Made by a program: the position numbers and the translations under genes | NCBI RefSeq assembly: GCF_011927825.1 | Contig: NZ_JAATJI010000001.1 | Location: 2,710,001 to 2,774,000, forward strand | Source: Polymorphobacter fuscus | GTDB lineage: Bacteria; Pseudomonadota; Alphaproteobacteria; Sphingomonadales; Sphingomonadaceae | DNA: 64,000 bases | Direction of reading: 5' to 3' | Shown here: positions 1 through 64,000 of the stretch, one piece after another | Position numbering within the stretch: position 1 is the stretch's first letter | Layout: the number at the start of each line of letters is the position of its first letter | Notes under the pieces: generated by a model | What the model saw: the letters and a program-made list of their open reading frames with translations, nothing else | What the model was told of the DNA's origin: nothing | Databases searched by the model: none

Positions 1-731
1 TCGGCCGGCACCCGGACATTGTCGAGAATGACCTCGAAATGGCCGTGCGGTGCGTCGTCATAGCCGAACACCTTCAACGCGCGCAGCTTGGTGATGCCCG
101 GGGTGTCGAGCGGCACCAGGATCTGGCTCTGCTGGGCGTGGCGGGCGGCATTGGGGTCGGTCTTGCCCATGACGATGGCGATGGTGCAACGCGGGTCGCC
201 GACGCCCGACGACCACCATTTGCGGCCGTTGATGACATATTCATCGCCCTGGCGGACGATCGAGGTTTCGATGTTGGTGGCGTCGGACGATGCGACGGCC
301 GGCTCGGTCATCAGGAAGGCGGAGCGGATCTCGCCGGCCATCAGCGGCTTCAACCATGTCTGCTTCTGCGCTTCGGAGCCATAGGTGCGCAGCACTTCCA
401 TGTTGCCGGTATCGGGCGCCGAGCAGTTGAACACCTCGCTCGACCAGGGCGCACGCCCCATGATTTCGGCAAGCGGCGCATATTCGGAATTGGTCAGGCC
501 CGGGCCCTTCCATTCGCCGACATCGTGATCGGACACGTTGAGGAACAGGTTCCACAGCCCGGCGGCGCGCGCGACCGGCTTCAGCTCCTCGATGACCGGC
601 AGCACCTTCCAGCGCTCGCCTTCGCCGACTTCCTGCTCGTAGCGCGCTTCGTTGGGGTAGATATGTTCGTCCATGAAGGCGCTGACGCGCTCGATGAGAC
701 CCTTGGTCTTGTCGCTGTATTCGAACATCAT
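1..731 (-). CDS. Acyl-CoA dehydrogenase, ACAD10/11-like (C-terminus cut by window edge)
   Basis: FAD-dependent acyl-CoA dehydrogenase that would introduce the alpha-beta double bond in an acyl-CoA thioester. The first about 243 residues are present. The FAD-binding signature reads [11 protein letters not shown] near residue 135, a form usual in the ACAD10/11-like subgroup, followed by [10 protein letters not shown], which also fits. Two ATG codons sit side by side; the upstream one at 731 has an AGGAGA ribosome site about 9 bases before it. The gene runs off the left edge, so the C-terminal helical domain and catalytic base are not visible. A second acyl-CoA dehydrogenase lies upstream on the same strand, but with a 157-bp gap carrying a repeat, so operon membership is uncertain. 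The natural substrate cannot be told. Confidence 0.93.
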
Positions 732-825
732 GGTCGTCTTCTCCTGTGGCTTTCGCGGCCTCAGTGTCACGCCCGGCAGGGCGAAGCCAGTCCCTGATTT
801 TACCTAGGTTGCGCGCCGGCCGGGA

Positions 826-889
826 GAAAACCCCTCTCCCGGGCCGGCTTCGCGCGTCTCCCGACCTCCCCCCGGCGGAGCGAGGGGGT
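826..889. repeat. Intergenic GC-rich palindromic repeat, copy 1
   Basis: A CCCCTCTCCC block, then a core CGCGCGTCTCCCGACCTC, then a complementary GAGCGAGGGG end. A similar layout with the same core occurs at 39163-39222, so these look like two copies of a dispersed palindromic repeat. It may act as a transcription end between the two acyl-CoA dehydrogenase genes. Assignment rests on the two-copy resemblance only. Confidence 0.4.
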
Positions 890-2031
890 CAGATGGTGCG
901 GGCGATGACTTCGCGCATGATCTCGCTGGTGCCGCCATAGATGCGCTGCACCCGCGCGTCGCGCCACAGCCGCGCGATCGGATATTCGTTCATGTAACCC
1001 GCGCCCCCATGGAGCTGCAGCGCCTCGTCGACGACGCGGCCCTGCATCTCGGTGTGCCACAGCTTGGCGGCGCTGGCTTCGGCCGCCGTCAGCTTGCCTT
1101 CGAGCAGGCGCTTCAGCCCCCAGTCGATATGCGCCCAGCCGACCTGCAGCTCGGTCTTGAGCGAGGCGAGGGTAAAGCGGGTGTTCTGGAAATCGAACAC
1201 CGTCTTGCCGAAGGCCTTGCGGTCCTTGGTGAACTTCACCGCTTCGTCGAAGGCGCGCTGGGCGCCGGCCTGGGCGCCGATGGCGATGCTCAACCGTTCC
1301 TGCGGCAGCTGGCTCATCAGATAGATGAAGCCCTTGTTCTCCTCGCCGAGGCAGTTGGTGATCGGCACGCGGACGTCGTTGAAGAACAGCTCCGACGTGT
1401 CGGCGCTGTGCTGGCCGATCTTGTCGAGGTTGCGGCCGCGCGAAAAGCCTTCGGCCTCCTGCTCGACAAGGATCAGCGACGTGCCCTTGGCGCCCTTGTC
1501 GGGATCGGTCTTGGCGACGACGATGATCAGCCCGGCGTTCTGGCCGTTGGTGATGTAGGTCTTGGAACCGTTGATGACATAATGGTTGCCGTCGCGCTTC
1601 GCCGTGGTGCGCACGCCCTGCAGGTCGGACCCGGCGCCGGGTTCGGTCATCGCGATGGCGGTGATCAGCTCGCCCGAGATCATCTGCGGCAGATATTTGC
1701 GCTTCTGCTCCTCCGACCCATAGGCGACGATATAGTCGGCAACGATATCGGATTGCAGGGTGATGCCCGCCGACGACCCGGCATAGGCAAGTTCTTCATC
1801 GACAACGGCATTATAGCCGAAATCGAGCCCCAGCCCGCCATATTCCTCGGGCACCGTCGGGCATAGCAGGCCATTGTCGCCGCAGGCGCGCCAGAACGCC
1901 TTGGACACGATGCCCTCGCTCTCGAACGTGTCGATGTGCGGGTACAGCTCCTTGTCGAACAGCTTGCGCACCGTGCCGCGGAACGCTTCATGGTCGGGGG
2001 TGTAGACATGGCGTTCGCTGGTATCGAGCAT
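889..2031 (-). CDS. Acyl-CoA dehydrogenase
   Basis: Complete 380-residue acyl-CoA dehydrogenase of fatty acid or branched-chain acyl-CoA breakdown, cytoplasmic. Both family signatures are present: AMTEPGAGSD near residue 125 for FAD/substrate contact, and C-terminal QLHGGAGYMNEYPIARLWRD followed by IYGGTSEIMRE. The length is typical. The reading frame stays open far upstream across the divergent dipeptidase gene, but family similarity starts at MLDTSERHVYTPDHEAF, so the start is placed at 2031. Substrate class is not determinable from sequence. Confidence 0.95.
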   Translation of the reverse strand: MLDTSERHVYTPDHEAFRGTVRKLFDKELYPHIDTFESEGIVSKAFWRACGDNGLLCPTVPEEYGGLGLDFGYNAVVDEELAYAGSSAGITLQSDIVADYIVAYGSEEQKRKYLPQMISGELITAIAMTEPGAGSDLQGVRTTAKRDGNHYVINGSKTYITNGQNAGLIIVVAKTDPDKGAKGTSLILVEQEAEGFSRGRNLDKIGQHSADTSELFFNDVRVPITNCLGEENKGFIYLMSQLPQERLSIAIGAQAGAQRAFDEAVKFTKDRKAFGKTVFDFQNTRFTLASLKTELQVGWAHIDWGLKRLLEGKLTAAEASAAKLWHTEMQGRVVDEALQLHGGAGYMNEYPIARLWRDARVQRIYGGTSEIMREVIARTI

Positions 2032-2136
2032 CGGGAATCTCCACAGGCGGGTCGTTTGCGCCGCCGTTATCCCAGACGCGGCGGGCGAAACACAGCTGTC
2101 TTGCAAGAGAGGGTGCGGCGGTGCGACAACATCGCC

Positions 2137-3414
2137 ATGCGCATCCTCCCCCTCATCGCCCTGCTCCTCGCCACCGCCGTCCCGGCGCACGCCGCCCCCG
2201 CTTCGGCCGGCGACCCCTATCTCGCCCGCGCCCATGCGGTGCTGAAGCGCCAGCCGATCATCGACGGGCACAATGACTGGGCCGAACAGCTGCGCGGCCA
2301 GTTCGGCGAAGGCTGGTGGAGCGCCGACCTCAACGCCGACAGCCGCCGCTTCAAACAGCCGCTGCAGACCGATATTCCGCGCCTGCACCAGGGCCAGGTC
2401 GGCGGGCAATTCTGGTCGGTCTGGGTGCCGGCAACGGTCACCGGGCCGGCGGCGGTCAAGGCCACGCTCGAACAGATCGACATCGTCCGCGGCATCGTCG
2501 CCCGCCACCCGAAGGACTTTGCGCTGGCATCGACCGCCGCCGACATCCGCCGCATCCAGAAGACCGGGCGCATCGCCAGCCTGATAGGGGTGGAGGGCGG
2601 CAGCCAGATCGACGACAGCCTGCCGGCGCTGCGCATGTTCTACGACCTCGGCGTCCGCTACATGACGCTGACGCACGTCCGCCACAACGCCTGGGCCGAC
2701 AGCGCCAACGAGGCGCCCCGCGCCGAGCCGTTGACGGCCTTCGGCAAGGCGGTGGTGCACGAAATGAACCGCATCGGCATGCTTGTCGATCTCAGCCATG
2801 TTTCCCCCGCCACGATGAAGGCGGCGCTGGCGGTATCGCAGGCCCCGGTGATCTTCTCGCACTCCTCGGCGCGCGCCATCACCGACCATCCGCGCAACGT
2901 CCCCGACGATGTGCTGGCGCTGCTCAAGGCCAATGGCGGCATCGTCATGGTCAATTATGCGCCCGGCTATGTCAGCCGCAAGCGCATGGAATGGGAAGCG
3001 GCGCGCGCCGGGGTGCGCGCCAGCTTCAACGCGCCGCCCTATTCGGGCCTGTACATCGGCCAGCCCGACCGCGCCGCCGCTGCCTTCACCGAATGGGAAA
3101 AGGCCAACCCGATGCCCGCGGTGACACTGGCCGAAGTCGCCGACCATATCGACCATCTCGCCAAGGTCGCCGGCCATGACCATGTCGGTATCGGCGGCGA
3201 TCTCGATGGCATCGACACGACGCCGACCGGCCTCGAAGGCGTCGAAACCTATCCGGCGCTGATCGCCGAACTGCTGCGCCGCGGCTGGAGCGACGCCGAT
3301 GCGGCGAAGCTGGCCGGGGGGAATATCCTGCGGGTGCTGGAGGCAGCGGAAAAGGTTGCGGCGGGGCTGAAGGACGAAGTGCCGAGCCCGCTGCAGGTGA
3401 CGGCGGTGCCGTGA
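2137..3414 (+). CDS. Membrane (renal-type) dipeptidase, peptidase family M19
   Basis: Zinc-dependent dipeptidase, 425 residues, likely periplasmic: residues 1-19 (MRILPLIALLLATAVPAHA) form a clear signal peptide. M19 metal motifs are visible in order: IIDGHNDWAE (HxD) near residue 45, GVEGG with the bridging Glu near 152, THVRHNAWADS near 180, VDLSHVSPATM near 220, FSHSSARAI near 242, and IGGDLDG near 352. The frame is open upstream but that part overlaps the divergent acyl-CoA dehydrogenase. The ATG at 2137, directly before the signal peptide, is the best start. Family members split dipeptides, sometimes D-amino-acid dipeptides or beta-lactams. Confidence 0.95.
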   Translation: MRILPLIALLLATAVPAHAAPASAGDPYLARAHAVLKRQPIIDGHNDWAEQLRGQFGEGWWSADLNADSRRFKQPLQTDIPRLHQGQVGGQFWSVWVPATVTGPAAVKATLEQIDIVRGIVARHPKDFALASTAADIRRIQKTGRIASLIGVEGGSQIDDSLPALRMFYDLGVRYMTLTHVRHNAWADSANEAPRAEPLTAFGKAVVHEMNRIGMLVDLSHVSPATMKAALAVSQAPVIFSHSSARAITDHPRNVPDDVLALLKANGGIVMVNYAPGYVSRKRMEWEAARAGVRASFNAPPYSGLYIGQPDRAAAAFTEWEKANPMPAVTLAEVADHIDHLAKVAGHDHVGIGGDLDGIDTTPTGLEGVETYPALIAELLRRGWSDADAAKLAGGNILRVLEAAEKVAAGLKDEVPSPLQVTAVP

Positions 3415-3470
3415 CCGGAACCCGGGCGGCGGCGGGCGGTTGACTCCCGGCGCCCCATTGGAGACCCGAA

Positions 3471-4148
3471 ATGAAAATCCTCGTCGTACTGACCTCGCAC
3501 GCCGATCTTGGCGACACCGGCAAGAAGACCGGCTTCTGGCTCGAGGAACTCGCCGCGCCCTATTATGTCTTCAAGGACGCGGGCGCCGAAATGGTCCTGG
3601 CGTCGCCGCAGGGCGGCCAGCCGCCGCTCGACCCGACCAGCGCCGCACCCGATGCGCAGACCGACAGCACGCGGCGCTTCGATGCCGATGCCGAAGCCGG
3701 GGCCGCGCTTGCCGACACCCGGCGCCTCGATACGGTCGACATCGCCGATTTCGACGCAGTCTTCTATCCCGGCGGCCATGGTCCGTTGTGGGACCTTGCC
3801 AATGACGCCGCCTCGGTCGCGCTGATCGAAGCCGCGATCGCCGCCGGCAAGCCGGTCGCCGCCGTCTGCCATGCCCCCGGCGTGCTGCGCGACGTCAAGG
3901 GCACCGATGGTGCGCCGCTGGTCCGCGGCAAGCGCGTCACCGGCTTTGCCAACAGCGAGGAAGCGGCGGTCGGGTTGACCGATGTCGTGCCCTTCCTGGT
4001 CGAAGACATGCTCAAGGAACAGGGCGGCGACTATTCGAAGACCGCTGATTGGGACGTCCATGTCGTCGAAGACGGGCTGCTGATCACCGGGCAGAATCCG
4101 GCGTCCTCGGCAAAGGCGGCAGAGGCACTGCTCGGCAAGCTGGGCTGA
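3471..4148 (+). CDS. DJ-1/PfpI superfamily protein (type 1 glutamine amidotransferase-like)
   Basis: A 225-residue single-domain DJ-1/PfpI protein. The nucleophile elbow AVCHAPGVL carries the conserved Cys near residue 131, with YPGGHGPLWDL just before it and a conserved Glu in the N-terminal part. The arrangement resembles Hsp31/YhbO-like glyoxalase III or deglycase proteins that handle reactive aldehydes. The start ATG has a GGAGA site 7 bases upstream. It stands alone, 56 bp after the dipeptidase gene. The exact activity (glyoxalase, deglycase, chaperone) cannot be assigned from sequence. Confidence 0.9.
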   Translation: MKILVVLTSHADLGDTGKKTGFWLEELAAPYYVFKDAGAEMVLASPQGGQPPLDPTSAAPDAQTDSTRRFDADAEAGAALADTRRLDTVDIADFDAVFYPGGHGPLWDLANDAASVALIEAAIAAGKPVAAVCHAPGVLRDVKGTDGAPLVRGKRVTGFANSEEAAVGLTDVVPFLVEDMLKEQGGDYSKTADWDVHVVEDGLLITGQNPASSAKAAEALLGKLG

Positions 4149-4154
4149 CCCGGA

Positions 4155-4190
4155 CAACAAAATGGCGGCCGGTGTCGCCACCGGCCGCCA
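4155..4190 (-). terminator. Intrinsic terminator, minus strand
   Basis: A perfect 12-bp stem (TGGCGGCCGGTG at 4163-4174 paired with CACCGGCCGCCA at 4179-4190) with a 4-base loop. Read on the minus strand the stem is followed by TTTTGTTGT (4154-4162), a U-rich tail. On the plus strand no U-tract follows. It is therefore oriented to end a minus-strand transcript entering from above 4190; it may also slow plus-strand transcription leaving the PfpI gene. Confidence 0.85.
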
Positions 4191-4545
4191 CTGTGTCGTG
4201 CCTGCTTGGCGGGGCACACCGGCGCGGCCTTTCAGCTTTCGCTGCCTGGCCTCTGCCTTCGGCCTCGCGGCCCGTTCGCCTGTCGGCGACGTGTCCCGAC
4301 TTGGTGCCACGGCACTTCGCAGGTCGGTCCGCCCGGTCGGGCCTTCCTTGCTGCCGGACCGGCCGCTTCCCCGTCGCTGCGCCCTCCATTTGCATGGCCG
4401 CGCTTGCGGGCTGGTTCCCCGGCCGTCCCTTGCCTTCGACCGGCGTTGCAATTCCTGCCCTGCGGCTCGAACTGGCGCTGTCTCCGGCTGTAAACCGTTC
4501 ATTTCCTTCGGCGTTTCCGCCGCCGTCAATTCCCGGCTACAAGGC
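4155..4545 (-). ncRNA. Candidate structured non-coding RNA, about 390 nt
   Basis: This gap between the PfpI and DUF3072 genes has no credible coding frame on either strand, yet the minus strand is dense with hairpins: three short stems closed by GNRA tetraloops, at 4386-4397 (loop GCAA), 4261-4272 (GCGA) and 4233-4244 (GAAA). Further stems include a CGGTCCG/CGGACCG pair, GTGCC/GGCAC and GGCG/CGCC. Loops are purine-rich on the minus strand, and the series ends at the U-tailed terminator 4155-4190. A weak -35-like TTGACG (4569-4574 on the complement) suggests a start near 4540. The conserved RNase P RNA, tmRNA tag and SRP core sequences were looked for and not seen. Identity is unknown; the boundaries are estimates. 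Confidence 0.6.
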
Positions 4546-4597
4546 AAGTGTCTCACCCGGCCGCGAGTCGTCAAAGCGAAATAATTGCCGGCCGGCC

Positions 4598-4606
4598 TGT
4601 GGATAA
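4598..4606 (-). promoter_or_regulatory. dnaA box: Perfect DnaA box (TTATCCACA)
   Basis: TGTGGATAA on the plus strand is the consensus DnaA 9-mer on the minus strand. It is followed by CGGGGATATCGGGGATAAGT. Nearly the same block, TGTGGATAACGGGGATAAGT, lies in front of nrdA. Here the box sits about 55 bp upstream of the presumed start of the candidate RNA and just after the DUF3072 gene. Confidence 0.65.
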
Positions 4607-4640
4607 CGGGGATATCGGGGATAAGTCGCCGCCAAAGCCT

Positions 4641-4856
4641 TTAATGGTCGACCCCGCGGCCTGTCTTCGCCTGCAGTTCCTCGATGCGCAGGCTGGCCTC
4701 GGCCTTGGTCAGCGTTTCGTCGAAATCTTCGCCGGCTTCGTGCGCAAGCGTCTTGAGATAGCTCGCCTGCGGGCCGGTCATCGCCTCGTCGCCGGTGGTC
4801 CAGTCGGCCGGGTCCTTTTCGGCGCCGGCGGGCAGGTCGCGGTTGGTGTCGGACAT
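4641..4856 (-). CDS. DUF3072 family small protein
   Basis: A 71-residue protein matching the DUF3072 pattern: PADWTTGDEAMTGPQASYLK followed by TLAHEAGEDFDETLTKAEAS and an IEELQ end. The ATG at 4856 has a strong AAAGGAGA site 8 bases upstream, so an upstream extension of the frame is rejected. The family has no known function; similar segments occur fused to DNA ligase or BRCT-like proteins in some bacteria, which is recollection, not shown here. No membrane segment. It is a solo gene. Confidence 0.8.
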   Translation of the reverse strand: MSDTNRDLPAGAEKDPADWTTGDEAMTGPQASYLKTLAHEAGEDFDETLTKAEASLRIEELQAKTGRGVDH

Positions 4857-4934
4857 CGGTTGTCTCCTTTTGTTCCTATGTCTGAACGCGGCGTTCCGGC
4901 CGGCGTTCCCCGGCGACATGGCCGCAGCCTGTCG

Positions 4935-6116
4935 TCAGTCCCGCGCCACCGCGATCGCCGTTGCCTCGCCGCCGCCGATGCACAGCGCCGCGACGCCGCG
5001 CTTGCCGCCGGTCCGCTCCAGCGCCGCCACCAGCGTCGCGATGATCCGCGCCCCCGATGCACCGATCGGATGCCCCAGCGCGGTGGCGCCGCCATGGATG
5101 TTGAGCTTGTCGCGGGCGATCCCCAGGTCGTGCATGGCGATCATCGCCACGGCGGCAAAGGCTTCGTTGACTTCGAACAGGTCGACATCCGCCACCGTCC
5201 AGCCGGCCTTTTTCAGCACCTTCTCGATTGCCGGAACGGGTGCGGTGGTGAACTTGCCGGGTTCATGGGCGTGGCCGGCATGGGCGACGATGCGCGCGCG
5301 GACCGGCAGGCCGTCGCGCGCCGCGACGCTCGCGCGGGTCAGCACCAGCGCCGCGGCGCCGTCCGAAATCGACGAGGCATTGGCAGCGGTGATGGTGCCA
5401 TCCTTGGCGAATGCCGGCTTCAGCCCGGGGATCTTGTCGGGCCGCGCCTTGCCGGGTTGCTCGTCGACGCTGACGACGGTGTCGCCACCGCGCCCCGGCA
5501 CCGTCACCGGCGTCACTTCATCGTCGAAGGCGCCCGAAGCGATCGCCGCGCTCGCCCGCGCCAGGCTTTCGAGGGCGTAATCGTCCTGCGCCGCGCGGGT
5601 GAACTGGTAATCGCGCGCCGATTCCTCGGCAAAGGCGCCCATCAGCTTGCCGGGGTCATAGGCGTCCTCCAGCCCGTCGAGATACATCGAATCCTTGATC
5701 GCATCATGGCCGATGCGCGCGCCGCCGCGGTGCTTGGTCAGCAGATAGGGCGCGTTCGACATGCTCTCCATGCCGCCCGCCACGATCACTTCGGCAGTGC
5801 CGGCAAGCAGCGCGTCGTGCGCCATGATCGTCGCCTGCATCCCCGATCCGCACATCTTGTTGACCGTGGTCGCTTCCACCGACAGCGGCAGCCCGGCCCC
5901 CAGCGCCGCCTGGCGGGCCGGCGCCTGGCCCAGCCCCGCCGGCAGCACGCAGCCCATGAAGATCGCCTCCACCTTCGCCGCATCGACGCCCGATCGCTCG
6001 ACCGCGGCCCGGACCGCCGCCGATCCCAGCGCCGTCGCCGACACGCCGGCCAGCGCGCCCTGGAAGCCGCCCATCGGCGTGCGGGCAAAACCGGAAATCA
6101 CCACCGCGTCGGCCAT
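4935..6116 (-). CDS. Acetyl-CoA acetyltransferase (thiolase II family)
   Basis: A 393-residue thiolase condensing two acetyl-CoA to acetoacetyl-CoA or cleaving 3-ketoacyl-CoA. The active-site set is complete: Cys in NKMCGSGMQAT near residue 90, His in GATALGHPIGASGAR near 348, and Cys in LCIGGGEATAI near 380. Length is exactly family-typical. Its ATG overlaps the TGA of gshA by one base (TGATG), so the two are translationally coupled. A biosynthetic role, for instance in polyhydroxybutyrate or mevalonate-type supply, is possible but not shown by neighbours. Confidence 0.95.
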   Translation of the reverse strand: MADAVVISGFARTPMGGFQGALAGVSATALGSAAVRAAVERSGVDAAKVEAIFMGCVLPAGLGQAPARQAALGAGLPLSVEATTVNKMCGSGMQATIMAHDALLAGTAEVIVAGGMESMSNAPYLLTKHRGGARIGHDAIKDSMYLDGLEDAYDPGKLMGAFAEESARDYQFTRAAQDDYALESLARASAAIASGAFDDEVTPVTVPGRGGDTVVSVDEQPGKARPDKIPGLKPAFAKDGTITAANASSISDGAAALVLTRASVAARDGLPVRARIVAHAGHAHEPGKFTTAPVPAIEKVLKKAGWTVADVDLFEVNEAFAAVAMIAMHDLGIARDKLNIHGGATALGHPIGASGARIIATLVAALERTGGKRGVAALCIGGGEATAIAVARD

Positions 6117-7489
6117 CAGTAACTCTCCGTGTCATAGGCTTTCGAAACATCACCGCCCCAGGCGCCATGGTACAGCGCCAGCATCCGGTCGGCATTGGTC
6201 AGGCCGCTGTCGGCGATTTCGCGCAGCGGGTTGAGGAACCCCTGTTCGGTGTCACCCATGCGGTTCAGCCGCGCCCGCCGCGCCAGCCCGGCATCGGCGA
6301 TGGCGAGCACCTGCTTCGCCAGGTCCTGCAGCGTGCCCCCGTTCGGGCTGGCGGCCTGCAACGCCAGCCGCGGCACTTCGGCGCGCAGCCGGTCATGGTC
6401 GGCCGGCGTCCAGCCCTTGACCAGCTGCCACGCCGCATCGAGCGCGACATCGTCGTAGAGCAGCCCCACCCAGAACGCCGGCAGCGCGCAGATCCGGTCC
6501 CAGCGCCCGCCATCGGCGCCGCGCATCTCCAGATAGCCCTTCATGCGGACTTCGGGGAACGCCGTCGACAGATGGTCCTTCCAGTCGCCGACCCGCGGTG
6601 TTTCGCCGGGCAGCACGGCCAGTTTGCCGGCCAGGAAATCGCGGAAACTGTGCCCGGCCGCATCGATATATTTGCCGTCGCGGTAGACGAAGTACATCGG
6701 CACATCGAGCGCATAGTCGGTGTAGCGTTCGAAGCCGAAACCGTCCTCGAACACGAACGGCAGGGTGCCGGTGCGCGCCGGGTCGGTATCGGTCCAGATA
6801 TGGCTGCGGAAGGACTTGAAGCCGTTGGGCTTGCCTTCGGTGAACGGCGAATTGGCGAACAGCGCCGTCGCCAGCGGCTGCAGCGCCATCGACACGCGGA
6901 ACTTCAGCACCATGTCGGCTTCGCTGGCATAGTCGAGGTTGGTCTGGATCGTGCAGGTGCGCAGCATCATGTCGAGCCCCAGCGTGCCGACCTTGGGCAT
7001 GTGGCTGCGCATGATGACATAGCGCCCCTTGGGCATCACCGGCAGTTCGCTCCGGGTCTTGTCGGGCCAGAAGCCCAGCCCGAGGAACCCCAGCCCCAGC
7101 CGGTCGCCGACTTCGCGGCACTGCGCCAGGTGGCGGTTCGATTCGGCGCAGGTTTCATGGATGGTGTCGAGCGCGGCGCCCGACAGCTCGAACTGCCCCG
7201 CCGGCTCCAGGCTGATGGCGCCGTCGCTGCCCTTCATGGCGATGACGTTGCCGCCTTCCAGCACCGGCTCCCAGCCGAAGGCGGCCATGCCGTCCAGCAG
7301 GTCGCGGATGCCGCCGGGTTCGTCGTACGAGGGCGCGCCATGGCCGCTCAGGCGATAGACGAACTTTTCATGCTCGGTGCCGATCCGCCAGTCGGCCTTG
7401 GGCTTGTTGCCTTTTTCGAACACCCCGACGAGCTGGTCGCGGGATTCGATGGGGGCGTCGTCGCCCGTCGTCAGGACCTGGTTGCTCAT
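6116..7489 (-). CDS. gshA: Glutamate-cysteine ligase, plant/alphaproteobacterial type
   Basis: Catalyses the first, ATP-dependent step of glutathione synthesis, joining L-glutamate and L-cysteine through the gamma-carboxyl. 457 residues from MSNQVLTTGDD, with the GCS2-type motifs WRIGTEHEKFVY near residue 38, EGGNVIAMKG and SLEPAGQFELSG near 90-110, and MLRTCTIQTNLDYASE near 180. This is the form shared by plants and alphaproteobacteria, not the enteric one. The open frame continues upstream, but the ATG at 7489 fits the family start. Stop and thiolase start overlap, giving a two-gene unit. Confidence 0.96.
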   Translation of the reverse strand: MSNQVLTTGDDAPIESRDQLVGVFEKGNKPKADWRIGTEHEKFVYRLSGHGAPSYDEPGGIRDLLDGMAAFGWEPVLEGGNVIAMKGSDGAISLEPAGQFELSGAALDTIHETCAESNRHLAQCREVGDRLGLGFLGLGFWPDKTRSELPVMPKGRYVIMRSHMPKVGTLGLDMMLRTCTIQTNLDYASEADMVLKFRVSMALQPLATALFANSPFTEGKPNGFKSFRSHIWTDTDPARTGTLPFVFEDGFGFERYTDYALDVPMYFVYRDGKYIDAAGHSFRDFLAGKLAVLPGETPRVGDWKDHLSTAFPEVRMKGYLEMRGADGGRWDRICALPAFWVGLLYDDVALDAAWQLVKGWTPADHDRLRAEVPRLALQAASPNGGTLQDLAKQVLAIADAGLARRARLNRMGDTEQGFLNPLREIADSGLTNADRMLALYHGAWGGDVSKAYDTESY

Positions 7490-7629
7490 GCTTCGCCCTC
7501 TAGCGGCGGGCGCTGTCCGGCGCAATTGAGCGCGGCTTGGCAATTCCGATGGCGCACCGGACGCTATTCATAGGGCACATCGCCGGCCCATCATGTCACA
7601 CTCCGCCGATCAGCAGCGGGAGTCGCACC

Positions 7630-9372
7630 ATGCACGACCTGGTCATCCGGAACGGCACCATCGTCGATGGCACCGGCACGCCGGCCTTTGTCGGCGATAT
7701 CGCCATCGACGCCGGGCGCATCGCCGCCGTCGGCACGGTGACGGCGAAGGGGCGGGAGGAGATCGACGCCGCCGGCCTGCATGTCACGCCCGGCTTTGTC
7801 GACATCCACACCCATTATGACGGCCAGGCGACATGGGATTCGGAAATGGCACCGTCGTCGTGGCACGGCGTCACCACCGTCGTCATGGGCAATTGCGGCG
7901 TCGGCTTCGCGCCGGCGCGGCCCGACAGGCACGACTGGCTGATCGGGCTGATGGAAGGCGTGGAGGACATCCCCGGCACCGCGCTCGCCGAAGGCATGGC
8001 GTGGAACTGGGAAACCTTCCCCGAATATATGGACGCGCTGGCGCAGCGCCCGCGCACCATCGACGTGGCGACCCATGTCGCCCACGGCGCGGTGCGCGCC
8101 TATGTGATGGGCGAACGCGGCGCCAACAACGAAGCGCCGACCGAACACGAAATCGCCCAGATGAGCGCGATCGTCGAGGAAGGGCTGAAATCCGGCGCGC
8201 TCGGCTTTTCGACCAGCCGCACGGTGCTGCACAAGTCGATCGACGGCGTCCTCGTCCCCGGCACGACCGCGACGAAGGAGGAACTGATCGGCATCGGGCG
8301 TGCCGTGGCGCGCGCCGGCCATGGCGTGTTCGAAATGGCGAGCGACCTGCGCCGCGAATGGGACGAATTCGGCTGGATGGGGGCGCTGAGCAAGGAAACC
8401 GGGCTGCCGGTCACCTTCGCCATGCTGCAATCGATCGCCAAGGAACTGCCCTGGCAGGAACAGATGTCCGAAACCGCGCGCTGGAATGCCGAGGGCGCCA
8501 ATATCGTCGCGCAGATCGCGCTGCGCGGCAACGGCATCCTGATGGCGTGGCGCGGCACCGTCCACCCGTTCAAGTTCAAGCCGTCCTGGGCCGAAATCGA
8601 TACGGCGCCCTGGGACGTGCAATGGGCGAAAATCAGCGATCCGGCCTGGAAGGCGCAGCTGCTCGCCGAGGCCGATGTCATCCCCGAATCCGACGTGACG
8701 GCGCTGCTATACGCCGTCGCCCAGGGCTTCGGCCTCCATTACGAGATGGACGCCGATTTCGATTATGAACCGACGCAGGCGCAGACCATCGCCGCCCGCG
8801 CCGCCGCGGCCGGCGTCTCCCCTGCCGAATATGCCTATGACCTGATGTCGGCGAAGGACGGCACCGGCTTCATCTATTTCCCCATCCTCAACTATGCCGA
8901 CGGCAATCTCGATTTCGTCGAAGGGCTGTTGCAGCGCGACGACATCGTCATCTCGCTGTCGGACGGCGGCGCCCATTGCGGCACCATCTGCGACGCCGCC
9001 AGCCCGACCTATCTGCTCCAGCATTGGGTGCGGGATCGCAAGCGCGGCACCATCACCATCGAAAACGCCATAAAGCGCCAGTGTAGCGACACCGCCCGGC
9101 TGTACGGCATGCACGACCGCGGCCAGCTCGTTCCCGGTTTGATCGCCGACATCAACCTCATCGACATGGCGCGGCTGAAACTGGGCGCGCCGTGGATGGC
9201 GTTCGACCTGCCGGCCGGCGGCAAGCGGCTGCTGCAAAGGGCCGATGGCTATGTCGCCACGATCAAGTCGGGGGTCGTCACCTTCCGCGAAGGGCAAATG
9301 ACCGGCGACCTGCCCGGCGTGCTGATCCGCGGCCCGCAGGCGGCGCCGCCGGTGGCGCTGGCGGCGGAATAA
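7630..9372 (+). CDS. N-acyl-D-amino-acid deacylase-type amidohydrolase
   Basis: A 580-residue metal-dependent amidohydrolase. It begins with the small beta-domain typical of D-aminoacylases and dihydroorotase-like enzymes ([20 protein letters not shown]), followed by the metal-binding [12 protein letters not shown] near residue 60 and GNCGVGFAP near 92. The distal part has [13 protein letters not shown] near 442 and [17 protein letters not shown] near 500. Family members remove the acyl group from N-acyl-D-amino acids; some sphingomonad relatives act on other amides. The ATG at 7630, with GGGAG upstream, is chosen over an open extension to 7537. No signal peptide, so cytoplasmic. Confidence 0.9.
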
Positions 9373-9445
9373 CGCCGCCGCTGGGTTGGCAGCCCGGCCC
9401 TCCGCCGCTATTCCGGTCGCTCCCCAGGCGGACCGGAGACATCGA

Positions 9446-10183
9446 GTGTCGAACCCCTCCCGGCGTGCAGCGCTGATGCTCGCGGCCATTTCGGCCTTCG
9501 CGGCACCGGCCAGCGCCAGCATGGACAGTGCGCCGCACATACCCGAACCGATGGTGTTCGACATGGTGCGGCCGCTTGCCGCCAGGCGCGGCGAACTCGA
9601 AGCCAATGCGCTGGCGCTGTTCCCTCTGAGCGCGCCCGGCGAAAAGATCGATTGGGCGCCGGAGATCGAATATGCCTTCGCCGATGGCCATGCCGCCGAG
9701 CTCGAACTGCCCTTCGAAAACGGCCGGCTGACCAGCGGCAAGATCGGCCTGCAAGGCACGTTCGGCACATTCGCCGCCGACAAGGCCGTGCACGGCTGGC
9801 AATTTCTCGGCATCGTCGATCGTGATACCGGGCGGGTGGAATCGTCGCTGCTCTATATCGTCGGCGTGCGCTATTCGCCGCGCTGGACGTCGCTGACCAT
9901 GGTCGGCGTCAACATTCCCAACGAGCGCCACAGGGCGGGCGAACGGCGCGACAATGCGTTGCTGGTCAACCACAGCGTCTTTCGGGATTTTTCCCCGCGC
10001 ACCACCGCCGGTATCGAATTCAACGTGCGTGCCGGCCGGCGCGACACCAGCTGGCTGATCATCCCGCAGCTGCACCAGCGGCTGGCGCCCGATATCATGA
10101 TGCAGGCCGGCGCCGGCATTCAAAAGCCGGCAAACCGCCGTGCTCACCCCAATGCGGCGCTGCGCATGATCAAGGAATTCTGA
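9446..10183 (+). CDS. Hypothetical exported protein, possible outer-membrane beta-barrel
   Basis: A 245-residue protein of unknown function. With the GTG at 9446 (GGAG 9 bases upstream) it starts VSNPSRRAALMLAAISAFAA and has a signal peptide ending near PASAS. The mature part has alternating hydrophobic/polar strands with aromatic ends (for example SLLYIVGVRYSPRWTSLTMVGV and DTSWLIIPQLHQRLAPDI), suggesting a small beta-barrel or periplasmic beta-protein; that is an inference from pattern alone. It follows the amidohydrolase by 73 bp. The 3' end overlaps the convergent membrane gene by 14 bp. Confidence 0.75.
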   Translation: MSNPSRRAALMLAAISAFAAPASASMDSAPHIPEPMVFDMVRPLAARRGELEANALALFPLSAPGEKIDWAPEIEYAFADGHAAELELPFENGRLTSGKIGLQGTFGTFAADKAVHGWQFLGIVDRDTGRVESSLLYIVGVRYSPRWTSLTMVGVNIPNERHRAGERRDNALLVNHSVFRDFSPRTTAGIEFNVRAGRRDTSWLIIPQLHQRLAPDIMMQAGAGIQKPANRRAHPNAALRMIKEF

Positions 10184-10721
10184 GGCGCGCTTGCCGCTGC
10201 GGCCAGCCGGCGCCGGCGATGACCACCGCGATTCCCGCCAGTTCGAGCAGCGTGTGCAGCTTCAACCCCAGCACGGGCGCGCGCATCATCACGTCGATAT
10301 GGTGAAAGGATGCCGCACGGATGACGACGAACAGCGCCAGCAGCATCAGCCCGGCAAGGGTGACAATGACCTGGCGCCGCATGCCGCGCACCAGCCAGGC
10401 GAAGGCGAGCCCCGTGACAAGGGCGACCGCCGCTGCCGTTTTCACGAACGCCGCCTGAAAGGCGCGGCGCTGCGCGAACCAGCCGTCGTCGCGCGCCATC
10501 TGCCGGCCCCAGGCAGTCAGCGCCGTCTGCAGGTCGAGCTGCTTGTTGAGGCCCAGCGCCAGCATCGCCAGCGCCGCCAATGTCCAGAACCAGCGTTCGC
10601 GCGCCGTGGCGCTGTGCCGGCGCTGCCGCACGCACAGCACGACCGCGACCAGATAGCCGGCGACGGCAAGCCAGGGCAGCGTGCCTTCGGACGGGTCGGC
10701 CCAGGGCGGCGGCGCGGTCAT
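10170..10721 (-). CDS. Hypothetical four-helix integral membrane protein
   Basis: A 183-residue inner-membrane protein of unknown function. Four hydrophobic segments are evident: about 16-31 (LPWLAVAGYLVAVVLC), 44-58, 93-111 (KTAAAVALVTGLAFAWLV) and 118-136, with a further hydrophobic stretch near 155-172. The ATG overlaps the rsmE stop by 4 bases (ATGA), so it is probably co-translated with rsmE. No catalytic motif is visible. Confidence 0.8.
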   Translation of the reverse strand: MTAPPPWADPSEGTLPWLAVAGYLVAVVLCVRQRRHSATARERWFWTLAALAMLALGLNKQLDLQTALTAWGRQMARDDGWFAQRRAFQAAFVKTAAAVALVTGLAFAWLVRGMRRQVIVTLAGLMLLALFVVIRAASFHHIDVMMRAPVLGLKLHTLLELAGIAVVIAGAGWPQRQARLRIP

Positions 10722-11464
10722 GCCGCCCGGTCGCCGACCAGCGCCTGCCAGACGCCGACCGCCACCGCAGCGGCGGTATCGGCGCGCAGGATGCGCGGCC
10801 CCAGCGTCACCGCCAGCGCCTGCGGCACGGCGCGGATCGCGGCGCGCTCCTCCGGCGTGAAGCCGCCTTCGGGACCGATCAGCACCGCCGCCGGCGCCGG
10901 CGCACGCGCACAGACGGCGGGCAGCGGTTCGCCGCCGGTTTCATCGGCAAAGATCAGGGCGCGCCCCGCCGGCCAGTCGCGCAACAGCGCCGCCAGCGGC
11001 GTCGGTTCGGCCAGGTCGGGCAGGGCGGTGCGGCCGCACTGCTCCGCCGCCTCGACCATGTGCGCGCGCAGCCGGTCGAGGTTCAACTTGTCGACGATCG
11101 TGCGCCGGGTGATGACCGGCACGAAGCGCGCCACCCCCAGCTCACAGGCCTTTTCCGCCACCCAGTCGATCCGCCCGCGCTTCAGCGGCGCCGCGCACAG
11201 CCAAATGTCGGCCACCGCCTCCTGCGGCGCCGACGCCGCCTCCAGTGTCGCCGTCACCGCCTTGCGGCCGACCGACACCAGCCGCGCCGCCCATTCGCCG
11301 CTGCGCCCGTCGAACAGCCGCACGACATCGCCCGGCTGCCGCCGCATGACCTGCGCAAGGTAATGGGATTGCGGCACCGGCAGCGTGATCGTCGCGCCCG
11401 GCGCCAGCGGCTGGTCGACATAAAGCCGTGGGGTGGTTGACAGATCGGGCGCGGTTTCGCTCAT
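10718..11464 (-). CDS. rsmE: 16S rRNA (uracil(1498)-N(3))-methyltransferase
   Basis: SAM-dependent SPOUT-class methyltransferase that methylates N3 of U1498 in 16S rRNA. 248 residues. The C-terminal SPOUT knot motifs LIGPEGGFTPEE near residue 195 and LGPRILRADTAA near 225 are diagnostic; the N-terminal PUA-like part carries LRRQ/VVRLFDG-type sequence (QPGDVVRLFDGRSGEW). The frame is open far upstream inside ubiA on the other strand, but the family start is MSETAPDLSTTPRLYVD at 11464. The start lies only 6 bp from the start of divergent ubiA, so their promoters must overlap the neighbouring coding regions. Confidence 0.95.
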   Translation of the reverse strand: MSETAPDLSTTPRLYVDQPLAPGATITLPVPQSHYLAQVMRRQPGDVVRLFDGRSGEWAARLVSVGRKAVTATLEAASAPQEAVADIWLCAAPLKRGRIDWVAEKACELGVARFVPVITRRTIVDKLNLDRLRAHMVEAAEQCGRTALPDLAEPTPLAALLRDWPAGRALIFADETGGEPLPAVCARAPAPAAVLIGPEGGFTPEERAAIRAVPQALAVTLGPRILRADTAAAVAVGVWQALVGDRAA

Positions 11465-11470
11465 GGCGGC

Positions 11471-12394
11471 GTGGCTAGCACAGCATCCGATCAAGACGCG
11501 ACCCCCGACGCCCAGCCGAGCTGGATCGATCGCCTGCCCGCCGGCGTGCGCCCCTATGCCCGGCTGGCGCGCCTCGACCGCCCCGCCGGCAGCTGGCTGC
11601 TGTTCTGGCCGTGCGCCTGGGGCGTCGCGCTCGCCGACGGGCTGGTCGCCGACTGGGCACTGATCGTCTGGTTCGGCATCGGCAGCCTCGCCATGCGCGC
11701 CGCCGGCTGCGTGTGGAACGACATCATCGACCGCGATCTCGATGCCCAGGTCGAGCGCACCCGCGCGCGGCCCATCGCCAGCGGCGCGATCTCGGTGAAA
11801 AAGGCCTTCGCCTTCGCCGTCGCCCTGTCGCTCGTCGGCCTGTTCGTCGTCCTGCAGTTGCGCCCGCTGGCACAGCTGGTCGCGGTCGCCAGCCTCGCCC
11901 TCGTCGCCGCCTATCCGTTCATGAAGCGGCTGACCTGGTGGCCGCAGGCGTGGCTGGGGCTGACCTTCAACTGGGGGGCGCTGGTCGGCTTTGTCGCGGT
12001 GGCGGATCCGGCGCCGGCGATGGGCCTGCTCTATGCCGGCGGCGTCGCCTGGACGCTCGGTTACGACACCATCTACGCGCTGCAGGATATCGAGGACGAC
12101 GCCATGGCCGGCATCAAATCCTCGGCGCGCGCGCTGGGGCCCCGCGCCCGGCCGGGGGTGGCGGCCTTTTACGCCGCCGCGGTCGCCCTCTGGGGTGCGG
12201 CGCTGTGGCAGGCCGGCGGCGACCCGCTCGCCGTCGCCGCGCTGGTGCCGGTGGCGCTGCACTTCGCCTGGCAGGTCGCGGCGCTGCGCGACACATCGCC
12301 TGCCAATGCGCTGCGGCTGTTCCGCGCCAACCGCGCCGCCGGGGCACTGGTGTTCGCCGCCTGCGCCGTCGTGGGGTTGAGTGCACTGCGCTGA
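11471..12394 (+). CDS. ubiA: 4-hydroxybenzoate polyprenyltransferase
   Basis: Integral membrane prenyltransferase of ubiquinone synthesis, attaching the polyprenyl tail to 4-hydroxybenzoate. 307 residues with about eight or nine membrane helices. Both Asp-rich Mg-diphosphate motifs are present: NDIIDRDLDAQVERT near residue 84 and YALQDIEDDAMAGIKSSA near 205. The start is taken as GTG 11471, which gives the usual short N-tail before RLPAGVRPYARLARLDRP; this start is less certain. It begins 6 bp from the divergent rsmE start and is followed by pmbA at 17 bp. Confidence 0.94.
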   Translation: MASTASDQDATPDAQPSWIDRLPAGVRPYARLARLDRPAGSWLLFWPCAWGVALADGLVADWALIVWFGIGSLAMRAAGCVWNDIIDRDLDAQVERTRARPIASGAISVKKAFAFAVALSLVGLFVVLQLRPLAQLVAVASLALVAAYPFMKRLTWWPQAWLGLTFNWGALVGFVAVADPAPAMGLLYAGGVAWTLGYDTIYALQDIEDDAMAGIKSSARALGPRARPGVAAFYAAAVALWGAALWQAGGDPLAVAALVPVALHFAWQVAALRDTSPANALRLFRANRAAGALVFAACAVVGLSALR

Positions 12395-12411
12395 CACCCT
12401 AAGTCTGGCGC

Positions 12412-13758
12412 ATGCTCACAGTCCCCGACGCTCTCGATCGCCTTGATGCCGCGCTCAACGCGGCCCGCGCTGCCGGGGCCGACGCCGCCGACGCGCTTTA
12501 TGTCGGCGATGGCTCGACCTCGATCAGCGTCCGCCTCGGCAAGCTGGAGGACATCGGCCGCAGCGAGGGCGAGGAGGTCGGCATCCGCGTCTTCGTCGGC
12601 CAGCAATCCGCCAGCGTGTCGTCGTCCGACCTGTCGCCGGCGGCGCTCGCGGTGGCGGCCGAACGCGTCGTCGCCATGGCGCGGCTGGCACCCGAGGACA
12701 AATGGGCCGGGCTGGCGCCCGCCGACCGGCTGCTGACCGGGGCGATCCCCGATCTCGACATCGACGATGGCAGCGACCCCGAGGCCGGATCGCTGCGCGA
12801 CCTCGCCATGGCCGCCGAAGACGCGGCGCGCGCCGTTGCCGGCGTCACCAATTCGGAAGGCGGCGGCGCTTCCGCCGGCCGCGCCGTGACGGCGCTGGCG
12901 ACCTCGACCGGCTTTCGCGGCGGCCGCCGCTCGACCAGCTATGGCGCCTCGGCCAGCGTTCTCGCCGGCGAAGGCAGCGACATGCAGCGCGACTATGCCT
13001 GGCACAGCGCCCGGCATTTCGCCGATCTCGAAGGCCCGGCCATCATCGGCGCGCGCGCCGGCGAACGCGCCGTGCGCCGCCTCAACCCCATCAAGCTGGA
13101 AACCGGCACCCTGCCGATCGTCTTCGATCCGCGTGTCGGTTCGTCGCTGGTCGGCCATCTCATCGGCGCCATCACCGGCAGCGCGATCACGCGCGGCACC
13201 TCGTTCCTCAAGGATGCGCTGGGGACCGTGGTGTTCGACCCGTCGATCACCATTGTCGATGATCCGCTGCGCCGCCGCGGCCTGCGCTCGCGCGGTTTCG
13301 ATGGCGAAGGCCTGCCGGTCGCCATCACCCGCATCATCGACCACGGCCAGCTGACCGGCTGGCTGCTCGATTCGGCGAGCGCTCGCCAGCTCGGCCTGGC
13401 GCCGACGGGCCATGCCGCGCGCGGCACCTCCGGCCCGCCCGGCGCCGGCGCCACCAACCTGCATCTCGAAGGCGGCAGCGTCACGCCCGCCGCGCTGATG
13501 GCCGATATCCGCCGCGGCTTCTATGTCACCGAACTGATCGGCATGGGCGTCAACGGCCTGACCGGCGACTACAGTCGCGGCGCGTCGGGCTTTCTCATCG
13601 AAAATGGGGAGATCACCGTGCCGGTCGCCGAAGTGACGATCGCCGGCAACCTGGTCGATATGTTCAAGGCGCTGGTCGCCGCCGATGACCTCAGCTTCCG
13701 CCATGCCACCAACGTGCCGACCCTGCGCATCGATGGCATGACGATCGCCGGCGCATGA
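12412..13758 (+). CDS. pmbA: TldD/PmbA family protein PmbA
   Basis: A 448-residue member of the TldD/PmbA (TldE) family. In enterobacteria PmbA(TldE)-TldD form a metalloprotease that matures microcin B17 and breaks down the CcdA antitoxin; PmbA is the subunit lacking the zinc motif. Consistent with that, no HExxxH is visible here. Family features include RLGKLEDIGRSEGEEVGIRV near residue 40 and GSSLVGHLIGAITGSAI near 243, with a C-terminal ELIGMGVNGLTGDYSRGASG segment. No tldD partner is in the window. It is followed by cysQ only 4 bp later, forming a likely ubiA-pmbA-cysQ unit. Confidence 0.93.
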   Translation: MLTVPDALDRLDAALNAARAAGADAADALYVGDGSTSISVRLGKLEDIGRSEGEEVGIRVFVGQQSASVSSSDLSPAALAVAAERVVAMARLAPEDKWAGLAPADRLLTGAIPDLDIDDGSDPEAGSLRDLAMAAEDAARAVAGVTNSEGGGASAGRAVTALATSTGFRGGRRSTSYGASASVLAGEGSDMQRDYAWHSARHFADLEGPAIIGARAGERAVRRLNPIKLETGTLPIVFDPRVGSSLVGHLIGAITGSAITRGTSFLKDALGTVVFDPSITIVDDPLRRRGLRSRGFDGEGLPVAITRIIDHGQLTGWLLDSASARQLGLAPTGHAARGTSGPPGAGATNLHLEGGSVTPAALMADIRRGFYVTELIGMGVNGLTGDYSRGASGFLIENGEITVPVAEVTIAGNLVDMFKALVAADDLSFRHATNVPTLRIDGMTIAGA

Positions 13759-13762
13759 CGGC

Positions 13763-14581
13763 GTGGCGGTGAACCGGTCCGACCTGACCCTCGCCGTCGA
13801 AGCTGCCAGCGCTGCCGCCGTCCTCGCACTCGGGCATTTCCATGCCCGGTCCGATTGGTGGGAAAAATCCCCCGGCAACCCGGTCGGCATCGCCGATCTG
13901 GAGGTCGATGCGCTGTTGAAGGCGGCGCTGCTCGGCGCGCGTCCCGATGATGGCTGGTTGTCGGAAGAAACCGCCGACACGGCCGATCGCCTGTCGTTAC
14001 GCCGGGTATGGGTCGTCGATCCGATCGACGGCACCCGCGATTTCGTCCAGGGCCGCACCGGTTGGGCGGTCTCGGTCGCGCTGGTCGAGGACAATGCCGT
14101 CACCGTCGCGGCGCTCGCGGCGCCGGCGCGCCAGCAGCTGTTCGTCGCGGCGCGGGGGCAGGGCGCGACCTGCAACGGCCTGCCGCTGCGCGTGGCGGAC
14201 CTGCCCAGCCTGCAGGGCGTCCGCCTGCCGATGGACGCCGCTAATCTGTCGGCGCCGTTCTGGCCGTCCCCCTGGCCGGGCGAGACGGTCGAAAAGCCCA
14301 ACAGCCTGGCGCTGCGCATGGCCAAGCTGGCCAGTGCCGAGGCCGATGCCTGGCTGGAGGGCCGCACGATTGCCGAATGGGATGTCGCCGCCTCGGCGCT
14401 GATTCTGACCGAAGCCGGCGGCGTCGTCACCGATCGCCATGGCGCGCCGCTGGCCTTCAACAAGCCGCTGCCGGTGTTCCACGGCATCGCCGCTGCCAAC
14501 GCCGCGCTCCACGGCGAAGTGCTGGCCCGGCTCGACCATGCGTTGAAGCTGTTCGCAGCGCGGCGGGCAAAGGCGGAATGA
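13763..14581 (+). CDS. cysQ: 3'(2'),5'-bisphosphate nucleotidase / inositol-monophosphatase family
   Basis: Mg-dependent phosphatase of the FIG superfamily, 272 residues, with GTG start 4 bp after pmbA. Motif 1 is split into DGWLSEET (catalytic Glu, near residue 65) and WVVDPIDGTRDFVQ near 88; motif 2 is EWDVAASALILTEAGG near 207. The short spacing and the FVQGRTGWAVSVAL wording are closest to CysQ, which removes PAP formed in sulfate assimilation. An inositol-1-phosphatase role cannot be excluded. Confidence 0.87.
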   Translation: MAVNRSDLTLAVEAASAAAVLALGHFHARSDWWEKSPGNPVGIADLEVDALLKAALLGARPDDGWLSEETADTADRLSLRRVWVVDPIDGTRDFVQGRTGWAVSVALVEDNAVTVAALAAPARQQLFVAARGQGATCNGLPLRVADLPSLQGVRLPMDAANLSAPFWPSPWPGETVEKPNSLALRMAKLASAEADAWLEGRTIAEWDVAASALILTEAGGVVTDRHGAPLAFNKPLPVFHGIAAANAALHGEVLARLDHALKLFAARRAKAE

Positions 14582-14594
14582 ACCCCGATCATCC

Positions 14595-14621
14595 CGTCAC
14601 CCCGGCAAAGGCGGGGTGACG
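14595..14621. terminator. Bidirectional terminator-like hairpin (short member of the 28.4-kb repeat family)
   Basis: A perfect 9-bp inverted repeat, CGTCACCCC at 14595-14603 and GGGGTGACG at 14613-14621, around a 9-base loop. It lies between the convergent cysQ and CoA-binding genes. The sequence resembles the repeats flanking the GIY-YIG gene at 28.4 kb (GTCACCCC...AAGGCGGGG), so it is both a likely transcription end and a short family member. No U-tract follows on either side. Confidence 0.6.
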
Positions 14622-14631
14622 TAGTCGTTCG

Positions 14632-15063
14632 CTATTGCGCGATCGCCGGAATCCCCAGCCGTCGCAGTTCGATCTTGATGCAGCGGTCCATGACCACCTT
14701 CAGCCCGGCCGCCTCGGCCTTGGCAGCGGCGGCTTCGTTGACGACGCCAAGCTGCATCCAGATCGCCCGGGCACCGGCCTTGATCGCTTCGTCGACGATC
14801 GGCTCGACGGCGTCGGAGCGGCGGAAGACGTCGACGATGTCGATGTCCATGCCGAGCTGGTCGAGGCTTTCCCAGACATATTCGCCCAGCACATGCTCGC
14901 CGGTGATCGACGGGTTGACCGGCAGCACGCGAAAGCCATGGTCCTGCAAGGCGCCCATCACGCCATGGCTGGCGCGTTCGGGCCGGTCGGAGGCGCCGAC
15001 CAAAGCGATGGTGCGCGCGGCGGCGAGCAGCTCGCCGATTTCGGCATCGGTGGTGAGGGGCAT
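14632..15063 (-). CDS. CoA-binding domain protein (YccU family)
   Basis: A 143-residue single-domain protein with a Rossmann-type CoA-binding fold: ARTIALVGASDRPERASHGV near residue 17, PVNPSITGEHVLGE near 49 and IWMQLGVVNEAAAAKAEAAG near 100, ending with VVMDRCIKIE. The family resembles the N-domain of succinyl-CoA synthetase alpha subunit without the rest; its function is not established. The ATG has AGGAG 7 bases upstream. Confidence 0.9.
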   Translation of the reverse strand: MPLTTDAEIGELLAAARTIALVGASDRPERASHGVMGALQDHGFRVLPVNPSITGEHVLGEYVWESLDQLGMDIDIVDVFRRSDAVEPIVDEAIKAGARAIWMQLGVVNEAAAAKAEAAGLKVVMDRCIKIELRRLGIPAIAQ

Positions 15064-15084
15064 GGCGAACTCCTGAACGACATT

Positions 15085-15118
15085 GGGCCGGCACCCGGAT
15101 TATACCGGATGCCGACCC
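15085..15118 (-). terminator. Hairpin after degP, minus strand
   Basis: A 14-bp stem, 15085-15098 with 15105-15118, around the loop ATTATA. The two mismatched positions become G-U wobbles only if the minus strand is transcribed, which fits a 3' end for the hflK-hflC-degP transcript (degP ends at 15155). There is no clear U-tract, so it could instead protect the mRNA end. Confidence 0.6.
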
Positions 15119-15154
15119 AACGCATCAGCCCATGTGACGGGTACGAGGCTGCGG

Positions 15155-16720
15155 TTACTTGGCGCTGTTGAGCTTGACGCCGCGATAGGTCGGCGGCATC
15201 GAACCGCGCTGCACGAGCATCAGCACCGTGTCGCGCCCGGCCTTTTTCGCCGCATCGACGGCGGCGGCGGCTTCGGCCGGCGTCGTCGTCGGACGCTGGT
15301 TGATTTGCAGGATCACGTCGCCGCGCTGCAGGCCGTTGCTCGCCGCGTCGCTGCCGGGGTTGATGCCTGCGATGACGACACCGCGCGTGGTTTCCGGAAT
15401 GCGCAGCTGCTGGCGCAACTGGGCGGTCAGCGGCTGCAGGGTGATGCCCAGGCTGGCCTTGGCGGCTTCGGCGTCCTTGGTCGCGTCGGCGGTGTCTTCA
15501 TCGCCATCGGGCGTGATGCCGGCGCGGGCCTGCACGACCGATTCGGCCGGACGCTGCGCCACGGTGGCGTTCAGCGTCTTGCGCTGGCCCTCGCGGATCA
15601 CCTCGATCGGCACGGTGGTGCCGACCGGCGTGTTGGCGACGATGTAGCTCAGCGTGTTGTCATAGGTCACATCGCTGTTGTTGATGCGCACCACGACATC
15701 GCCCTGGCGGATGCCGGCGCGTGCCGCCGGGCCCATCGGCTCGACCGACGCGACGATTTCGCCCTTGTCCTTGGGCAGGCCCAGGCCGGCGGCGATGTCG
15801 GTGGTCAGCGGCTGGATGCCGACGCCCAGATAGCCGCGCTTGACGGTGCCGGTGGCGCGCAGCTGCTGGATGACCGGATAGGCGAGTTCCGCCGGGATCG
15901 AGAAGCCCAGGCCGACGTTGCCGCCGGTCGGCGAGAAGATCGCGGTGTTGATGCCGATGACATTGCCTTCGAGGTCGAACAGCGGGCCGCCGGAATTGCC
16001 CTGGTTGATCGACGCATCGGTCTGGATGTAGCGGTCATATTGGCCCGAACCGATATTGCGGTGCAGCGCCGAGACGATGCCCGCGGTGACGGTGCCGCCC
16101 AAGCCGAACGGATTGCCGATGGCGATCGCCCAGTCGCCGACGCGCACGTTCTGCGAATTGCCGAACTTGACGAACGGCAGGTCCTTGGCGTCGATCTTGA
16201 GCAGCGCCATGTCGGTCAGCGTGTCGCGGCCGATCAGCTTGGCCTTGTATTCGCGCCGGTCGGACAGCGTGACGGTGATGGTGTCGACGGGCGCGCCGCG
16301 CCCTTCACCCGCCGAGATGACGTGGTTGTTGGTGACGATATAGCCCGTCGGGTCGATGATGAACCCCGACCCGAGCGAGGTCGCCTCGCGCGTCACCGGC
16401 GCTCCGCCGTCGCCCTGCTGCTCCTGGAAGCGGCGGAACAACTCCTCCAGCGGCGAGCCGGGTGCACCGCCGCGCATCTTGCCGACTTCGACCTTCTGGG
16501 TCGTCGACACGTTGACGACGGCCGGGGACAGCCGCGAGGTCAGGTCGGCAAAGCTGCGCGGCGCACCGCCCGGGGGTGCGATCGGCACCGCCGGCGGCGT
16601 GGCGTTCTGCGCCGGCTGGCTGGTTGCGGGCGCCGGCGCCTGGGCGAACGACGGCATGAAGACGACGGCGGCACCGCCAAGGACAAGGGCGGCGGGGACA
16701 AGGCTGCGAGCGATGCGCAA
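15155..16720 (-). CDS. degP: Do-family periplasmic serine protease/chaperone DegP
   Basis: Periplasmic quality-control protease, 521 residues. After a signal peptide (MRIARSLVPAALVLGG... ending SFAQA) comes a trypsin-like domain with the full triad: His in YIVTNNHVI near residue 114, Asp in DMALLKID near 149, and Ser in NQGNSGGPLFD near 224. Two PDZ domains follow, around residues 270-360 and 405-500, with GYLGVGIQPL and SLGITLQPL at their starts. The start is placed at TTG 16720, with AAAGG upstream and an N-terminus that gives a normal signal peptide; no in-frame ATG is near, so this start is moderately sure. It follows hflC on the same strand with 166 bp between. Confidence 0.95.
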   Translation of the reverse strand: MRIARSLVPAALVLGGAAVVFMPSFAQAPAPATSQPAQNATPPAVPIAPPGGAPRSFADLTSRLSPAVVNVSTTQKVEVGKMRGGAPGSPLEELFRRFQEQQGDGGAPVTREATSLGSGFIIDPTGYIVTNNHVISAGEGRGAPVDTITVTLSDRREYKAKLIGRDTLTDMALLKIDAKDLPFVKFGNSQNVRVGDWAIAIGNPFGLGGTVTAGIVSALHRNIGSGQYDRYIQTDASINQGNSGGPLFDLEGNVIGINTAIFSPTGGNVGLGFSIPAELAYPVIQQLRATGTVKRGYLGVGIQPLTTDIAAGLGLPKDKGEIVASVEPMGPAARAGIRQGDVVVRINNSDVTYDNTLSYIVANTPVGTTVPIEVIREGQRKTLNATVAQRPAESVVQARAGITPDGDEDTADATKDAEAAKASLGITLQPLTAQLRQQLRIPETTRGVVIAGINPGSDAASNGLQRGDVILQINQRPTTTPAEAAAAVDAAKKAGRDTVLMLVQRGSMPPTYRGVKLNSAK

Positions 16721-16886
16721 GGGAAGGGAACCTTTCAGGCTTTCAAGTCGGAAGACATGTGCGAAGCGAAACGACACTATTCCGGGGGCAGAACACAGTC
16801 GACGCAACAATAGCACGGCGGGGCTTATGCCGCCTTCGAAACTAACCCGCGATGAACAACCTTGATCATTACGGCAACCTCGCGGA

Positions 16887-17732
16887 CTATCGGTTTGTCT
16901 GCCGGCCTTCGAACTCCCGCAGGAATTCGTTATTGGGCGACATCACGACCGTCGAGGATTGATCGGTGAAGGTCGTGCGATACGCCTGCATGGCCCGGTA
17001 GAAGGCATAGAATTGCGGGTCCTTGCCGAAGCTGCCGGCATAGGTGCTGGCGGCCTGGGCATCGGCATCGGCGCGGACCAGCTGCGCCTGCTTCAGCCCC
17101 TGGGCACGGATTGTCGCAGCTTCCTGCTGGCGCGCCGAGCGCATGCGCAGGAATGCCGATTCGAGCGGCGCGCCGCTGGGCAGGTCGGCGCGCTTGATCC
17201 GCACGTCGATGATCTCCGCGCCATATTGCTTGGCCTGGCGGTTCACCGTCGTCTGGATGTCGTCCATCATCGCCGTCCGCTCGGGGCTGAGCAGCGCCGC
17301 GAACGGCTGCTTGCCGAGTTCGTTGCGCATCTTGGACGCCAGGATGCGCCGCAGCGCGTCGTTGAGATTCTGTTCGGTGCCGACGGTCTGCACCATGCGC
17401 AGCGGGTCGGTGATGCGGAAGCGGGCAAAGGCATCGACGACCAGCCGCAGCTGGTCGGTGGTCAGCACCGTCTGCTGCTCCATGTCGAGGTTGAGCACGC
17501 GCTTGTCGACGAAGATGGTGTTTTCGATGAACGGCACCTTGGCGACCAGCCCGGCACCCGAGGTGCCGAACGGCGCCTTGGGGTCATAGGCATTGACGAT
17601 GCGTTCGGGCTTGCCGAGCCGCAGCACGACGACCTGCTGGGTCTCGTGGACGGTGTAGAGCGTGCCCATGGCCACGACGATCAAGGTGAAGGCGCCGATG
17701 GCCCAGACGATGGGGTTGCGGAAAAGGCTCAT
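16887..17732 (-). CDS. hflC: HflC, protease modulator of FtsH
   Basis: Inner-membrane SPFH/prohibitin-domain protein that with HflK forms a large complex around FtsH and tunes its proteolysis. 281 residues; one N-terminal membrane segment about residues 8-26 (VWAIGAFTLIVVAMGTLYTV), then the SPFH domain and a coiled-coil rich in Arg/Gln/Ala (AFLRMRSARQQEAATIRAQG). The ATG at 17732 lies 1 bp after the hflK stop, so they are co-translated. Confidence 0.96.
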   Translation of the reverse strand: MSLFRNPIVWAIGAFTLIVVAMGTLYTVHETQQVVVLRLGKPERIVNAYDPKAPFGTSGAGLVAKVPFIENTIFVDKRVLNLDMEQQTVLTTDQLRLVVDAFARFRITDPLRMVQTVGTEQNLNDALRRILASKMRNELGKQPFAALLSPERTAMMDDIQTTVNRQAKQYGAEIIDVRIKRADLPSGAPLESAFLRMRSARQQEAATIRAQGLKQAQLVRADADAQAASTYAGSFGKDPQFYAFYRAMQAYRTTFTDQSSTVVMSPNNEFLREFEGRQTNR

Positions 17733-17733
17733 C

Positions 17734-18876
17734 TTACTGTCCTGACTTGCCGGACGCGCTGTTCGACGCGGCGTCGACGGCGCTTGGCTCGGCCGACGCG
17801 GCACGGCGGCGCACTTCGGGAAGCGGCAGATAGGTCTGCACGCCGCCGGTTTCGACAACCGTCTTGTCGACCTTCGACAGCACGCTTTCCATCGTTTCGA
17901 AATACATGCGCTTGCGCGTCACTTCAGGCGCCAGCTTGTACTGGGCATAGACCGCCTCGAACGCCGCCGCTGCACCCTGGGCGCTGGCGAGCAGCTGCTG
18001 GGCATAGGCGCGCGACTGGTTGAGATACTGCTGCGCATCCTGCTGCGCGGCCGACACGTCCTTGAACGCATCATCGACGGCGGCCGGCGGATCGGCCTGC
18101 TTGATGTCGACGCCGCGGACCTCGATCCCCGAGCGATAGCTGTCGAGGATTTCCTGCATGCGCTCGCGCACCAGTTCTGCGATCTGCGCCCGCTGCGGGC
18201 CGATGGCATCGTTGAGCGTCGCCTTGGAAATTTCGGCGCGCATCGCCGATTCGCCGACTTCGCGCACCGTCTGCTCGGGCTCGGCGAGCTCGAACAGGAA
18301 CAGCTCGGGGTTCTTGATCTTCCAGCGCACGGCATAGGCCAGGTTGATGATGTTCTGATCGCCGGTGACCATCAGATTTTCGGCCGAACCCTCGGTGGCA
18401 CCGATGTCGACCGAATTGATTTGTTCGACCTTGCTCAGGATGACGGTGTCGACCGGCCAGGGCGCCTTGAACTGCAGGCCCGGGTCGGTGACGCCGACGA
18501 ACCGCCCGAAGCGCAGCACGACACCGCGCTCCTGCGCATCGACGCGGTAGAAGCTGGTCGCCACCACCCACACGGCGATGATCGCGCCGAGCGCCCATAG
18601 CCAGGCGTTGCCGCCGAAGAAGTCGCCGACCGGATTGTCGCCGTTGCCATCGCCGCCGAACGACGTGCGCAGCTTTTCCTGGCCGCGGCGCAGCAGGTCG
18701 TCGATGTCGCGGGTCCCGGTCGGGCGCGGGCCGGGGGCGCGCCGCGGCGGCGCCTCCCCCCAGGGGTTCGGGTTGCGCGGGCCGGACTCGGCGCCGCCGC
18801 GTGCCGGACTGTCGTTGGCGGTGTCCTCCGGAGTATCGCCCCAGGGCCCGCCGTCATTGTTGTTGTGCACCGGCAT
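17734..18876 (-). CDS. hflK: HflK, protease modulator of FtsH
   Basis: Partner of HflC, 380 residues. The N-terminal about 80 residues are Gly/Pro/Asn/Asp-rich and disordered (MPVHNNNDGGPWGDTPED), followed by one membrane helix (WLWALGAIIAVWVVATSFY), the SPFH domain and a coiled coil (DVSAAQQDAQQYLNQSRAYA). ATG 18876 is preferred; an in-frame TTG lies 12 bases upstream. A divergent gap of 113 bp separates it from mrp and contains CACTATATACG, whose complement gives a TATAGT -10-like hexamer for hflK. Confidence 0.95.
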   Translation of the reverse strand: MPVHNNNDGGPWGDTPEDTANDSPARGGAESGPRNPNPWGEAPPRRAPGPRPTGTRDIDDLLRRGQEKLRTSFGGDGNGDNPVGDFFGGNAWLWALGAIIAVWVVATSFYRVDAQERGVVLRFGRFVGVTDPGLQFKAPWPVDTVILSKVEQINSVDIGATEGSAENLMVTGDQNIINLAYAVRWKIKNPELFLFELAEPEQTVREVGESAMRAEISKATLNDAIGPQRAQIAELVRERMQEILDSYRSGIEVRGVDIKQADPPAAVDDAFKDVSAAQQDAQQYLNQSRAYAQQLLASAQGAAAAFEAVYAQYKLAPEVTRKRMYFETMESVLSKVDKTVVETGGVQTYLPLPEVRRRAASAEPSAVDAASNSASGKSGQ

Positions 18877-18989
18877 CCAGAATCCCAAGTCTCGTCATCG
18901 GCTGTGAGAACACTATATACGATCCGTAATCCGGGATTGCGAGGGCGCGACGATGTCGCTGGCGCCGGCAGCCGGAAAAGGGGCATGGA

Positions 18990-20036
18990 ATGACGGTCAA
19001 GGATGATGTGGCGGCGGCGCTGCGCGGCGTTGCGGACCCGCTTCGGCAGGGTGCGGGGGATGCCGCCGGCGACATCGTCACCAGCGGCCGCGCCGCCGGG
19101 ATCGTGGTCAAGGCCGATGGCAGCGTCGGCCTGGTGCTGTCGGTCGACGGCCTCGATCGCACCGCCGCCGAACGGCTGCAGGCCAGTGTCGAGGCGGTGG
19201 TCAACCGTGTTCCCGGCGTGACCGCGGCGCGGATCATCCTGACCGCCGACCGCGCCAGCGCGCCGGCGGCCACGGCGCGCCCGGTGGCGACCACCGTGCC
19301 CGGCATCCGCAAGATCGTCGCCGTCGCCAGCGGCAAGGGCGGCGTCGGCAAATCGACGGTCGCCGCCAACCTCGCCATTGCGCTGGCGCGCGCCGGCAAC
19401 AGCGTCGGGCTGCTCGACGCCGACATCTATGGCCCGTCGGTGCCGACGCTGCTCGGCATTTCCGGCCGCGCGCGGATCGACGACGGCAAGCTGCAGCCGG
19501 TCGCGGTGCACGGCATCAAGGCGCTCAGCATGGGGATGATGACCGACCCCACCAAGGCGGTGATCTGGCGCGGCCCGATGGCCAGCTCGGCGATGCTGCA
19601 GATGGTCGAAAAGGCCGATTGGGGCGCGCTCGACGTGCTCGTCATCGACCTGCCGCCGGGCACCGGCGACATCCAGCTGACGATGGCGCAAAAGCTCAAG
19701 CCCGACGGCGCCGTCATCGTTTCGACCCCGCAGGACCTGGCGCTGATCGACGCGCGCCGCGCCGTCGCCATGTTCGCGGAGGTCGGCGTCCCGGTGCTCG
19801 GCGTCGTCGAGAACATGAGCGGCTATGTCTGCCCGCACTGCGGGGAGGCCAGCGACCCCTTCGGCCATGGCGGCGCCGAAGCCGAAGCGCTGGCGATGGG
19901 CGTCCCCTTCCTCGGCCGCATCCCGCTCGATATCGCCCTGCGCCGGTCGAGCGACGCCGGGGCGCCGGCCACCGGCGCCAATGCCGCGGTGTTCGCGGCG
20001 GTCGCAGCCGCGGTGGGCGGGCGCGTCGGCCTTTAG
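18990..20036 (+). CDS. apbC: Mrp/ApbC-type iron-sulfur cluster carrier ATPase
   Basis: P-loop NTPase that carries and transfers Fe-S clusters to apoproteins, cytoplasmic. 348 residues. An N-terminal DUF59/MIP18-like domain occupies about 1-85, then the deviant Walker A ASGKGGVGKST near residue 112, DADIYGPSVPTLLG near 146, DLPPGTGDIQLT near 220, and the cluster-binding pair in YVCPHCGEAS (CxxC) near 285. Length and order match the family. It is transcribed away from hflK. Confidence 0.94.
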   Translation: MTVKDDVAAALRGVADPLRQGAGDAAGDIVTSGRAAGIVVKADGSVGLVLSVDGLDRTAAERLQASVEAVVNRVPGVTAARIILTADRASAPAATARPVATTVPGIRKIVAVASGKGGVGKSTVAANLAIALARAGNSVGLLDADIYGPSVPTLLGISGRARIDDGKLQPVAVHGIKALSMGMMTDPTKAVIWRGPMASSAMLQMVEKADWGALDVLVIDLPPGTGDIQLTMAQKLKPDGAVIVSTPQDLALIDARRAVAMFAEVGVPVLGVVENMSGYVCPHCGEASDPFGHGGAEAEALAMGVPFLGRIPLDIALRRSSDAGAPATGANAAVFAAVAAAVGGRVGL

Positions 20037-20105
20037 GCGCACCCCTTAACCCGATCGGCAAAACCGGCTATCGCCGTGCCGACGCTTCCCGGGGGACACC
20101 GCAGA

Positions 20106-21671
20106 ATGGCCGACAGCATCTTCATCGGAAAAGGCGAACAGCACCCCCAGGCGCTGGTGCTCAAACGCGCCAACCGCCACGGCCTGATCGCCGGCGCCAC
20201 CGGCACCGGCAAGACGGTGACGCTGCAGACGCTGGCCGAAGGCTTTTCGCGCCAGGGCGTGCCGGTGTTCCTGTCCGACGTGAAGGGCGATATCGCCGGC
20301 ATGGCGATGAAAGGCAGCGACGCCGCCGCCTGGACCGGCAAGCGCGCCGCCGAAATCGGCATCGACGATTACGACTATGCCGCCAACCCGGTGGTGTTCT
20401 GGGATCTGTTCGGCGAACAGGGCCACCCCATTCGCACGACGATTTCCGAAATGGGGCCGCTGCTGCTGGCGCGGCTGATGAGCCTCAACGACACCCAGGA
20501 GGGGGTGCTGTCGGTCGCCTTCCGCTATGCCGACGACATGGGGCTGCTGCTGCTCGACCTGAAGGACCTGCAGGCGATGCTGTCGTTCTGCGCCGACAAT
20601 GCCGCCGAAATCAGCACCAAATACGGCAATGTCACCAAGGCCAGCATCGGCAGCATCCAGCGCCAGCTGCTCCAGCTCGAAACCCAGGGCGCCGACAATT
20701 TCTTCGGCGAACCGGCGCTCGACATCACCGATTTCATCGGCGTCGACGCCAATGGCCACGGCCGCGTCAACATCCTCGCCGCCGACAGGCTGATGCAGTC
20801 CCCGCGGCTCTACGCGACCTTCCTGCTCTGGCTGTTGTCGGAACTGTTCAGCACGCTTCCCGAAGTCGGCGACCCCGACAAGCCCAAGCTGGTCTTCTTC
20901 TTCGACGAGGCGCATCTGCTGTTCGACGAAGCCCCCAAGGCGCTGCTCGACAAGGTCGAACAGGTGGTGCGGCTGGTCCGGTCCAAGGGCGTCGGCGTCT
21001 ATTTCATCAGCCAGAACCCCATCGACATTCCCGAAAGCATCGCCGGCCAGCTCGGCAACCGGGTCCAGCACGCGCTGCGCGCCTTCACGCCGCGCGACCA
21101 GCGCGCCATCAAGGCGGCGGCCGAAACCTTCCGCGCCAACCCCGATGTCGATGTCGTCACCGCGATCACCGAGCTGAAGGTCGGCGAGGCACTGGTATCA
21201 CTGCTGATGGCCGACGGCGCGCCGACGCCGGTCGAACGCACGCTGGTCGCGCCGCCGCGCAGCCGGGTCGGACCGGTAACGCCCGCCGAACGCGCCACCA
21301 TCGTCAACGCCTCGCCCCTGGGTGGCAAATATGACGAAGGCATCGACCGCGAATCGGCGTGGGAAATGCTCAACAGCCGCGCCGCCGAAACCGCTGCGAA
21401 AACGGAGGCCGACAAGGCCGCGGCGCTGAAGGCCAAGCTCGACGCCAGCGCCGCCGCCGCTGCCGCCCGCGAGGCAGCCGCTGCCGCCAAGACGCTGGAA
21501 CGCGAGCGCGCCGCCGCCGCGCGCACCGCTGCCCGCCCGCAACCCAAGAGCTTTGCCGAAAAGATGATCGAATCGACGGCGCGATCGGCGGCCACGTCGG
21601 TCGGTCGCAAGCTTGGCGGCACCTTCGGCAGCCAGTTGCTGCGCGGGCTGCTCGGCGGATTGTTGAAATAG
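20106..21671 (+). CDS. HerA-like ATPase, DUF853 (YjgR) family
   Basis: A 521-residue P-loop ATPase. Walker A is [19 protein letters not shown] near residue 31; Walker B is [14 protein letters not shown] near 265; an arginine-finger region [20 protein letters not shown] follows near 306. The C-terminal about 110 residues form an Ala/Glu/Lys-rich helix ([18 protein letters not shown]), probably a coiled coil. Relatives are HerA/FtsK-type DNA pumps, but the role of the YjgR branch is unknown. ATG 20106 follows GGGGGACACCGCAGA, so an upstream GTG is rejected. Confidence 0.92.
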
Positions 21672-21678
21672 GGTTCCC

Positions 21679-22389
21679 ATGACCGATTTGCGCGGCGCCA
21701 GGCGCCATCTTGCTGCCGTGCTGGCGCCCGTGCTGGCGCTGGCGCCCGCCGCCGCGCGTGCCGACGATACGCAACTCTGGGCGACCGCCATCCTCCAGGG
21801 TCCGATCGAACCCGGCAAGGGCGTCAAGCCGATGGTCTGGATCGAGGTGCAGCCGCGCCTTGCCAATGACGTGTCGCAGCTCAACCCGATGATCGCTCGC
21901 ACCGGCTTCGGCGTCCGCATCGGGCCGGATTTCAACGCGCTTTTCGGCTATCATTTTCAGCGCAACGCGCCGCGCGGCGGCCGTGTCACCAGCGAACACC
22001 GGATGTGGCAGCAGTTGCTGCTGCCGATCTACCGGGACCCGGACCGGTTGATCGTGACGACGCGGCTGCGGCTGGAACAACGCACCATCGAAAGCGCGCA
22101 GGATCTCGGCTGGCGGGCGCGGGCGCTGGTGCGGGTGCAGGCACCGCTGAAGGGGGAAGGCAGCGCCGGCCCGCTGCTGTGGAGCGAGGCGCTGGTCGGT
22201 CTCAACGACACCGACTGGGGGCAACAGAGCGGCGTCCGCCAGATCCGCGCCTTTGTCGGCGCCCTTGTCCCCGTCCACCCCCGCCTTAATTTCGAAGGCG
22301 GGTACATGGCGCAGATCGAACGCAACCGCGGCGACCACCGCGTCAACCATGTCGCCAACCTGACTCTCAACTGGCGCCTGGGTGACTGA
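21679..22389 (+). CDS. DUF2490 family outer-membrane-like protein
   Basis: A 236-residue exported protein. The signal peptide ends at about residue 28 (LALAPAAARAD). DUF2490 hallmarks are DDTQLWATAILQGPI at the start of the mature chain, VWIEVQPRL, RTGFGVRIGPDFNALFGYHF, and terminal RVNHVANLTLNWRLG, typical of a small beta-barrel ending in an aromatic-rich strand. Function unknown. It starts 7 bp after the DUF853 gene, so they are probably co-transcribed. Confidence 0.85.
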   Translation: MTDLRGARRHLAAVLAPVLALAPAAARADDTQLWATAILQGPIEPGKGVKPMVWIEVQPRLANDVSQLNPMIARTGFGVRIGPDFNALFGYHFQRNAPRGGRVTSEHRMWQQLLLPIYRDPDRLIVTTRLRLEQRTIESAQDLGWRARALVRVQAPLKGEGSAGPLLWSEALVGLNDTDWGQQSGVRQIRAFVGALVPVHPRLNFEGGYMAQIERNRGDHRVNHVANLTLNWRLGD

Positions 22390-22459
22390 ACCGGCGGCAC
22401 GCCGACCCGCCCTGGCGGCACGCCGATTCGTCTTGCAGGATCGCGGTGCGGCGGATAGT

Positions 22460-22580
22460 TACGCCGGCGTTGGGGAGTAGCTTCCGGCGTCTCTAGGCCG
22501 GGATCGTGTCAACATGCTCGCGGCCCGTTTCGGGCGGCGTGGTGCGATCGGCGGGCCAGCCCGCTTGGCGAGACCAGCGT
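22460..22580 (+). promoter_or_regulatory. Manganese riboswitch (yybP-ykoY aptamer) of mntP
   Basis: The leader of mntP carries the yybP-ykoY hallmarks: GTTGGGGAGTAGC at 22470-22481, then GTCAACATGCTCG at 22508-22520, an internal GCCCGTTTCGGGC hairpin, and the closing GGCGAGACC at 22567-22575. This class binds Mn2+ and turns on manganese exporters. Between the aptamer and the ATG at 22643 lies a second hairpin, GTGCGA/TCGCAC, close to the ribosome site, which may serve as the switch. The ATG inside the aptamer at 22514 is part of the RNA, not a gene start. Confidence 0.9.
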
Positions 22581-22642
22581 GCTTCGCTGCCCCACCGGCA
22601 GGGTGCGAAGTGCGCTGTCGCACGCGCCCGGCGGACCTGATC

Positions 22643-23209
22643 ATGACACCAGCGGCCATCGCCATCCTGTCGCTCAGCATGTCGACCGATGCCTTTGCCG
22701 CCGCGATCGGCCGCGGCGCCGCGCATCGGCCCGATGTCCCGGCGGCGTTGAAGGCCGGGCTGGTGTTCGGCGTCATCGAAGGGCTGACACCGCTGATCGG
22801 CTGGTCGCTCGGGCTGCTCGCCGCCGGCTTTGTCGAAGCCATCGATCACTGGATCGCCTTTGCGCTGCTGTCGCTGGTCGGCGCCAACATGATCCGCCAG
22901 AGCCGCCAGCCGGTCGAAACCGACGCCCCGGCGCCGCGGTCGGGACGCTGGGCGCTGGTCGGCACCGCCATCGGCACCAGCATCGATGCCGCAGCGGTCG
23001 GCGTCAGCCTGGCCTTCATCGGCGCCAACATCTGGGTCATCGCCGCCGCAATCGGCTTTTCGACCTTCGTCCTCACCACCATCGGCATGCTCATCGGCAA
23101 GGCCGTCGGCCTGCGCTTCGGCAAGACGGCGGAACGGGTCGGCGGCCTCGCGCTGATCGCGATCGGCCTCGGCATCCTGCTCGAACATACGGGGATGCTC
23201 GCCGGCTGA
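22643..23209 (+). CDS. mntP: Manganese efflux pump MntP
   Basis: Inner-membrane Mn2+ exporter, 188 residues, the usual length. Six hydrophobic helices arranged as two repeats. The conserved acidic sites are seen in LSMSTDAFAAAIGRG near residue 15 and GTAIGTSIDAAAVGVSLAF near 115. The riboswitch upstream supports the assignment strongly. An upstream ATG at 22514 would add 43 residues that are translated riboswitch, so it is rejected. Confidence 0.96.
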   Translation: MTPAAIAILSLSMSTDAFAAAIGRGAAHRPDVPAALKAGLVFGVIEGLTPLIGWSLGLLAAGFVEAIDHWIAFALLSLVGANMIRQSRQPVETDAPAPRSGRWALVGTAIGTSIDAAAVGVSLAFIGANIWVIAAAIGFSTFVLTTIGMLIGKAVGLRFGKTAERVGGLALIAIGLGILLEHTGMLAG

Positions 23210-23220
23210 CGCGGCGCCCG

Positions 23221-23265
23221 CCATTCCGCCACAGCCGCAAAGGCGGGGGCCAACTCCGGGTCCCG
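23221..23265 (+). repeat. Degenerate member of the 28.4-kb palindromic repeat family
   Basis: CCGCAAAGGCGGGGGCCAAC followed by TCCGGGTCCCGG resembles the right half of the repeat at 28412-28446 and its continuation (GCGAAGGCGGGGGTCCATCT then CAGATCCCGGG). It lies between the convergent mntP and M28 peptidase genes. The left half is decayed. Confidence 0.5.
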
Positions 23266-23278
23266 GCTGGCGCCCGCG

Positions 23279-24679
23279 CTATTTCGTCCGCAGCGGCCGG
23301 TCGTCGCTCGCCGCCAGCCAGGTCGCCGCCGCCCAGGCCGCGACATTCTGGTCGAGTTGGGCGCGATCGACCTTGTCGAGCGTGTCGTCGGGGGTGTGGT
23401 GCAGGTCGAAATAGCGTGTGCCGTCCTGTTCCAGGTCGATGATGCCGGCGCCCAGCGCTCCCAGCGCCCCGACATCGGGACCGCCGCCGGCGCCGTTGTC
23501 GCGCGTCGGCGCGACCCCGAGCGGCGCCAGCACGCGGCCGATCTCGGCCACCAGCGGCAGGCCGGCCTCGGCGACCTTCGACGATACCCGCCAGACGCGG
23601 TCGGCGCCGAAATCGCTTTCGCCGGCCAGGACGATGTTCTCGCCCTTGTGCGCTTCGGCATAGGCACGGCCGCCGATCAGCCCCAGTTCCTCGGCGCCCC
23701 AGAAGACGACGCGGATGGTGCGGCGGGGCTGCACCCCGGCGTCCTTGCCAAAGTCCTTGATTGCCTTGGCGGCCGCCAGCGTGATCGCCATGCCGGCGCC
23801 GTCGTCGATGACGCCCTGGCCGATGTCCCAGCTGTCGAGATGGCCGCCGATGACGACGATTTCGCCCGGCACGCGGCCCGGGATCTCGCCCGAGACATTG
23901 GCCGACCCGCCGGGGCGCGTCATCGGCGTCGACACGAGTTTGACCGACACCGGCCCGGCCTGCAGCCGGCGCGCCAGCAGCTCGGCATCGGGCAGTGACA
24001 GCGCTGCCGAAGGGATCGGCACGGTGCCGGGCGCGGCGACGGTGCCGCCGGTGTGCGGGTTGCGGTGATAATCGGTGCCAAGGCTGCGGATCAGCGTCGC
24101 GACGGCGCCTTTCGATTGCGCCAGCGCCGGTCCCGACCGGCGGACGGCGCCGTTGGTGCCATAGCTCGATCCGTCCTGCGCACGCATCATGCGATGGTCG
24201 ATGAAGGCGATCTTGCCGGCGAGGCTGCCGGGCGCCGCTGCCTCCAGCGCTGCGTAATCGGGGAAATAGACGACCGGCGCAGTGATGCCCTCGGGCGGCG
24301 TCGCACCGCTGTAGCCGAGCGCCGCGATGGCGAGCTTTTGCCCGGTTCCGCCAGTTTCGGCGCCAGCCGCACCAACGATCTCGGCGCTTTCGGCGCCGCG
24401 CGTCCACACCGGCAGCGGGAAGGGTTCGACCTTGATGTTGGTCAACCCCGCGGCCTTCATCGCCTTCACCGCCCAGTCGCGACCGCGCGCCTCCGCCTCG
24501 GTGCCTGCCAGCCGCTGGCCGACATTTGTCGTCAGGTCCGCGAGCATCGGCCAGGCCTCCGACTTCGCCAGCGCCGCGTCGCGCACCACGGCCGCTTGTT
24601 CCAGCCGCGTCGCGGCCCCGGCGGGAAGCGCGGTGAAGGCAGCGGCGAGCAGCAGGGCGGGCAGGAACGGGCGGCGCAT
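23279..24679 (-). CDS. M28 family metallopeptidase, exported
   Basis: A 466-residue zinc aminopeptidase-type protein. The signal peptide is MRRPFLPALLLAAAFTALPA, so it is periplasmic or secreted. Metal ligands of family M28 are visible: GGHLDSWDIGQGVIDDGAG near residue 283, FWGAEELGLIGG near 325, ESDFGAD near 353 and HHTPDDTLDKVD near 437. A PA-type insert precedes the catalytic part. Two ATGs are possible, 24694 and 24679; the second has GAGGG well placed and begins the signal peptide directly. Substrate unknown. Confidence 0.92.
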   Translation of the reverse strand: MRRPFLPALLLAAAFTALPAGAATRLEQAAVVRDAALAKSEAWPMLADLTTNVGQRLAGTEAEARGRDWAVKAMKAAGLTNIKVEPFPLPVWTRGAESAEIVGAAGAETGGTGQKLAIAALGYSGATPPEGITAPVVYFPDYAALEAAAPGSLAGKIAFIDHRMMRAQDGSSYGTNGAVRRSGPALAQSKGAVATLIRSLGTDYHRNPHTGGTVAAPGTVPIPSAALSLPDAELLARRLQAGPVSVKLVSTPMTRPGGSANVSGEIPGRVPGEIVVIGGHLDSWDIGQGVIDDGAGMAITLAAAKAIKDFGKDAGVQPRRTIRVVFWGAEELGLIGGRAYAEAHKGENIVLAGESDFGADRVWRVSSKVAEAGLPLVAEIGRVLAPLGVAPTRDNGAGGGPDVGALGALGAGIIDLEQDGTRYFDLHHTPDDTLDKVDRAQLDQNVAAWAAATWLAASDDRPLRTK

Positions 24680-24828
24680 CGGTGGGACCCTCATGGCTGG
24701 AAAGCCCCGCGGTCATAGCCGTTCGCCCGCCCCGTGCAAGCCGCGGGTGCAGGCAGGGGACAGGCCGGCATCCGGCTGTTACACCATCCGCTTGCGGCCG
24801 TGCGGCATGGCGGAAAAATGGGGGTCAA

Positions 24829-25692
24829 GTGGTTGCAATCCTGCTGATGGTGCTCGTCGTCACGGCGATCGCCTATGCCATCGTGCTGCTGCGCACGGCG
24901 TCACGCCGCGGGGCGCTCGGGCTGAAGGGGGAGGGGGTGGCGCTCGGTGCCGTCACCAACTTCTTCGACACGCTCGGCATCGGCTCGTTCGCGCCGACGA
25001 CGGCGTGGCTCAAGCTGCGCAAGCTGGTGCCCGACAGCTTCATCCCCGGCGTCATGATCAGCGGCTATGCGCTGCCCACGCTCGCGCAGGGGCTGATCTA
25101 CATCACGCTGGTGGAGGTCGACCCGGTGCTGCTCGTCGCCGCCATCGCGGCGGCGGTGGCGGGCGCGCTCGTCGGCGCGCCGGTGGCGGTGCGGCTGCCG
25201 GTGCGGACCATCCAGCTGACGATCGGCATCGCGCTGCTGCTGGCGGGCGGCTTCTTCGCTGCTGCCGGCCTTGGGCTGATGCCGGCCGGCGGCGAGGCGC
25301 GGTCGCTGGCACCGCTGCCCTTTGCCATCGTGCTGGTCGGCAGCTTCATCATCGGCGCGCTGATGACCGTCGGCATCGGTTTTTACGCGCCGATGCTGGC
25401 GATGTTCAGTCTGTTCGGGCTCAACCCCGTGGCCGTCTTCCCGATCATGGCCGGCGCCGGCGCGCTGATGATGCCGGCCAGCGCGCTGCGCTTCATCAAG
25501 TCGGACCGCATCGACCTGAAGCTGGTGCTGTCGCTGGCGCTGGGCGGCATCCCCGCGGTCCTCGTCGCCGCCTATATCGTAAAGTCGCTGCCGCTGGCGA
25601 CGCTGCGCTGGGTGGTGGTGGCGGTGGTTCTCTATACCGGCGTCGTCATGCTGCGCGCCGCGGCCCGGGGCCGGACTGTTCAACCGGCCTGA
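24829..25692 (+). CDS. TSUP family (TauE/SafE) membrane transporter
   Basis: A 287-residue inner-membrane protein with about eight helices, of the sulfite exporter TauE/SafE family. The two repeats are marked by ALGAVTNFFDTLGIGSFAPT near residue 40 and FIIGALMTVGIGFYAPMLAM near 175. The GTG at 24829 with GGGGG upstream is preferred over an open frame running back to 24682 across the divergent peptidase. Members move sulfur or organic anions, but the substrate is not predictable. Confidence 0.87.
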   Translation: MVAILLMVLVVTAIAYAIVLLRTASRRGALGLKGEGVALGAVTNFFDTLGIGSFAPTTAWLKLRKLVPDSFIPGVMISGYALPTLAQGLIYITLVEVDPVLLVAAIAAAVAGALVGAPVAVRLPVRTIQLTIGIALLLAGGFFAAAGLGLMPAGGEARSLAPLPFAIVLVGSFIIGALMTVGIGFYAPMLAMFSLFGLNPVAVFPIMAGAGALMMPASALRFIKSDRIDLKLVLSLALGGIPAVLVAAYIVKSLPLATLRWVVVAVVLYTGVVMLRAAARGRTVQPA

Positions 25693-25714
25693 CTTGCGGC
25701 ATGGCAATGCCAGC

Positions 25715-26650
25715 ATGAGCCAGCAACGTGCCCGCACCGTCACGGCGCTTCGCAGCCAGCTCGAAGCGTCGCTGCTGAAGGGCTCGATCGTCGCCACCGT
25801 CGGTGTCGCCGGCGCCGGGGTGCTCATCGGCCTTTTGTCGCGGTCGATGTCGATCGTCTTCGACGGGCTGTTTTCCAGCATCGATGCCGTCGTCGGCGTG
25901 GTGACGCTGGTGGTGGCCCGGCTGCTCGCCAGCGAAGGCAGCCACCGCTTCCAATATGGCTATTGGCATCTCGAACCGCTGGTGCTGGCGCTCAACGCGT
26001 CGGTGCTGGTGCTGCTGTGCGGCTATGCCTTTCTCAACGCGGTCCAGGGCCTGCTCACCGGCGGTCATGCGCTGCGTTTCGACATGGGGATCGTCTATGC
26101 AGCGATCGTGGCGGTGATCTGCTTCGGCATGGCGTTCCGGCTGCGCCGCGTCAACGAACGGCTCGAATCGGAACTGATCGCGCTCGAAGTGCACAGCTGG
26201 CTGATGTCGGCGCTGATCACCCTGGCGCTGCTCATCGCCTTTGCCGGCGCCCTTGCCATCAAGGGCACGCGGCTGGAATATCTGACGCCCTATGTCGACC
26301 CGGCGGTGCTGGCGGTGCTGGCGCCGGTGCTGCTGCCGGTGCCGCTGCGCACCGCGCGCCAGGCCTTTGCCGAGATTTTCCTGATTACCTCGAAGGAGAT
26401 GGACGCCGATGTGAAGGCCGCGGCCGAGGCTGCGGCGGCGCGCCACGGCTTTCTCGACTTCAAAAGCTATGCCGTCGAAGTCGGCCGCGCCCGCTTCATC
26501 GAGATCTCGTTTCTGGTCCCGGCCGACATGCCGGTCGCCTCGATCACCGATTTCGACGCCATCCGCCACGAAATCGGCCAGGCGCTGGGCGGCACCGGCC
26601 CCGAACAATGGCTGACCATCGTCTTCACCGCCGACCCCGATCTCGTCTGA
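25715..26650 (+). CDS. Cation diffusion facilitator family transporter
   Basis: A 311-residue membrane protein of the CDF (cation efflux) family. Transmembrane helices lie at about 24-46 and 50-70 (IVFDGLFSSIDAVVGVVTLV, with acidic residues facing the membrane), four more follow to about 215, and a C-terminal cytoplasmic domain of about 90 residues ends the chain. The second metal-site helix reads EVHSWLMSALITLAL. The motif set differs from the ZitB type, so the metal is uncertain. ATG 25715 lies 22 bp after the TSUP gene, suggesting co-transcription. Confidence 0.85.
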   Translation: MSQQRARTVTALRSQLEASLLKGSIVATVGVAGAGVLIGLLSRSMSIVFDGLFSSIDAVVGVVTLVVARLLASEGSHRFQYGYWHLEPLVLALNASVLVLLCGYAFLNAVQGLLTGGHALRFDMGIVYAAIVAVICFGMAFRLRRVNERLESELIALEVHSWLMSALITLALLIAFAGALAIKGTRLEYLTPYVDPAVLAVLAPVLLPVPLRTARQAFAEIFLITSKEMDADVKAAAEAAAARHGFLDFKSYAVEVGRARFIEISFLVPADMPVASITDFDAIRHEIGQALGGTGPEQWLTIVFTADPDLV

Positions 26651-26727
26651 CGGGCATTGTTTGAACTGCCGCCGCCGATCCGCTAGACGGCACGCAATCC
26701 ATCCTCCCGAATCCGAAAGCCCCCAAA

Positions 26728-28407
<1,680 letters not shown>

Positions 28408-28411
28408 TTCG

Positions 28412-28446
28412 ACCCGTCACCCCCGCGAAGGCGGGGGTCCATCTCC
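28412..28446 (+). repeat. Left inverted repeat flanking the GIY-YIG gene
   Basis: A 35-bp repeat containing its own hairpin, ACCCCCGC / GCGGGGGT around GAAG. Its exact reverse complement occurs at 28787-28821, on the other side of the GIY-YIG gene. It lies 5 bp after the ettA stop and so probably also ends that transcript. Confidence 0.9.
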
Positions 28447-28465
28447 AGATCCCGGGAGCGTGCGG

Positions 28466-28816
28466 ATGGACCCGGGCGGCTTCGTCTACATTCTTGCCAG
28501 CCGCAAGCAGGGGACGCTGTACATCGGTGTCACCTCCGACCTCGTCAGACGGATTTCGGAGCATCGGCTGGACCTGACGCCGGGGTTTACCTCCCGCCAT
28601 GGCGTCAAGCGCCTCGTCTGGATGGAACGGTACGACGATATCGCGCTTGCCATCGGGCGCGAAAAGCAGATGAAGAGATGGAACCGCGACTGGAAGATCC
28701 GGCTGGTCGAAGCCGGCAATCCGGACTGGGACGATCTAGCGGTGTCGGTGCTTGGTTTTGCGCCCTTGCCTTATACGCTGAGTTCGGGAGATGGACCCCC
28801 GCCTTCGCGGGGGTGA
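28466..28816 (+). CDS. GIY-YIG nuclease domain protein enclosed by inverted repeats
   Basis: A 116-residue single-domain GIY-YIG protein. The motif reads FVYILAS...GTLYIGVTSDL near residues 6-25, followed by the catalytic Arg in VRRISEHR near 29 and Glu in WMERYDD near 53, then IGREKQMKRWNRDWKIRLVE. The fold makes single DNA-strand cuts; stand-alone small members have no settled role. The first codons begin 20 bp after the left 35-bp repeat, and the last 10 codons and the stop (tail GDGPPPSRG) are encoded by the right repeat itself. The gene and repeats thus form one compact unit of about 410 bp dropped between ettA and the PNPOx gene. Confidence 0.92.
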   Translation: MDPGGFVYILASRKQGTLYIGVTSDLVRRISEHRLDLTPGFTSRHGVKRLVWMERYDDIALAIGREKQMKRWNRDWKIRLVEAGNPDWDDLAVSVLGFAPLPYTLSSGDGPPPSRG

Positions 28817-28821
28817 CGGGT
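28787..28821 (-). repeat. Right inverted repeat flanking the GIY-YIG gene
   Basis: Exact reverse complement of 28412-28446 over 35 bp. It supplies the last codons and stop of the GIY-YIG reading frame. Confidence 0.9.
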
Positions 28822-28846
28822 GTTCTTGGGGCACCCACTCCCTCTT

Positions 28847-28878
28847 CGTCACCCCCGCGAAGGCGGGGGTTCATCTCC
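28847..28878 (+). repeat. Third copy of the 35-bp repeat
   Basis: A 32-bp match to the left repeat in the same direction with a single C-to-T change, 25 bp beyond the right repeat. Three copies thus lie within 470 bp, in the order forward, reverse, forward. Confidence 0.88.
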
Positions 28879-28913
28879 ATATCTTGCAAGGTACGCCACC
28901 GCACCCGCCACCC

Positions 28914-29504
28914 TCACGGCACCACCCACGCCCCCGCCCAGCCATCCTTCGCCGCGAACCGCGCCCGCCGGTGCCCTGCTTGCGCCAGATGCAGCCGGTC
29001 GATCGCCGTCACCGTGACCAGCAGCAGGGCAAAATTCGGCCGCGCTGGCAGAAGCTCGGCCTCGTCGGGCTTGCGGCCTTCGACCCACGCCGGCAGGCCC
29101 GACCCGGGCGCCGGCAGCGGCGTTCCCGGCGCCGCTTCGGCGAGATAGCAGCGCCGTGCGAACGGCGTCGACGTTGCCCAGATCGCGTCGACCTCGGCAC
29201 CGGTCGTGACCACCCGCGCTGTCCCCGCCAGCCGCAGCTGCACCGCCGCCGCCGGGTCATAGGCGAGGACACCGACCCGCGCCCCGTCCAGCGCTGCACA
29301 TTTGGGCGACCGCGCATCGGTGTGGAAGCGCAGCGTCGCTGTCGCCCGATCGGCGGCGCGCAGCACCATCACCCGGGCGTCGGGGGCGCCGTCGCCGCCG
29401 ATGCTCGTCACGACCGGCGTGTGGACCGGGCTGCGCCGGTCGCCGGCACCGTCCGAAAGCAATCGCCAGGCGGCGTCGAGCACATCGGCAAGGCTGTCGG
29501 TCAT
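28914..29504 (-). CDS. Pyridoxamine 5'-phosphate oxidase-family FMN-binding protein
   Basis: A 196-residue split-barrel flavin-binding protein. The N-terminal part has PVVTSIGGDGAPDARVMVLR near residue 32 and LRFHTDARSPKCAAL near 63, both usual in the PNPOx/Alr4036-like group, followed by AAVQLRLAGTARVVTTGAEV. The C-terminal dimer segment PNFALLLVTVTAIDRLHLAQ is also present. It may be a pyridoxamine oxidase relative, but the true cofactor and substrate are not shown. MTDSLADVL at 29504 is chosen as the start over an open extension. Confidence 0.85.
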   Translation of the reverse strand: MTDSLADVLDAAWRLLSDGAGDRRSPVHTPVVTSIGGDGAPDARVMVLRAADRATATLRFHTDARSPKCAALDGARVGVLAYDPAAAVQLRLAGTARVVTTGAEVDAIWATSTPFARRCYLAEAAPGTPLPAPGSGLPAWVEGRKPDEAELLPARPNFALLLVTVTAIDRLHLAQAGHRRARFAAKDGWAGAWVVP

Positions 29505-29677
29505 GCCCCCTGATGCCAAGGACCGCGGGCCGCCGCAACCCGCAGGCCGCCGCTGCGCCGTGCCGCAGAACTGCCGCATTTCGTCCCATGCAAGTCCCCC
29601 GGCAGGAACCGCGCCGCGCCGCCACGGGTTTGTCCATCACTTGCCGGCTTGGCAAGCCGCACTTGAGGAGTATCGAG

Positions 29678-30436
29678 ATGTCCACCAGCTACAGCGATGC
29701 CGCGCTCGCCGATGGCGGCAGCCGCGACGCCAATACCCTGATCAGCGCCGACAAGGTGCATGGCACCGAAGTCTTCAACCACGCCGGCGATCGCCTTGGC
29801 ACGGTCGATTCGATCATGATCGACAAGATCCACGGCGATGTCGCCTATGTCGTCATGTCGTTCGGCGGCTTCCTTGGCATCGGCGAAAAATATCACCCGC
29901 TCCCTTGGGATGTGCTCGACTATGACACGTCGCTCGGCGGCTATCGCGTCGATCTCGACCGCGAAGCGCTGACCGATGCGCCGGCCTATGGCCGCGACGA
30001 CATGGACGCGTTCGATTATGATCGCGGCGGGTCGGACATCGACAGCTATTATGCCGACACACCGCGCGCCTCGAAGTCGCACGGCGCGACGTCGCACACC
30101 GACAAGGCGAGCGGCGAACCGCTTCCGGCCGGTATCGACGAATCGAACCGCAGCGATGCCAATGACGGTATCGAACGCCCGCTCGGCTTTTACAGCAGCC
30201 AGGCCCAGGCCGATCGCAACGCCGACCTGCCGGGCAAGCACCAGACCAACGAAGTCGCCAAGGAACCCGAGGTGCCGGGCTTCTTCAGCCCCGAACAGCA
30301 GAAGAAGCGCAACCTGGGCGAGGACGGCGCCGCGCGCGTCGTCGGGCCCGAGGGCCAGCAGTCGGCCCATGAGTATGAAAAGGGCACCGGCGAGCCGGCA
30401 GAGGAATATAAGGACGACCTGCCGCAGAGCCGTTAA
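29678..30436 (+). CDS. PRC-barrel domain protein with long acidic tail
   Basis: A 252-residue cytoplasmic protein. The PRC-barrel covers about residues 18-90 (ISADKVHGTEVFNHAGDRLG, then VAYVVMSFGGFLGIGEKYHP and LPWDVLDYDTSLGGYRVDLD). The rest is hydrophilic and probably disordered, rich in Asp, Glu, Gln and Ser, ending KGTGEPAEEYKDDLPQSR. PRC-barrels bind RNA-processing or photosynthetic partners; similar sphingomonad proteins appear in stress responses, which is an inference. Start ATG has GAGGAG 8 bases upstream. A GCAA-looped terminator follows. Confidence 0.9.
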   Translation: MSTSYSDAALADGGSRDANTLISADKVHGTEVFNHAGDRLGTVDSIMIDKIHGDVAYVVMSFGGFLGIGEKYHPLPWDVLDYDTSLGGYRVDLDREALTDAPAYGRDDMDAFDYDRGGSDIDSYYADTPRASKSHGATSHTDKASGEPLPAGIDESNRSDANDGIERPLGFYSSQAQADRNADLPGKHQTNEVAKEPEVPGFFSPEQQKKRNLGEDGAARVVGPEGQQSAHEYEKGTGEPAEEYKDDLPQSR

Positions 30437-30457
30437 GCCCTGCAGCATCTGACGAAG

Positions 30458-30488
30458 GGCGGCGTCGGGCAACCGGCGCCGCCTTTTT
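30458..30488 (+). terminator. Intrinsic terminator after the PRC-barrel gene
   Basis: Stem GGCGGCG (30458-30464) with CGCCGCC (30477-30483), extended inward by CGG/CCG, closed by GCAA and followed by TTTTT. The last base overlaps the stop codon of the convergent HAD gene. Confidence 0.9.
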
Positions 30489-31177
30489 CATGGGCGCGGC
30501 AGGCTGTTCTGTGGCCGGCACGCGGCGACCAGCCAGTCGCGGACTTCGTCCAGGTTGGCAGCGATGGCGAGGCACAGCGATCGCATCTCGGCGGTGGCCG
30601 GCAGCAGGTCGGGAACCATGATCACCGGAACGCCGGCGGCATGCGCCGCGCGCACGCCATTGTGGCTGTCCTCGAGCGCCAGGCAGGCGGCCGGCGCCTG
30701 GCGCAGCGCGGCCGCGGCCGCAAGGTACAGATCGGGGTCGGGCTTGCCGCGCGCGACATCGTCGCGGGTCAGCACGACATCCATGTGCGGCCGCAGCCCC
30801 ATGTGCCCGAGATGGGCATCGGCGGCGACGCGCCGGCTCGAAGTCGCGACACCGCGCGGAATGCCGAGCGCGGCGACGGTTTCGACGATCAGCCGCGCGC
30901 CGGGCTGCAGCGGCCGTTCGTCGCCGTATCGCTCGGTCTTCACGCGGGCCTGGATGGCGCGCATTTCGTCATAGTCGAAGTCGGGGCCATGGGTTGCCAC
31001 CAGCTGGATGCGGTTGACGTCGTCCGGCATGCCGATCAGCGGCACGAAATCGGCCTCTGTCATCGCAAAGCCCAGCTCGGCCATCGCCGCGATCATCGTC
31101 TCGCGGCTGATCCGCTCCGTATCGAGCAACAATCCATCCATGTCGAAGATGACGGCGGCGGGGCACAAGGTGAGCAT
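30488..31177 (-). CDS. HAD-superfamily phosphatase (beta-phosphoglucomutase-like)
   Basis: A 229-residue HAD hydrolase. Motif I is VIFDMDGLLLDTE near residue 9 with both catalytic Asp; motif II is GVATSSRR near 114; motif III uses the Lys in ARGKPDPDLYLAAA near 146; motif IV is CLALEDSHNGVRAAHAAGV near 170. The helical cap between motifs I and II is the beta-phosphoglucomutase/phosphonatase type. The substrate is probably a sugar or polyol phosphate. Confidence 0.92.
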   Translation of the reverse strand: MLTLCPAAVIFDMDGLLLDTERISRETMIAAMAELGFAMTEADFVPLIGMPDDVNRIQLVATHGPDFDYDEMRAIQARVKTERYGDERPLQPGARLIVETVAALGIPRGVATSSRRVAADAHLGHMGLRPHMDVVLTRDDVARGKPDPDLYLAAAAALRQAPAACLALEDSHNGVRAAHAAGVPVIMVPDLLPATAEMRSLCLAIAANLDEVRDWLVAACRPQNSLPRP

Positions 31178-31234
31178 GGCCGCCGCGATGGCCGGATCGC
31201 ACCATCGCTGTCAACGCCATTGCCGCGATCGGGC

Positions 31235-31828
31235 TCAGCCGTCGATGGCGTTCGCCCGGACATAGGCCGGCCGCGCCCGCAGCCGCTCGACATAGTCGGA
31301 CAGCGCCGGAGTCGGCGTCAGCATGCCGAACTGCATCGGCCAGTCGATCTGCGACCCGGCATAGACATCGGCGGCGCTGAAATCGTCGCCCGCCAGCCAG
31401 GGATGGCGCGTCACCGCGGCATCGATCGCGGCGATGGTGCGATCGAAATCGCCATAGCCGAGCATGCGCTGCTGTTCGTCATCGGGCTCCAGCTTGCGAT
31501 ACCGGTCCATGATCGCCGCTTCGACCGGCCCCGCGGCGAAGAACAGCCAGCGATAATAATCGCCGCGCCGCGCCGGCGGCGGGGCCAGCCCGGCATCGGG
31601 AAAGGCATCGGCGAGATAGGCACAGATGGCGGCACATTCGGTGACGGTCTGGTCGCCATGGCGAAGCGCCGGCACCTTGCCCATCGGATTGATCGCCAGA
31701 TATTCGGGCGTCTTCATCGCCCCCTCGTAATCGAGGATCACCGTCTCGTACGGAACGCCGACCTCCTCGAGCATGAAACGGGCGGTCCGACCGCGCGATT
31801 GCGGGTTGGTGTAAAGGATCAGGTCCAT
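31235..31828 (-). CDS. Glutathione S-transferase family protein
   Basis: A 197-residue GST. The thioredoxin-like N-domain starts MDLILYTNPQSRGRTARFML with SRGR at the glutathione thiol site, and has NPMGKVPALRHGDQTVTECA with the cis-Pro and Glu/Ser-type contact near residue 55. The all-helical C-domain follows, with HPWLAGDDFSAADVYAG near 145, a conserved GST folding signature. GGGGAG precedes the start at 31828; a longer open frame is rejected. Confidence 0.93.
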   Translation of the reverse strand: MDLILYTNPQSRGRTARFMLEEVGVPYETVILDYEGAMKTPEYLAINPMGKVPALRHGDQTVTECAAICAYLADAFPDAGLAPPPARRGDYYRWLFFAAGPVEAAIMDRYRKLEPDDEQQRMLGYGDFDRTIAAIDAAVTRHPWLAGDDFSAADVYAGSQIDWPMQFGMLTPTPALSDYVERLRARPAYVRANAIDG

Positions 31829-31904
31829 GCCGCGACTCCCCAGGAACAATAAGGGAACATTGCCGATCCGGAACGCATCCGTCAAGATCGTTCGAGCGCG
31901 GGTG

Positions 31905-33443
31905 TCAGGCAGCCCCCTCCAGCGCCTTCATCTTCGCAATCTTCTCGCGCCACACCATCGGCCCGGTCGCATGGACGCTTTCGCCTGTTGAATCGACGGC
32001 GACCGTCACCGGCATGCCCTGGACGGTGAATTCATAGATCGCCTCCATCCCCAGGTCCTCGAACGCCAGCACCTTCGAAGCCTTTATCGCCTTCGACACC
32101 AGATAGGCGGCACCGCCGACGGCCATCAGATAGGCGGCCTTGTGCTTGCGGATCGCGTCGATCCCGGCCGGCCCGCGCTCGGCCTTGCCGACCATCGCGA
32201 TCAGCCCGGTCTGCGCCAGCATGGTCTCGGTGAACTTGTCCATCCGCGTCGCGGTCGTCGGCCCGGCCGGACCCACCACTTCATCGCGCACCGGGTCGAC
32301 CGGGCCGACATAATAGATGACGCGATTGGTGAAATCGACCGGCAGCGTCTCGCCGCGCGCCAGCATGTCGGTCATGCGCTTGTGTGCGGCGTCGCGCCCG
32401 GTCAGCATCCGGCCATTGAGCAGCAACCGGTCGCCCGGCTGCCACGATGCCACGATCGCCGGCGTCAACGTGTCGAGGTCGACACGGATCGCTTGCCGGG
32501 ACGGCGTCCAGGCGACCTGCGGCCAATCGACGAGGTTGGGCGCCTCCAGATAGGCGGGCCCCGAGCCGTCGAGGACGAAATGCGCATGGCGGGTCGCGGC
32601 GCAATTGGGGATCATCGCGATCGGCTTCGATGCGGCATGGGTCGGCGTGTCGAGGATCTTCACGTCGAGCACCGTCGACAGCCCGCCCAGCCCCTGCGCG
32701 CCGATGCCGAGATCGTTGACCGCGTCGAACAGTTCGATCCGCAGTTCCTCGATCTTCGAATTCGGCCCGCGCGCCTGCAATTCCGCCATGTCGATCGGCA
32801 GCATCAGCGATTCCTTGGCGAGCAGCATCGCCTTTTCCGCCGACCCGCCGATGCCGATGCCGAGCATGCCCGGCGGGCACCAGCCGGCGCCCATCAGCGG
32901 CACGGTGCTGACCACCCAGTCGCGGATGGAATCGCTGGGGTTGAGCATGGCGAACTTGGTCTTGTTCTCGCTGCCGCCGCCCTTGGCTGCCACGGTGATC
33001 TCCACCGTGTCGCCGGGCACCAGCTCGACATGCGTCACCGCCGGCGTGTTGTCGCGGGTGTTGGTGCGGCCAAAGGCGGGATCGGCGACGATCGAGGCGC
33101 GCAACCGGTTGTCCGGGTTCAGATACGCCCGCCGCACGCCTTCGTCGATCATCTCGGCAAGCGTCATGGTGGCGCCCGCGCCCTTGTGGCCCCAGCGCAC
33201 GTTCATGCCGACCTTGACGAAGGCGACGACGATGCCGGTATCCTGGCAGATCGGCCGATGCCCTTCGGCGCACATCCGGCTGTTGGTCAGGATCTGCGCG
33301 ATCGCATCCTTGGCCGCTGGCCCCTGTTCGGCGTCATGGGCGCGCCCCAGCGCCCGGATATAGTCCATCGGGTGGAAATAGCTGATGTACTGCAGCGCGT
33401 CCGCCACCGATTCAATGACGTCGTCCTGGGCGATAAGGGTCAC
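31905..33443 (-). CDS. fumA: Fumarate hydratase class I (iron-sulfur)
   Basis: Oxygen-sensitive [4Fe-4S] fumarase of the TCA cycle, 512 residues. The three cluster Cys are in HRPICQDTGIVVAF near residue 65, GAGWCPPGMLGIGIGG near 185, and IPNCAATRHAHF near 280. The C-terminal beta-domain has DVPR-type VYYVGPVDPVRDEVVGPAGP near 375. The GTG at 33443, with GGAAG 9 bases upstream, gives the usual family start VTLIAQDDVIESVADALQYI; the TTG at 33470 is a weaker alternative. Confidence 0.95.
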   Translation of the reverse strand: MTLIAQDDVIESVADALQYISYFHPMDYIRALGRAHDAEQGPAAKDAIAQILTNSRMCAEGHRPICQDTGIVVAFVKVGMNVRWGHKGAGATMTLAEMIDEGVRRAYLNPDNRLRASIVADPAFGRTNTRDNTPAVTHVELVPGDTVEITVAAKGGGSENKTKFAMLNPSDSIRDWVVSTVPLMGAGWCPPGMLGIGIGGSAEKAMLLAKESLMLPIDMAELQARGPNSKIEELRIELFDAVNDLGIGAQGLGGLSTVLDVKILDTPTHAASKPIAMIPNCAATRHAHFVLDGSGPAYLEAPNLVDWPQVAWTPSRQAIRVDLDTLTPAIVASWQPGDRLLLNGRMLTGRDAAHKRMTDMLARGETLPVDFTNRVIYYVGPVDPVRDEVVGPAGPTTATRMDKFTETMLAQTGLIAMVGKAERGPAGIDAIRKHKAAYLMAVGGAAYLVSKAIKASKVLAFEDLGMEAIYEFTVQGMPVTVAVDSTGESVHATGPMVWREKIAKMKALEGAA

Positions 33444-33802
33444 GATCTGGGTCTTCCGGGGGTGCGGCAACTGCGCGTCGCATAGCCCGCGGCGCCGTTG
33501 CGGTCCACCGCCGAATCATTTGGCCCGGCAAGCCCTTGGGCGTGTTTGCCGCGGCGCGAAAGGCCCGGAAAAAGATAAATTGGGCTTGTGTTTCAAAGCG
33601 GATCAGGCACAATCTGTAGCTCGGGGACAGGCGCCGTCACACAAGCTGTGGTGGCACAGGTCGAAGGAGGGCAGACCATCGGCACAACGCCGGGCCACAA
33701 CGCCGGTTGTGGATAACGGGGATAAGTGCACGCGCACGGATTGGCGCGTGACCCCGGTTTGTTCTCATTCTACCATCCCCCGGCAGGATCGATTCGGGAG
33801 TG
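33444..33802 (+). promoter_or_regulatory. nrdA control region with paired NrdR boxes
   Basis: A 359-bp gap between the divergent fumarase and nrdA genes. Two palindromic NrdR-like boxes, GGCACAATCTGTAG (33606-33619) and CACACAAGCTGTGGTG (33638-33653), are 32 bp apart by alignment of their CACAA cores, the three-turn spacing NrdR requires. They lie about 150-200 bp before the coding start. The DnaA box at 33708 follows. NrdR represses class I RNR genes in most bacteria, so repression here is an inference from the family. Confidence 0.75.
33708..33716 (-). promoter_or_regulatory. dnaA box: Perfect DnaA box in the nrdA leader
   Basis: TGTGGATAA, the complement of TTATCCACA, inside TGTGGATAACGGGGATAAGT. 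DnaA control of nrd genes is known from E. coli. The same 17-bp core occurs at 4598. Confidence 0.7.
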
Positions 33803-35725
33803 ATGCGGGTGAGCGAATTTCAGACCATGGCCGATCGTGACGGCCACAGCGAGGACGTGCTGACCCGCGATCCGGCGCCTGCCGCGGCGGCGCCCGCGCC
33901 CGCGGCGCGTCGCGCCTCCAACGAGGTCATGCCGTGGAAATTCCCGATCACCGTCGATCGCAGCCGCGACGCGCTGCTGACCGACTTCGGCCGCGAAACC
34001 CTCGACGACCGCTATCTGCTCCCCGGCGAATCCTACCAGGACCTGTTCGCCCGCGTCGCTGCCGCCTATGCCGACAACGCCGCCCACGCCCAGCGGCTCT
34101 ACGATCACATGTCGCAGCTGTGGTTCATGCCCTCGACGCCGGTGCTGTCGAACGGCGGCACCGGGCGCGGCCTGCCGATCTCCTGCTATCTCAACTCGGT
34201 CGGTGACAGCCTCGATGCCATCGTCAACACCTGGAACGAAAATGTCTGGCTGGCGTCGCGCGGCGGCGGCATCGGCACCTATTGGGGCAATGTCCGCGGT
34301 ATCGGCGAACCCGTCGGCCTCAACGGCAAGACCAGCGGCATTATCCCCTTCGTCCGCGTCATGGACAGCCTCACCCTCGCCATCAGCCAGGGGTCGCTGC
34401 GCCGCGGTTCGGCCGCCGTCTATCTCGACGTCTCCCACCCCGAAATCGAGGAATTCCTCGAAATCCGCAAGCCGTCGGGGGACTTCAACCGCAAGGCGCT
34501 CAACCTCCACCACGGCGTCCTCATCACCGATGCCTTCATGGCGGCGGTCCGCGACGGCACCGATTTCGACCTCATCAGCCCCAAGACCGGCGAAAAGCGC
34601 GGGCGGGTCGATGCCCGCAGCCTGTTCACCAAGCTCGTCGAAACCCGGCTGGCGACCGGCGAGCCGTACATCATCTTCGTCGATGAAGTGAACCGCACCA
34701 TGCCTAAGCACCAGCGCGACCTGGGGCTGAAGGTCAGCACGTCGAACCTTTGCTCCGAAATCACCCTGCCGACCGGGCCGGACCATCTCGGCAACGACCG
34801 CACCGCCGTCTGCTGCCTGTCGTCGCTCAACCTCGAAACCTGGGACCAGTGGCACGGCGACCCGCAGTTCATTGAAGACTGCATGCGCTTCCTCGACAAT
34901 GTCCTGCAGGATTACATCGACCGCGCCGAACCCGAAATGGCGCGCGCCCGCTATGCGGCGGAACGCGAACGCTCGGTCGGCCTCGGCGTCATGGGGCTGC
35001 ACAGCTTCTACCAGGCGCGCGGCATCGCCTTCGAAGGCGCCATGGCGAAATCGTGGAACCTGAAGATGTTCCGCCACATCCGCGCCCAGGTCGACCAGGC
35101 GTCGATGGCGCTCGCTGCCGAACGCGGCCCGTGCCCCGATGCCGCCGACATGGGCGTCATGGAACGCTTTTCCTGCAAGATGGCGATCGCGCCGACCGCG
35201 AGCATCTCCATCATCGCCGGCGGCACCAGCGCCTGTGTCGAACCCATCCCCGCCAATATCTACACCCACAAGACGCTGTCGGGCAGCTTTTCCATCCGCA
35301 ACCCGTTCCTCGAAAAGCTGCTGATTTCCAAATCGAAGAACAGCGACGCGGTGTGGAACTCCATCCTCGAACAGGGCGGCTCGGTCGGCCATCTCGACTT
35401 CCTGACGGCGGACGAAAAGGCGGTGTTCCGCACCGCCTTCGAAATCGACCAGCGCTGGCTGCTCGAACTCGCCGGCGACCGCACGCCCTATATCGACCAG
35501 GCGCAGTCGCTCAACCTGTTCATCCCGGCGGACGTGGAAAAATGGGACCTGCTCATGCTCCACTATCGCGCCTGGGAGCTCGGCATCAAATCGCTCTATT
35601 ATCTCCGCTCGATGAGCATCCAGCGCGCCGGGTTCGCCGGCGGCGTGGAGGCGGACAACACGCCAGCCGCGCCCATCATGAAGATGGAGATGAAGGATTA
35701 CGACGAATGTCTGGCGTGCCAATAG
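33803..35725 (+). CDS. nrdA: Ribonucleoside-diphosphate reductase class I, alpha subunit
   Basis: Large catalytic subunit that reduces ribonucleotides for DNA synthesis, about 640 residues. Active-site set: PISCYLNSVGDS near residue 126 and the AVCCLSSLNLE pair near 334, NLCSEITLP near 314 for the thiyl Cys and Glu, and the C-terminal redox pair in YDECLACQ. The N-terminus is an Ala/Pro-rich linker of about 40 residues followed directly by the catalytic domain; the usual ATP-cone of E. coli NrdA is absent, explaining the 120-residue shorter chain. A GGGAG site fits best with GTG 33809; ATG 33803 is the conventional choice. Confidence 0.96.
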   Translation: MRVSEFQTMADRDGHSEDVLTRDPAPAAAAPAPAARRASNEVMPWKFPITVDRSRDALLTDFGRETLDDRYLLPGESYQDLFARVAAAYADNAAHAQRLYDHMSQLWFMPSTPVLSNGGTGRGLPISCYLNSVGDSLDAIVNTWNENVWLASRGGGIGTYWGNVRGIGEPVGLNGKTSGIIPFVRVMDSLTLAISQGSLRRGSAAVYLDVSHPEIEEFLEIRKPSGDFNRKALNLHHGVLITDAFMAAVRDGTDFDLISPKTGEKRGRVDARSLFTKLVETRLATGEPYIIFVDEVNRTMPKHQRDLGLKVSTSNLCSEITLPTGPDHLGNDRTAVCCLSSLNLETWDQWHGDPQFIEDCMRFLDNVLQDYIDRAEPEMARARYAAERERSVGLGVMGLHSFYQARGIAFEGAMAKSWNLKMFRHIRAQVDQASMALAAERGPCPDAADMGVMERFSCKMAIAPTASISIIAGGTSACVEPIPANIYTHKTLSGSFSIRNPFLEKLLISKSKNSDAVWNSILEQGGSVGHLDFLTADEKAVFRTAFEIDQRWLLELAGDRTPYIDQAQSLNLFIPADVEKWDLLMLHYRAWELGIKSLYYLRSMSIQRAGFAGGVEADNTPAAPIMKMEMKDYDECLACQ

Positions 35726-35730
35726 CAGGC

Positions 35731-35958
35731 GCCTCCGGCGGCCAGGGCCATTGGCCCCGGACCCCATTCGTCAGAATGCCGTGCCTGACAGCAGGGCATG
35801 ACTCCGGGTGACCGGAGGACCAACGGGCAAGCTGCCCGGTTGGACGGCGAGGGGGCCGCGGCGTTGCATTCCACGACGCAAAGCCACGGCCCCCTCCCAC
35901 AGTTTTGCCCAGGCCCCCGAAACGGGGTCTGGGGCCCAAGGCCCCAGCCGCCGGAGGC
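35731..35958. repeat. Multi-hairpin inverted-repeat element filling the nrdA-nrdB gap
   Basis: The gap is a nested structure. The outer arms, 35731-35768 and 35921-35958, are 38-bp imperfect inverted repeats (start GCCTCCGGCGGC). Inside are four more hairpins: GTCAG/CTGAC (35770-35789), CTCCGG-GTGA-CCGGAG (35802-35817), CAACGGGCA/TGCCCGGTTG (35821-35842), and a 19-bp arm pair GAGGGGGCCG... (35849-35867 with 35878-35896, 17 of 19 matching). Nearly the whole region can fold. It looks like a MITE or a paired REP element between two co-transcribed genes. An arm-like copy lies at 38621-38656. Confidence 0.85.
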
Positions 35959-35982
35959 CATTTCTTCGAAAAGGTAATCCCC

Positions 35983-37038
35983 ATGTCGCTCCTCAAGGCC
36001 TCCAAATCCTACAAGCCCTTCGAATATCCCTGGGCCTATGACTTCTGGAAACGCCAGCAGCAGATCCACTGGATGCCGGAGGAAGTGCCGCTGGGGGAGG
36101 ATTGCCGCGACTGGGCGCAGAAGCTCACCGAGCATGAGCGCAATCTGCTCACCCAGATCTTCCGCTTCTTCACCCAGGCGGATGTGGAGGTGCAGGACTG
36201 TTATCACGAAAAATACGGCCGGGTGTTCAAGCCGACCGAGATCAAGATGATGCTGGCGGCGTTCAGCAACATGGAAACGGTGCACATCGCCGCCTACAGC
36301 CATCTGCTCGATACGATCGGCATGCCCGAAAGCGAATACAGCGCCTTCCTCAACTACAAGGAAATGCGCGACAAGCACGAATATCTGGCCAATTTCAACG
36401 TGGAGACCGACACCGATATCGCCCGCACGCTGGCGATGTTCGGCGGCTTCACCGAAGGGCTGCAGCTGTTCGCCAGCTTTGCCATGCTGATGAACTTCCC
36501 GCGCTTCAACAAGATGAAGGGCATGGGCCAGATCGTCACCTGGTCGGTCCGCGACGAAAGCCTCCACTGCGAAGGCATCATCAAGCTGTTCCACGCCTTC
36601 TGCGCCGAAACCGGCGTGCTGACGCACAAGCTGCGCGACGAAATCGCCGACATCTGCCAGCGCACCGTCCGGCTGGAAGACAATTTCGTCGACCTGGCCT
36701 TCGAAATGGGCCCGGTCCCCGGCATGACCGCGTCGGACATCAAGCGCTACGTCCGCTTCACCGCCGACTGGCGGATGAAGCAGCTCGGCATGAAGCCGAT
36801 CTACATGATCGAGGAACACCCGCTCCCCTGGCTGACGCCGCTGCTCAACGGTGTGGAGCATGCCAATTTCTTCGAAGCCCGCGCGACGGAATATTCCAAG
36901 GCGGCGACCAAGGGCAATTGGAACGAGGTCTGGGACGCGTTCGACAGCCGCAAGGGTGCCAAGGCGCTGAGCGAAGGCGGGGCGGCGAATGGGGTTGATG
37001 ACCGGCAGGGTGGGTTGTTGGGGGTGGCTGCGGAGTAA
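35983..37038 (+). CDS. nrdB: Ribonucleoside-diphosphate reductase class I, beta subunit
   Basis: Small subunit carrying the di-iron centre and Tyr radical for NrdA, 351 residues. The radical Tyr is at about residue 105 in HIAAYSHLLDT, aligned with E. coli Y122. Iron ligands appear in ADVEVQDCYH, NMETVHIAAYSH, and VRDESLHCEGIIKLFH (Glu and His). The C-terminal tail, where NrdA binding is expected, is unusually Gly-rich: KALSEGGAANGVDDRQGGLL. The frame is open upstream but the start is ATG 35983. It is the last gene before the AT-rich cassette. Confidence 0.96.
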   Translation: MSLLKASKSYKPFEYPWAYDFWKRQQQIHWMPEEVPLGEDCRDWAQKLTEHERNLLTQIFRFFTQADVEVQDCYHEKYGRVFKPTEIKMMLAAFSNMETVHIAAYSHLLDTIGMPESEYSAFLNYKEMRDKHEYLANFNVETDTDIARTLAMFGGFTEGLQLFASFAMLMNFPRFNKMKGMGQIVTWSVRDESLHCEGIIKLFHAFCAETGVLTHKLRDEIADICQRTVRLEDNFVDLAFEMGPVPGMTASDIKRYVRFTADWRMKQLGMKPIYMIEEHPLPWLTPLLNGVEHANFFEARATEYSKAATKGNWNEVWDAFDSRKGAKALSEGGAANGVDDRQGGLLGVAAE

Positions 37039-37075
37039 TTAAATAGTTAACCCCAACTATAAGGCTTAAAAAAAC

Positions 37076-37894
37076 GTGAACTCAAACCAACGGCGGATAT
37101 TCGACAGCGTCGTATCAGTAGACGCGTGGCACACGTCATTTGACAATGCCAGTCAAGTCGCTGCTGTTCATGTTGACGTATCGTTCCTGAGAGGGAAGCT
37201 TGGGGATGAGCCAGAAAGCCCAGTTCGTTTTGAGGTTTCCTTGAGCAAGGCGGAGGTTGTATTTATAATACCGGCAGGCGAACCTTTGTCTGTCATACAG
37301 ACATCTGTTCGTAGAGAGCAGCCTCTGACAGTTCAAAAAACATTGATCACATCAAAAGACAGATCAATGATGGTGAAAGGAAATGCAGGTCTGAATATTG
37401 ATGCAGCAAATACCAATATAGAGCTGTCTTCATCGGGAGGGTACTCAAACGCAACAAATTCGCAGGAGCAAACGCAGGTTACCCAAAATACGGGCGGTAT
37501 AGCTTGGGCGCAATCTAAACTGCCGACCGGTGAGTACGTTTGGCAACTAGCTCCAGCCAATTCAAAAGCGCTGCTCGGTAAAGCATGGGATTCGGTTCTA
37601 GAGCCGCTACTTAAAATAAAGAATATGAGCAAGGTAGAGAATGTAATTGAGTCTGTCGCCAGAATTGAGGTCCGTTGCAGACGCGAAGATTTAGTTATAT
37701 CCAATTTTGTTATTAAAGATCAAGGCGTTGTACAAAACATTAAAAACAAGATGCTTAACAACAAGATTGCAGCGGCGGAGGCATACATAAGGAATTCCCT
37801 ATCTGACAGGAATCTTGATGTAAGAAATTTTTCGGATCCGTATGGATCTATTACACTCGCAGATTTGTTTATTGAAAAGCAAATAGAAGAATGA
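37076..37894 (+). CDS. Hypothetical protein of AT-rich cassette, gene 1
   Basis: Unknown 272-residue protein, GTG start, no signal peptide or membrane helix. Base composition is much more AT-rich than any neighbour (about 43% GC by eye against roughly 67%). The first half is beta-strand-like (SQVAAVHVDVSFLRGKLG, VRFEVSLSKAEVVFIIPAG). A Ser/Asn/Gln-rich segment, ELSSSGGYSNATNSQEQTQV near residue 122, leads into WAQSKLPTGEYVWQLAP. The last third looks helical and charged. The stop overlaps the next ATG (ATGA). I recognise no family. Foreign base use and coupling suggest transfer as a pair. Confidence 0.75.
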   Translation: MNSNQRRIFDSVVSVDAWHTSFDNASQVAAVHVDVSFLRGKLGDEPESPVRFEVSLSKAEVVFIIPAGEPLSVIQTSVRREQPLTVQKTLITSKDRSMMVKGNAGLNIDAANTNIELSSSGGYSNATNSQEQTQVTQNTGGIAWAQSKLPTGEYVWQLAPANSKALLGKAWDSVLEPLLKIKNMSKVENVIESVARIEVRCRREDLVISNFVIKDQGVVQNIKNKMLNNKIAAAEAYIRNSLSDRNLDVRNFSDPYGSITLADLFIEKQIEE

Positions 37895-38565
37895 CTAGCT
37901 GGCTAGCTGGAATAAATAAAATACTGTCTGCAAATACCGCAGACTTGAAAGAACTTGCCAGAACAGTCGGAGCCGAGCCAGAGATATTCTATGTCGGACA
38001 AGACCTGTCCGCATGTGATCTAAAAGACCAAGACTTGCGCGGAATGAACCTTACAGGTACCAATCTGACTTGGTCGAACCTAAACGAAAATACAAAAATT
38101 GATCCCCAGTTTGATCCCAGGTTTGTTTTTATTGAAGAATATGTAAATTTCAAAATTACATTAAAGATGGCTGCTCTCTTGCAGTCTTATTGTAATAATC
38201 GACACTACACCTATAAAGCATGGGCCGTTAAGAATCTGGTTGATGTCGCCGTTCGTGCTGATCATAGATTTAGTGGAAACTATGGACTATTTGTCGAAAC
38301 AAACAGCCTATATGAGGAGATCCTCAGGGAGAAACGTAAGACAACTAGTATGCGGGTTTTGATATTCCTTAACATCCAACGCAAAGTATTTGAGCTTTCA
38401 ATCTCTCGATATGGGCATTTTGATTCGGACATTTATGCGCGACTAATTCTGGAAGGAATTGTGCGAGATCGTCTGCCGAAGTTGAATTTCGACTCGTATG
38501 GTAATATTGATCCTTTCCAATTGTACCCTGACGTTTATGAAAACTATCAGCTATTATTGGCGTGA
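37891..38565 (+). CDS. Pentapeptide-like protein of AT-rich cassette, gene 2
   Basis: Unknown 224-residue protein. Residues 37-68 have a pentapeptide-repeat-like run (LSACDLKDQDLRGMNLTGTN, then LTWSNLNENTKID), a fold that often mimics nucleic acid or mediates contacts. The remaining 150 residues are mixed: CNNRHYTYKAWAVKNLVDVA and RRYGLF-like helices, ending YPDVYENYQLLLA. The start overlaps the upstream stop by 4 bases, so the pair is co-translated. Base composition is AT-rich like gene 1. Two-gene cassettes of this kind are common in defence islands, but no known defence domain is visible. Confidence 0.75.
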   Translation: MTSWLAGINKILSANTADLKELARTVGAEPEIFYVGQDLSACDLKDQDLRGMNLTGTNLTWSNLNENTKIDPQFDPRFVFIEEYVNFKITLKMAALLQSYCNNRHYTYKAWAVKNLVDVAVRADHRFSGNYGLFVETNSLYEEILREKRKTTSMRVLIFLNIQRKVFELSISRYGHFDSDIYARLILEGIVRDRLPKLNFDSYGNIDPFQLYPDVYENYQLLLA

Positions 38566-38606
38566 CGCTTGAATAAGTGTTTGACAGAGATTGCAGTAGT
38601 GCGGCC

Positions 38607-38840
38607 TTAAAATCGCTCGAAAGGGGTTGGGGGCCAGCGCCCTAGCCGCAGGAGGCAGGCAGAAAGAGCGTTGTGCCAAGGCCTCGCCGTAGAAAAGATT
38701 CGACGGGGGAAGGCCAGTGTTGTCATCGTCAGCCTCGTGGCATAGCGGTAGGCGGCGTCCTGACCGAGGGGCGCCACGCCATAGTCGTAGATCGCGTCAA
38801 GGTCGCCTCGCGCCGCAGCGCTGAACCTAAGCCTTGGCAA
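38607..38840 (-). pseudogene. Degraded ParE/RelE-family toxin
   Basis: The first 37 residues match a ParE toxin start (RLRFSAAARGDLDAIYDYGV then AYRYATRL), but from about residue 38 the frame is unrelated (TMTTLAFPRRIFSTARPW) and runs into the repeat at 38621-38656. Intact ParE toxins have about 95 residues with a conserved C-terminal basic strand, which is missing. The start TTG at 38840 overlaps the antitoxin stop, as in parDE operons. The toxin is therefore probably dead. Confidence 0.7.
38621..38656. repeat. Extra copy of the nrdA-nrdB arm repeat
   Basis: AGGGGTTGGGGGCCAGCGCC then CTAGCCGCAGGAGGC aligns with the right arm 35921-35958 (ACGGGGTCTGGGGCCC... GCCGCCGGAGGC), somewhat shorter and diverged. 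It lies where the AT-rich cassette meets the broken toxin gene. Confidence 0.65.
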
Positions 38841-39075
38841 GCAGGTTGCGAGCGCGGGCGTCGGCGAATATCTCCTCGATAGTCAGGTCGCAGACCTCGC
38901 TGGTGTCCCCTTCATCGAGTGCCGCATAGAGCGCCGCCTGCCGTGCGGCATCGTCGCGATCACGCACGACCAGATCGCTGAGATAGGCGTCGGCGTCGGG
39001 CCCGGCGCAGGTGGCGACCTGCCGGGCGATCCCTTCGCGGGCCGGTTCGGCATGGCGGGAGGGCGCATCGGACAT
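38827..39075 (-). CDS. ParD-family antitoxin
   Basis: An 82-residue protein like the ParD/CopG antitoxins: N-terminal variable region, then AYLSDLVVRDRDDAARQAAL forming the ribbon-helix-helix-linked helix, and a C-terminal toxin-neutralising tail DLTIEEIFADARARNLLAKA. The start at 39075 gives the usual length; the open extension to 39171 is ignored. Its stop overlaps the degraded ParE start, the standard antitoxin-toxin order. With the toxin broken, this is an orphan antitoxin. Confidence 0.8.
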   Translation of the reverse strand: MSDAPSRHAEPAREGIARQVATCAGPDADAYLSDLVVRDRDDAARQAALYAALDEGDTSEVCDLTIEEIFADARARNLLAKA

Positions 39076-39162
39076 GCCCGCAAATCTGCCCCCGATGGTC
39101 GCGCCCGTCAAAAAAAGGGGTCCGGGCAGCGCGGCTGGTGTGCGAGGTTTCCCAGGACGCGA

Positions 39163-39222
39163 CACCCTCACCCGTGGCCGCGCTGCGCGCGTCTCTCGAC
39201 CTCTCCCGCAGGCGGGAGAGGG
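39163..39222. repeat. Intergenic GC-rich palindromic repeat, copy 2
   Basis: Contains CACCCGTGGCCGCGCTGC, the core GCGCGTCTCTCGACCTC, and a CTCTCCCGCAGGCGGGAGAG hairpin. Core and layout resemble 826-889. Confidence 0.45.
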
Positions 39223-39257
39223 GTTGCTGTGGCCGGCGCCGTCGATAATCTGCTCCC

Positions 39258-39631
39258 ATGTCGCGCGTCACTCGGATCGTCAGCCCGCATGCGGCGCCGC
39301 TGCGGCAGAGCATGCCCGACGCCGAAGCCCGGCTGTGGCGGGAGCTTCGCGATCGCCGCCTGCTCGGGCACAAGTTTCGCCGGCAGCACAGCATCGGGCC
39401 GTTCATCGCCGATTTGCCTGTGTCGCGGCGCGGCTGGTGATCGAACTCGACGGTTCGCAGCATGCGCACGCCGGGGCCGCCGACGCGCGCCGCACCGCCT
39501 TGCTGGCGGCCGAGGGCTGGACGGTCATCCGCTTCTGGAACGCGCGGGTGCTGGCCGACATGGACAATGTGCTGCGCGAGATCATCGCCCATCTGCGGTC
39601 GCCGCGCAGCGGAAATTGCAAGCAGTCCTGA
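39258..39631 (+). pseudogene. DUF559 endonuclease-like protein, frameshifted
   Basis: Two frames together make one DUF559 protein of about 120 residues, a Vsr/restriction-endonuclease-like fold: MPDAEARLWRELRDRRLLGH then KFRRQHSIGPFIAD in the first frame, and FACVAARLVIELDGSQHAHA then WTVIRFWNARVLADMDNVL in the second. The break is at about 39411, where GATTTGCC lacks one T (GATTTTGCC would restore GPFIADFACVAARLV). Either a real single-base loss or a homopolymer base-call error. Function of the family is unknown; members often sit in mobile contexts. Confidence 0.82.
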
Positions 39632-39912
39632 CAGCGCCGCCCGACTCGACCCTCCCGTTACCCCCGTTGCACCCCGTCACCACCCCGCGAACGCCCTGCC
39701 GCCGCCCCGGAAACGCCCCCAGGATGCCCCGCGGCGACCCCGTCGCGCCCCGGCGACGCCCGGTTTTCATCCCGAAAGACCAGGACAATCACCACGCCGC
39801 GAACAGCAAGCCCACACAAAATATCGTTCCAGACCAACTGTTTGCTGGTGCCACGCGCCACATCATAACCCGAAATCTTGACAAAACAAGCCATATAGGT
39901 TAGTGGTGAACC
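39632..39912 (+). other. Intergenic gap, C-rich then AT-richer, with a promoter-like end
   Basis: The first 140 bp is C-rich on the plus strand (CCCGTTACCCCCGTTGCACC style) with no credible gene. The last 100 bp has lower GC and a perfect -35 hexamer TTGACA at 39878-39883, followed by CATATAGG and TAGTGG near -10, upstream of the HTH gene at 39913. The -10 is poor. Confidence 0.4.
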
Positions 39913-40392
39913 ATGAAAATGCCCCGCACCACCCGCCGTATCCGCTCCGATGGCTGGACGCTGCCGCGCCAGCGGATGTTCATCAAGACGCTGGCGATGA
40001 CCGGGTCGGTCAAGCAGGCGGCGGCGCGGGCGGAGATGTCCGAATCCTCCGCCTATCGGCTGCGGCTGCACCCCGGCGCCGAGGCGTTCCGCAGCGCCTG
40101 GGAGACGGCGCTCGGCGCCTGTCCGACAACGCTGCGGCAGGTGGCGTTCGATCGCGCCATCAACGGCGTGCTGGAGGATGTCTATTGCAACGGCGTCGCC
40201 GTCGGCCGCCGCGTCGTGCTCAACGACCGGCTGCTGATGTTCCTGCTGCGCCACTATGACACCGGCGCGGCCTTTACCCCGCAGCACAAGATGCTCGAGG
40301 CGCTGGAACGGCTGGTCGAGGCCGACGACCCTGCGCCGGAGATCGTCGCGGCGGCGGACGCGCAAGGTCAGCCGGCGGTGGACGTAATCTGA
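39913..40392 (+). CDS. Small helix-turn-helix protein
   Basis: A 159-residue protein with one apparent N-terminal HTH: WTLPRQRMFIKTLAMTGSVK then QAAARAEMSESSAYRLRLHP (residues 15-54), a style shared by phage terminase small subunits and many sphingomonad orphan proteins. The rest is helical (FRSAWETALGACPTTLRQVA) with no other domain. It is probably DNA binding. No phage genes lie nearby, so a terminase role is doubtful; its own promoter-like element precedes it. Confidence 0.75.
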   Translation: MKMPRTTRRIRSDGWTLPRQRMFIKTLAMTGSVKQAAARAEMSESSAYRLRLHPGAEAFRSAWETALGACPTTLRQVAFDRAINGVLEDVYCNGVAVGRRVVLNDRLLMFLLRHYDTGAAFTPQHKMLEALERLVEADDPAPEIVAAADAQGQPAVDVI

Positions 40393-40468
40393 ACTTGTCG
40401 GCAGCAAGTGACTGACGGAAAACGATAATCCCGGAAACAAGGCGCTGCAATCCACAGCGGGGTGAGGA

Positions 40469-41440
40469 TCAGGCGGCGCTGACCAGCCCCTGCGTCGTCG
40501 CCCAGGCCAGGAACAGCTCGGGCCATGCCGCCGCCGGCTTGCCGACCGCGCCGCGCAGGCCAAAGCCATGGCCGCCGGCGGTGAACAGGTGCGTTTCCAC
40601 CGCGATATTGCGGGCGCGCAGCGCGGCGCGCAGGACAAGGCTGTTGTCCACCGGCACGCTGGCGTCGTCTTCGGCATGGACGAGGAAGCAGGGCGGCGCG
40701 TCGGCGGGGATGTTGCGATGCGGGCTGTGCGCCGCCTCCAGCGCCGGATTGTCGCCGATCAGCAGGGTCCGCGACCCCGGATGCGCGAGCGGCGGCGTCA
40801 TCGAGACGACGGGGTAGATGGGCGCCGCCAGCAGCGGCCGCGCCGGCAGCGCATCGGCGGCATCGACCGGCGCATAGGTGCTTGTGGCAAAGCGCGCCGC
40901 CAGGTCGGCGCAGACATGGCCGCCGGCCGAAAAGCCCATGGCGCCGACCCGCGCCGGGTCGATGCCGAAGGCGGCCGCACGGTGGCGGATGCGGCGCATG
41001 GCGCGCTGTGCATCGGACAGGGCGACATCGGGCCCGGCGGCCCAGCCGTCGCCGGGCAGGCGGTAGAACAGCACAAAGGCGGTGACGCCGCGCGCCGCCA
41101 GCCAGCGGCCGAGCTCATAGCCTTCCTTGTCGACGACGACATGGCGAAAGCCGCCGCCGGGGATGACCAGCATGGCGCCGCCGTTGGGTTGGACGGGGCG
41201 AAAGACGACGAGGCGTGGCCGGACGATGCCGGCGACGGCGCGGTCCGACCGGCCCGGGTCGGTGCTGCGTTCGGTGACGGTCTCGCTCGGCAGCGTCGCC
41301 GGCGCGCCGGGTGCGCCGGCGGGCCACAGGTCGATGGTCTCGGTCGGCGCCGGGCCGGGAAGCGCCTTGCCGGCGGGCGGCGGCGTCTGCGCCGCCACCG
41401 GGGCGGCGAGACCGGCAATCAGGAGGGCGCGGCGATCCAT
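40469..41440 (-). CDS. Exported alpha/beta-hydrolase (esterase, likely on pectin side groups)
   Basis: A 323-residue alpha/beta-hydrolase. Signal peptide MDRRALLIAGLAAPVAAQ, so exported. The oxyanion-type AMLVIPGGGFRHVV (residues 90-105) and nucleophile elbow GAMGFSAGGHVCAD near 168 identify the BD-FAE/acetylxylan-esterase-like group; Asp and His of the triad are in VHAEDDASVPVD and AGGHGFGL near 254 and 288. It begins 20 bp before the TonB receptor stop on the same strand. The neighbourhood makes pectin acetyl- or methyl-ester removal the likely role. Confidence 0.88.
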   Translation of the reverse strand: MDRRALLIAGLAAPVAAQTPPPAGKALPGPAPTETIDLWPAGAPGAPATLPSETVTERSTDPGRSDRAVAGIVRPRLVVFRPVQPNGGAMLVIPGGGFRHVVVDKEGYELGRWLAARGVTAFVLFYRLPGDGWAAGPDVALSDAQRAMRRIRHRAAAFGIDPARVGAMGFSAGGHVCADLAARFATSTYAPVDAADALPARPLLAAPIYPVVSMTPPLAHPGSRTLLIGDNPALEAAHSPHRNIPADAPPCFLVHAEDDASVPVDNSLVLRAALRARNIAVETHLFTAGGHGFGLRGAVGKPAAAWPELFLAWATTQGLVSAA

Positions 41441-41460
41441 GGCAACGACCTCCCGAAGGC

Positions 41461-44340
41461 CTAGTATTTGAAGCGGACGCCGAAATAGAACTGGCGGCCG
41501 GTGTGGTGATAGACGCTCAACCGGTCGGCCGCGCTATCGATATATTGGTCGATATACTGGTCGGTCAGGTTGATCGCCTCGAAGGTCAGGCTGATGGCTT
41601 CGTTGAACTTGACCGAAGCCGACATGTCGACGTTGACCGTGCCCTTGACGCCTTCGACATCGTTGAAGGTCGGTTGGCCCGAATTGGCGTTGAACACCGG
41701 CCCGGCGCCCGGCGCGACGCCGTTGCGGCCCGGAACGTTGGTCAGGTAACCGCTGCGATAGGCCACCGAACCGCGGATCGAGAAGACATCGTCTTCATAG
41801 TAAAGCGTGCCGTTGGCGCTGTGCTTCGACAGGTTGACCAGCGGCTGGATGATGACCGGGGCACCCGCAGCCGTGGCGAGCGGATATTCGATCTTGGAAT
41901 CGACATAGGTGTAGTTGACCTGGACGCCGAAGTTCGACCAGCCGGCGGGCAGGAAGCTGAACGGCGTCTGCAGGCCGACTTCCAGGCCCTTCAACGTGCC
42001 GCCCTTGCTGTTGGCCGGCTGGGTGACGGTGAACAGGTCGGTCGGCGCGACATTGGTCCCGGCCAGCAGCGTGTCGGGCAGGCCGAGCTGGTTGAACGGG
42101 ATCTGCTGGGTGGTCGTGGCGACGAAGCTGTTGATGTCCTTGTAGAACAGCCCGACGGTCAGCGCCGCGCCCTTGGCGAAATACCATTCGGCGCCAAGGT
42201 TGTAGTCCCATGCCTTGGTCGGATCGACAAAGGGGTTGCCCAGCGACAGGGTGCGGTTGCCGCCGCTGATCGAGAACGACCCGCCGGGGTTGACCGTGCC
42301 GATGTTCGGCCGCGCCATGACGCGGGCGACGGCGGCGCGCAGGATGATCTCGTCGGTGACATCGACGCTGAGGTTGGCCGAGGGCAGCCAATTGCCATAG
42401 TTGCGGGTGACCTCGATCAACTGGAAGCCGGGGGCGGTGGGCGTGTTCTGGTAACCGGTCGACGTCTGGCGGGTGTCGACATAGCGGACGCCCGCGTCAC
42501 CGCGCACGCGCATGCTGCCGATCTCGCCCGAATAGACGATCTGGCCGAAACCGCCGAGGCTGCGTTCGCCGACGGTGGTGAAGCTGCCGCGGGCGCTGGC
42601 GTTGGTGATGCCGGTCAGCGCGAACTTGCCGGTGTTGGAATAGAAGCCGAGCGTCGACGCCATGGCATCGATATTGGGAACAACGAAGCCGGCCGGCGAT
42701 CCGCCCAGCGCCGTGTTCGGGCTGAACGAATAGATCGACGTCAGGCCCGGCAGCTGCCCGGGGGCGATGAGGCCCGCGACATCGGTTTCGCTGGTGCGGC
42801 GGAACTCCTGCGAGCTGTAGCCGTACTTCTTCCAGTCGCCGCCGACGCGCAGCTTAAGCGTGTCGGTCGCATCGAATTCGAGCTGGGCCCGGCCGACCTT
42901 GAAGTCGTTATCGACATATTGCGGGCGCAGGCGGACTTCGGCGAGGGTGAACCTGGTCGGGTCGGTGACGTCGAGATTGCCATAGTTGAACGTCGGCGCC
43001 CGACTGCTGAAGTCGTAGCTGTAGCCCTGGACGTTGTTGGCATCGAGCGCGACGGTGGTCTGGATGGGGTTGGAGAAGGCCGACTTCGAATAGCCGCCGA
43101 GCAGGTCGAGGCGGACGCGATCGCCGAACTCCTGGTGCAGCGAGCCGGTGTATTGCTGGAACTTGGTTTCGAGCTCGTCATAGCGCGATTCGACCCGCAC
43201 ATCGACGTTGTTGAACCGGCCGCTGACGAGGCTGTTGTTCGAATCGACAACGGCACCCGGCAGGATGACGGTGTCCTGCTTGCCGCCGGCGCCGCGGCTG
43301 AAGGAGATCGCCTCCAGATACTGCTCCGACCGGTTCGACTTGAAGGTGGCATAGAGCGCATCGAAGCTGAGCAGCGTCGCGTCGGTCGGCGCGAACTGCA
43401 GCGACCCGGTCAGGCCGAGGCGTTTGGTGTCATAGCGATAGCTGTCGTAGCGCGGGATGCGCGGGGCAAAGAAGCCATAGCCCTGCTGCGCGCCGTTGGG
43501 CAGCGTCGATCCGGGGGCGAAGGCGCCGGTCGGGCGGCCGCCGGCGGGGGCATTGTCGGTGCCGCGTTCCCAGCGCACGGTCGAAGGACCTTCTTCGGCA
43601 ATCCCGCGTTCCGAATAGGCGGCCGAGACGAGAACGCCGATCTTGCCGTCAGCGAACTTCTTGGAAATCAGCGCCGCCAGCTTGGGGTTGATGGCGTTGG
43701 AGAAATCGTTGATGCCGACCTGCGCCGACCCGGCAACGGTCATGTCGTCCTTATAGTCGAACGGCCGCGCGGTGACGAGATCGACGGTGGCGCCGAGCGA
43801 GCCTTCCTCGACATCGGCCGATGCCGATTTGCGGACGGTGATCGAATTGAACAGTTCCGACGCAAAGACGTTGAAGTCGAAGCTGCGGCTGCGGTTGGCG
43901 CCGCCGCTGGCATCGGCACCGCCGGTGGTCGACAGGCCCTCGATGCCGTTGATGCGGACGCGGGTGAACGTCGGCCCCAGGCCGCGCACGGTGATGTTGC
44001 GGCCTTCGCCCTGGTCACGCGTGATGGTGACGCCGGGGATGCGCTGGATCGATTCGGCCAGATTGTTGTCGGGGAAGTCGGCGATGTCTTCGGCCCGGAT
44101 AACATCGACGATGCCGATCGACAGCCGCTTGTCGTTGAGCGCGCCGGCGAGCGAGGCGCGGTATCCGGTGACGAGGATCTCCTCCTCCGGATTGCCGGCA
44201 GCGGGCGCGGCCACGGCGGTGGCCGGGTTGGGGGCCGGCGCCGCGTCCTGCGCCCGGGCAGCCGATACGGCGAGGACAGACAGCGACGTGCAGCCGAGAA
44301 GCTGGATCGTGCGACGTGCGAAGCGGTTGCGTGGTGTCAT
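41461..44340 (-). CDS. TonB-dependent receptor, Xanthomonas/Caulobacter type
   Basis: Outer-membrane TonB-dependent transporter, 959 residues, for import of pectin oligomers. The signal peptide ends near SAARAQDA; the TonB-box region has EEEILVTGYRASLAGALNDK around residue 50, then the plug (FPDNNLAESIQRIPGVTITR and ITVRGLGPTFTRVRINGIEG), and a long beta-barrel ending in FYFGVRFKY with a C-terminal aromatic. The match to the TonB-Xanth-Caul subtype is by motif. An operator lies 30 bp upstream of the ATG, so LacI control is likely. GGGGAGA precedes the start. Confidence 0.95.
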   Translation of the reverse strand: MTPRNRFARRTIQLLGCTSLSVLAVSAARAQDAAPAPNPATAVAAPAAGNPEEEILVTGYRASLAGALNDKRLSIGIVDVIRAEDIADFPDNNLAESIQRIPGVTITRDQGEGRNITVRGLGPTFTRVRINGIEGLSTTGGADASGGANRSRSFDFNVFASELFNSITVRKSASADVEEGSLGATVDLVTARPFDYKDDMTVAGSAQVGINDFSNAINPKLAALISKKFADGKIGVLVSAAYSERGIAEEGPSTVRWERGTDNAPAGGRPTGAFAPGSTLPNGAQQGYGFFAPRIPRYDSYRYDTKRLGLTGSLQFAPTDATLLSFDALYATFKSNRSEQYLEAISFSRGAGGKQDTVILPGAVVDSNNSLVSGRFNNVDVRVESRYDELETKFQQYTGSLHQEFGDRVRLDLLGGYSKSAFSNPIQTTVALDANNVQGYSYDFSSRAPTFNYGNLDVTDPTRFTLAEVRLRPQYVDNDFKVGRAQLEFDATDTLKLRVGGDWKKYGYSSQEFRRTSETDVAGLIAPGQLPGLTSIYSFSPNTALGGSPAGFVVPNIDAMASTLGFYSNTGKFALTGITNASARGSFTTVGERSLGGFGQIVYSGEIGSMRVRGDAGVRYVDTRQTSTGYQNTPTAPGFQLIEVTRNYGNWLPSANLSVDVTDEIILRAAVARVMARPNIGTVNPGGSFSISGGNRTLSLGNPFVDPTKAWDYNLGAEWYFAKGAALTVGLFYKDINSFVATTTQQIPFNQLGLPDTLLAGTNVAPTDLFTVTQPANSKGGTLKGLEVGLQTPFSFLPAGWSNFGVQVNYTYVDSKIEYPLATAAGAPVIIQPLVNLSKHSANGTLYYEDDVFSIRGSVAYRSGYLTNVPGRNGVAPGAGPVFNANSGQPTFNDVEGVKGTVNVDMSASVKFNEAISLTFEAINLTDQYIDQYIDSAADRLSVYHHTGRQFYFGVRFKY

Positions 44341-44370
44341 GACAGTCTCCCCATGTTCGGCCGACCCGCG

Positions 44371-44384
44371 TGACACCGGTTACC
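44371..44384 (+). promoter_or_regulatory. LacI-type operator 1 (TonB receptor side)
   Basis: TGACACCGGTTACC, ACCGGT-centred, 30 bp upstream of the TonB receptor start. One of five near-identical sites in the locus. Confidence 0.75.
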
Positions 44385-44522
44385 AATTCGGTAAACGGCG
44401 CCGAACGAGCGCGTTCTTTTTGTCCGTGACGTTCCGTTGCGGAAAATGGCCCCGCTGCGCGGATGCCCAATTCCTCCCCTTCCCGCCACATTTGCTGTGG
44501 TCTGCGACTGGTTTCTTGTCTA

Positions 44523-44536
44523 AGTAACCGGTGTCA
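44523..44536 (-). promoter_or_regulatory. LacI-type operator 2 (pectate lyase side)
   Basis: AGTAACCGGTGTCA, the complement of TGACACCGGTTACT, 57 bp upstream of the pectate lyase start. With site 1 it serves the divergent promoter region of 252 bp. Confidence 0.75.
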
Positions 44537-44592
44537 TAAACGACATTGTCCACATGCAATGGCCTTGTCAACAATTCGCTGGGGAGATCAGA

Positions 44593-45972
44593 ATGCGTGG
44601 ATGTCGATCCTTTCTGGGGGTTGCAATTGGGACACTATCGCTCGCGATACTTGCCCAGCCGCTCGTCGCTGCGCCGGTGGATGGCACGCCCGCAGCCGGC
44701 GGCACCACCACCGCCGGCGGCCGCGGTGGCCGGATCATCCGCGTCACCAATCTGAATGCCACCGGTCCGGGGTCGCTGCGCGCCGCCGTGGAGGCCAAGG
44801 GCCCGCGCATCGTCGTCTTCGAAGTCGGCGGGTTGATCGACCTCGGCCGCAGCGTGTTATCCATCACCGAGCCCGACCTGACCATCGCCGGCCAGACCGC
44901 ACCGTCGCCCGGCATCACCATCATCCGCGGCGGCATCGACCTGAAGGCGCATGATGTCATCATTCGCCACATCCGCGTCCGCACCGGCCGCGACGGCCAG
45001 GCGGCGCTGTCGGGCTGGGAGGCCGATGCCTTTTCCACCGTCGCGGCGCACGATGTCATCATCGATCACAACAGCTTCACCTGGGCGCTCGACGAAAACA
45101 TGTCGGCGTCGGGGCCGCGCTTTGCCGGCGGTGACACGGTGGCGGACTGGCGCAAGAACACCAGCCGCAACATCGTCTTTTCCTACAATCTTGCCGCCGA
45201 AGGCCTGGCCAACGCCAGCCACCCCAAGGGCGAACATTCCAAGGGCAGCCTGATCCACGACAATGCCACCGGCATCGTCTTCTGGCGCAACATCTGGGCG
45301 CACAATGTCGAACGCTCGCCGCTGCTCAAGGGTGGTGTGCAGGCCGTGATGGTCAACAACCTGATCTATGATCCCGGCGAACGTGCCGTCCACTATAATC
45401 TGATGGCGCTGGAATGGACCGGCCAGCCTTATGTCGAAGGCCGGCTGACCGCGATCGGCAATGTCATGCGTGGCGGCCCTTCGACGGCGCCGGGCCTGCC
45501 GTTCCTGATGCTGGGCGGCGATGGCGACCTGCGCTATTTCGGCAAGGACAATCTGGCGGTGGACAAGTTCGGCGTCGCCCTGCCGATGGTCGGCCGCTAT
45601 GGCGAAACCCGGGCGAAGATCGTTACCGCCGCCACCCCCGATCCGCTGCCCGCCGGCGTGACCGCCATGCCGGTGCGCGACGTCGAAACCCATGTCCTCG
45701 CCAATGCCGGGGCGCGGCCGTGGGACCGCGATGCCGACGATATCCGCGTGCTGTTCTTCATCGCCGAAGGGCGCGGCGGCATCATCGACGATGAAAAGAC
45801 CGTCGGCGGCTATCCGGTGCAGAAGCCGACGGCGGCACGCTTCGTCGAGGCGGATTGGGACATGGCGACGATGGAGCCCAAGTCGGGCCTGTATCCGGGC
45901 CAGAAGGCACCGGCGCCGCAAGAGCATCTTTCGGAACGCGATGCCGCGATGCGCAATGGTGCGCCGAAATGA
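44593..45972 (+). CDS. Pectate lyase, polysaccharide lyase family 1-like
   Basis: Secreted beta-elimination enzyme cutting polygalacturonate, 459 residues, giving the unsaturated oligogalacturonides that KduI and KduD use. Signal peptide MRGCRSFLGVAIGTLSLAIL ends near VAAPVDG. Right-handed beta-helix features: DLTIAGQTAPSPGITIIRGG then VIIRHIRVRTG, the DVIIDHNSFTWALDENMSAS rung near residue 165, and NIVFSYNLAAEGLANASHPK near 195. ATG 44593 has GGGGAG upstream. It is divergent to the TonB receptor and overlaps the cupin gene. Confidence 0.92.
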   Translation: MRGCRSFLGVAIGTLSLAILAQPLVAAPVDGTPAAGGTTTAGGRGGRIIRVTNLNATGPGSLRAAVEAKGPRIVVFEVGGLIDLGRSVLSITEPDLTIAGQTAPSPGITIIRGGIDLKAHDVIIRHIRVRTGRDGQAALSGWEADAFSTVAAHDVIIDHNSFTWALDENMSASGPRFAGGDTVADWRKNTSRNIVFSYNLAAEGLANASHPKGEHSKGSLIHDNATGIVFWRNIWAHNVERSPLLKGGVQAVMVNNLIYDPGERAVHYNLMALEWTGQPYVEGRLTAIGNVMRGGPSTAPGLPFLMLGGDGDLRYFGKDNLAVDKFGVALPMVGRYGETRAKIVTAATPDPLPAGVTAMPVRDVETHVLANAGARPWDRDADDIRVLFFIAEGRGGIIDDEKTVGGYPVQKPTAARFVEADWDMATMEPKSGLYPGQKAPAPQEHLSERDAAMRNGAPK

Positions 45973-46352
45973 TCGCACTGGTGCTCGCAGCGCTGCTCGC
46001 CGGGGCGCCGATGGTGGTCGTCGATGAACGCGACACGCTGGTGCGCGAGGCGCCGCCGCATGGCGGGCAGGGGATGAGCAGCGCCTGGCGGATCAGCGAC
46101 AAGGCGCCCGGCCGCAGCATGGAATTCCGCAAGCGCGGGCTCGACAAGGGCGCCTCGATCGGCCTGCACGTGCTGGGGCATGACGAAGTCTATTATGCCG
46201 TCTCCGGCACGGGGCGGGTGACATCGGATGGTGTCGAACGCCCGCTGGCGCCGGGCATGGCGGCCTATCTCTACACCGGCGCCAATGTCGGTATCGTCCA
46301 GACCGGCGACGAGCCGCTGGTGCTGATCATCGCCTATCCGGTGGTCCGCTAG
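45969..46352 (+). CDS. Small exported cupin
   Basis: A 127-residue cupin-fold protein. The first residues MIALVLAALLAGAP look like a signal peptide or signal anchor. The cupin core: IGLHVLGHDEVYYAVSGTGR then VTSDGVERPLAPGMAAYLYT and GANVGIVQTGDEPLVLIIAY; metal ligands His and Glu in HVLGHDEVYY are present. Its ATG overlaps the pectate lyase stop (ATGA). Possible roles are uronate isomerisation or lactone handling; no direct evidence. Confidence 0.82.
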   Translation: MIALVLAALLAGAPMVVVDERDTLVREAPPHGGQGMSSAWRISDKAPGRSMEFRKRGLDKGASIGLHVLGHDEVYYAVSGTGRVTSDGVERPLAPGMAAYLYTGANVGIVQTGDEPLVLIIAYPVVR

Positions 46353-46356
46353 CCGG

Positions 46357-47873
46357 TCAGCTGCCGGGCTGGATATAGGGGACGCGCGCGAACAATTCGC
46401 GTTGCCAGCGGCGCGGGTCGTCTTCGGGCCGGGATACGGCGTCGAAGATCATCGTGGTGCGGCGATCCACCCGATATTGCGCCCAGTCGCAGGTGCCGGT
46501 GCGCGCGAAGCGGATGAACACGGCCATCATCGCCGCACTGACCCGGCGCGCAGCGGCGCTGTCGCCCGATGGCGCGTCGGCGGCGGCCGTGGTGCCGAAG
46601 ACCAGCGGAATGTCCATCGTGTGCAGCGCGCCGGCATCGGCGCGGGCGGGGTCGGCGAAGTCGAGCTGATAGACCCAGGTCGGCGCGTCGGCGGCGGCCC
46701 GCGCTTGCGCCTCCTCGACCTGCCCGCGCCAGCTGCGCGCGGCGGTCACGGCGTCCCACAGGATGTCGCGCGGGGACCAGCCCGGATAACGGCCGCGATA
46801 TTGGGCGATGACCCATTCGGGCAGGATATCGACACGCAGTTCGGGCGCCATGACGGCGGCCAGATTGTCCCAGCCCAGGCCGGCGAGCTTCGGCGAACCG
46901 GCGGGCAGGAAGGCACGTGCCTCGTCGCGGGTGTTGCCGAGCAGCATCGGGATGGCGTTCGACTGCGGGTTGGCGTCGGGCCAGAACGGGTGGCGCACGA
47001 GGCTTCGCATGTCGAGGACCGGGGCGAAGTTGACGGTGCCGGCGAGGATGGGGTCGGGGGCGCCGAGCGCCCCGATGAGCGCTTCGACGGGCGCAGTGAG
47101 AGGGTCGCGGCCGAGCCGGGCGAGGAAGGCGCGGGCGCGGGCGGTGGCATTCAGCGGCCCGGCGGCGGTCACCTGCTGCCCGCTCATGGTGATGGCGCGG
47201 TGGAACAGGCCGCGGGCAGCCGGCATGCCCATCAGCGTGGCGATCTTGGCGCCGCCCCCGACTGGCCGAACACCGTCACATTGCCCGGGTCACCGCCGAA
47301 GGCTACGATATGGTCGCGCACCCAGTGCAGCGCCAGCGCCAGGTCGAGCTGCCCGGCATTGCCACTGTCGGGAAACCGCGGATCGATGCGGGCAAGGTAG
47401 AGATAGCCGAGCGCGTTGAGGCGATGGTTGACCGTGACGACGACGACATCACCCTGCGCGGCCAGCGCCGCGCCATCGTTCATCGCATCGGTGCTGCTGC
47501 CGTTCGCATAGGCGCCGCCATGAATATAGACCATGACCGGCCGCCGCCCGGCATCGACGCCGGGGGTCCAGATGTTGAGGAACAAACAGTCTTCGGATTG
47601 CGGGACGTAGCGGTTGCCGGACTGCGGCGCGACGGGGCCGAAGCCAGTGGCGGGGATCGTCCTGCCGGGGTTTGCTTCGGGGGTGGGGGGGAGAAAGCGT
47701 GCCGCCCGGCCATAGCGGATGCCGCGGAAAACAAGGGTCCCTGCTTCGCGCGTTCCGGTGAAATTGCCGGCGGCCGTGCGCGCGACCGGGTCGGCGGCGC
47801 GTGCCGGCGTGGCGGCAAGCAAGGGAACGGCAGCAAGCAGCGCACGCCGTGAAACCGCGCTAGCGGCGGACAT
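46357..47873 (-). pseudogene. Carboxylesterase type B, frameshifted
   Basis: A carboxylesterase split by one frameshift. The first part (47873 down) has a signal peptide (SRRALLAAVPLLAATPARA), PVMVYIHGGAYANGSSTDAM, and VTVFGQSG ending at the nucleophile elbow. The second part (from 47232 down) resumes at MGMPAARGLFHRAITMSGQQ, then LLGNTRDEARAFLP and YIQPGS at the end. The break lies at the run of five G just after GQSG (near 47263); one more G restores GQSGGGAKIATLMGMP. It is either a real loss or a homopolymer call error. The start overlaps the kdgK stop by 14 bp, so it belongs to the kdgK operon. Confidence 0.88.
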
Positions 47874-48864
47874 CCAGCCCGCCGGCGAGGAAGGCCGCGA
47901 TATCGGCGCGGCCGAACAGGCTGGCATCCCCCGGCAGCGAATGTTTGAGGCAGGCGAGCGCCAGGCCGATCCGCGCCGCATGGTCGATGTCGCCTTCGGA
48001 CAAGCCATGGAGGACACCGGCGGCAAAGGCATCGCCGGCGCCGATGCGATCGACGATGCCCGACACCAGTACCTCATCGGTTTGCGCCGACGCATCGCGG
48101 GTGTCGATCCGTGCCGCGATGCGGTGGCGGTCGGCATCTTCGGTGTGGCGTGCCGTCGAGGCGATCAGCTGCAGCCGCGGAAAGGCAGCAAAGGCGGCGT
48201 CGGCGGCGGCACGGCGGCGGTCCGACCCGCCACCGGGAAAATCACGTCCGAGCAGCAGGGCGACATCCTGGTGGTTGCCGAACAGGATGTCGGCATGGCC
48301 GATCAACTGGGTCAGAATGGCACGCGGGTCGCTGTCCCACGCCTCCCACAGCCGGGCGCGGTAATTGCCGTCGAAGGACACCGGCACGCCGAGCGCCGTC
48401 GCCGCTTCGGCCGCGGCGATGGCGCCCTGCGCCGGCACCGGGCCGAGGGCCGGTGTGATCCCCGACAGATGCAGCCGCGCCGCGCCGGCGAGCAGCGCCG
48501 GCCAGTCGAAGGCGTCGGCGGGCGTGGTGGCGAAGGCGCTGTGCGCCCGGTCGTAAACGATTTCGGAAGCGCGCAGGCCGGCGCCGGGGCTGAGGAAATA
48601 CAGCCCCATGCGGCCATCGCGGGTGGTGACGGCGCGGGTATCGACGCCGTGCGTACGCACTGCGCTCATAGCGCCGCGGCCGAGCGCATTGTCGGGCACG
48701 GCGCTGACCATCGCCGTGTCATGTCCCAGGCAGGCGAGGCCGATGGCGACATTGGCCTCCGCACCGCCGACGTGGAGATCCAGCGCCGGCGTCTGCATCA
48801 GCAGGGTGCGGCCGGGCGCGGTGAGGCGGATCAGCAGCTCGCCGAAGCAGACGACCGCGCCCAT
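47860..48864 (-). CDS. kdgK: 2-keto-3-deoxygluconate kinase, PfkB family
   Basis: Phosphorylates KDG to KDPG, feeding the Entner-Doudoroff route. 334 residues of the PfkB/ribokinase fold: VVCFGELLIRLTAPG at the start, DLHVGGAEANVAIGLACLGH near residue 28 for the substrate side, SFDGNYRARLW near 160, and DRIGAGDAFAAGVLHGLSEG near 277 with the catalytic Asp. The ATG overlaps the kduD stop by ATGA. The pathway context makes the KDG kinase call strong. Confidence 0.93.
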   Translation of the reverse strand: MGAVVCFGELLIRLTAPGRTLLMQTPALDLHVGGAEANVAIGLACLGHDTAMVSAVPDNALGRGAMSAVRTHGVDTRAVTTRDGRMGLYFLSPGAGLRASEIVYDRAHSAFATTPADAFDWPALLAGAARLHLSGITPALGPVPAQGAIAAAEAATALGVPVSFDGNYRARLWEAWDSDPRAILTQLIGHADILFGNHQDVALLLGRDFPGGGSDRRRAAADAAFAAFPRLQLIASTARHTEDADRHRIAARIDTRDASAQTDEVLVSGIVDRIGAGDAFAAGVLHGLSEGDIDHAARIGLALACLKHSLPGDASLFGRADIAAFLAGGLDVRR

Positions 48865-49619
48865 CAGCGTGCCAGCCAGCCGCCATCGACGGCGAGGATA
48901 TGGCCATCGACGTAATCGGACGCGGACGAGGCAAGGAATACCGCGGCACCGCCCAAATCGGCCGCATCGCCCCACCGGCCGGCGGGAATACGGCCGAGGA
49001 TCGACGCGTTGCGGTCCGGATCGGCGCGCAGGGCATCGGTGTTGTTGGTGGCGATATAGCCCGGCGCGATGGCGTTGACGTTGATCCCCCTGGCCGACCA
49101 TTCGTTGGCGAGGAGTTTCGTGAGGCCACCGACGCCGGACTTCGACGCTGTGTAGCTGGGCACGCGAATGCCGCCCTGGAACGTCAGCATCGATGCGATA
49201 TTGATGATCTTGCCGCGACCATTGGTAATCATGTGCCGCCCCGCCGCCTGGGCGAGGAAGAACACCGATTTCAGGTTGGTGTCGATCACCGCGTCCCAAT
49301 CGGCCTCGGTGAAATCCACGCTGTCGGCACGCCGGATGATGCCGGCGTTGTTGACGAGGATGTCGAGCCCGCCAAGGCTTTCCAGCGTCTCGGCGACGAT
49401 CCGGTCGACGGGTTCGATCGTCGACAGGTCGGCGGCGACCAGGATGGCGCGGCGACCCAGCGCCGTCACCTTGGCAGCCGTTTCCGTCGCCGGCGTGCGG
49501 CCGACGGCGGCGATGTCGGCACCGGCGCCGGCCAGCGCCAGCGCGATCGCCTGGCCGATGCCGGTGTTGGCGCCGGTGACGACCGCGACGCGGCCCGAAA
49601 GATCGAACATGCCGGTCAT
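48864..49619 (-). CDS. kduD: 2-deoxy-D-gluconate 3-dehydrogenase (KduD-type SDR)
   Basis: NAD(P)-dependent short-chain dehydrogenase reducing 5-keto-4-deoxyuronate-derived 2,5-diketo-3-deoxygluconate to KDG, 251 residues. SDR motifs: [17 protein letters not shown] near residue 14, LVNNAGII near 88, catalytic Ser in [13 protein letters not shown] and [10 protein letters not shown] near 153, and the C-terminal [22 protein letters not shown]. The ATG is coupled to kduI and its stop to kdgK. Confidence 0.94.
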
Positions 49620-50449
49620 TGCAGCTGGCAGATGTCGAGGACGTTCATGTCGGTATAGTCGAGGTTCTCGCCGCCCATCGCCCAGATGAAGGCATAGGCG
49701 CGGGTGCCCGAACCCATGTGGATCGACCAGGGCGGGGAAATCACCGCTTCCTCATTGGCCATGACGATGTGGCGCATCGAATCGGGTTCGCCCATATAAT
49801 GGAAGACCCGGTCATCCTCGCCGAGATCGAAGTAGAAATAAATCTCGCTGCGGCGATCGTGGAGGTGCGGCGGCATGGTGTTCCAGACGCTGCCGGGCTT
49901 GAGGATGGTCAGGCCGAGCAGTAGCTGGGCGCTGTCGCAGATGCCGGGGATGACCATCTGGTAGATGGTGCGCTCGTTGGAGCCTTCGAGCCCGCCGCGT
50001 TCCAGCGGATTGGCCTCGGCAATGGCGATCTTCTTCACCGTCTTGGCGACATGCGCCGGGGTGGAAGCGAGATAGAAACGCGCGCCTTCACCTTCGAAGA
50101 CCACGTCGGTGGCGCCCATCGGGATATAGAGGCAGTCACGCGGCGCCATGTCGAAGCTCTCGCCATCGACGCTGATGCGGCCGGGGCCGCCGACGTTGAC
50201 GGCGGCGAGTTCGCGGCGTTCCAGAAAGGGCTTGCCGGCGGCCGAAGCGGGCGCAACCTGCGTCGGCAGCGCCAGCGGCGTGGCACCCGGCGTGGCACCG
50301 CCGATGACGAAACGCTCGTTGTGCGAATAGTTGAGGACGACCTCGCCGGCCCGGAACAGCCCGGTGATCAGATAGCGATCGCGCAGTTCGTCGTTGGCGA
50401 CCATCTCCATCATGTCGGGGTGGGTGGCGTGGTAGGTTTTCTCGAACAT
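49616..50449 (-). CDS. kduI: 5-dehydro-4-deoxy-D-glucuronate isomerase
   Basis: Zinc cupin isomerase converting 5-keto-4-deoxyuronate to 2,5-diketo-3-deoxygluconate, 277 residues. The zinc site is read in [18 protein letters not shown] near residue 195 (two His and Glu) with the fourth His in [20 protein letters not shown] near 245. Starts [20 protein letters not shown] as expected. It heads the kduI-kduD-kdgK-esterase unit and has an operator 47 bp upstream. Confidence 0.96.
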
Positions 50450-50495
50450 CGAACAATCCCTTCAGGCTGTGGGCAGCAGCATCATGGCTGCGTCT

Positions 50496-50509
50496 GGTAA
50501 CCGGTGTCA
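50496..50509 (-). promoter_or_regulatory. LacI-type operator 3 (kduI)
   Basis: GGTAACCGGTGTCA, the complement of TGACACCGGTTACC, in the 88-bp gap between lacI-type regulator stop and the kduI start. Gives the kdu operon its own regulated promoter. Confidence 0.78.
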
Positions 50510-50537
50510 GCGTGGCTGACAACGCATTCCGGCGAAC

Positions 50538-51581
50538 TCATCTCGGTGGCGCCACCGACGCGCGCTGGATCAGCGCCGAGAGAAACAGCGCATCCCCGGG
50601 CATTTCCGGCAGCGCGTCGATGGTCCCGGCGAGCAGCTTGCGCGCGGCCGCCTTGCCCATCTCCACGATCGGCCAGCGCACCGTCGTCAGCGGCGGCCAG
50701 ATATGGGCGGCGATGGCGGTATCGTCGAAGCCGATGATCGACAGGTCGGCCGGGACATCGAGCCCCATTTCCCGCGCCGCATGCAGCGCGCCGGCCGCCA
50801 TTTCATCGTTGGATGCAAAGATCGCGGTGGGCCGCGGGTCCTGCGCCAGCAGGTTGCGCGTCGCCACCAGCCCCGATTCAAACCGGTAATTGCCTTCGAC
50901 CGCCCAGGCCGGCTCCGGCGTGATGCCGCCGGCGACGAGCGCTTCGTTAAAGCCGTGATGCCGTTCCGATGCCGATCGGAACCCCGGCGGGCCGGTGATG
51001 ATGCCGATGCGGCGGTGGCCGGTCGTCATCAGGAACGTCACAACTTCGCGCACCACTTCGCGGTCGTTCGACGCGACCATGTGCGCGGCGTCGTCAAGCT
51101 CGGCCGAGCCCATGCGGACATAGCGGCAGCCGAGTTCGAGGCACAGGCTGGCGAGACCGTCATTTTCGGAAATCGGCGGTAGCAGCACCACGCCGTGCAG
51201 CCGCTGGCGTTCGAGGAACGACCGCACATCGGCGACCAGCGTCGTCGACCCGCGATCGACGGGCCGGACGATCAGTTCATATTCGGTGCCCTTCAGCACG
51301 CTCAAAATGCCCTGCTGCACCCCCAGCACCATCTGCGCATTGGGGTTGTCGTGCACCAGGCCGATCAGGAAATTGCGCCGCAATGCCAGCGCCCGGGCCT
51401 GCGGGTTGGGAATATAGCCGGTCTGGCGGATGACGTCGTCGACGCGCTTGCGCGTTTCCTCGTTGAGCAGCGGCGAACGGTTGATGACGCGGCTGACGGT
51501 CTTTTTCGAAACGCCCGACAGCCGCGCGATGTCGTTGATCGTGGGCTTGGCATTGCCGCTCATGCTGTCGTCAGCGTCCAT
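50538..51581 (-). CDS. LacI-family transcriptional regulator of the pectin locus
   Basis: A 347-residue LacI/GalR repressor. The HTH is DIARLSGVSKKTVSRVIN near residue 18, with the hinge helix NPQARALALRR near 60, and a periplasmic-binding-protein-like effector domain (GVVLLPPISEND, RRIGIITGPPGFRSASER, AIFASNDEMAAGALHAAREM). It is divergent to uxaA with operator 4 between them, so it probably represses its own gene. The inducer is likely KDG or a uronate derivative, by analogy with other pectin LacI regulators. Confidence 0.92.
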   Translation of the reverse strand: MDADDSMSGNAKPTINDIARLSGVSKKTVSRVINRSPLLNEETRKRVDDVIRQTGYIPNPQARALALRRNFLIGLVHDNPNAQMVLGVQQGILSVLKGTEYELIVRPVDRGSTTLVADVRSFLERQRLHGVVLLPPISENDGLASLCLELGCRYVRMGSAELDDAAHMVASNDREVVREVVTFLMTTGHRRIGIITGPPGFRSASERHHGFNEALVAGGITPEPAWAVEGNYRFESGLVATRNLLAQDPRPTAIFASNDEMAAGALHAAREMGLDVPADLSIIGFDDTAIAAHIWPPLTTVRWPIVEMGKAAARKLLAGTIDALPEMPGDALFLSALIQRASVAPPR

Positions 51582-51640
51582 TGCGTCCCCCCCGCTTCAT
51601 CGTCCCCGCGCCGTCTCGGTGCCGCGCATTTCATGGACAA

Positions 51641-51654
51641 TGACACCGGTAACC
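51641..51654 (+). promoter_or_regulatory. LacI-type operator 4 (lacI-uxaA divergent region)
   Basis: TGACACCGGTAACC in the 87-bp gap, 15 bp before the uxaA start. The only copy with A in place of T at position 11, but the ACCGGT centre and TGAC are kept. Confidence 0.75.
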
Positions 51655-51668
51655 CCTATCGAACCAGC

Positions 51669-53174
51669 ATGGATGTTTCAATCGCTCCTGTCCTCCCGGC
51701 CGTGCTGCAGGTCGATCGGCACGATACGGTTGCGGTCGCCCTGCGCGACATCGGCGCTGGCGAGATCGTCCCTGTCGGCGGGTCGGAGATTGCCGTCCGG
51801 AACGCCGTGCCGAAGGGGCACAAGCTGGCCATCGCGGCGCATCATGCCGGTGACCCGGTGGTCAAATACGGCTTTTCCATCGGCCATGCCACAATGGACA
51901 TCGCGGTCGGCGACCATGTCCACAGCCATAATGTGGCGACGTCGCTCAGCGGCGAGGACAGCTATCGTTACCAGCCGGTCCCCGCCCCGGTTCGGGAAGC
52001 CGCCGCACCCGCGCAGTTCAGCGGCTTCGTCCGCGCCGACGGCCGCGTCGGCACCCGCAACGAGATCTGGGTGCTGCCGACCGTCGGGTGCGTGGCGCGC
52101 ACCGCCCAGAAGATTGCGGCACGCGCCGCCGGGCGTCTCCACGGCAGCGTGGAGGGCGTCCATGCCTTTGGTCATCCGCATGGCTGTTCGCAGCTCGGCG
52201 ACGACCTCGGCGGAACGCGTGCGATCCTGGCGGCGCTTGCCAGCCATCCCAATGCGGGCGGCGTCCTCATCCTCGGCCTCGGCTGCGAATCGAACCAGAT
52301 CGACGAACTTCTCGCCCTGGTGCCCGAGGCGCAGCGCGGGCGGATCCGGACCTTGCGGGCGCAGGGCGCAGGCGACGAGATCGAAGCCGGGCTGGCGCTG
52401 GTCGATGACCTGATCGCCGAGGCCGGGCGCGCGCAACGCGAAGTCGTCGGGCTCGACCGGCTGGTCGTCGGGCTGAAATGCGGCGGCTCCGATGCGTTCA
52501 GCGGGCTGACGGCCAATCCCCTGGTCGGCAAGATCGCCGACCGCGTCACCGGCGCCGGCGGCAGCGCCGTGCTGACCGAAATTCCCGAAGTCTTTGGTGC
52601 CGAGACGCTGCTGATGGCCCGCGCCCGGGACGAGGCGACCTTCGATGGCATCGTCACCATGGTCAATGATTTCAAACGCTACTTCCTCGCGCACGGCGAG
52701 CCGGTGTCGGAAAACCCGTCCCCCGGCAATATTGCCGGTGGCATCACCACGCTGGAGGAAAAATCGCTCGGCGCGGTGCAGAAGGGCGGCCATGCGCAGG
52801 TCGGGGATGTCATCGGCTATGGCGCTTCGGTGCGGCGCACCGGGCTGACCCTGCTCGACGCCCCCGGCAATGACGCCGTTTCGTCGACGGCCCTCGCCGC
52901 AGCGGGCGCGACCGTCATCCTGTTCACCACCGGCCGCGGCACGCCGCTCGGCTTTCCGGTGCCGACGATCAAGGTCGCTTCGAACAGTGCGCTGGCAGCG
53001 GCCAAGCCGGGCTGGATCGATTTCGACGCCGGCTCGGTCCTCGCCGATGGGCTGGCCGGGGCGACCGACGCATTTCTCGATCGAATCCTGGCCGTGGCCT
53101 CGGGCGCGACGACGGCGGCAGAGCGCAACGAGGAGCGCGAAATCGCCATCTGGAAGCGCGGCGTAACGCTTTGA
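51669..53174 (+). CDS. uxaA: Altronate dehydratase
   Basis: Converts D-altronate to KDG in galacturonate use, iron-dependent, 501 residues. The N-terminal SAF domain spans about residues 1-95 (HDTVAVALRDIGAGEIVPVG, HKLAIAAHHAGDPVVKYGFS, GDHVHSHNV). The catalytic part has FVRADGRVGTRNEIWVLPTV near 115, GHPHGCSQLGDDL near 168, GLKCGGSDAFSGLTANPLVG near 272, and a metal-site region EIPEVFGAETLL. ATG 51669 is chosen because the in-frame ATG at 51633 would put the operator inside the gene. Confidence 0.93.
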   Translation: MDVSIAPVLPAVLQVDRHDTVAVALRDIGAGEIVPVGGSEIAVRNAVPKGHKLAIAAHHAGDPVVKYGFSIGHATMDIAVGDHVHSHNVATSLSGEDSYRYQPVPAPVREAAAPAQFSGFVRADGRVGTRNEIWVLPTVGCVARTAQKIAARAAGRLHGSVEGVHAFGHPHGCSQLGDDLGGTRAILAALASHPNAGGVLILGLGCESNQIDELLALVPEAQRGRIRTLRAQGAGDEIEAGLALVDDLIAEAGRAQREVVGLDRLVVGLKCGGSDAFSGLTANPLVGKIADRVTGAGGSAVLTEIPEVFGAETLLMARARDEATFDGIVTMVNDFKRYFLAHGEPVSENPSPGNIAGGITTLEEKSLGAVQKGGHAQVGDVIGYGASVRRTGLTLLDAPGNDAVSSTALAAAGATVILFTTGRGTPLGFPVPTIKVASNSALAAAKPGWIDFDAGSVLADGLAGATDAFLDRILAVASGATTAAERNEEREIAIWKRGVTL

Positions 53175-53216
53175 CCGGCAAAATGCGACGCGCCGCTTGC
53201 ATCGCTCGACTGCTTA

Positions 53217-53230
53217 TGACACCGGTTTCC
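53217..53230 (+). promoter_or_regulatory. LacI-type operator 5 (FAH-family gene)
   Basis: TGACACCGGTTTCC, 33 bp upstream of the FAH-family start, suggesting a regulated promoter for the FAH-transporter pair. Confidence 0.72.
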
Positions 53231-53262
53231 AACAGCAACCATGGCCTTGGGGAAGGGTGAGG

Positions 53263-54117
53263 GTGACAGAAATTACGCCGATTGCCGGTGCGGACAATGA
53301 TGCGGGTCGCGATTCGAACGCGGACCCCGCCCGCATTGCCGGGGTCTTTGTTGCCGCGCGCCGCAGCGCCACGCCGATCGGCGATTATCCGGGCACCATC
53401 CCGGAGACGCTGGCCGACGGCTATGCGATCCAGGACCAAGCCATCGCGCTGCGTGGTGGCGCCATTGCCGGATGGAAGGTCGGCCGCATCTTGCCGCCGC
53501 TCGATGCGCACTATCGCAGCCAGCGGCTTGCCGGGCCGATCTTTGCCGATCGCGTCGTCATGGCCGATGACGGGGCGTCGCGCGCCATGACCGTTTTCGC
53601 AGGCGGTTTCGGCGCTGTCGAGGCCGAGTTCGTGTTTCGTCTTGGCATCGTCGATCCGGCAAAGACTCATTATTCGCTCGCGGAGGCGGCGGCCGCCGTC
53701 GCCGGTGTCCATGTCGGGATCGAGATCGCCAGCTCGCCGCTGGGTGCCATCAACGATCTCGGCCCGGCGGTCACCGTGTCGGATTTCGGCAACAACCAGG
53801 GCCTGATCGTCGGCCCCGAGATCGCCGATTGGGCCAGCGCCGGCTTCGACAGCTGGCCGGTTTCGGTCGCTATCGATGGTGTCGAAATCGGCAGCGGCAT
53901 GGCCGGCAATTTTCCCGATGGCACCGTGGGTTCGGTGAAGTTCCTGCTGGAATTGCTCGCCCAGCGCGGCATCGCCGTGCCTGTGGGGACATGGGTGTCG
54001 AGCGGGGCGGTCAGCGGCGTCCATGTCATCGCCAGCGGCCAGTCCGCGACGGCGCGCTTCGGCGACCGGTTCCGGCTTGACTGCCATATCGAACGGGCTG
54101 CACCGGACGCCGGTTGA
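53263..54117 (+). CDS. Fumarylacetoacetate hydrolase/2-keto-4-pentenoate hydratase-like
   Basis: A 284-residue FAH-superfamily protein of the MhpD-like branch. Metal residues appear in FGAVEAEFVFRLG near residue 112 (Glu pair) and GVHVGIEIASSPLG near 144 (Glu), with the terminal VPVGTWVSSGAVSG. GTG 53263 has GGAAGGG upstream. These enzymes act on 2-keto acids, so a step on a deoxy-keto sugar acid such as KDG or its oxidised relative is possible, but the exact reaction is unknown. The FAH gene is followed by the transporter with 28 bp between. Confidence 0.85.
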   Translation: MTEITPIAGADNDAGRDSNADPARIAGVFVAARRSATPIGDYPGTIPETLADGYAIQDQAIALRGGAIAGWKVGRILPPLDAHYRSQRLAGPIFADRVVMADDGASRAMTVFAGGFGAVEAEFVFRLGIVDPAKTHYSLAEAAAAVAGVHVGIEIASSPLGAINDLGPAVTVSDFGNNQGLIVGPEIADWASAGFDSWPVSVAIDGVEIGSGMAGNFPDGTVGSVKFLLELLAQRGIAVPVGTWVSSGAVSGVHVIASGQSATARFGDRFRLDCHIERAAPDAG

Positions 54118-54145
54118 TGCGTTCGGCGGCCATGGGGAGGTGAAG

Positions 54146-55447
54146 ATGATCGCTGGAGAAACAGCCGCGGACACCGGCGGCGCGCCACCGGGGACCACCA
54201 AGGTCGGTGGCTATCGCTGGGTCATCGTCGCGCTGCTGTTTGCAGCGACAGCCATCAACTACATCGATCGCCAGATGATCGGCGTGCTGAAGCCGACGCT
54301 CGCCGCCGACCTCAACTGGTCGGAAACCGATTTCGCCAACGTCATCTTCTTTTTCCAGATGGCCTATGCCATCGGCTATATCGGTTTCGGCCGGGTCGTC
54401 GACATCATCGGCGAACGGCTGGGCTATGCCGTGGCCTTCACCATCTGGACCATCGCCCATATGGCGCATGGCGGCGTCTATACCGTGACCCAGTTCGCCA
54501 TGGCGCGCTTTGGCCTCGGCATCGGCGAGGCCGGCAACTTCCCGGCCGGCATCAAGGCGGTGACCGAATGGTTCCCGGCCAAGGAACGCGCCACTGCCAT
54601 CGGCATCTTCAACGCCGGCGCCAATGTCGGTGCCATCATCACGCCGCTGCTCGTGCCCGCGCTGACCATCGCCTATGGCTGGCGATCGACCTTCGTCATC
54701 ACCGGCGGCTTCAGCATCGTCTGGCTGATCGCCTGGCTGGCCATCTATCGCCGCCCGACCGAAAAGAAGCAGGTCAGCGCCGCCGAACTCGCCTGGATCC
54801 GCCAGGACCCGGCCGATCCGATCGTTCCGGTCGCCTGGAAGCGCCTGCTGACGGTGCGCGAAACCTGGGCCTATGCGCTCGGCAAGTTCTTCATCGACCC
54901 GATCTGGTGGTTCTTCCTGTTCTGGCTGCCGGGCTTTCTCGGCACGCGCTACAATCTCGATCTCGTCAGCTTCGGCCCGCCGCTGGTCGTCATCTACCTG
55001 ATGTCGGATGCTGGCAGCATCGTCGGCGGCTGGTCGTCGTCGCGGATGATCAAGGCCGGCAAGTCGGTCAACTTCGCCCGCAAGATGACGATGCTGGTCT
55101 GCGCCATCGCCGTACTGCCGGTGATCTTCTCGCAGGATATCGACAGCCTGTGGCTCAACGTCTTCATCATCGGCATCGCCACCGCGGCGCACCAGGCGTT
55201 TTCGGCCAACCTCTACACGCTGCCGTCCGACCTGTTCCCGCGCAACGCTGTCGGCTCGGTCATCGGCATCGGCGGCACTGTCGGCGCCATCGGTGGCATG
55301 ATGATGGCCAAATATGCCGGCTTCATCCTCGATGGCTTCGGCAGCTACACGCCGCTGTTCGCCGTCGCCGGATCGGCCTATTTCCTCGCTTTGGGTGCCA
55401 TCCACCTGCTCAGCCCGCGGCTGGCGCGCGCCGAATTCCGCGCCTAG
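54146..55447 (+). CDS. exuT: MFS hexuronate transporter, ExuT-like
   Basis: Inner-membrane MFS carrier of the anion:cation symporter family, 433 residues with 12 helices. NYIDRQMIGVLKPTLAADLN near residue 30 and GIGEAGNFPAGIKAVTEWFP near 130 are hallmarks of hexuronate/glucarate carriers, as is YGWRSTFVITGGFSIVWLIA. It takes uronates into the cytoplasm for UxaA/KduD products. GGGGAGGTGAAG precedes the start. Confidence 0.9.
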   Translation: MIAGETAADTGGAPPGTTKVGGYRWVIVALLFAATAINYIDRQMIGVLKPTLAADLNWSETDFANVIFFFQMAYAIGYIGFGRVVDIIGERLGYAVAFTIWTIAHMAHGGVYTVTQFAMARFGLGIGEAGNFPAGIKAVTEWFPAKERATAIGIFNAGANVGAIITPLLVPALTIAYGWRSTFVITGGFSIVWLIAWLAIYRRPTEKKQVSAAELAWIRQDPADPIVPVAWKRLLTVRETWAYALGKFFIDPIWWFFLFWLPGFLGTRYNLDLVSFGPPLVVIYLMSDAGSIVGGWSSSRMIKAGKSVNFARKMTMLVCAIAVLPVIFSQDIDSLWLNVFIIGIATAAHQAFSANLYTLPSDLFPRNAVGSVIGIGGTVGAIGGMMMAKYAGFILDGFGSYTPLFAVAGSAYFLALGAIHLLSPRLARAEFRA

Positions 55448-55458
55448 ATCGATCGACG

Positions 55459-56214
55459 TCAGCCGGCGCGCGTCGCTTGCACGGCGGCCGTCGCGGCGGT
55501 GGTCAGCATCAGCAGGTCGGGCGCGATCGAGACGATGTCGCACCCGGCCGCGATCATCCGCACCGCGTGCGCCGGCGCCGTGCAATAGATGCCGACCCGG
55601 CGCCCGGCGGCCTTGCAGCGCGCGATGACATGGTCGATCGCCGCCAGCAGCGCCGGGTCGTCATTGTCGGCGCGCGGTGACAGGCCGAGCGCCAGCGCGA
55701 GGTCCGACGGCCCGATGAAAATGCCGTCATACCCCTTCACCGCCAGGATCGCGTCGAGATTGTCGAGGCCGGCGCGCGTTTCCACCATCGCCAGCGACAC
55801 GATGCTGTCCGACGCCGCCGCCAGATAGTCCGGGCCGAACCGCATCTGCGGCCGGCGCGGGCCAAAGGACCGCTGGCCGCGCGGCGGATAGTGCAGCGCG
55901 TCGGCAAAGGCCTGGGCATCGGCGGCGGTATCGATCATCGGGGCGATGATGCCGGTGGCGCCGAAATCGAGCAGCCGCATGATATCGGCGGCGTTGTTGG
56001 CGGCAACCCGCGCCATCGGCTCGGCGCCGCCATGCTCGATCGCCAGCAGCAGCGCCGGCGCCGACGCCATGTCGGCCGCACCATGCTGCAGGTCGACCAG
56101 CAGCCCGTCATAGCCACAACGCGCCAGTGCCTCGGCCGACAGGATGGCGGGAATGTTGATCCAGCCGATGATAGCGGCGTCGCCTTTGGCCCAGGCGGAT
56201 CGGATGCGGTTCAC
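55459..56214 (-). CDS. HpcH/HpaI class II aldolase
   Basis: A 251-residue metal-dependent aldolase. Family motifs: GWINIPAILSAEALARCGYD near residue 17, GLLVDLQHGAADM near 37, PMARVAANNAADIMRLLDFG near 67, VSLAMVETRAGLDNLDAIL near 143 (Glu ligand), and GIFIGPSDLALALGLSPRAD near 168. The GTG at 56214 has GGAG 7 bases before. Relatives split 2-keto-3-deoxy acids to pyruvate and an aldehyde, so KDG-type cleavage in the uronate route fits but is inferred. It is convergent to exuT with no operator seen. Confidence 0.9.
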   Translation of the reverse strand: MNRIRSAWAKGDAAIIGWINIPAILSAEALARCGYDGLLVDLQHGAADMASAPALLLAIEHGGAEPMARVAANNAADIMRLLDFGATGIIAPMIDTAADAQAFADALHYPPRGQRSFGPRRPQMRFGPDYLAAASDSIVSLAMVETRAGLDNLDAILAVKGYDGIFIGPSDLALALGLSPRADNDDPALLAAIDHVIARCKAAGRRVGIYCTAPAHAVRMIAAGCDIVSIAPDLLMLTTAATAAVQATRAG

Positions 56215-56300
56215 GGCACTCTCCTCGACGACATGGCGCCATTGGCGCTGAAACGGCGGCGGCCGGCAAGGGCGACGAACGATATCGAATTTGGGCGATT

Positions 56301-56314
56301 TTGATCTGGCGCAA
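56301..56314 (+). promoter_or_regulatory. FNR/FixK-type box
   Basis: TTGATCTGGCGCAA fits the TTGAT-N4-ATCAA dyad with one half imperfect, 116 bp before the small membrane protein gene. Such sites place downstream genes under low-oxygen control in alphaproteobacteria. Confidence 0.6.
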
Positions 56315-56429
56315 AGCACGCTGCCGGCGCGGGTGCATAAGGTTCCCATTGGCTGCAGCCCGGGCGCGGCACCCACCGGGTCGCCGCCGTCGACGGATCG
56401 GGTCAGCCGGCATCAAAGGAGCGACCACC

Positions 56430-56741
56430 ATGACCGGTTCCCTGATCATCGATGGGCTGATGCTGTTCTTCAGCCTGGCCTTGGCGGCGGCGGTCGCCGT
56501 CCCGGCGTGGCTGTTCCTGCCGAAATGGATGGAAAGCGTGCAAACACGGCGCATCGCCTTTCATCGCGCCGCCATCGACGCCATCACGGCGGAACTCGCC
56601 CGGCCGCAAGCCGACCCCGGCCATGTCGACCGGCTGCTCGCCCAGCGCCAGGCGAACATCACCGCGCTGCGGTCGCTGGTCCCGGGTGCGGTCGTGGCGC
56701 CGCTGCCGCAGGGGGTTGCCGGTCTTCGGCTCGCCGCCTGA
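56430..56741 (+). CDS. Small membrane protein, unknown
   Basis: A 103-residue protein with one N-terminal membrane helix (IIDGLMLFFSLALAAAVAVP), then a charged region with RRIAFHRAAIDAITAELARP and a Gln/Ala-rich helix. AAAGGAGCGACCACC precedes the ATG, a strong site. It is followed by the GNAT gene after 29 bp, and both share the FNR-type box upstream. No family is recognised. Confidence 0.75.
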   Translation: MTGSLIIDGLMLFFSLALAAAVAVPAWLFLPKWMESVQTRRIAFHRAAIDAITAELARPQADPGHVDRLLAQRQANITALRSLVPGAVVAPLPQGVAGLRLAA

Positions 56742-56770
56742 CATTCGCGCTTGCCCGGAAGGAAAACACA

Positions 56771-57337
56771 ATGGCTGAACAACTCGCAGAGCATCGCAAC
56801 CTGGTGTCGGCCAGCAAGCCGATCCAACTTGGTGCGTCCTGGCAGCGGCGGCTGACGACCCGCAGCGGTTTCGAATTCCGCGTACGGCCCGTCGCCGCCG
56901 ATGACGAAGCCGCACTCGCCGACTTTTTCGCGCATGTGACACCCGAGGAATTGCGCTTCCGCTTCCTCACCGCCTGCCGCGAGGTCGGCCATGCCCGGCT
57001 GGTGGCGATGACCGACATCGATCACGACCAGACCGAAAACTTCCTCGCCGTGCTCGACGATGGCACCATTATTGCTTCGGGACTGATCGCGACCGATGCC
57101 GATCGGGCGCGCGCCGAAGTCGCCATCTCGATCCGGTCCGATCACCGCGGCCAGGGCATCAGCTGGACCTTGCTCGATCATATCGCCCAATACGCCGAAG
57201 CACGGGGCATCAAGGTCATCGAATCGATCGAGGCGCGGGAGAATCGCGCGGCCATCGGGCTGGAAAAGGAAATGGGGTTCATCGTGGCGCCGGTGGCGGG
57301 TGATCCGACGCTGATCCGGCTGAGCCGTTATATCTGA
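56771..57337 (+). CDS. GNAT-family acetyltransferase
   Basis: A 188-residue GNAT protein. Core motifs: FEFRVRPVAADDEAALADFF near residue 34, FLAVLDDGTIIASGLIAT near 90, VAISIRSDHRGQGISWTLLD near 117 for acetyl-CoA binding (RGQG), and the end GIKVIESIEARENRAAIGLE. This form resembles acetyl-transferases of the universal-stress/low-oxygen group that modify acetyl-CoA synthetase, but the substrate is unproven. GGAAGG lies upstream. Confidence 0.87.
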   Translation: MAEQLAEHRNLVSASKPIQLGASWQRRLTTRSGFEFRVRPVAADDEAALADFFAHVTPEELRFRFLTACREVGHARLVAMTDIDHDQTENFLAVLDDGTIIASGLIATDADRARAEVAISIRSDHRGQGISWTLLDHIAQYAEARGIKVIESIEARENRAAIGLEKEMGFIVAPVAGDPTLIRLSRYI

Positions 57338-57352
57338 CGGGGCCGCTGCGAT

Positions 57353-58057
57353 TCAGCGCGCGACGGAAGGTGCCCGCACGCGTTCGGCGATGATCCAGCA
57401 GGTAACCGCCCAGGCCGACCCGACCGCCCATCCGGCAATCACGTCCGTTGGCCAGTGGACGCCGAGGTAGACGCGCGAGACGCCGACGACCAGCGTCAGC
57501 AACAGCGCCACCCACATCGCATAGGCCTTTTCGCGGTGGGTGGAGGCGGCGCGCGCGACGAGAACGCCAAGCGTGAGATAGGTAATGGCGGAATTCATCG
57601 CGTGCGCGCTGGGGAAGCTGGCGGAATTCACCTCGACCAGATGCGCCACCAGCGACGGCCGGGTCCGGGCATAGCTCGCCTTCAACAACGAGCCCAGCAG
57701 CGCGCCGCCGCCGATGGCGATTCCGACGAAGGCCGCCTCGGCATATTTGCGCTGCGTCAGCAGGAACCCCATCACGATCAGGGTGACCAGCGTCAGCAGC
57801 GTCACGCCGCCGAGCGCGGTGAGGTCGACCATCGTCCTTTCCAGCCAGCGCGGCCCGATCGGGCTGGCAAGGTCATCGGCATGGCGCAGCGCCAGCATGA
57901 TGGCGGTGTCGAACCGCGTCGTCTCCCCGGTGCGGACCTCGCGCCCCAGCCACAAGAACAGCAAGGCGATGACCGAGGCGGTGCCCAGCCCCAGCGCGAC
58001 GCCGATCTCGGCACCCGCATCACGGCCCTGGCGCGGAAACAGCCGCTTCGACATCAT
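57353..58057 (-). CDS. PAP2-family phosphatase (membrane)
   Basis: A 234-residue integral membrane phosphatase of the PAP2/undecaprenyl-diphosphate type. Motif C1 is KASYARTRPS near residue 131, C2 is FPSAHAMNSA near 152, and C3 is SRVYLGVHWPTDVIAGWAVG near 197, with all catalytic His and Arg. Six membrane segments. Likely substrates are lipid phosphates. Two ATGs begin it; RBS AGGGTGGG is just before. Confidence 0.92.
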   Translation of the reverse strand: MMSKRLFPRQGRDAGAEIGVALGLGTASVIALLFLWLGREVRTGETTRFDTAIMLALRHADDLASPIGPRWLERTMVDLTALGGVTLLTLVTLIVMGFLLTQRKYAEAAFVGIAIGGGALLGSLLKASYARTRPSLVAHLVEVNSASFPSAHAMNSAITYLTLGVLVARAASTHREKAYAMWVALLLTLVVGVSRVYLGVHWPTDVIAGWAVGSAWAVTCWIIAERVRAPSVAR

Positions 58058-58165
58058 CCCACCCTGAACCGATCAATTGCAATCAAGACGCGGGTCAACG
58101 CCCGGCCGCGCCGTCCGTTCCCCATGCGGCCGTCGATGTGACCCCGATGTCGACGCGCGCGCGGA

Positions 58166-59230
58166 TCAGCGCCGGAAGATGGCGACATTCGCGGGGATTT
58201 CGGATGGTATGTCAAAGGCGTTCGCGGCGGCAATGCGCCCCTGCCTGCGGACGTCCCGGGCCCGGGACCGGCATTGCGACGGCGTCATGCCATAGGCCTT
58301 CCGAAAGGCGCGCCCGGCGGCGGTGTGGTTGGCAAATCCCCAATCGTGCAGGACCGCGTCGATCTTCCGGTCCGAAAGCGCCGGGTCGGACAGGTCGAGG
58401 AACACGCCGGTCAGGCGCCGGCAGAGAATGTAGCGTCCGATACCGCCATGCGGCTCGAACATGCGATAGAGGGTCGGCCGCGTCACGTGAAAGTCGCGGA
58501 CCAGCATCGCAGGACCAAGGCGGGGTTCGGCGATATGCCGGTCGATGCGCCGGCAGATCGCCCGAAACTGGCTCTTGCGCAACTCGGCCCGGGTCGCGGC
58601 GCGATATTCGGCGTTCGCCCGGATGACGGCGGCGAGCAGCGCCGCTGTCGAACGGCTCAGGTCGAGCCCCTGTGCAACGGTCAGCGCGGGTGCCTGCCGC
58701 CACAGGTCGTCCAGATGCTCGCGCACGGCAATGCCTGCCTCGCTGTCCCGGCGCAGGATCGTCCCGTGCACCTCGCCGGCATCGGCAAGCAGCGGCGCGA
58801 GCAGGTTGCGGTCGACAATGGCGGAAAGATTGTCGATGCCTTCCGTTCGCAGCGTCACCGGGCGTGACAGGTCGAGCATGCAGACATCCCCCGCAGCCAC
58901 CCACCGCTCGACGCCGTCGACGGTCATCGCAAAGCCGTTGCTGCGATAATATTGGATATGGAAGTGATCGACCCCGATCCGGGCGATCACCTGGGGATCG
59001 CGAACCAGGATGGAGGGTGCTGTCGTCGCGACCGACTGCCCCAGCTTGATCGGGCCATAGTCATACAGGGCGAAGTCCATCGTGTAGCCGGCGTGCTGAT
59101 CCGGCAGCGGTGTCTCCAGGTCGAACATCGTCGCCAGAAGTTCGCGGCAGGCGGCGAAGCTGTCGGCATAGTCGGCGCCGATCCGGGCGGCCAGGTTCGG
59201 CAGCCGAGTCGCCGGGCTATGCTCCGTCAT
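58166..59230 (-). CDS. AraC-family transcriptional regulator
   Basis: A 354-residue regulator. The N-terminal about 180 residues are a cupin-like AraC-binding domain (DQHAGYTMDFALYDYGPIKL, VAAGDVCMLDLSRPV). The C-terminal HTH pair spans about 250-340: AMLVRDFHVTRPTLYRMFEP and IDAVLHDWGFANHTAAGRAF. GGGGGGATCACCGG precedes ATG 59230. It is divergent to the autotransporter-like gene and may control it. The effector is unknown. Confidence 0.9.
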   Translation of the reverse strand: MTEHSPATRLPNLAARIGADYADSFAACRELLATMFDLETPLPDQHAGYTMDFALYDYGPIKLGQSVATTAPSILVRDPQVIARIGVDHFHIQYYRSNGFAMTVDGVERWVAAGDVCMLDLSRPVTLRTEGIDNLSAIVDRNLLAPLLADAGEVHGTILRRDSEAGIAVREHLDDLWRQAPALTVAQGLDLSRSTAALLAAVIRANAEYRAATRAELRKSQFRAICRRIDRHIAEPRLGPAMLVRDFHVTRPTLYRMFEPHGGIGRYILCRRLTGVFLDLSDPALSDRKIDAVLHDWGFANHTAAGRAFRKAYGMTPSQCRSRARDVRRQGRIAAANAFDIPSEIPANVAIFRR

Positions 59231-59437
59231 CCGGTGATCCCCCCGATTTTGCCCGAACATAGGCCGGGCCACGATGCCTTAACAGAAGATTTTCGACCAG
59301 GCGTCTCAAAGCGCGGCCTCCGGACCGCCGGCCTCTTGCCGCCCGGATCGCTGCCGTTCACCACCGAAACGATTCCGTTGTCGGGAGGTGGCGCGGGTGG
59401 CGGCGGATCGGGGGGCTTCGCGCCCTTGGCGGGGAAC

Positions 59438-62400
59438 ATGGGGGCGACGGTGCACAGACGGTCATTTGCTTCAGGCGTTCGCGACATCGTTCTCGCATCT
59501 CTGGCGCTCGCGATATCGAGCGCTGCCCATGCCCAGTGCAGCAGCGCCGGCGCGCCGCAGCCGACGAGCGCGCAGACCGTCGATTACAGCAACCAGACGT
59601 TTGACCTTAACAACGCCTATTATATTCAGAATGTCGGCGAACCGGGATGCGCCGGGGCGTCTCGCGGCGACGACACCAACGGCGATCCGGGGTCACCCGG
59701 CCAGCCCGCCGGCGCGATCGACAACAGCGCTGCGAACGTGACCGTCTCCGGCCCGAATTCCATCTTCGGGGCAGGAGCCGTCGTCATCGCAACCGGCGGC
59801 GGCGGCGGCAATGGCGGCAGTGCGGGCAGCCCCGTGCTGCGTGACCTGCAAGGCGGCAATGGCGGCGCCGGCGGCGCCAGCGGGGCGATCACGGTCAATT
59901 TGTCGGGCACCATCGGCCCGGACGGCGCCGGTAGCCTCGTCCTGACGGGGCTCCAGATCGGCAGCTTCGGCGGCGCCGGCGGTCTGGGGGGCGGTGTCGG
60001 CACCTGTTGCGGCGGCGACAAGAACGGCGGCGACGGCGGCGGCGGCGGCGCGGGCGCACTGGCGCAATTCACCGGCACCGGCCAGGTCCAGGCTACCGGC
60101 CAGGGCATCCTGGTGGAAAGCGCCGGCGGCAATGGCGGCACGGGGGCGTCGGTCAGTACCTCCGACGCGCTGGTGACGAATTACGGTGGCAATGGCGGCA
60201 ACGGCGGCCAGGGCGGCCCGGCCATGTTCAGCTGGCAAGGCGGATCGATCCAGGCCGGCGGCCAGGGCGGCATCGCCGGCTCCTATGGCGGGACTGGCGG
60301 CAACGGCGGATCCGCTCGCAGCGGCGACCAGAACAATGGCGGCGACGGCGGTATCGGCGGCGCTGCCGGCGCCGCGTCGATCATCATGTCGGGCGGCACG
60401 ATCACGATCGGCGAAACCAGCTACGACCCGTATAATGCTGCCCTGCGGGCGGTGTCGGAAGGGGGTGCCGGCGGTGCGGGCGGATCCGGCGGTGCGCTGG
60501 TCAGCGTCACCGCGGGCAACGGCGGCGCCGGCGGCGCGGGCGGTGCGGCCAGTGCTGCGGTAGTCGGCACGATCGCCTATACCGGCCAGGGCACGGGGCC
60601 GGGGCACGCGATCTATGTCGCCTCGTCAGGGGGCCTCGGCGGCGCCGGCGGCAATGCCAGCGCGCTGGAAGGCGGCTCGGGCGGCGGCGGTCTTGCCGGA
60701 TCGGGGGGGTCGGCGTCGCTGACGCTGGGCAGCGTGGACCAGTCCGCCGCCGTGTCCGGCTTCGGCAAATACACCAACACGGCGGTGGTGCAGAGCATCG
60801 GCGGCGGCGGCGGCAACGGCGGCGTCGGCAGCTTCCTCGTTGGCGGCGGCGCGGGCGCAGCAGGCGGCGACGGCGGCACCATCAACGCCGATATCGTCGA
60901 TGGATCGCTGGTCGCCAGCGGCGCCTCGGCAGGCGGGCTGATCGCGCAATCGATCGGCGGCGGCGGCGGCATCGGCGGCGATTCGAACGGCATCGCGATC
61001 GGTGCGGACCTGTCGGTCGGCGGCAATGGCGGCCTTGGCGGCGACGGGCAGGGCGTCACCGTCCAGGTCGGCGCGAACGCGATCATCGGCTCGCTCGACC
61101 CGCTCGGCGACAATGGGGTGCTGGCGCAATCGATCGGCGGTTCGGGCGGCGCCGGCGGCACCGCGACCGCCAATGGCAGCGGCTTCATCACGATGACCAT
61201 CGGCGGCGATGCCGGCGGCGGCGGCCAGGCCGGGCCGGTGGCGATCGACAATGCCGGCCTTATCACCAGCTATGGCGACCACGCGGCGGGGCTGCAGGCG
61301 CAATCGGTCGGCGGCGGCGGTGGCAAGGGCGGCTCGGCCGTTTCCTTCGGCGTCGGCGTGGTGCCGACCGCGTCGATCGCGATCGGTGGCCGCGGCGGCA
61401 GCGGCGGCCCGGCCGACAGCGCCACGGTCAGCAGTTCGGGGCAGGTCACCACCTATGGGTCGGACGCCTATGCCATCGTCGCCCAGTCGATCGGCGGCGG
61501 CGGCGGCAGCGGCGGTTCGGCAACCGCCCGTGCCGTCGCCATCGCGCCGAGCGAATCCTTCCCGGCGATCTCGGTTTCGCTGGCGCTCGGCGGTTCGGGC
61601 GGCAGCGGCAACACCGGCGCCGCGGCGACCGCCGGCAACAGCGGTATCGTCACCACGGCGGGCGAAGGCGCCTATGCGCTTGTCGCGCAATCGGTCGGCG
61701 GCGGCGGCGGCATCGGCGGCGATTCGACCGCCGCCTCCTATTCGGGCGGCGACAGCCCGGGCCTGACGGTGTCATTCTCGGTCGCGGTCGGCGGCTCGGG
61801 CGGCACCGGCGCCACCGGCGGCACCGCCAGCGCCAACAACGGCGGATTGCTCCTCACCTATGGCGCCGATGCCTATGGCGTGTTCGCGCAGAGTGTCGGC
61901 GGCGGCGGCGGTGCCGGCGGCAGCGGCGATTCCAGCGCCACTGCCAGCAAGGCGCCGGCAAGCTTTGCGGCGTCGCTTGCGGTCGGTGGCCGCGGCGGCA
62001 GCGGCGGCCATGGCGGCATCGTCGATGCGGTCAGCGGCGGCGGCATCGCCACCAATGGCGACGGCGCCGATGGCGTCTTCGCCCAGTCGGTCGGCGGCGG
62101 CGGCGGCGCGGCCGGCGGCGGCACGGCGGCCGCCAACGGCGGTACGCTCACGCTCAGTGTCGGGGTCGGCGGGTCGGGCGGTGCCGGCGGCGACGGTGGC
62201 AGCGTTACCGCATCGAACGGCGGTGCGATCGTCACGCGCGGCACCGATGCGGTGGGCCTGCTGGCCCAATCGGTCGGCGGTGGCGGCGGCAAGGCCGGCA
62301 AGGGCGGCGCCACCTCCGGTGGTGTCAGCCCGGTCACCAACGCCACCAAGCTGTTCGGGACGCTGTCCGCCGGCCTCAATCTCGGTGCCAGCGTCACCAC

Positions 62401-64000
62401 GCCGATCAACGGCATTCTCAAGATCGGCAAGCTCGCGACCGAGGTCTACAGCGCGGCCGATGAACTTTATGCGCTTGCCCAGCAGATGGCGGGCGACCCC
62501 GGCAGCATCGGCGGCGCGACGTCGATCGACATCGGCCTGTCCATCGGCGGCAGCGGCGGCGCTGCGGGCCAGGGCGGCGATCTGACCGTCGGCAACACCG
62601 GGCAGATCAGCACCTTCGGCGCCCAATCGGACGGCGTGTTCGCCCAATCGATCGGCGGCGGCGGCGGCAAGGGCGGGGCGGCAAGTTCCACCGACACCTC
62701 GGTCGACGATGGCCGCGCGCAGGCGGCGATCGGCATCGGCGGCGGCGGCGGCGCCGGCGGCAACGGCGGCAGCGTCGGCGTCGTCAACGCCAGCGGCGCG
62801 CTGGTCCAGACCCAGGGCGTGCTCGGCTTCGGTGTCGTGGCACAGTCGGTGGGCGGCGGCGGCGGTTCGGCGGGCCTCGCCGGCACGGTCGCCGGCTCGC
62901 TCGTCAGCCTGTCGGTCGGGATCGGTGGCTCGGGCGGGTCCTATGGCGTCGGCGGCGGGGTGAAGGTCACCAACGCCGGTGCGATCGACACCGGCGGCAA
63001 GCACAGCATCGGCATCCTGGCGCAATCGATCGGCGGCGGCGGCGGCCTGGCCCGCACGATGACGACCGACGAAACCTTTGATCCCGCCGATATCATCAAC
63101 AACCCGCAGGGCCGCCTCGGCGACGTCCATGGCCTGACCCTGTCGTTCAGCGGCAGCACGAACACGACCGGCGACGGCGGCACCGCCGAGGTCGATGTGG
63201 CGGGATCGGTTGCCACCGGCGGCCGCACCGCCCACGCCATCCTTGCGCAGTCGATCGGCGGCGGCGGCGGCGCGGCGATCGGGGGGCAGGTTCTCGGCGG
63301 CAAATCCAGCGGCGGGACCGGCAACGGCAACGGCAACACGGTGACGGTCGCTACCACGGCCGGTGCCGTGATTTCCACGGCCGGCGACGGCGCCTATGGC
63401 ATCCTGGCCCAGTCGATCGGCGGTGGTGGCGGATTGGGCGGCAGCCTTGCCGACGTGTCGGCCGTGCAGCCGCTCGCCGGCGGCACCGCCGCGGTCAGCG
63501 CCGGCACCGGCAGCGGCGGGCAGGTCGCGATCGGCCTTGCCGGAACGCGCCTGACGACGACCGGTGCGCGCGCCCCGGCAATCTATGCGCAATCGCTGGG
63601 CGGCGGCGGCGGCCTGATCGCCCAGGCCGGCACATTGTTCAGCGGCGGCGCGGGCGGTTCCGGTGGGGGCAATGGCGTGTCGGTCACGCTGGTGAACAGC
63701 GTCATCGATGCCAGCGGAGTCCAATCGCCGGGCATCGTCATCCAGACCAATGGCAGCGGCGGCGCCGCGGTCTCGATCGACGCGCAAAGCGCGGTGACCG
63801 GCGGCGCGGTCGCCAGTGCCGGCCAGACGATGATGGCCGGTGCGATCCATATCCTGCAGGGCAGCGGCAACACCGTCACCAACGCCGGCACGATCACGGG
63901 CGCCGGCACCGTCAACCCCATCGCGCTATGGTCGGATGCGGCGGTGCAGATCGACAACAGTGGCACCATCACCGGCGCGATCGCCACCGCCGGCAACGGC
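59438..64000 (+). CDS. Giant Gly-rich autotransporter-like adhesin, 3' end outside the window
   Basis: An open frame of 1521 codons with no stop, running off the right edge. Signal peptide: MGATVHRRSFASGVRDIVLA, cleaved near SAAHAQ. The passenger is extremely Gly/Ala/Ser/Thr-rich and built of repeats whose anchor is AQS(I/V)GGGGGxGG. I find fifteen anchors between about 60780 and 63600, roughly 55-75 residues apart, as in autotransporters that form a long beta-helix. Between 62280 and 62640 the spacing doubles and a low-Gly stretch intervenes (NATKLFGTLSAGLNLGASVT then ATEVYSAADELYALAQQMAG). The outer-membrane barrel, if any, is beyond the window. The GC-rich frames opposite are shadows. Confidence 0.92.
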   Translation, partial: MGATVHRRSFASGVRDIVLASLALAISSAAHAQCSSAGAPQPTSAQTVDYSNQTFDLNNAYYIQNVGEPGCAGASRGDDTNGDPGSPGQPAGAIDNSAANVTVSGPNSIFGAGAVVIATGGGGGNGGSAGSPVLRDLQGGNGGAGGASGAITVNLSGTIGPDGAGSLVLTGLQIGSFGGAGGLGGGVGTCCGGDKNGGDGGGGGAGALAQFTGTGQVQATGQGILVESAGGNGGTGASVSTSDALVTNYGGNGGNGGQGGPAMFSWQGGSIQAGGQGGIAGSYGGTGGNGGSARSGDQNNGGDGGIGGAAGAASIIMSGGTITIGETSYDPYNAALRAVSEGGAGGAGGSGGALVSVTAGNGGAGGAGGAASAAVVGTIAYTGQGTGPGHAIYVASSGGLGGAGGNASALEGGSGGGGLAGSGGSASLTLGSVDQSAAVSGFGKYTNTAVVQSIGGGGGNGGVGSFLVGGGAGAAGGDGGTINADIVDGSLVASGASAGGLIAQSIGGGGGIGGDSNGIAIGADLSVGGNGGLGGDGQGVTVQVGANAIIGSLDPLGDNGVLAQSIGGSGGAGGTATANGSGFITMTIGGDAGGGGQAGPVAIDNAGLITSYGDHAAGLQAQSVGGGGGKGGSAVSFGVGVVPTASIAIGGRGGSGGPADSATVSSSGQVTTYGSDAYAIVAQSIGGGGGSGGSATARAVAIAPSESFPAISVSLALGGSGGSGNTGAAATAGNSGIVTTAGEGAYALVAQSVGGGGGIGGDSTAASYSGGDSPGLTVSFSVAVGGSGGTGATGGTASANNGGLLLTYGADAYGVFAQSVGGGGGAGGSGDSSATASKAPASFAASLAVGGRGGSGGHGGIVDAVSGGGIATNGDGADGVFAQSVGGGGGAAGGGTAAANGGTLTLSVGVGGSGGAGGDGGSVTASNGGAIVTRGTDAVGLLAQSVGGGGGKAGKGGATSGGVSPVTNATKLFGTLSAGLNLGASVTTPINGILKIGKLATEVYSAADELYALAQQMAGDPGSIGGATSIDIGLSIGGSGGAAGQGGDLTVGNTGQISTFGAQSDGVFAQSIGGGGGKGGAASSTDTSVDDGRAQAAIGIGGGGGAGGNGGSVGVVNASGALVQTQGVLGFGVVAQSVGGGGGSAGLAGTVAGSLVSLSVGIGGSGGSYGVGGGVKVTNAGAIDTGGKHSIGILAQSIGGGGGLARTMTTDETFDPADIINNPQGRLGDVHGLTLSFSGSTNTTGDGGTAEVDVAGSVATGGRTAHAILAQSIGGGGGAAIGGQVLGGKSSGGTGNGNGNTVTVATTAGAVISTAGDGAYGILAQSIGGGGGLGGSLADVSAVQPLAGGTAAVSAGTGSGGQVAIGLAGTRLTTTGARAPAIYAQSLGGGGGLIAQAGTLFSGGAGGSGGGNGVSVTLVNSVIDASGVQSPGIVIQTNGSGGAAVSIDAQSAVTGGAVASAGQTMMAGAIHILQGSGNTVTNAGTITGAGTVNPIALWSDAAVQIDNSGTITGAIATAGNG

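What the first reader, a model, noticed from the sequence alone, without database searches (positions are those of the whole stretch)
4155..4545. Structured minus-strand RNA of about 390 nt, no recognised family
No coding frame is credible, but the minus strand has three short stems with GNRA tetraloops (GCAA, GCGA, GAAA), several more perfect hairpins and a perfect 12-bp stem followed by TTTTGTT. The GNRA loops and the U-tail agree on one strand, which is hard to get by chance. RNase P, tmRNA and SRP signature sequences were not found.
Basis: partly seen in the sequence, partly recalled or inferred. Interest (0 to 1): 0.78.

Follow-up and report, generated by a model that had tools for sequence, protein, structure and literature searches.

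The report
Structured RNA with DnaA-box promoter
The gap holds a gene for a large, strongly folded RNA that makes no protein, is found in many related bacteria, matches no known RNA family, and has a promoter built like the sites where the DNA-replication starter protein binds, so it is probably tied to the cell cycle.

Summary
Window 4155-4545 (minus strand) carries five GNRA-capped hairpins with stems of at least 4 bp (0.12 expected; none on the other strand); the last is a 14-bp terminator. Rfam has no match there; RNase P and tmRNA genes lie elsewhere. Homologues occur in 20 of 23 other genomes of the genus (Sandarakinorhabdus/Polymorphobacter). The body does not evolve like coding sequence, and hairpins covary. 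The same gene architecture reaches other genera of the family with mostly unrelated bodies but the same two ends. Upstream lie three abutting DnaA-box-like 9-mers ending in TTATCCACA, then, usually 26-28 or 16-17 nt on (one helical turn apart), a GANTC (CcrM-type) site beside the -35 element. Of 30 array loci fetched from the family, 21 are this RNA, 5 the replication origin (hemE/Kinase-PPPase gap) and 4 the ribonucleotide reductase promoter; the own genome shows the same three places. Best reading: a new family of large structured RNAs transcribed under DnaA (and probably GcrA/CcrM) control and acting in trans as folded RNA. RNA gene: near-certain. DnaA control: likely. What the RNA does: unknown. 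No transcription data were available.

The parts
4596..4625 (-). Array of three abutting DnaA-box-like 9-mers (C-TTATCCCCG-ATATCCCCG-TTATCCACA-GG)
   Evidence: with up to 2 mismatches exactly one copy in 21 of 24 genus genomes, none in the other 3 and none for the reversed control
4598..4606 (-). Perfect DnaA box TTATCCACA
   Evidence: two perfect copies in the 64-kb window, the other at 33708-33716; with one mismatch allowed single boxes are at chance level (4 found, 3.1 expected), so the weight lies on the array and its company
4565..4575 (-). -35 element TTGACG (4569-4574) overlapping a GANTC site, GACTC 4565-4569
   Evidence: GANTC 16-17 or 26-28 nt behind the array in 73 of 88 distinct array matches, N = C in 69 and A in 4 (one of the 4, L166, is not this RNA)
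4546..4551 (-). Weak -10-like hexamer ACACTT, 17 nt behind TTGACG; predicted transcript start near 4540 (inferred)
   Evidence: Position; the consensus scan finds no sigma-70 promoter
4158..4540 (-). Structured noncoding RNA, about 383 nt (predicted transcript)
4490..4540 (-). 5' domain: helix P1 (4535-4540 with 4490-4495) enclosing hairpin P2 (4510-4521, GGCG-GAAA-CGCC)
   Evidence: P2 closing pair: A-U 11, G-C 5, U-A 2, C-G 1, unpaired 1 of 20; P1 pairs in 96.7% of cells but has one-sided changes only
4453..4471 (-). Hairpin P3 on the conserved GGAATT
   Evidence: 72.5% of cells paired; 3 of 6 pairs with changes on both sides
4386..4397 (-). GCAA tetraloop hairpin
4307..4320 (-). Conserved core GCGAAGTGCCGTGG; in the long clade's consensus fold its counterpart pairs with GGCACGACAC (here 4193-4202)
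4261..4272 (-). GCGA tetraloop hairpin
4233..4244 (-). GAAA tetraloop hairpin
4155..4192 (-). Intrinsic terminator: 14-bp stem, GCGA loop, T-rich tail
4641..4919 (-). DUF3072 gene between the thiolase gene and the RNA promoter (neighbour, not part); not found at the other 20 genus loci
   Evidence: Pfam PF11272
4935..6116 (-). Thiolase gene, upstream neighbour at 18 of 21 genus loci
   Evidence: not detected at L002, L006 and L017, which hold only short upstream flanks
3471..4148 (+). DJ-1/PfpI gene, convergent, so the RNA is not its leader
33708..33725 (-). Perfect two-unit array TTATCCCCGTTATCCACA upstream of the ribonucleotide reductase gene 33800-35725 (+)

Best explanation
This is a single-copy gene for a large structured noncoding RNA, the member from this genome of an undescribed RNA family of sphingomonads. 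Shown by comparison: an autonomous unit made of (1) abutting DnaA-box-like sites, (2) a -35 element fused to a GANTC methylation site, (3) a GNRA-rich, non-coding, rapidly evolving body (GANTC to terminator about 320-770 nt), and (4) a strongly conserved tetraloop-capped terminator. Inferred: DnaA, bound cooperatively upstream on a fixed face of the helix, switches the promoter on when DnaA activity is high (as it may at nrd), and GcrA with the housekeeping polymerase reads the methylation state of the GANTC site, so the RNA is made in a window set by replication initiation and fork passage. The RNA is released by the terminator, folds into a compact GNRA-docked structure and acts in trans as folded RNA, most likely as a protein-binding scaffold or decoy in replication or growth control rather than by base pairing, because body sequence is hardly conserved between genera.
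For: Homologues in 20 of 23 other genus genomes and in 0 of 36 genomes of other genera by BLAST. A structure model reaches G084 and G185 of other genera with the same array and terminator. The two-unit array pattern (up to 2 mismatches) matches 88 of 397 family genomes, 25 of 96 genera; the reversed control matches in 14. All 30 loci fetched by that call are accounted for: 21 show the RNA architecture (terminator by script in 19, by eye in L087, L105 cut by its contig end), 5 lie between hemE and Kinase-PPPase, 4 upstream of nrdA. Own genome: same three places. oriC at hemE in Sphingomonadaceae: PMC4741004, PMC1914354 (passages). GNRA hairpins: 153 against 7.5 expected on the RNA strand, 4 against 2.2 on the other, in 57 RNAs. 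Covariation. Promoter model: 124 of 397 genomes (partial matches included); 73 genomes in 18 genera match end to end (hand count; part of them supplied the model). GcrA gene present. Tandem copies share ends but not bodies.
Against: No expression data. The -10 element is poor and the generic scan finds no promoter. G006, G020 and G023 of the genus lack the RNA in these searches. DnaA binding is inferred; single DnaA boxes in the window are at chance level; L168 has the GANTC, body and terminator with no clear DnaA box in the 80 nt read. GANTC is lost in L076. CcrM was not searched. 5 of 57 RNAs have no GNRA hairpin by the strict rule. Two covariation measures are unremarkable: pairs changed on both sides reached by 87 of 500 shuffles and 39 of 500. 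Only 14 of 171 body pairs from 19 representative RNAs show any similarity, which weakens a single conserved target. No fixed distance to oriC.
Confidence: 0.68

Rival explanations
1. The locus works as DNA: a DnaA-titration or reset site (datA/DARS-like, names recalled) whose transcript is a by-product.
For: The triple array occurs once per genome in 21 of 24 genus genomes; bodies diverge almost completely between genera and between tandem copies.
Against: Strand-specific 20-fold GNRA enrichment, covarying helices, a conserved terminator, and an array at two helically related distances from a -35/GANTC core, as expected of a promoter.
Confidence: 0.12
2. A highly transcribed RNA with mainly a local role (transcription-driven supercoiling or insulation beside neighbouring genes), structure serving only stability.
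For: Fast-evolving body between conserved ends.
Against: The thiolase neighbour of the genus is found at none of the loci L075-L106 and L137-L178, and distance to oriC varies.
Confidence: 0.1
3. A base-pairing riboregulator of cell-cycle mRNAs, working like CcnA of Caulobacter.
For: Same regulatory logic; CcnA acts on ctrA and gcrA mRNAs (PMC8959179, abstract and passages).
Against: About two to four times longer, not at oriC, no shared body sequence in most pairs of genera. No target prediction was run.
Confidence: 0.15
4. A diverged copy of a known RNA (RNase P, tmRNA, 6S, SRP), a cis-acting leader, or the mRNA of a small protein.
For: Size and GNRA richness resemble RNase P; models cover this genus unevenly (6S scores under its cut-off in 15 of the 16 matching genomes).
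Against: RNase P and alpha-tmRNA lie elsewhere in the own genome; no Rfam match in the window or 20 relatives' loci; it ends in its own terminator facing a convergent gene; no conserved reading frame.
Confidence: 0.03

Closest known systems
CcnA of Caulobacter crescentus (PMC8959179; abstract and passages seen)
   Same: Alphaproteobacterial noncoding RNA tied to replication and cell-cycle regulators
   Different: CcnA is 182 nt, lies at oriC and is presumably activated by CtrA; this RNA measures about 320-770 nt from GANTC to terminator, lies away from oriC and has DnaA-type boxes plus GANTC in its promoter; no direct sequence comparison with CcnA was made
Large structured bacterial RNAs (OLE, GOLLD, ROOL; recalled)
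   Same: Long, highly structured, function not obvious from sequence
   Different: No Rfam family matched in the window or 20 relatives' loci; chromosomal gene with a replication-type promoter; the window copy has no match in the phage and plasmid collections
Cell-cycle ncRNAs of Caulobacter with predicted promoter sites (PMC5988900; abstract and one section seen)
   Same: Some have DnaA or GANTC sites upstream
   Different: There at most two DnaA sites per listed ncRNA; here an array plus GANTC recurs over many genera
DnaA-type sites at nrd and oriC
   Same: Same array, in the own genome and in relatives
   Different: They precede a protein gene or mark the origin; this one precedes a noncoding RNA

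Membership tests
RNase P RNA (RF00010) | Match to the family model at this locus | tested here: not met
   No match here; the gene is at G000:C1:284855-285261
Alphaproteobacterial tmRNA (RF01849) | Match to the model at this locus | tested here: not met
   Gene at G000:C2:64526-64877; ARAGORN finds none in the window
6S RNA (RF00013) | Match to the model at this locus | tested here: not met
   No match here; 16 of 24 genus genomes carry a 6S-like match elsewhere, the own genome none at E <= 0.001
CcnA-type RNA | Lies at oriC | tested here: not met
   hemE is about 512 kb away on the same contig
CcnA-type RNA | Base-pairs with ctrA/gcrA mRNA leaders | not tested
   No target prediction was run
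Cis-regulatory leader | Same-strand gene follows directly | tested here: not met
   Convergent DJ-1/PfpI gene behind a terminator
DnaA regulon | DnaA-box array at the promoter, shared with oriC and nrd | tested here: met
DnaA regulon | DnaA binds and changes transcription | not testable with these tools
   Needs ChIP, EMSA and reporters
GcrA/CcrM regulon | GANTC site in the promoter, GcrA gene present | tested here: met
   (GcrA E = 6.5e-44; the family control also rings in Sulfolobus, so the model is not fully specific)
GcrA/CcrM regulon | CcrM present; methylation-dependent transcription | not tested
   CcrM was not searched; methylation cannot be seen here
OLE/GOLLD/ROOL large RNAs | Match to the family model | tested here: not met
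   No match to any of the 4227 Rfam families; that these three are among them is recalled

The most novel reading that the evidence does not exclude
A family-wide, DnaA-fired and methylation-gated large RNA that reports replication initiation: its GNRA-docked fold, not its sequence, is the conserved product (a scaffold or self-assembling particle that binds a replication or growth factor), and lineages have duplicated it and swapped bodies behind the same promoter and terminator.
Probability: 0.25. Interest if true: 0.93.

Novelty: new variant of a known kind. Interest (0 to 1): 0.8.

Why it matters
A conserved noncoding RNA whose promoter carries the array found otherwise at oriC and nrd would put a large structured RNA among the direct outputs of the replication initiator. 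No title or abstract start in the ten literature listings names such an RNA (full texts were not read). It makes testable how sphingomonads couple replication to growth, offers a natural case where structure persists while sequence turns over, and gives a panel of relatives for structural work on a new large RNA.

Tried and rejected
Rfam at a loose threshold: six weak matches, E 1.1 to 7.7, judged chance. A small ORF starting in the 5' domain: the ATG is absent in several relatives (read) and indels break the frame. The 10-nt identity of GAATTGACGG with a 16S rRNA segment (recalled) was set aside because other genera lack it. This locus as oriC: rejected, hemE/Kinase-PPPase lies at 2.20 Mb. 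Origin-near position as a rule: 15 of 23 single-contig genomes have it in the origin half, range 0.06-0.87 (27 searched, 4 with several contigs left out; rounded genome sizes; positions are promoter-model hits, not all checked for a body). Mobile cargo: no plasmid or phage match, no viral-contig match of the 5' pattern. The scan of named genomes gave 19 hits: 17 have contig lengths equal to those of genus genomes; L037 and L041 were not followed up. Outside the family, G052 (L165) reads as a uvrC promoter (by eye) without a long RNA; G049 (L166) was not resolved. Weak promoter hits: L173 looks false; in g2 (L162, L163, L169, L170) no terminator was seen within the 620 nt read, so those are unproven. 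A consensus fold of the short clade was weak; the long clade gave more helices. Selection effects: A3 kept 42 terminators with a 14-bp stem and 4-nt loop out of 57, so its 100% pairing is by construction and only the two-sided changes count; A2 kept loci with a GACTC-like motif and left out L098; one search tested only distances 15-18 and 25-28; one search found a terminator in 57 of 76 promoter rows and in one tandem locus (L154) ran on into the second copy; the RNAs are related, not independent; the 73 end-to-end genomes include those that supplied the model.

Full report
What was checked. A script lists five GNRA hairpins with stems of at least 4 pairs there, the last a 14-bp terminator stem with a GCGA loop. 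Dinucleotide shuffles of the same body give 0.12 such hairpins on average and none of 100 reaches 5; the other strand has none. Folding is stronger on the minus strand (z -5.3) than on the plus strand (z -3.3). No Rfam family reaches its gathering score in the window or in 20 loci of relatives. RNase P and alpha-tmRNA are elsewhere in the same genome.

The genus. BLAST of the region against 60 genomes finds it in the own genome, in 20 of 23 others of the genus (missing: G006, G020, G023) and in none of 36 genomes of other genera. Equal contig lengths tie 17 of these genomes to records, among them Sandarakinorhabdus and Polymorphobacter (Sphingomonadales, NCBI family Sphingosinicellaceae; the search tool's family f1 is broader and unnamed). 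At 18 of 21 genus loci a thiolase gene lies upstream; the other three hold short flanks without a match; only the window has the DUF3072 gene between. Two blocks are conserved, the 5' end and the terminator; from block to block the length is 384 to 805 nt in the 18 loci measured. Open frames of 46-183 aa exist in the body but share neither frame nor place, and most indels break frame.

Structure. In 20 sequences of the 5' domain, helix P1 pairs in 96.7% of cells (one-sided changes only) and hairpin P2 in 95%; the P2 closing pair appears as A-U, G-C, U-A and C-G (19 of 20 paired). The covariation score and the cells changed on both sides exceed all 500 shuffles and the slid controls; the number of pairs changed on both sides (5) does not stand out (87 of 500 shuffles reach it). 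A helix before the GATGC(G/A)AAAGTGCC core of the long clade shows two-sided changes in 4 of 6 pairs; again the covariation score exceeds all shuffles while 39 of 500 reach the pair count (12 sequences, one poorly aligned). The terminator shows two-sided changes in 11 of 14 pairs over 42 sequences chosen for having that stem. Over 57 RNAs, GNRA hairpins number 153 against 7.5 expected on the RNA strand and 4 against 2.2 on the other; 5 of the 57 have none.

The promoter. The 21 genus loci share, with single changes in a few, TTATCCCCG-(T/A)TATCC(C/T)CG-TTATCCACA-GG: three abutting 9-mers, the last a perfect DnaA box; then usually TTGACG fused to GACTC. With up to 2 mismatches each of 21 of 24 genus genomes has exactly one copy of the triple array, and the 3 without it are those without the RNA. 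In the own genome the two-unit form with up to 3 mismatches occurs at seven places (reversed control: two); the three best are upstream of ribonucleotide reductase (0 mismatches), this RNA (1) and the gap between hemE and a Kinase-PPPase gene (2). The hemE/COG1806 gap is the replication origin of alphaproteobacteria, and sphingomonad origins lie at hemE (PMC1914354, PMC4741004; passages; that Kinase-PPPase PF03618 is COG1806/DUF299 is recalled). Single boxes in the window are at chance level, so the argument rests on the array and its company.

That company is striking. Of the 30 loci that fetched with the two-unit pattern from other genomes of the family, 21 are this RNA, 5 lie between hemE and Kinase-PPPase (L077, L078, L081, L088, L089) and 4 upstream of nrdA (L099, L101, L102, L103): 30 of 30. 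In G020, a genus member without the RNA, the array with a GACTC stands at the origin. The array is thus a DnaA-type site by company as well as by sequence; binding itself is not shown.

GANTC is the site of CcrM, and GcrA preferentially targets promoters with CcrM methylation (PMC3667746, PMC7987155; abstract passages and text passages). A GcrA gene is present; CcrM was not searched. Of 88 distinct array matches in the loci held, oriC sites included, 73 have a GANTC 16-17 or 26-28 nt behind the array; N is C in 69 and A in 4, which fits a methylation site better than a fixed word (only distances 15-18 and 25-28 were tested). Several g97 relatives have the boxes about 45 nt away (read).

The family. 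A structure model of the 5' domain reaches 12 of 397 family genomes: ten of the genus and G084 and G185 of other genera, which show the same array and terminator. The array pattern matches 88 of 397 genomes in 25 of 96 genera; the reversed control gives 14 matches. The promoter model matches 124 of 397, 40 of 96 genera, partial matches included; 73 genomes in 18 genera match end to end by hand count, some of which supplied the model, and not all were checked for a body. In the order, 66 of 326 match, all but two in the same family. Other forms escape these models: g97 and g82 with shifted or inverted boxes, and L168 (g92) with no clear box. Of 171 pairs among 19 representative bodies only 14 show any BLAST similarity at E <= 1e-3. 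In g42 two genes stand in tandem, each with array and GANTC; in L140 the two copies share only the terminator. g74 genomes carry two kinds. No locus outside the genus has the thiolase neighbour, and distance to hemE varies.

How it most likely works. Shown: gene unit, structure, spread, promoter anatomy. Inferred: DnaA activates from the upstream array; the methylation state of GANTC, read by GcrA with the housekeeping polymerase, sets timing; the RNA acts in trans through its fold. The choice of a protein-binding scaffold over base pairing rests on the lack of conserved body sequence and is the weakest step. Rivals are a DNA titration site, a local transcription effect and a CcnA-like antisense regulator.

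What is known. CcnA of Caulobacter (182 nt, at oriC, presumably CtrA-activated; PMC8959179, abstract and passages) is nearest in logic; kinship was not tested by alignment. A survey of Caulobacter ncRNA promoters lists scattered DnaA or GANTC sites (PMC5988900, abstract and section 10). Ten searches of the open-access library listed no title or abstract start that names this RNA; papers under other licences were not searched.

Noticed in passing
window 33708-33725 (-), before ORF 33800-35725 (+): Perfect TTATCCCCGTTATCCACA upstream of a ribonucleotide reductase gene; four relatives of other genera show the array before nrdA too.
   Followed up: yes
L140 (G258), L139 (G212), L154 (G295): Two RNA promoters in tandem 440-482 bp apart; in L140 the two bodies share only the terminator.
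   Followed up: partly
L151 (G230), L152 (G388) and other g74 genomes: Two RNA genes per genome with different bodies; in L151 they converge.
   Followed up: partly
L156 (G020): A genus member without the RNA carries the array plus GACTC at its replication origin beside the Kinase-PPPase gene.
   Followed up: yes
L165 (G052, another family of the order): DnaA box and GACTC upstream of what reads as uvrC, with no long RNA.
   Followed up: no
L168 (G117, genus g92): GACTC, GNRA-containing body and the typical terminator without a clear DnaA box.
   Followed up: no
window 36001-40000: Low-GC stretch (0.555 against about 0.67 around it) with ORFs 37076-37894 and 37891-38565; looks like an insertion. 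GC skew changes sign nearby.
   Followed up: no
L041 (Verrucomicrobiota MAG) and L037 (Onthenecus MAG): Hits of the 5' pattern outside the genus; chance or misbinned contigs.
   Followed up: no
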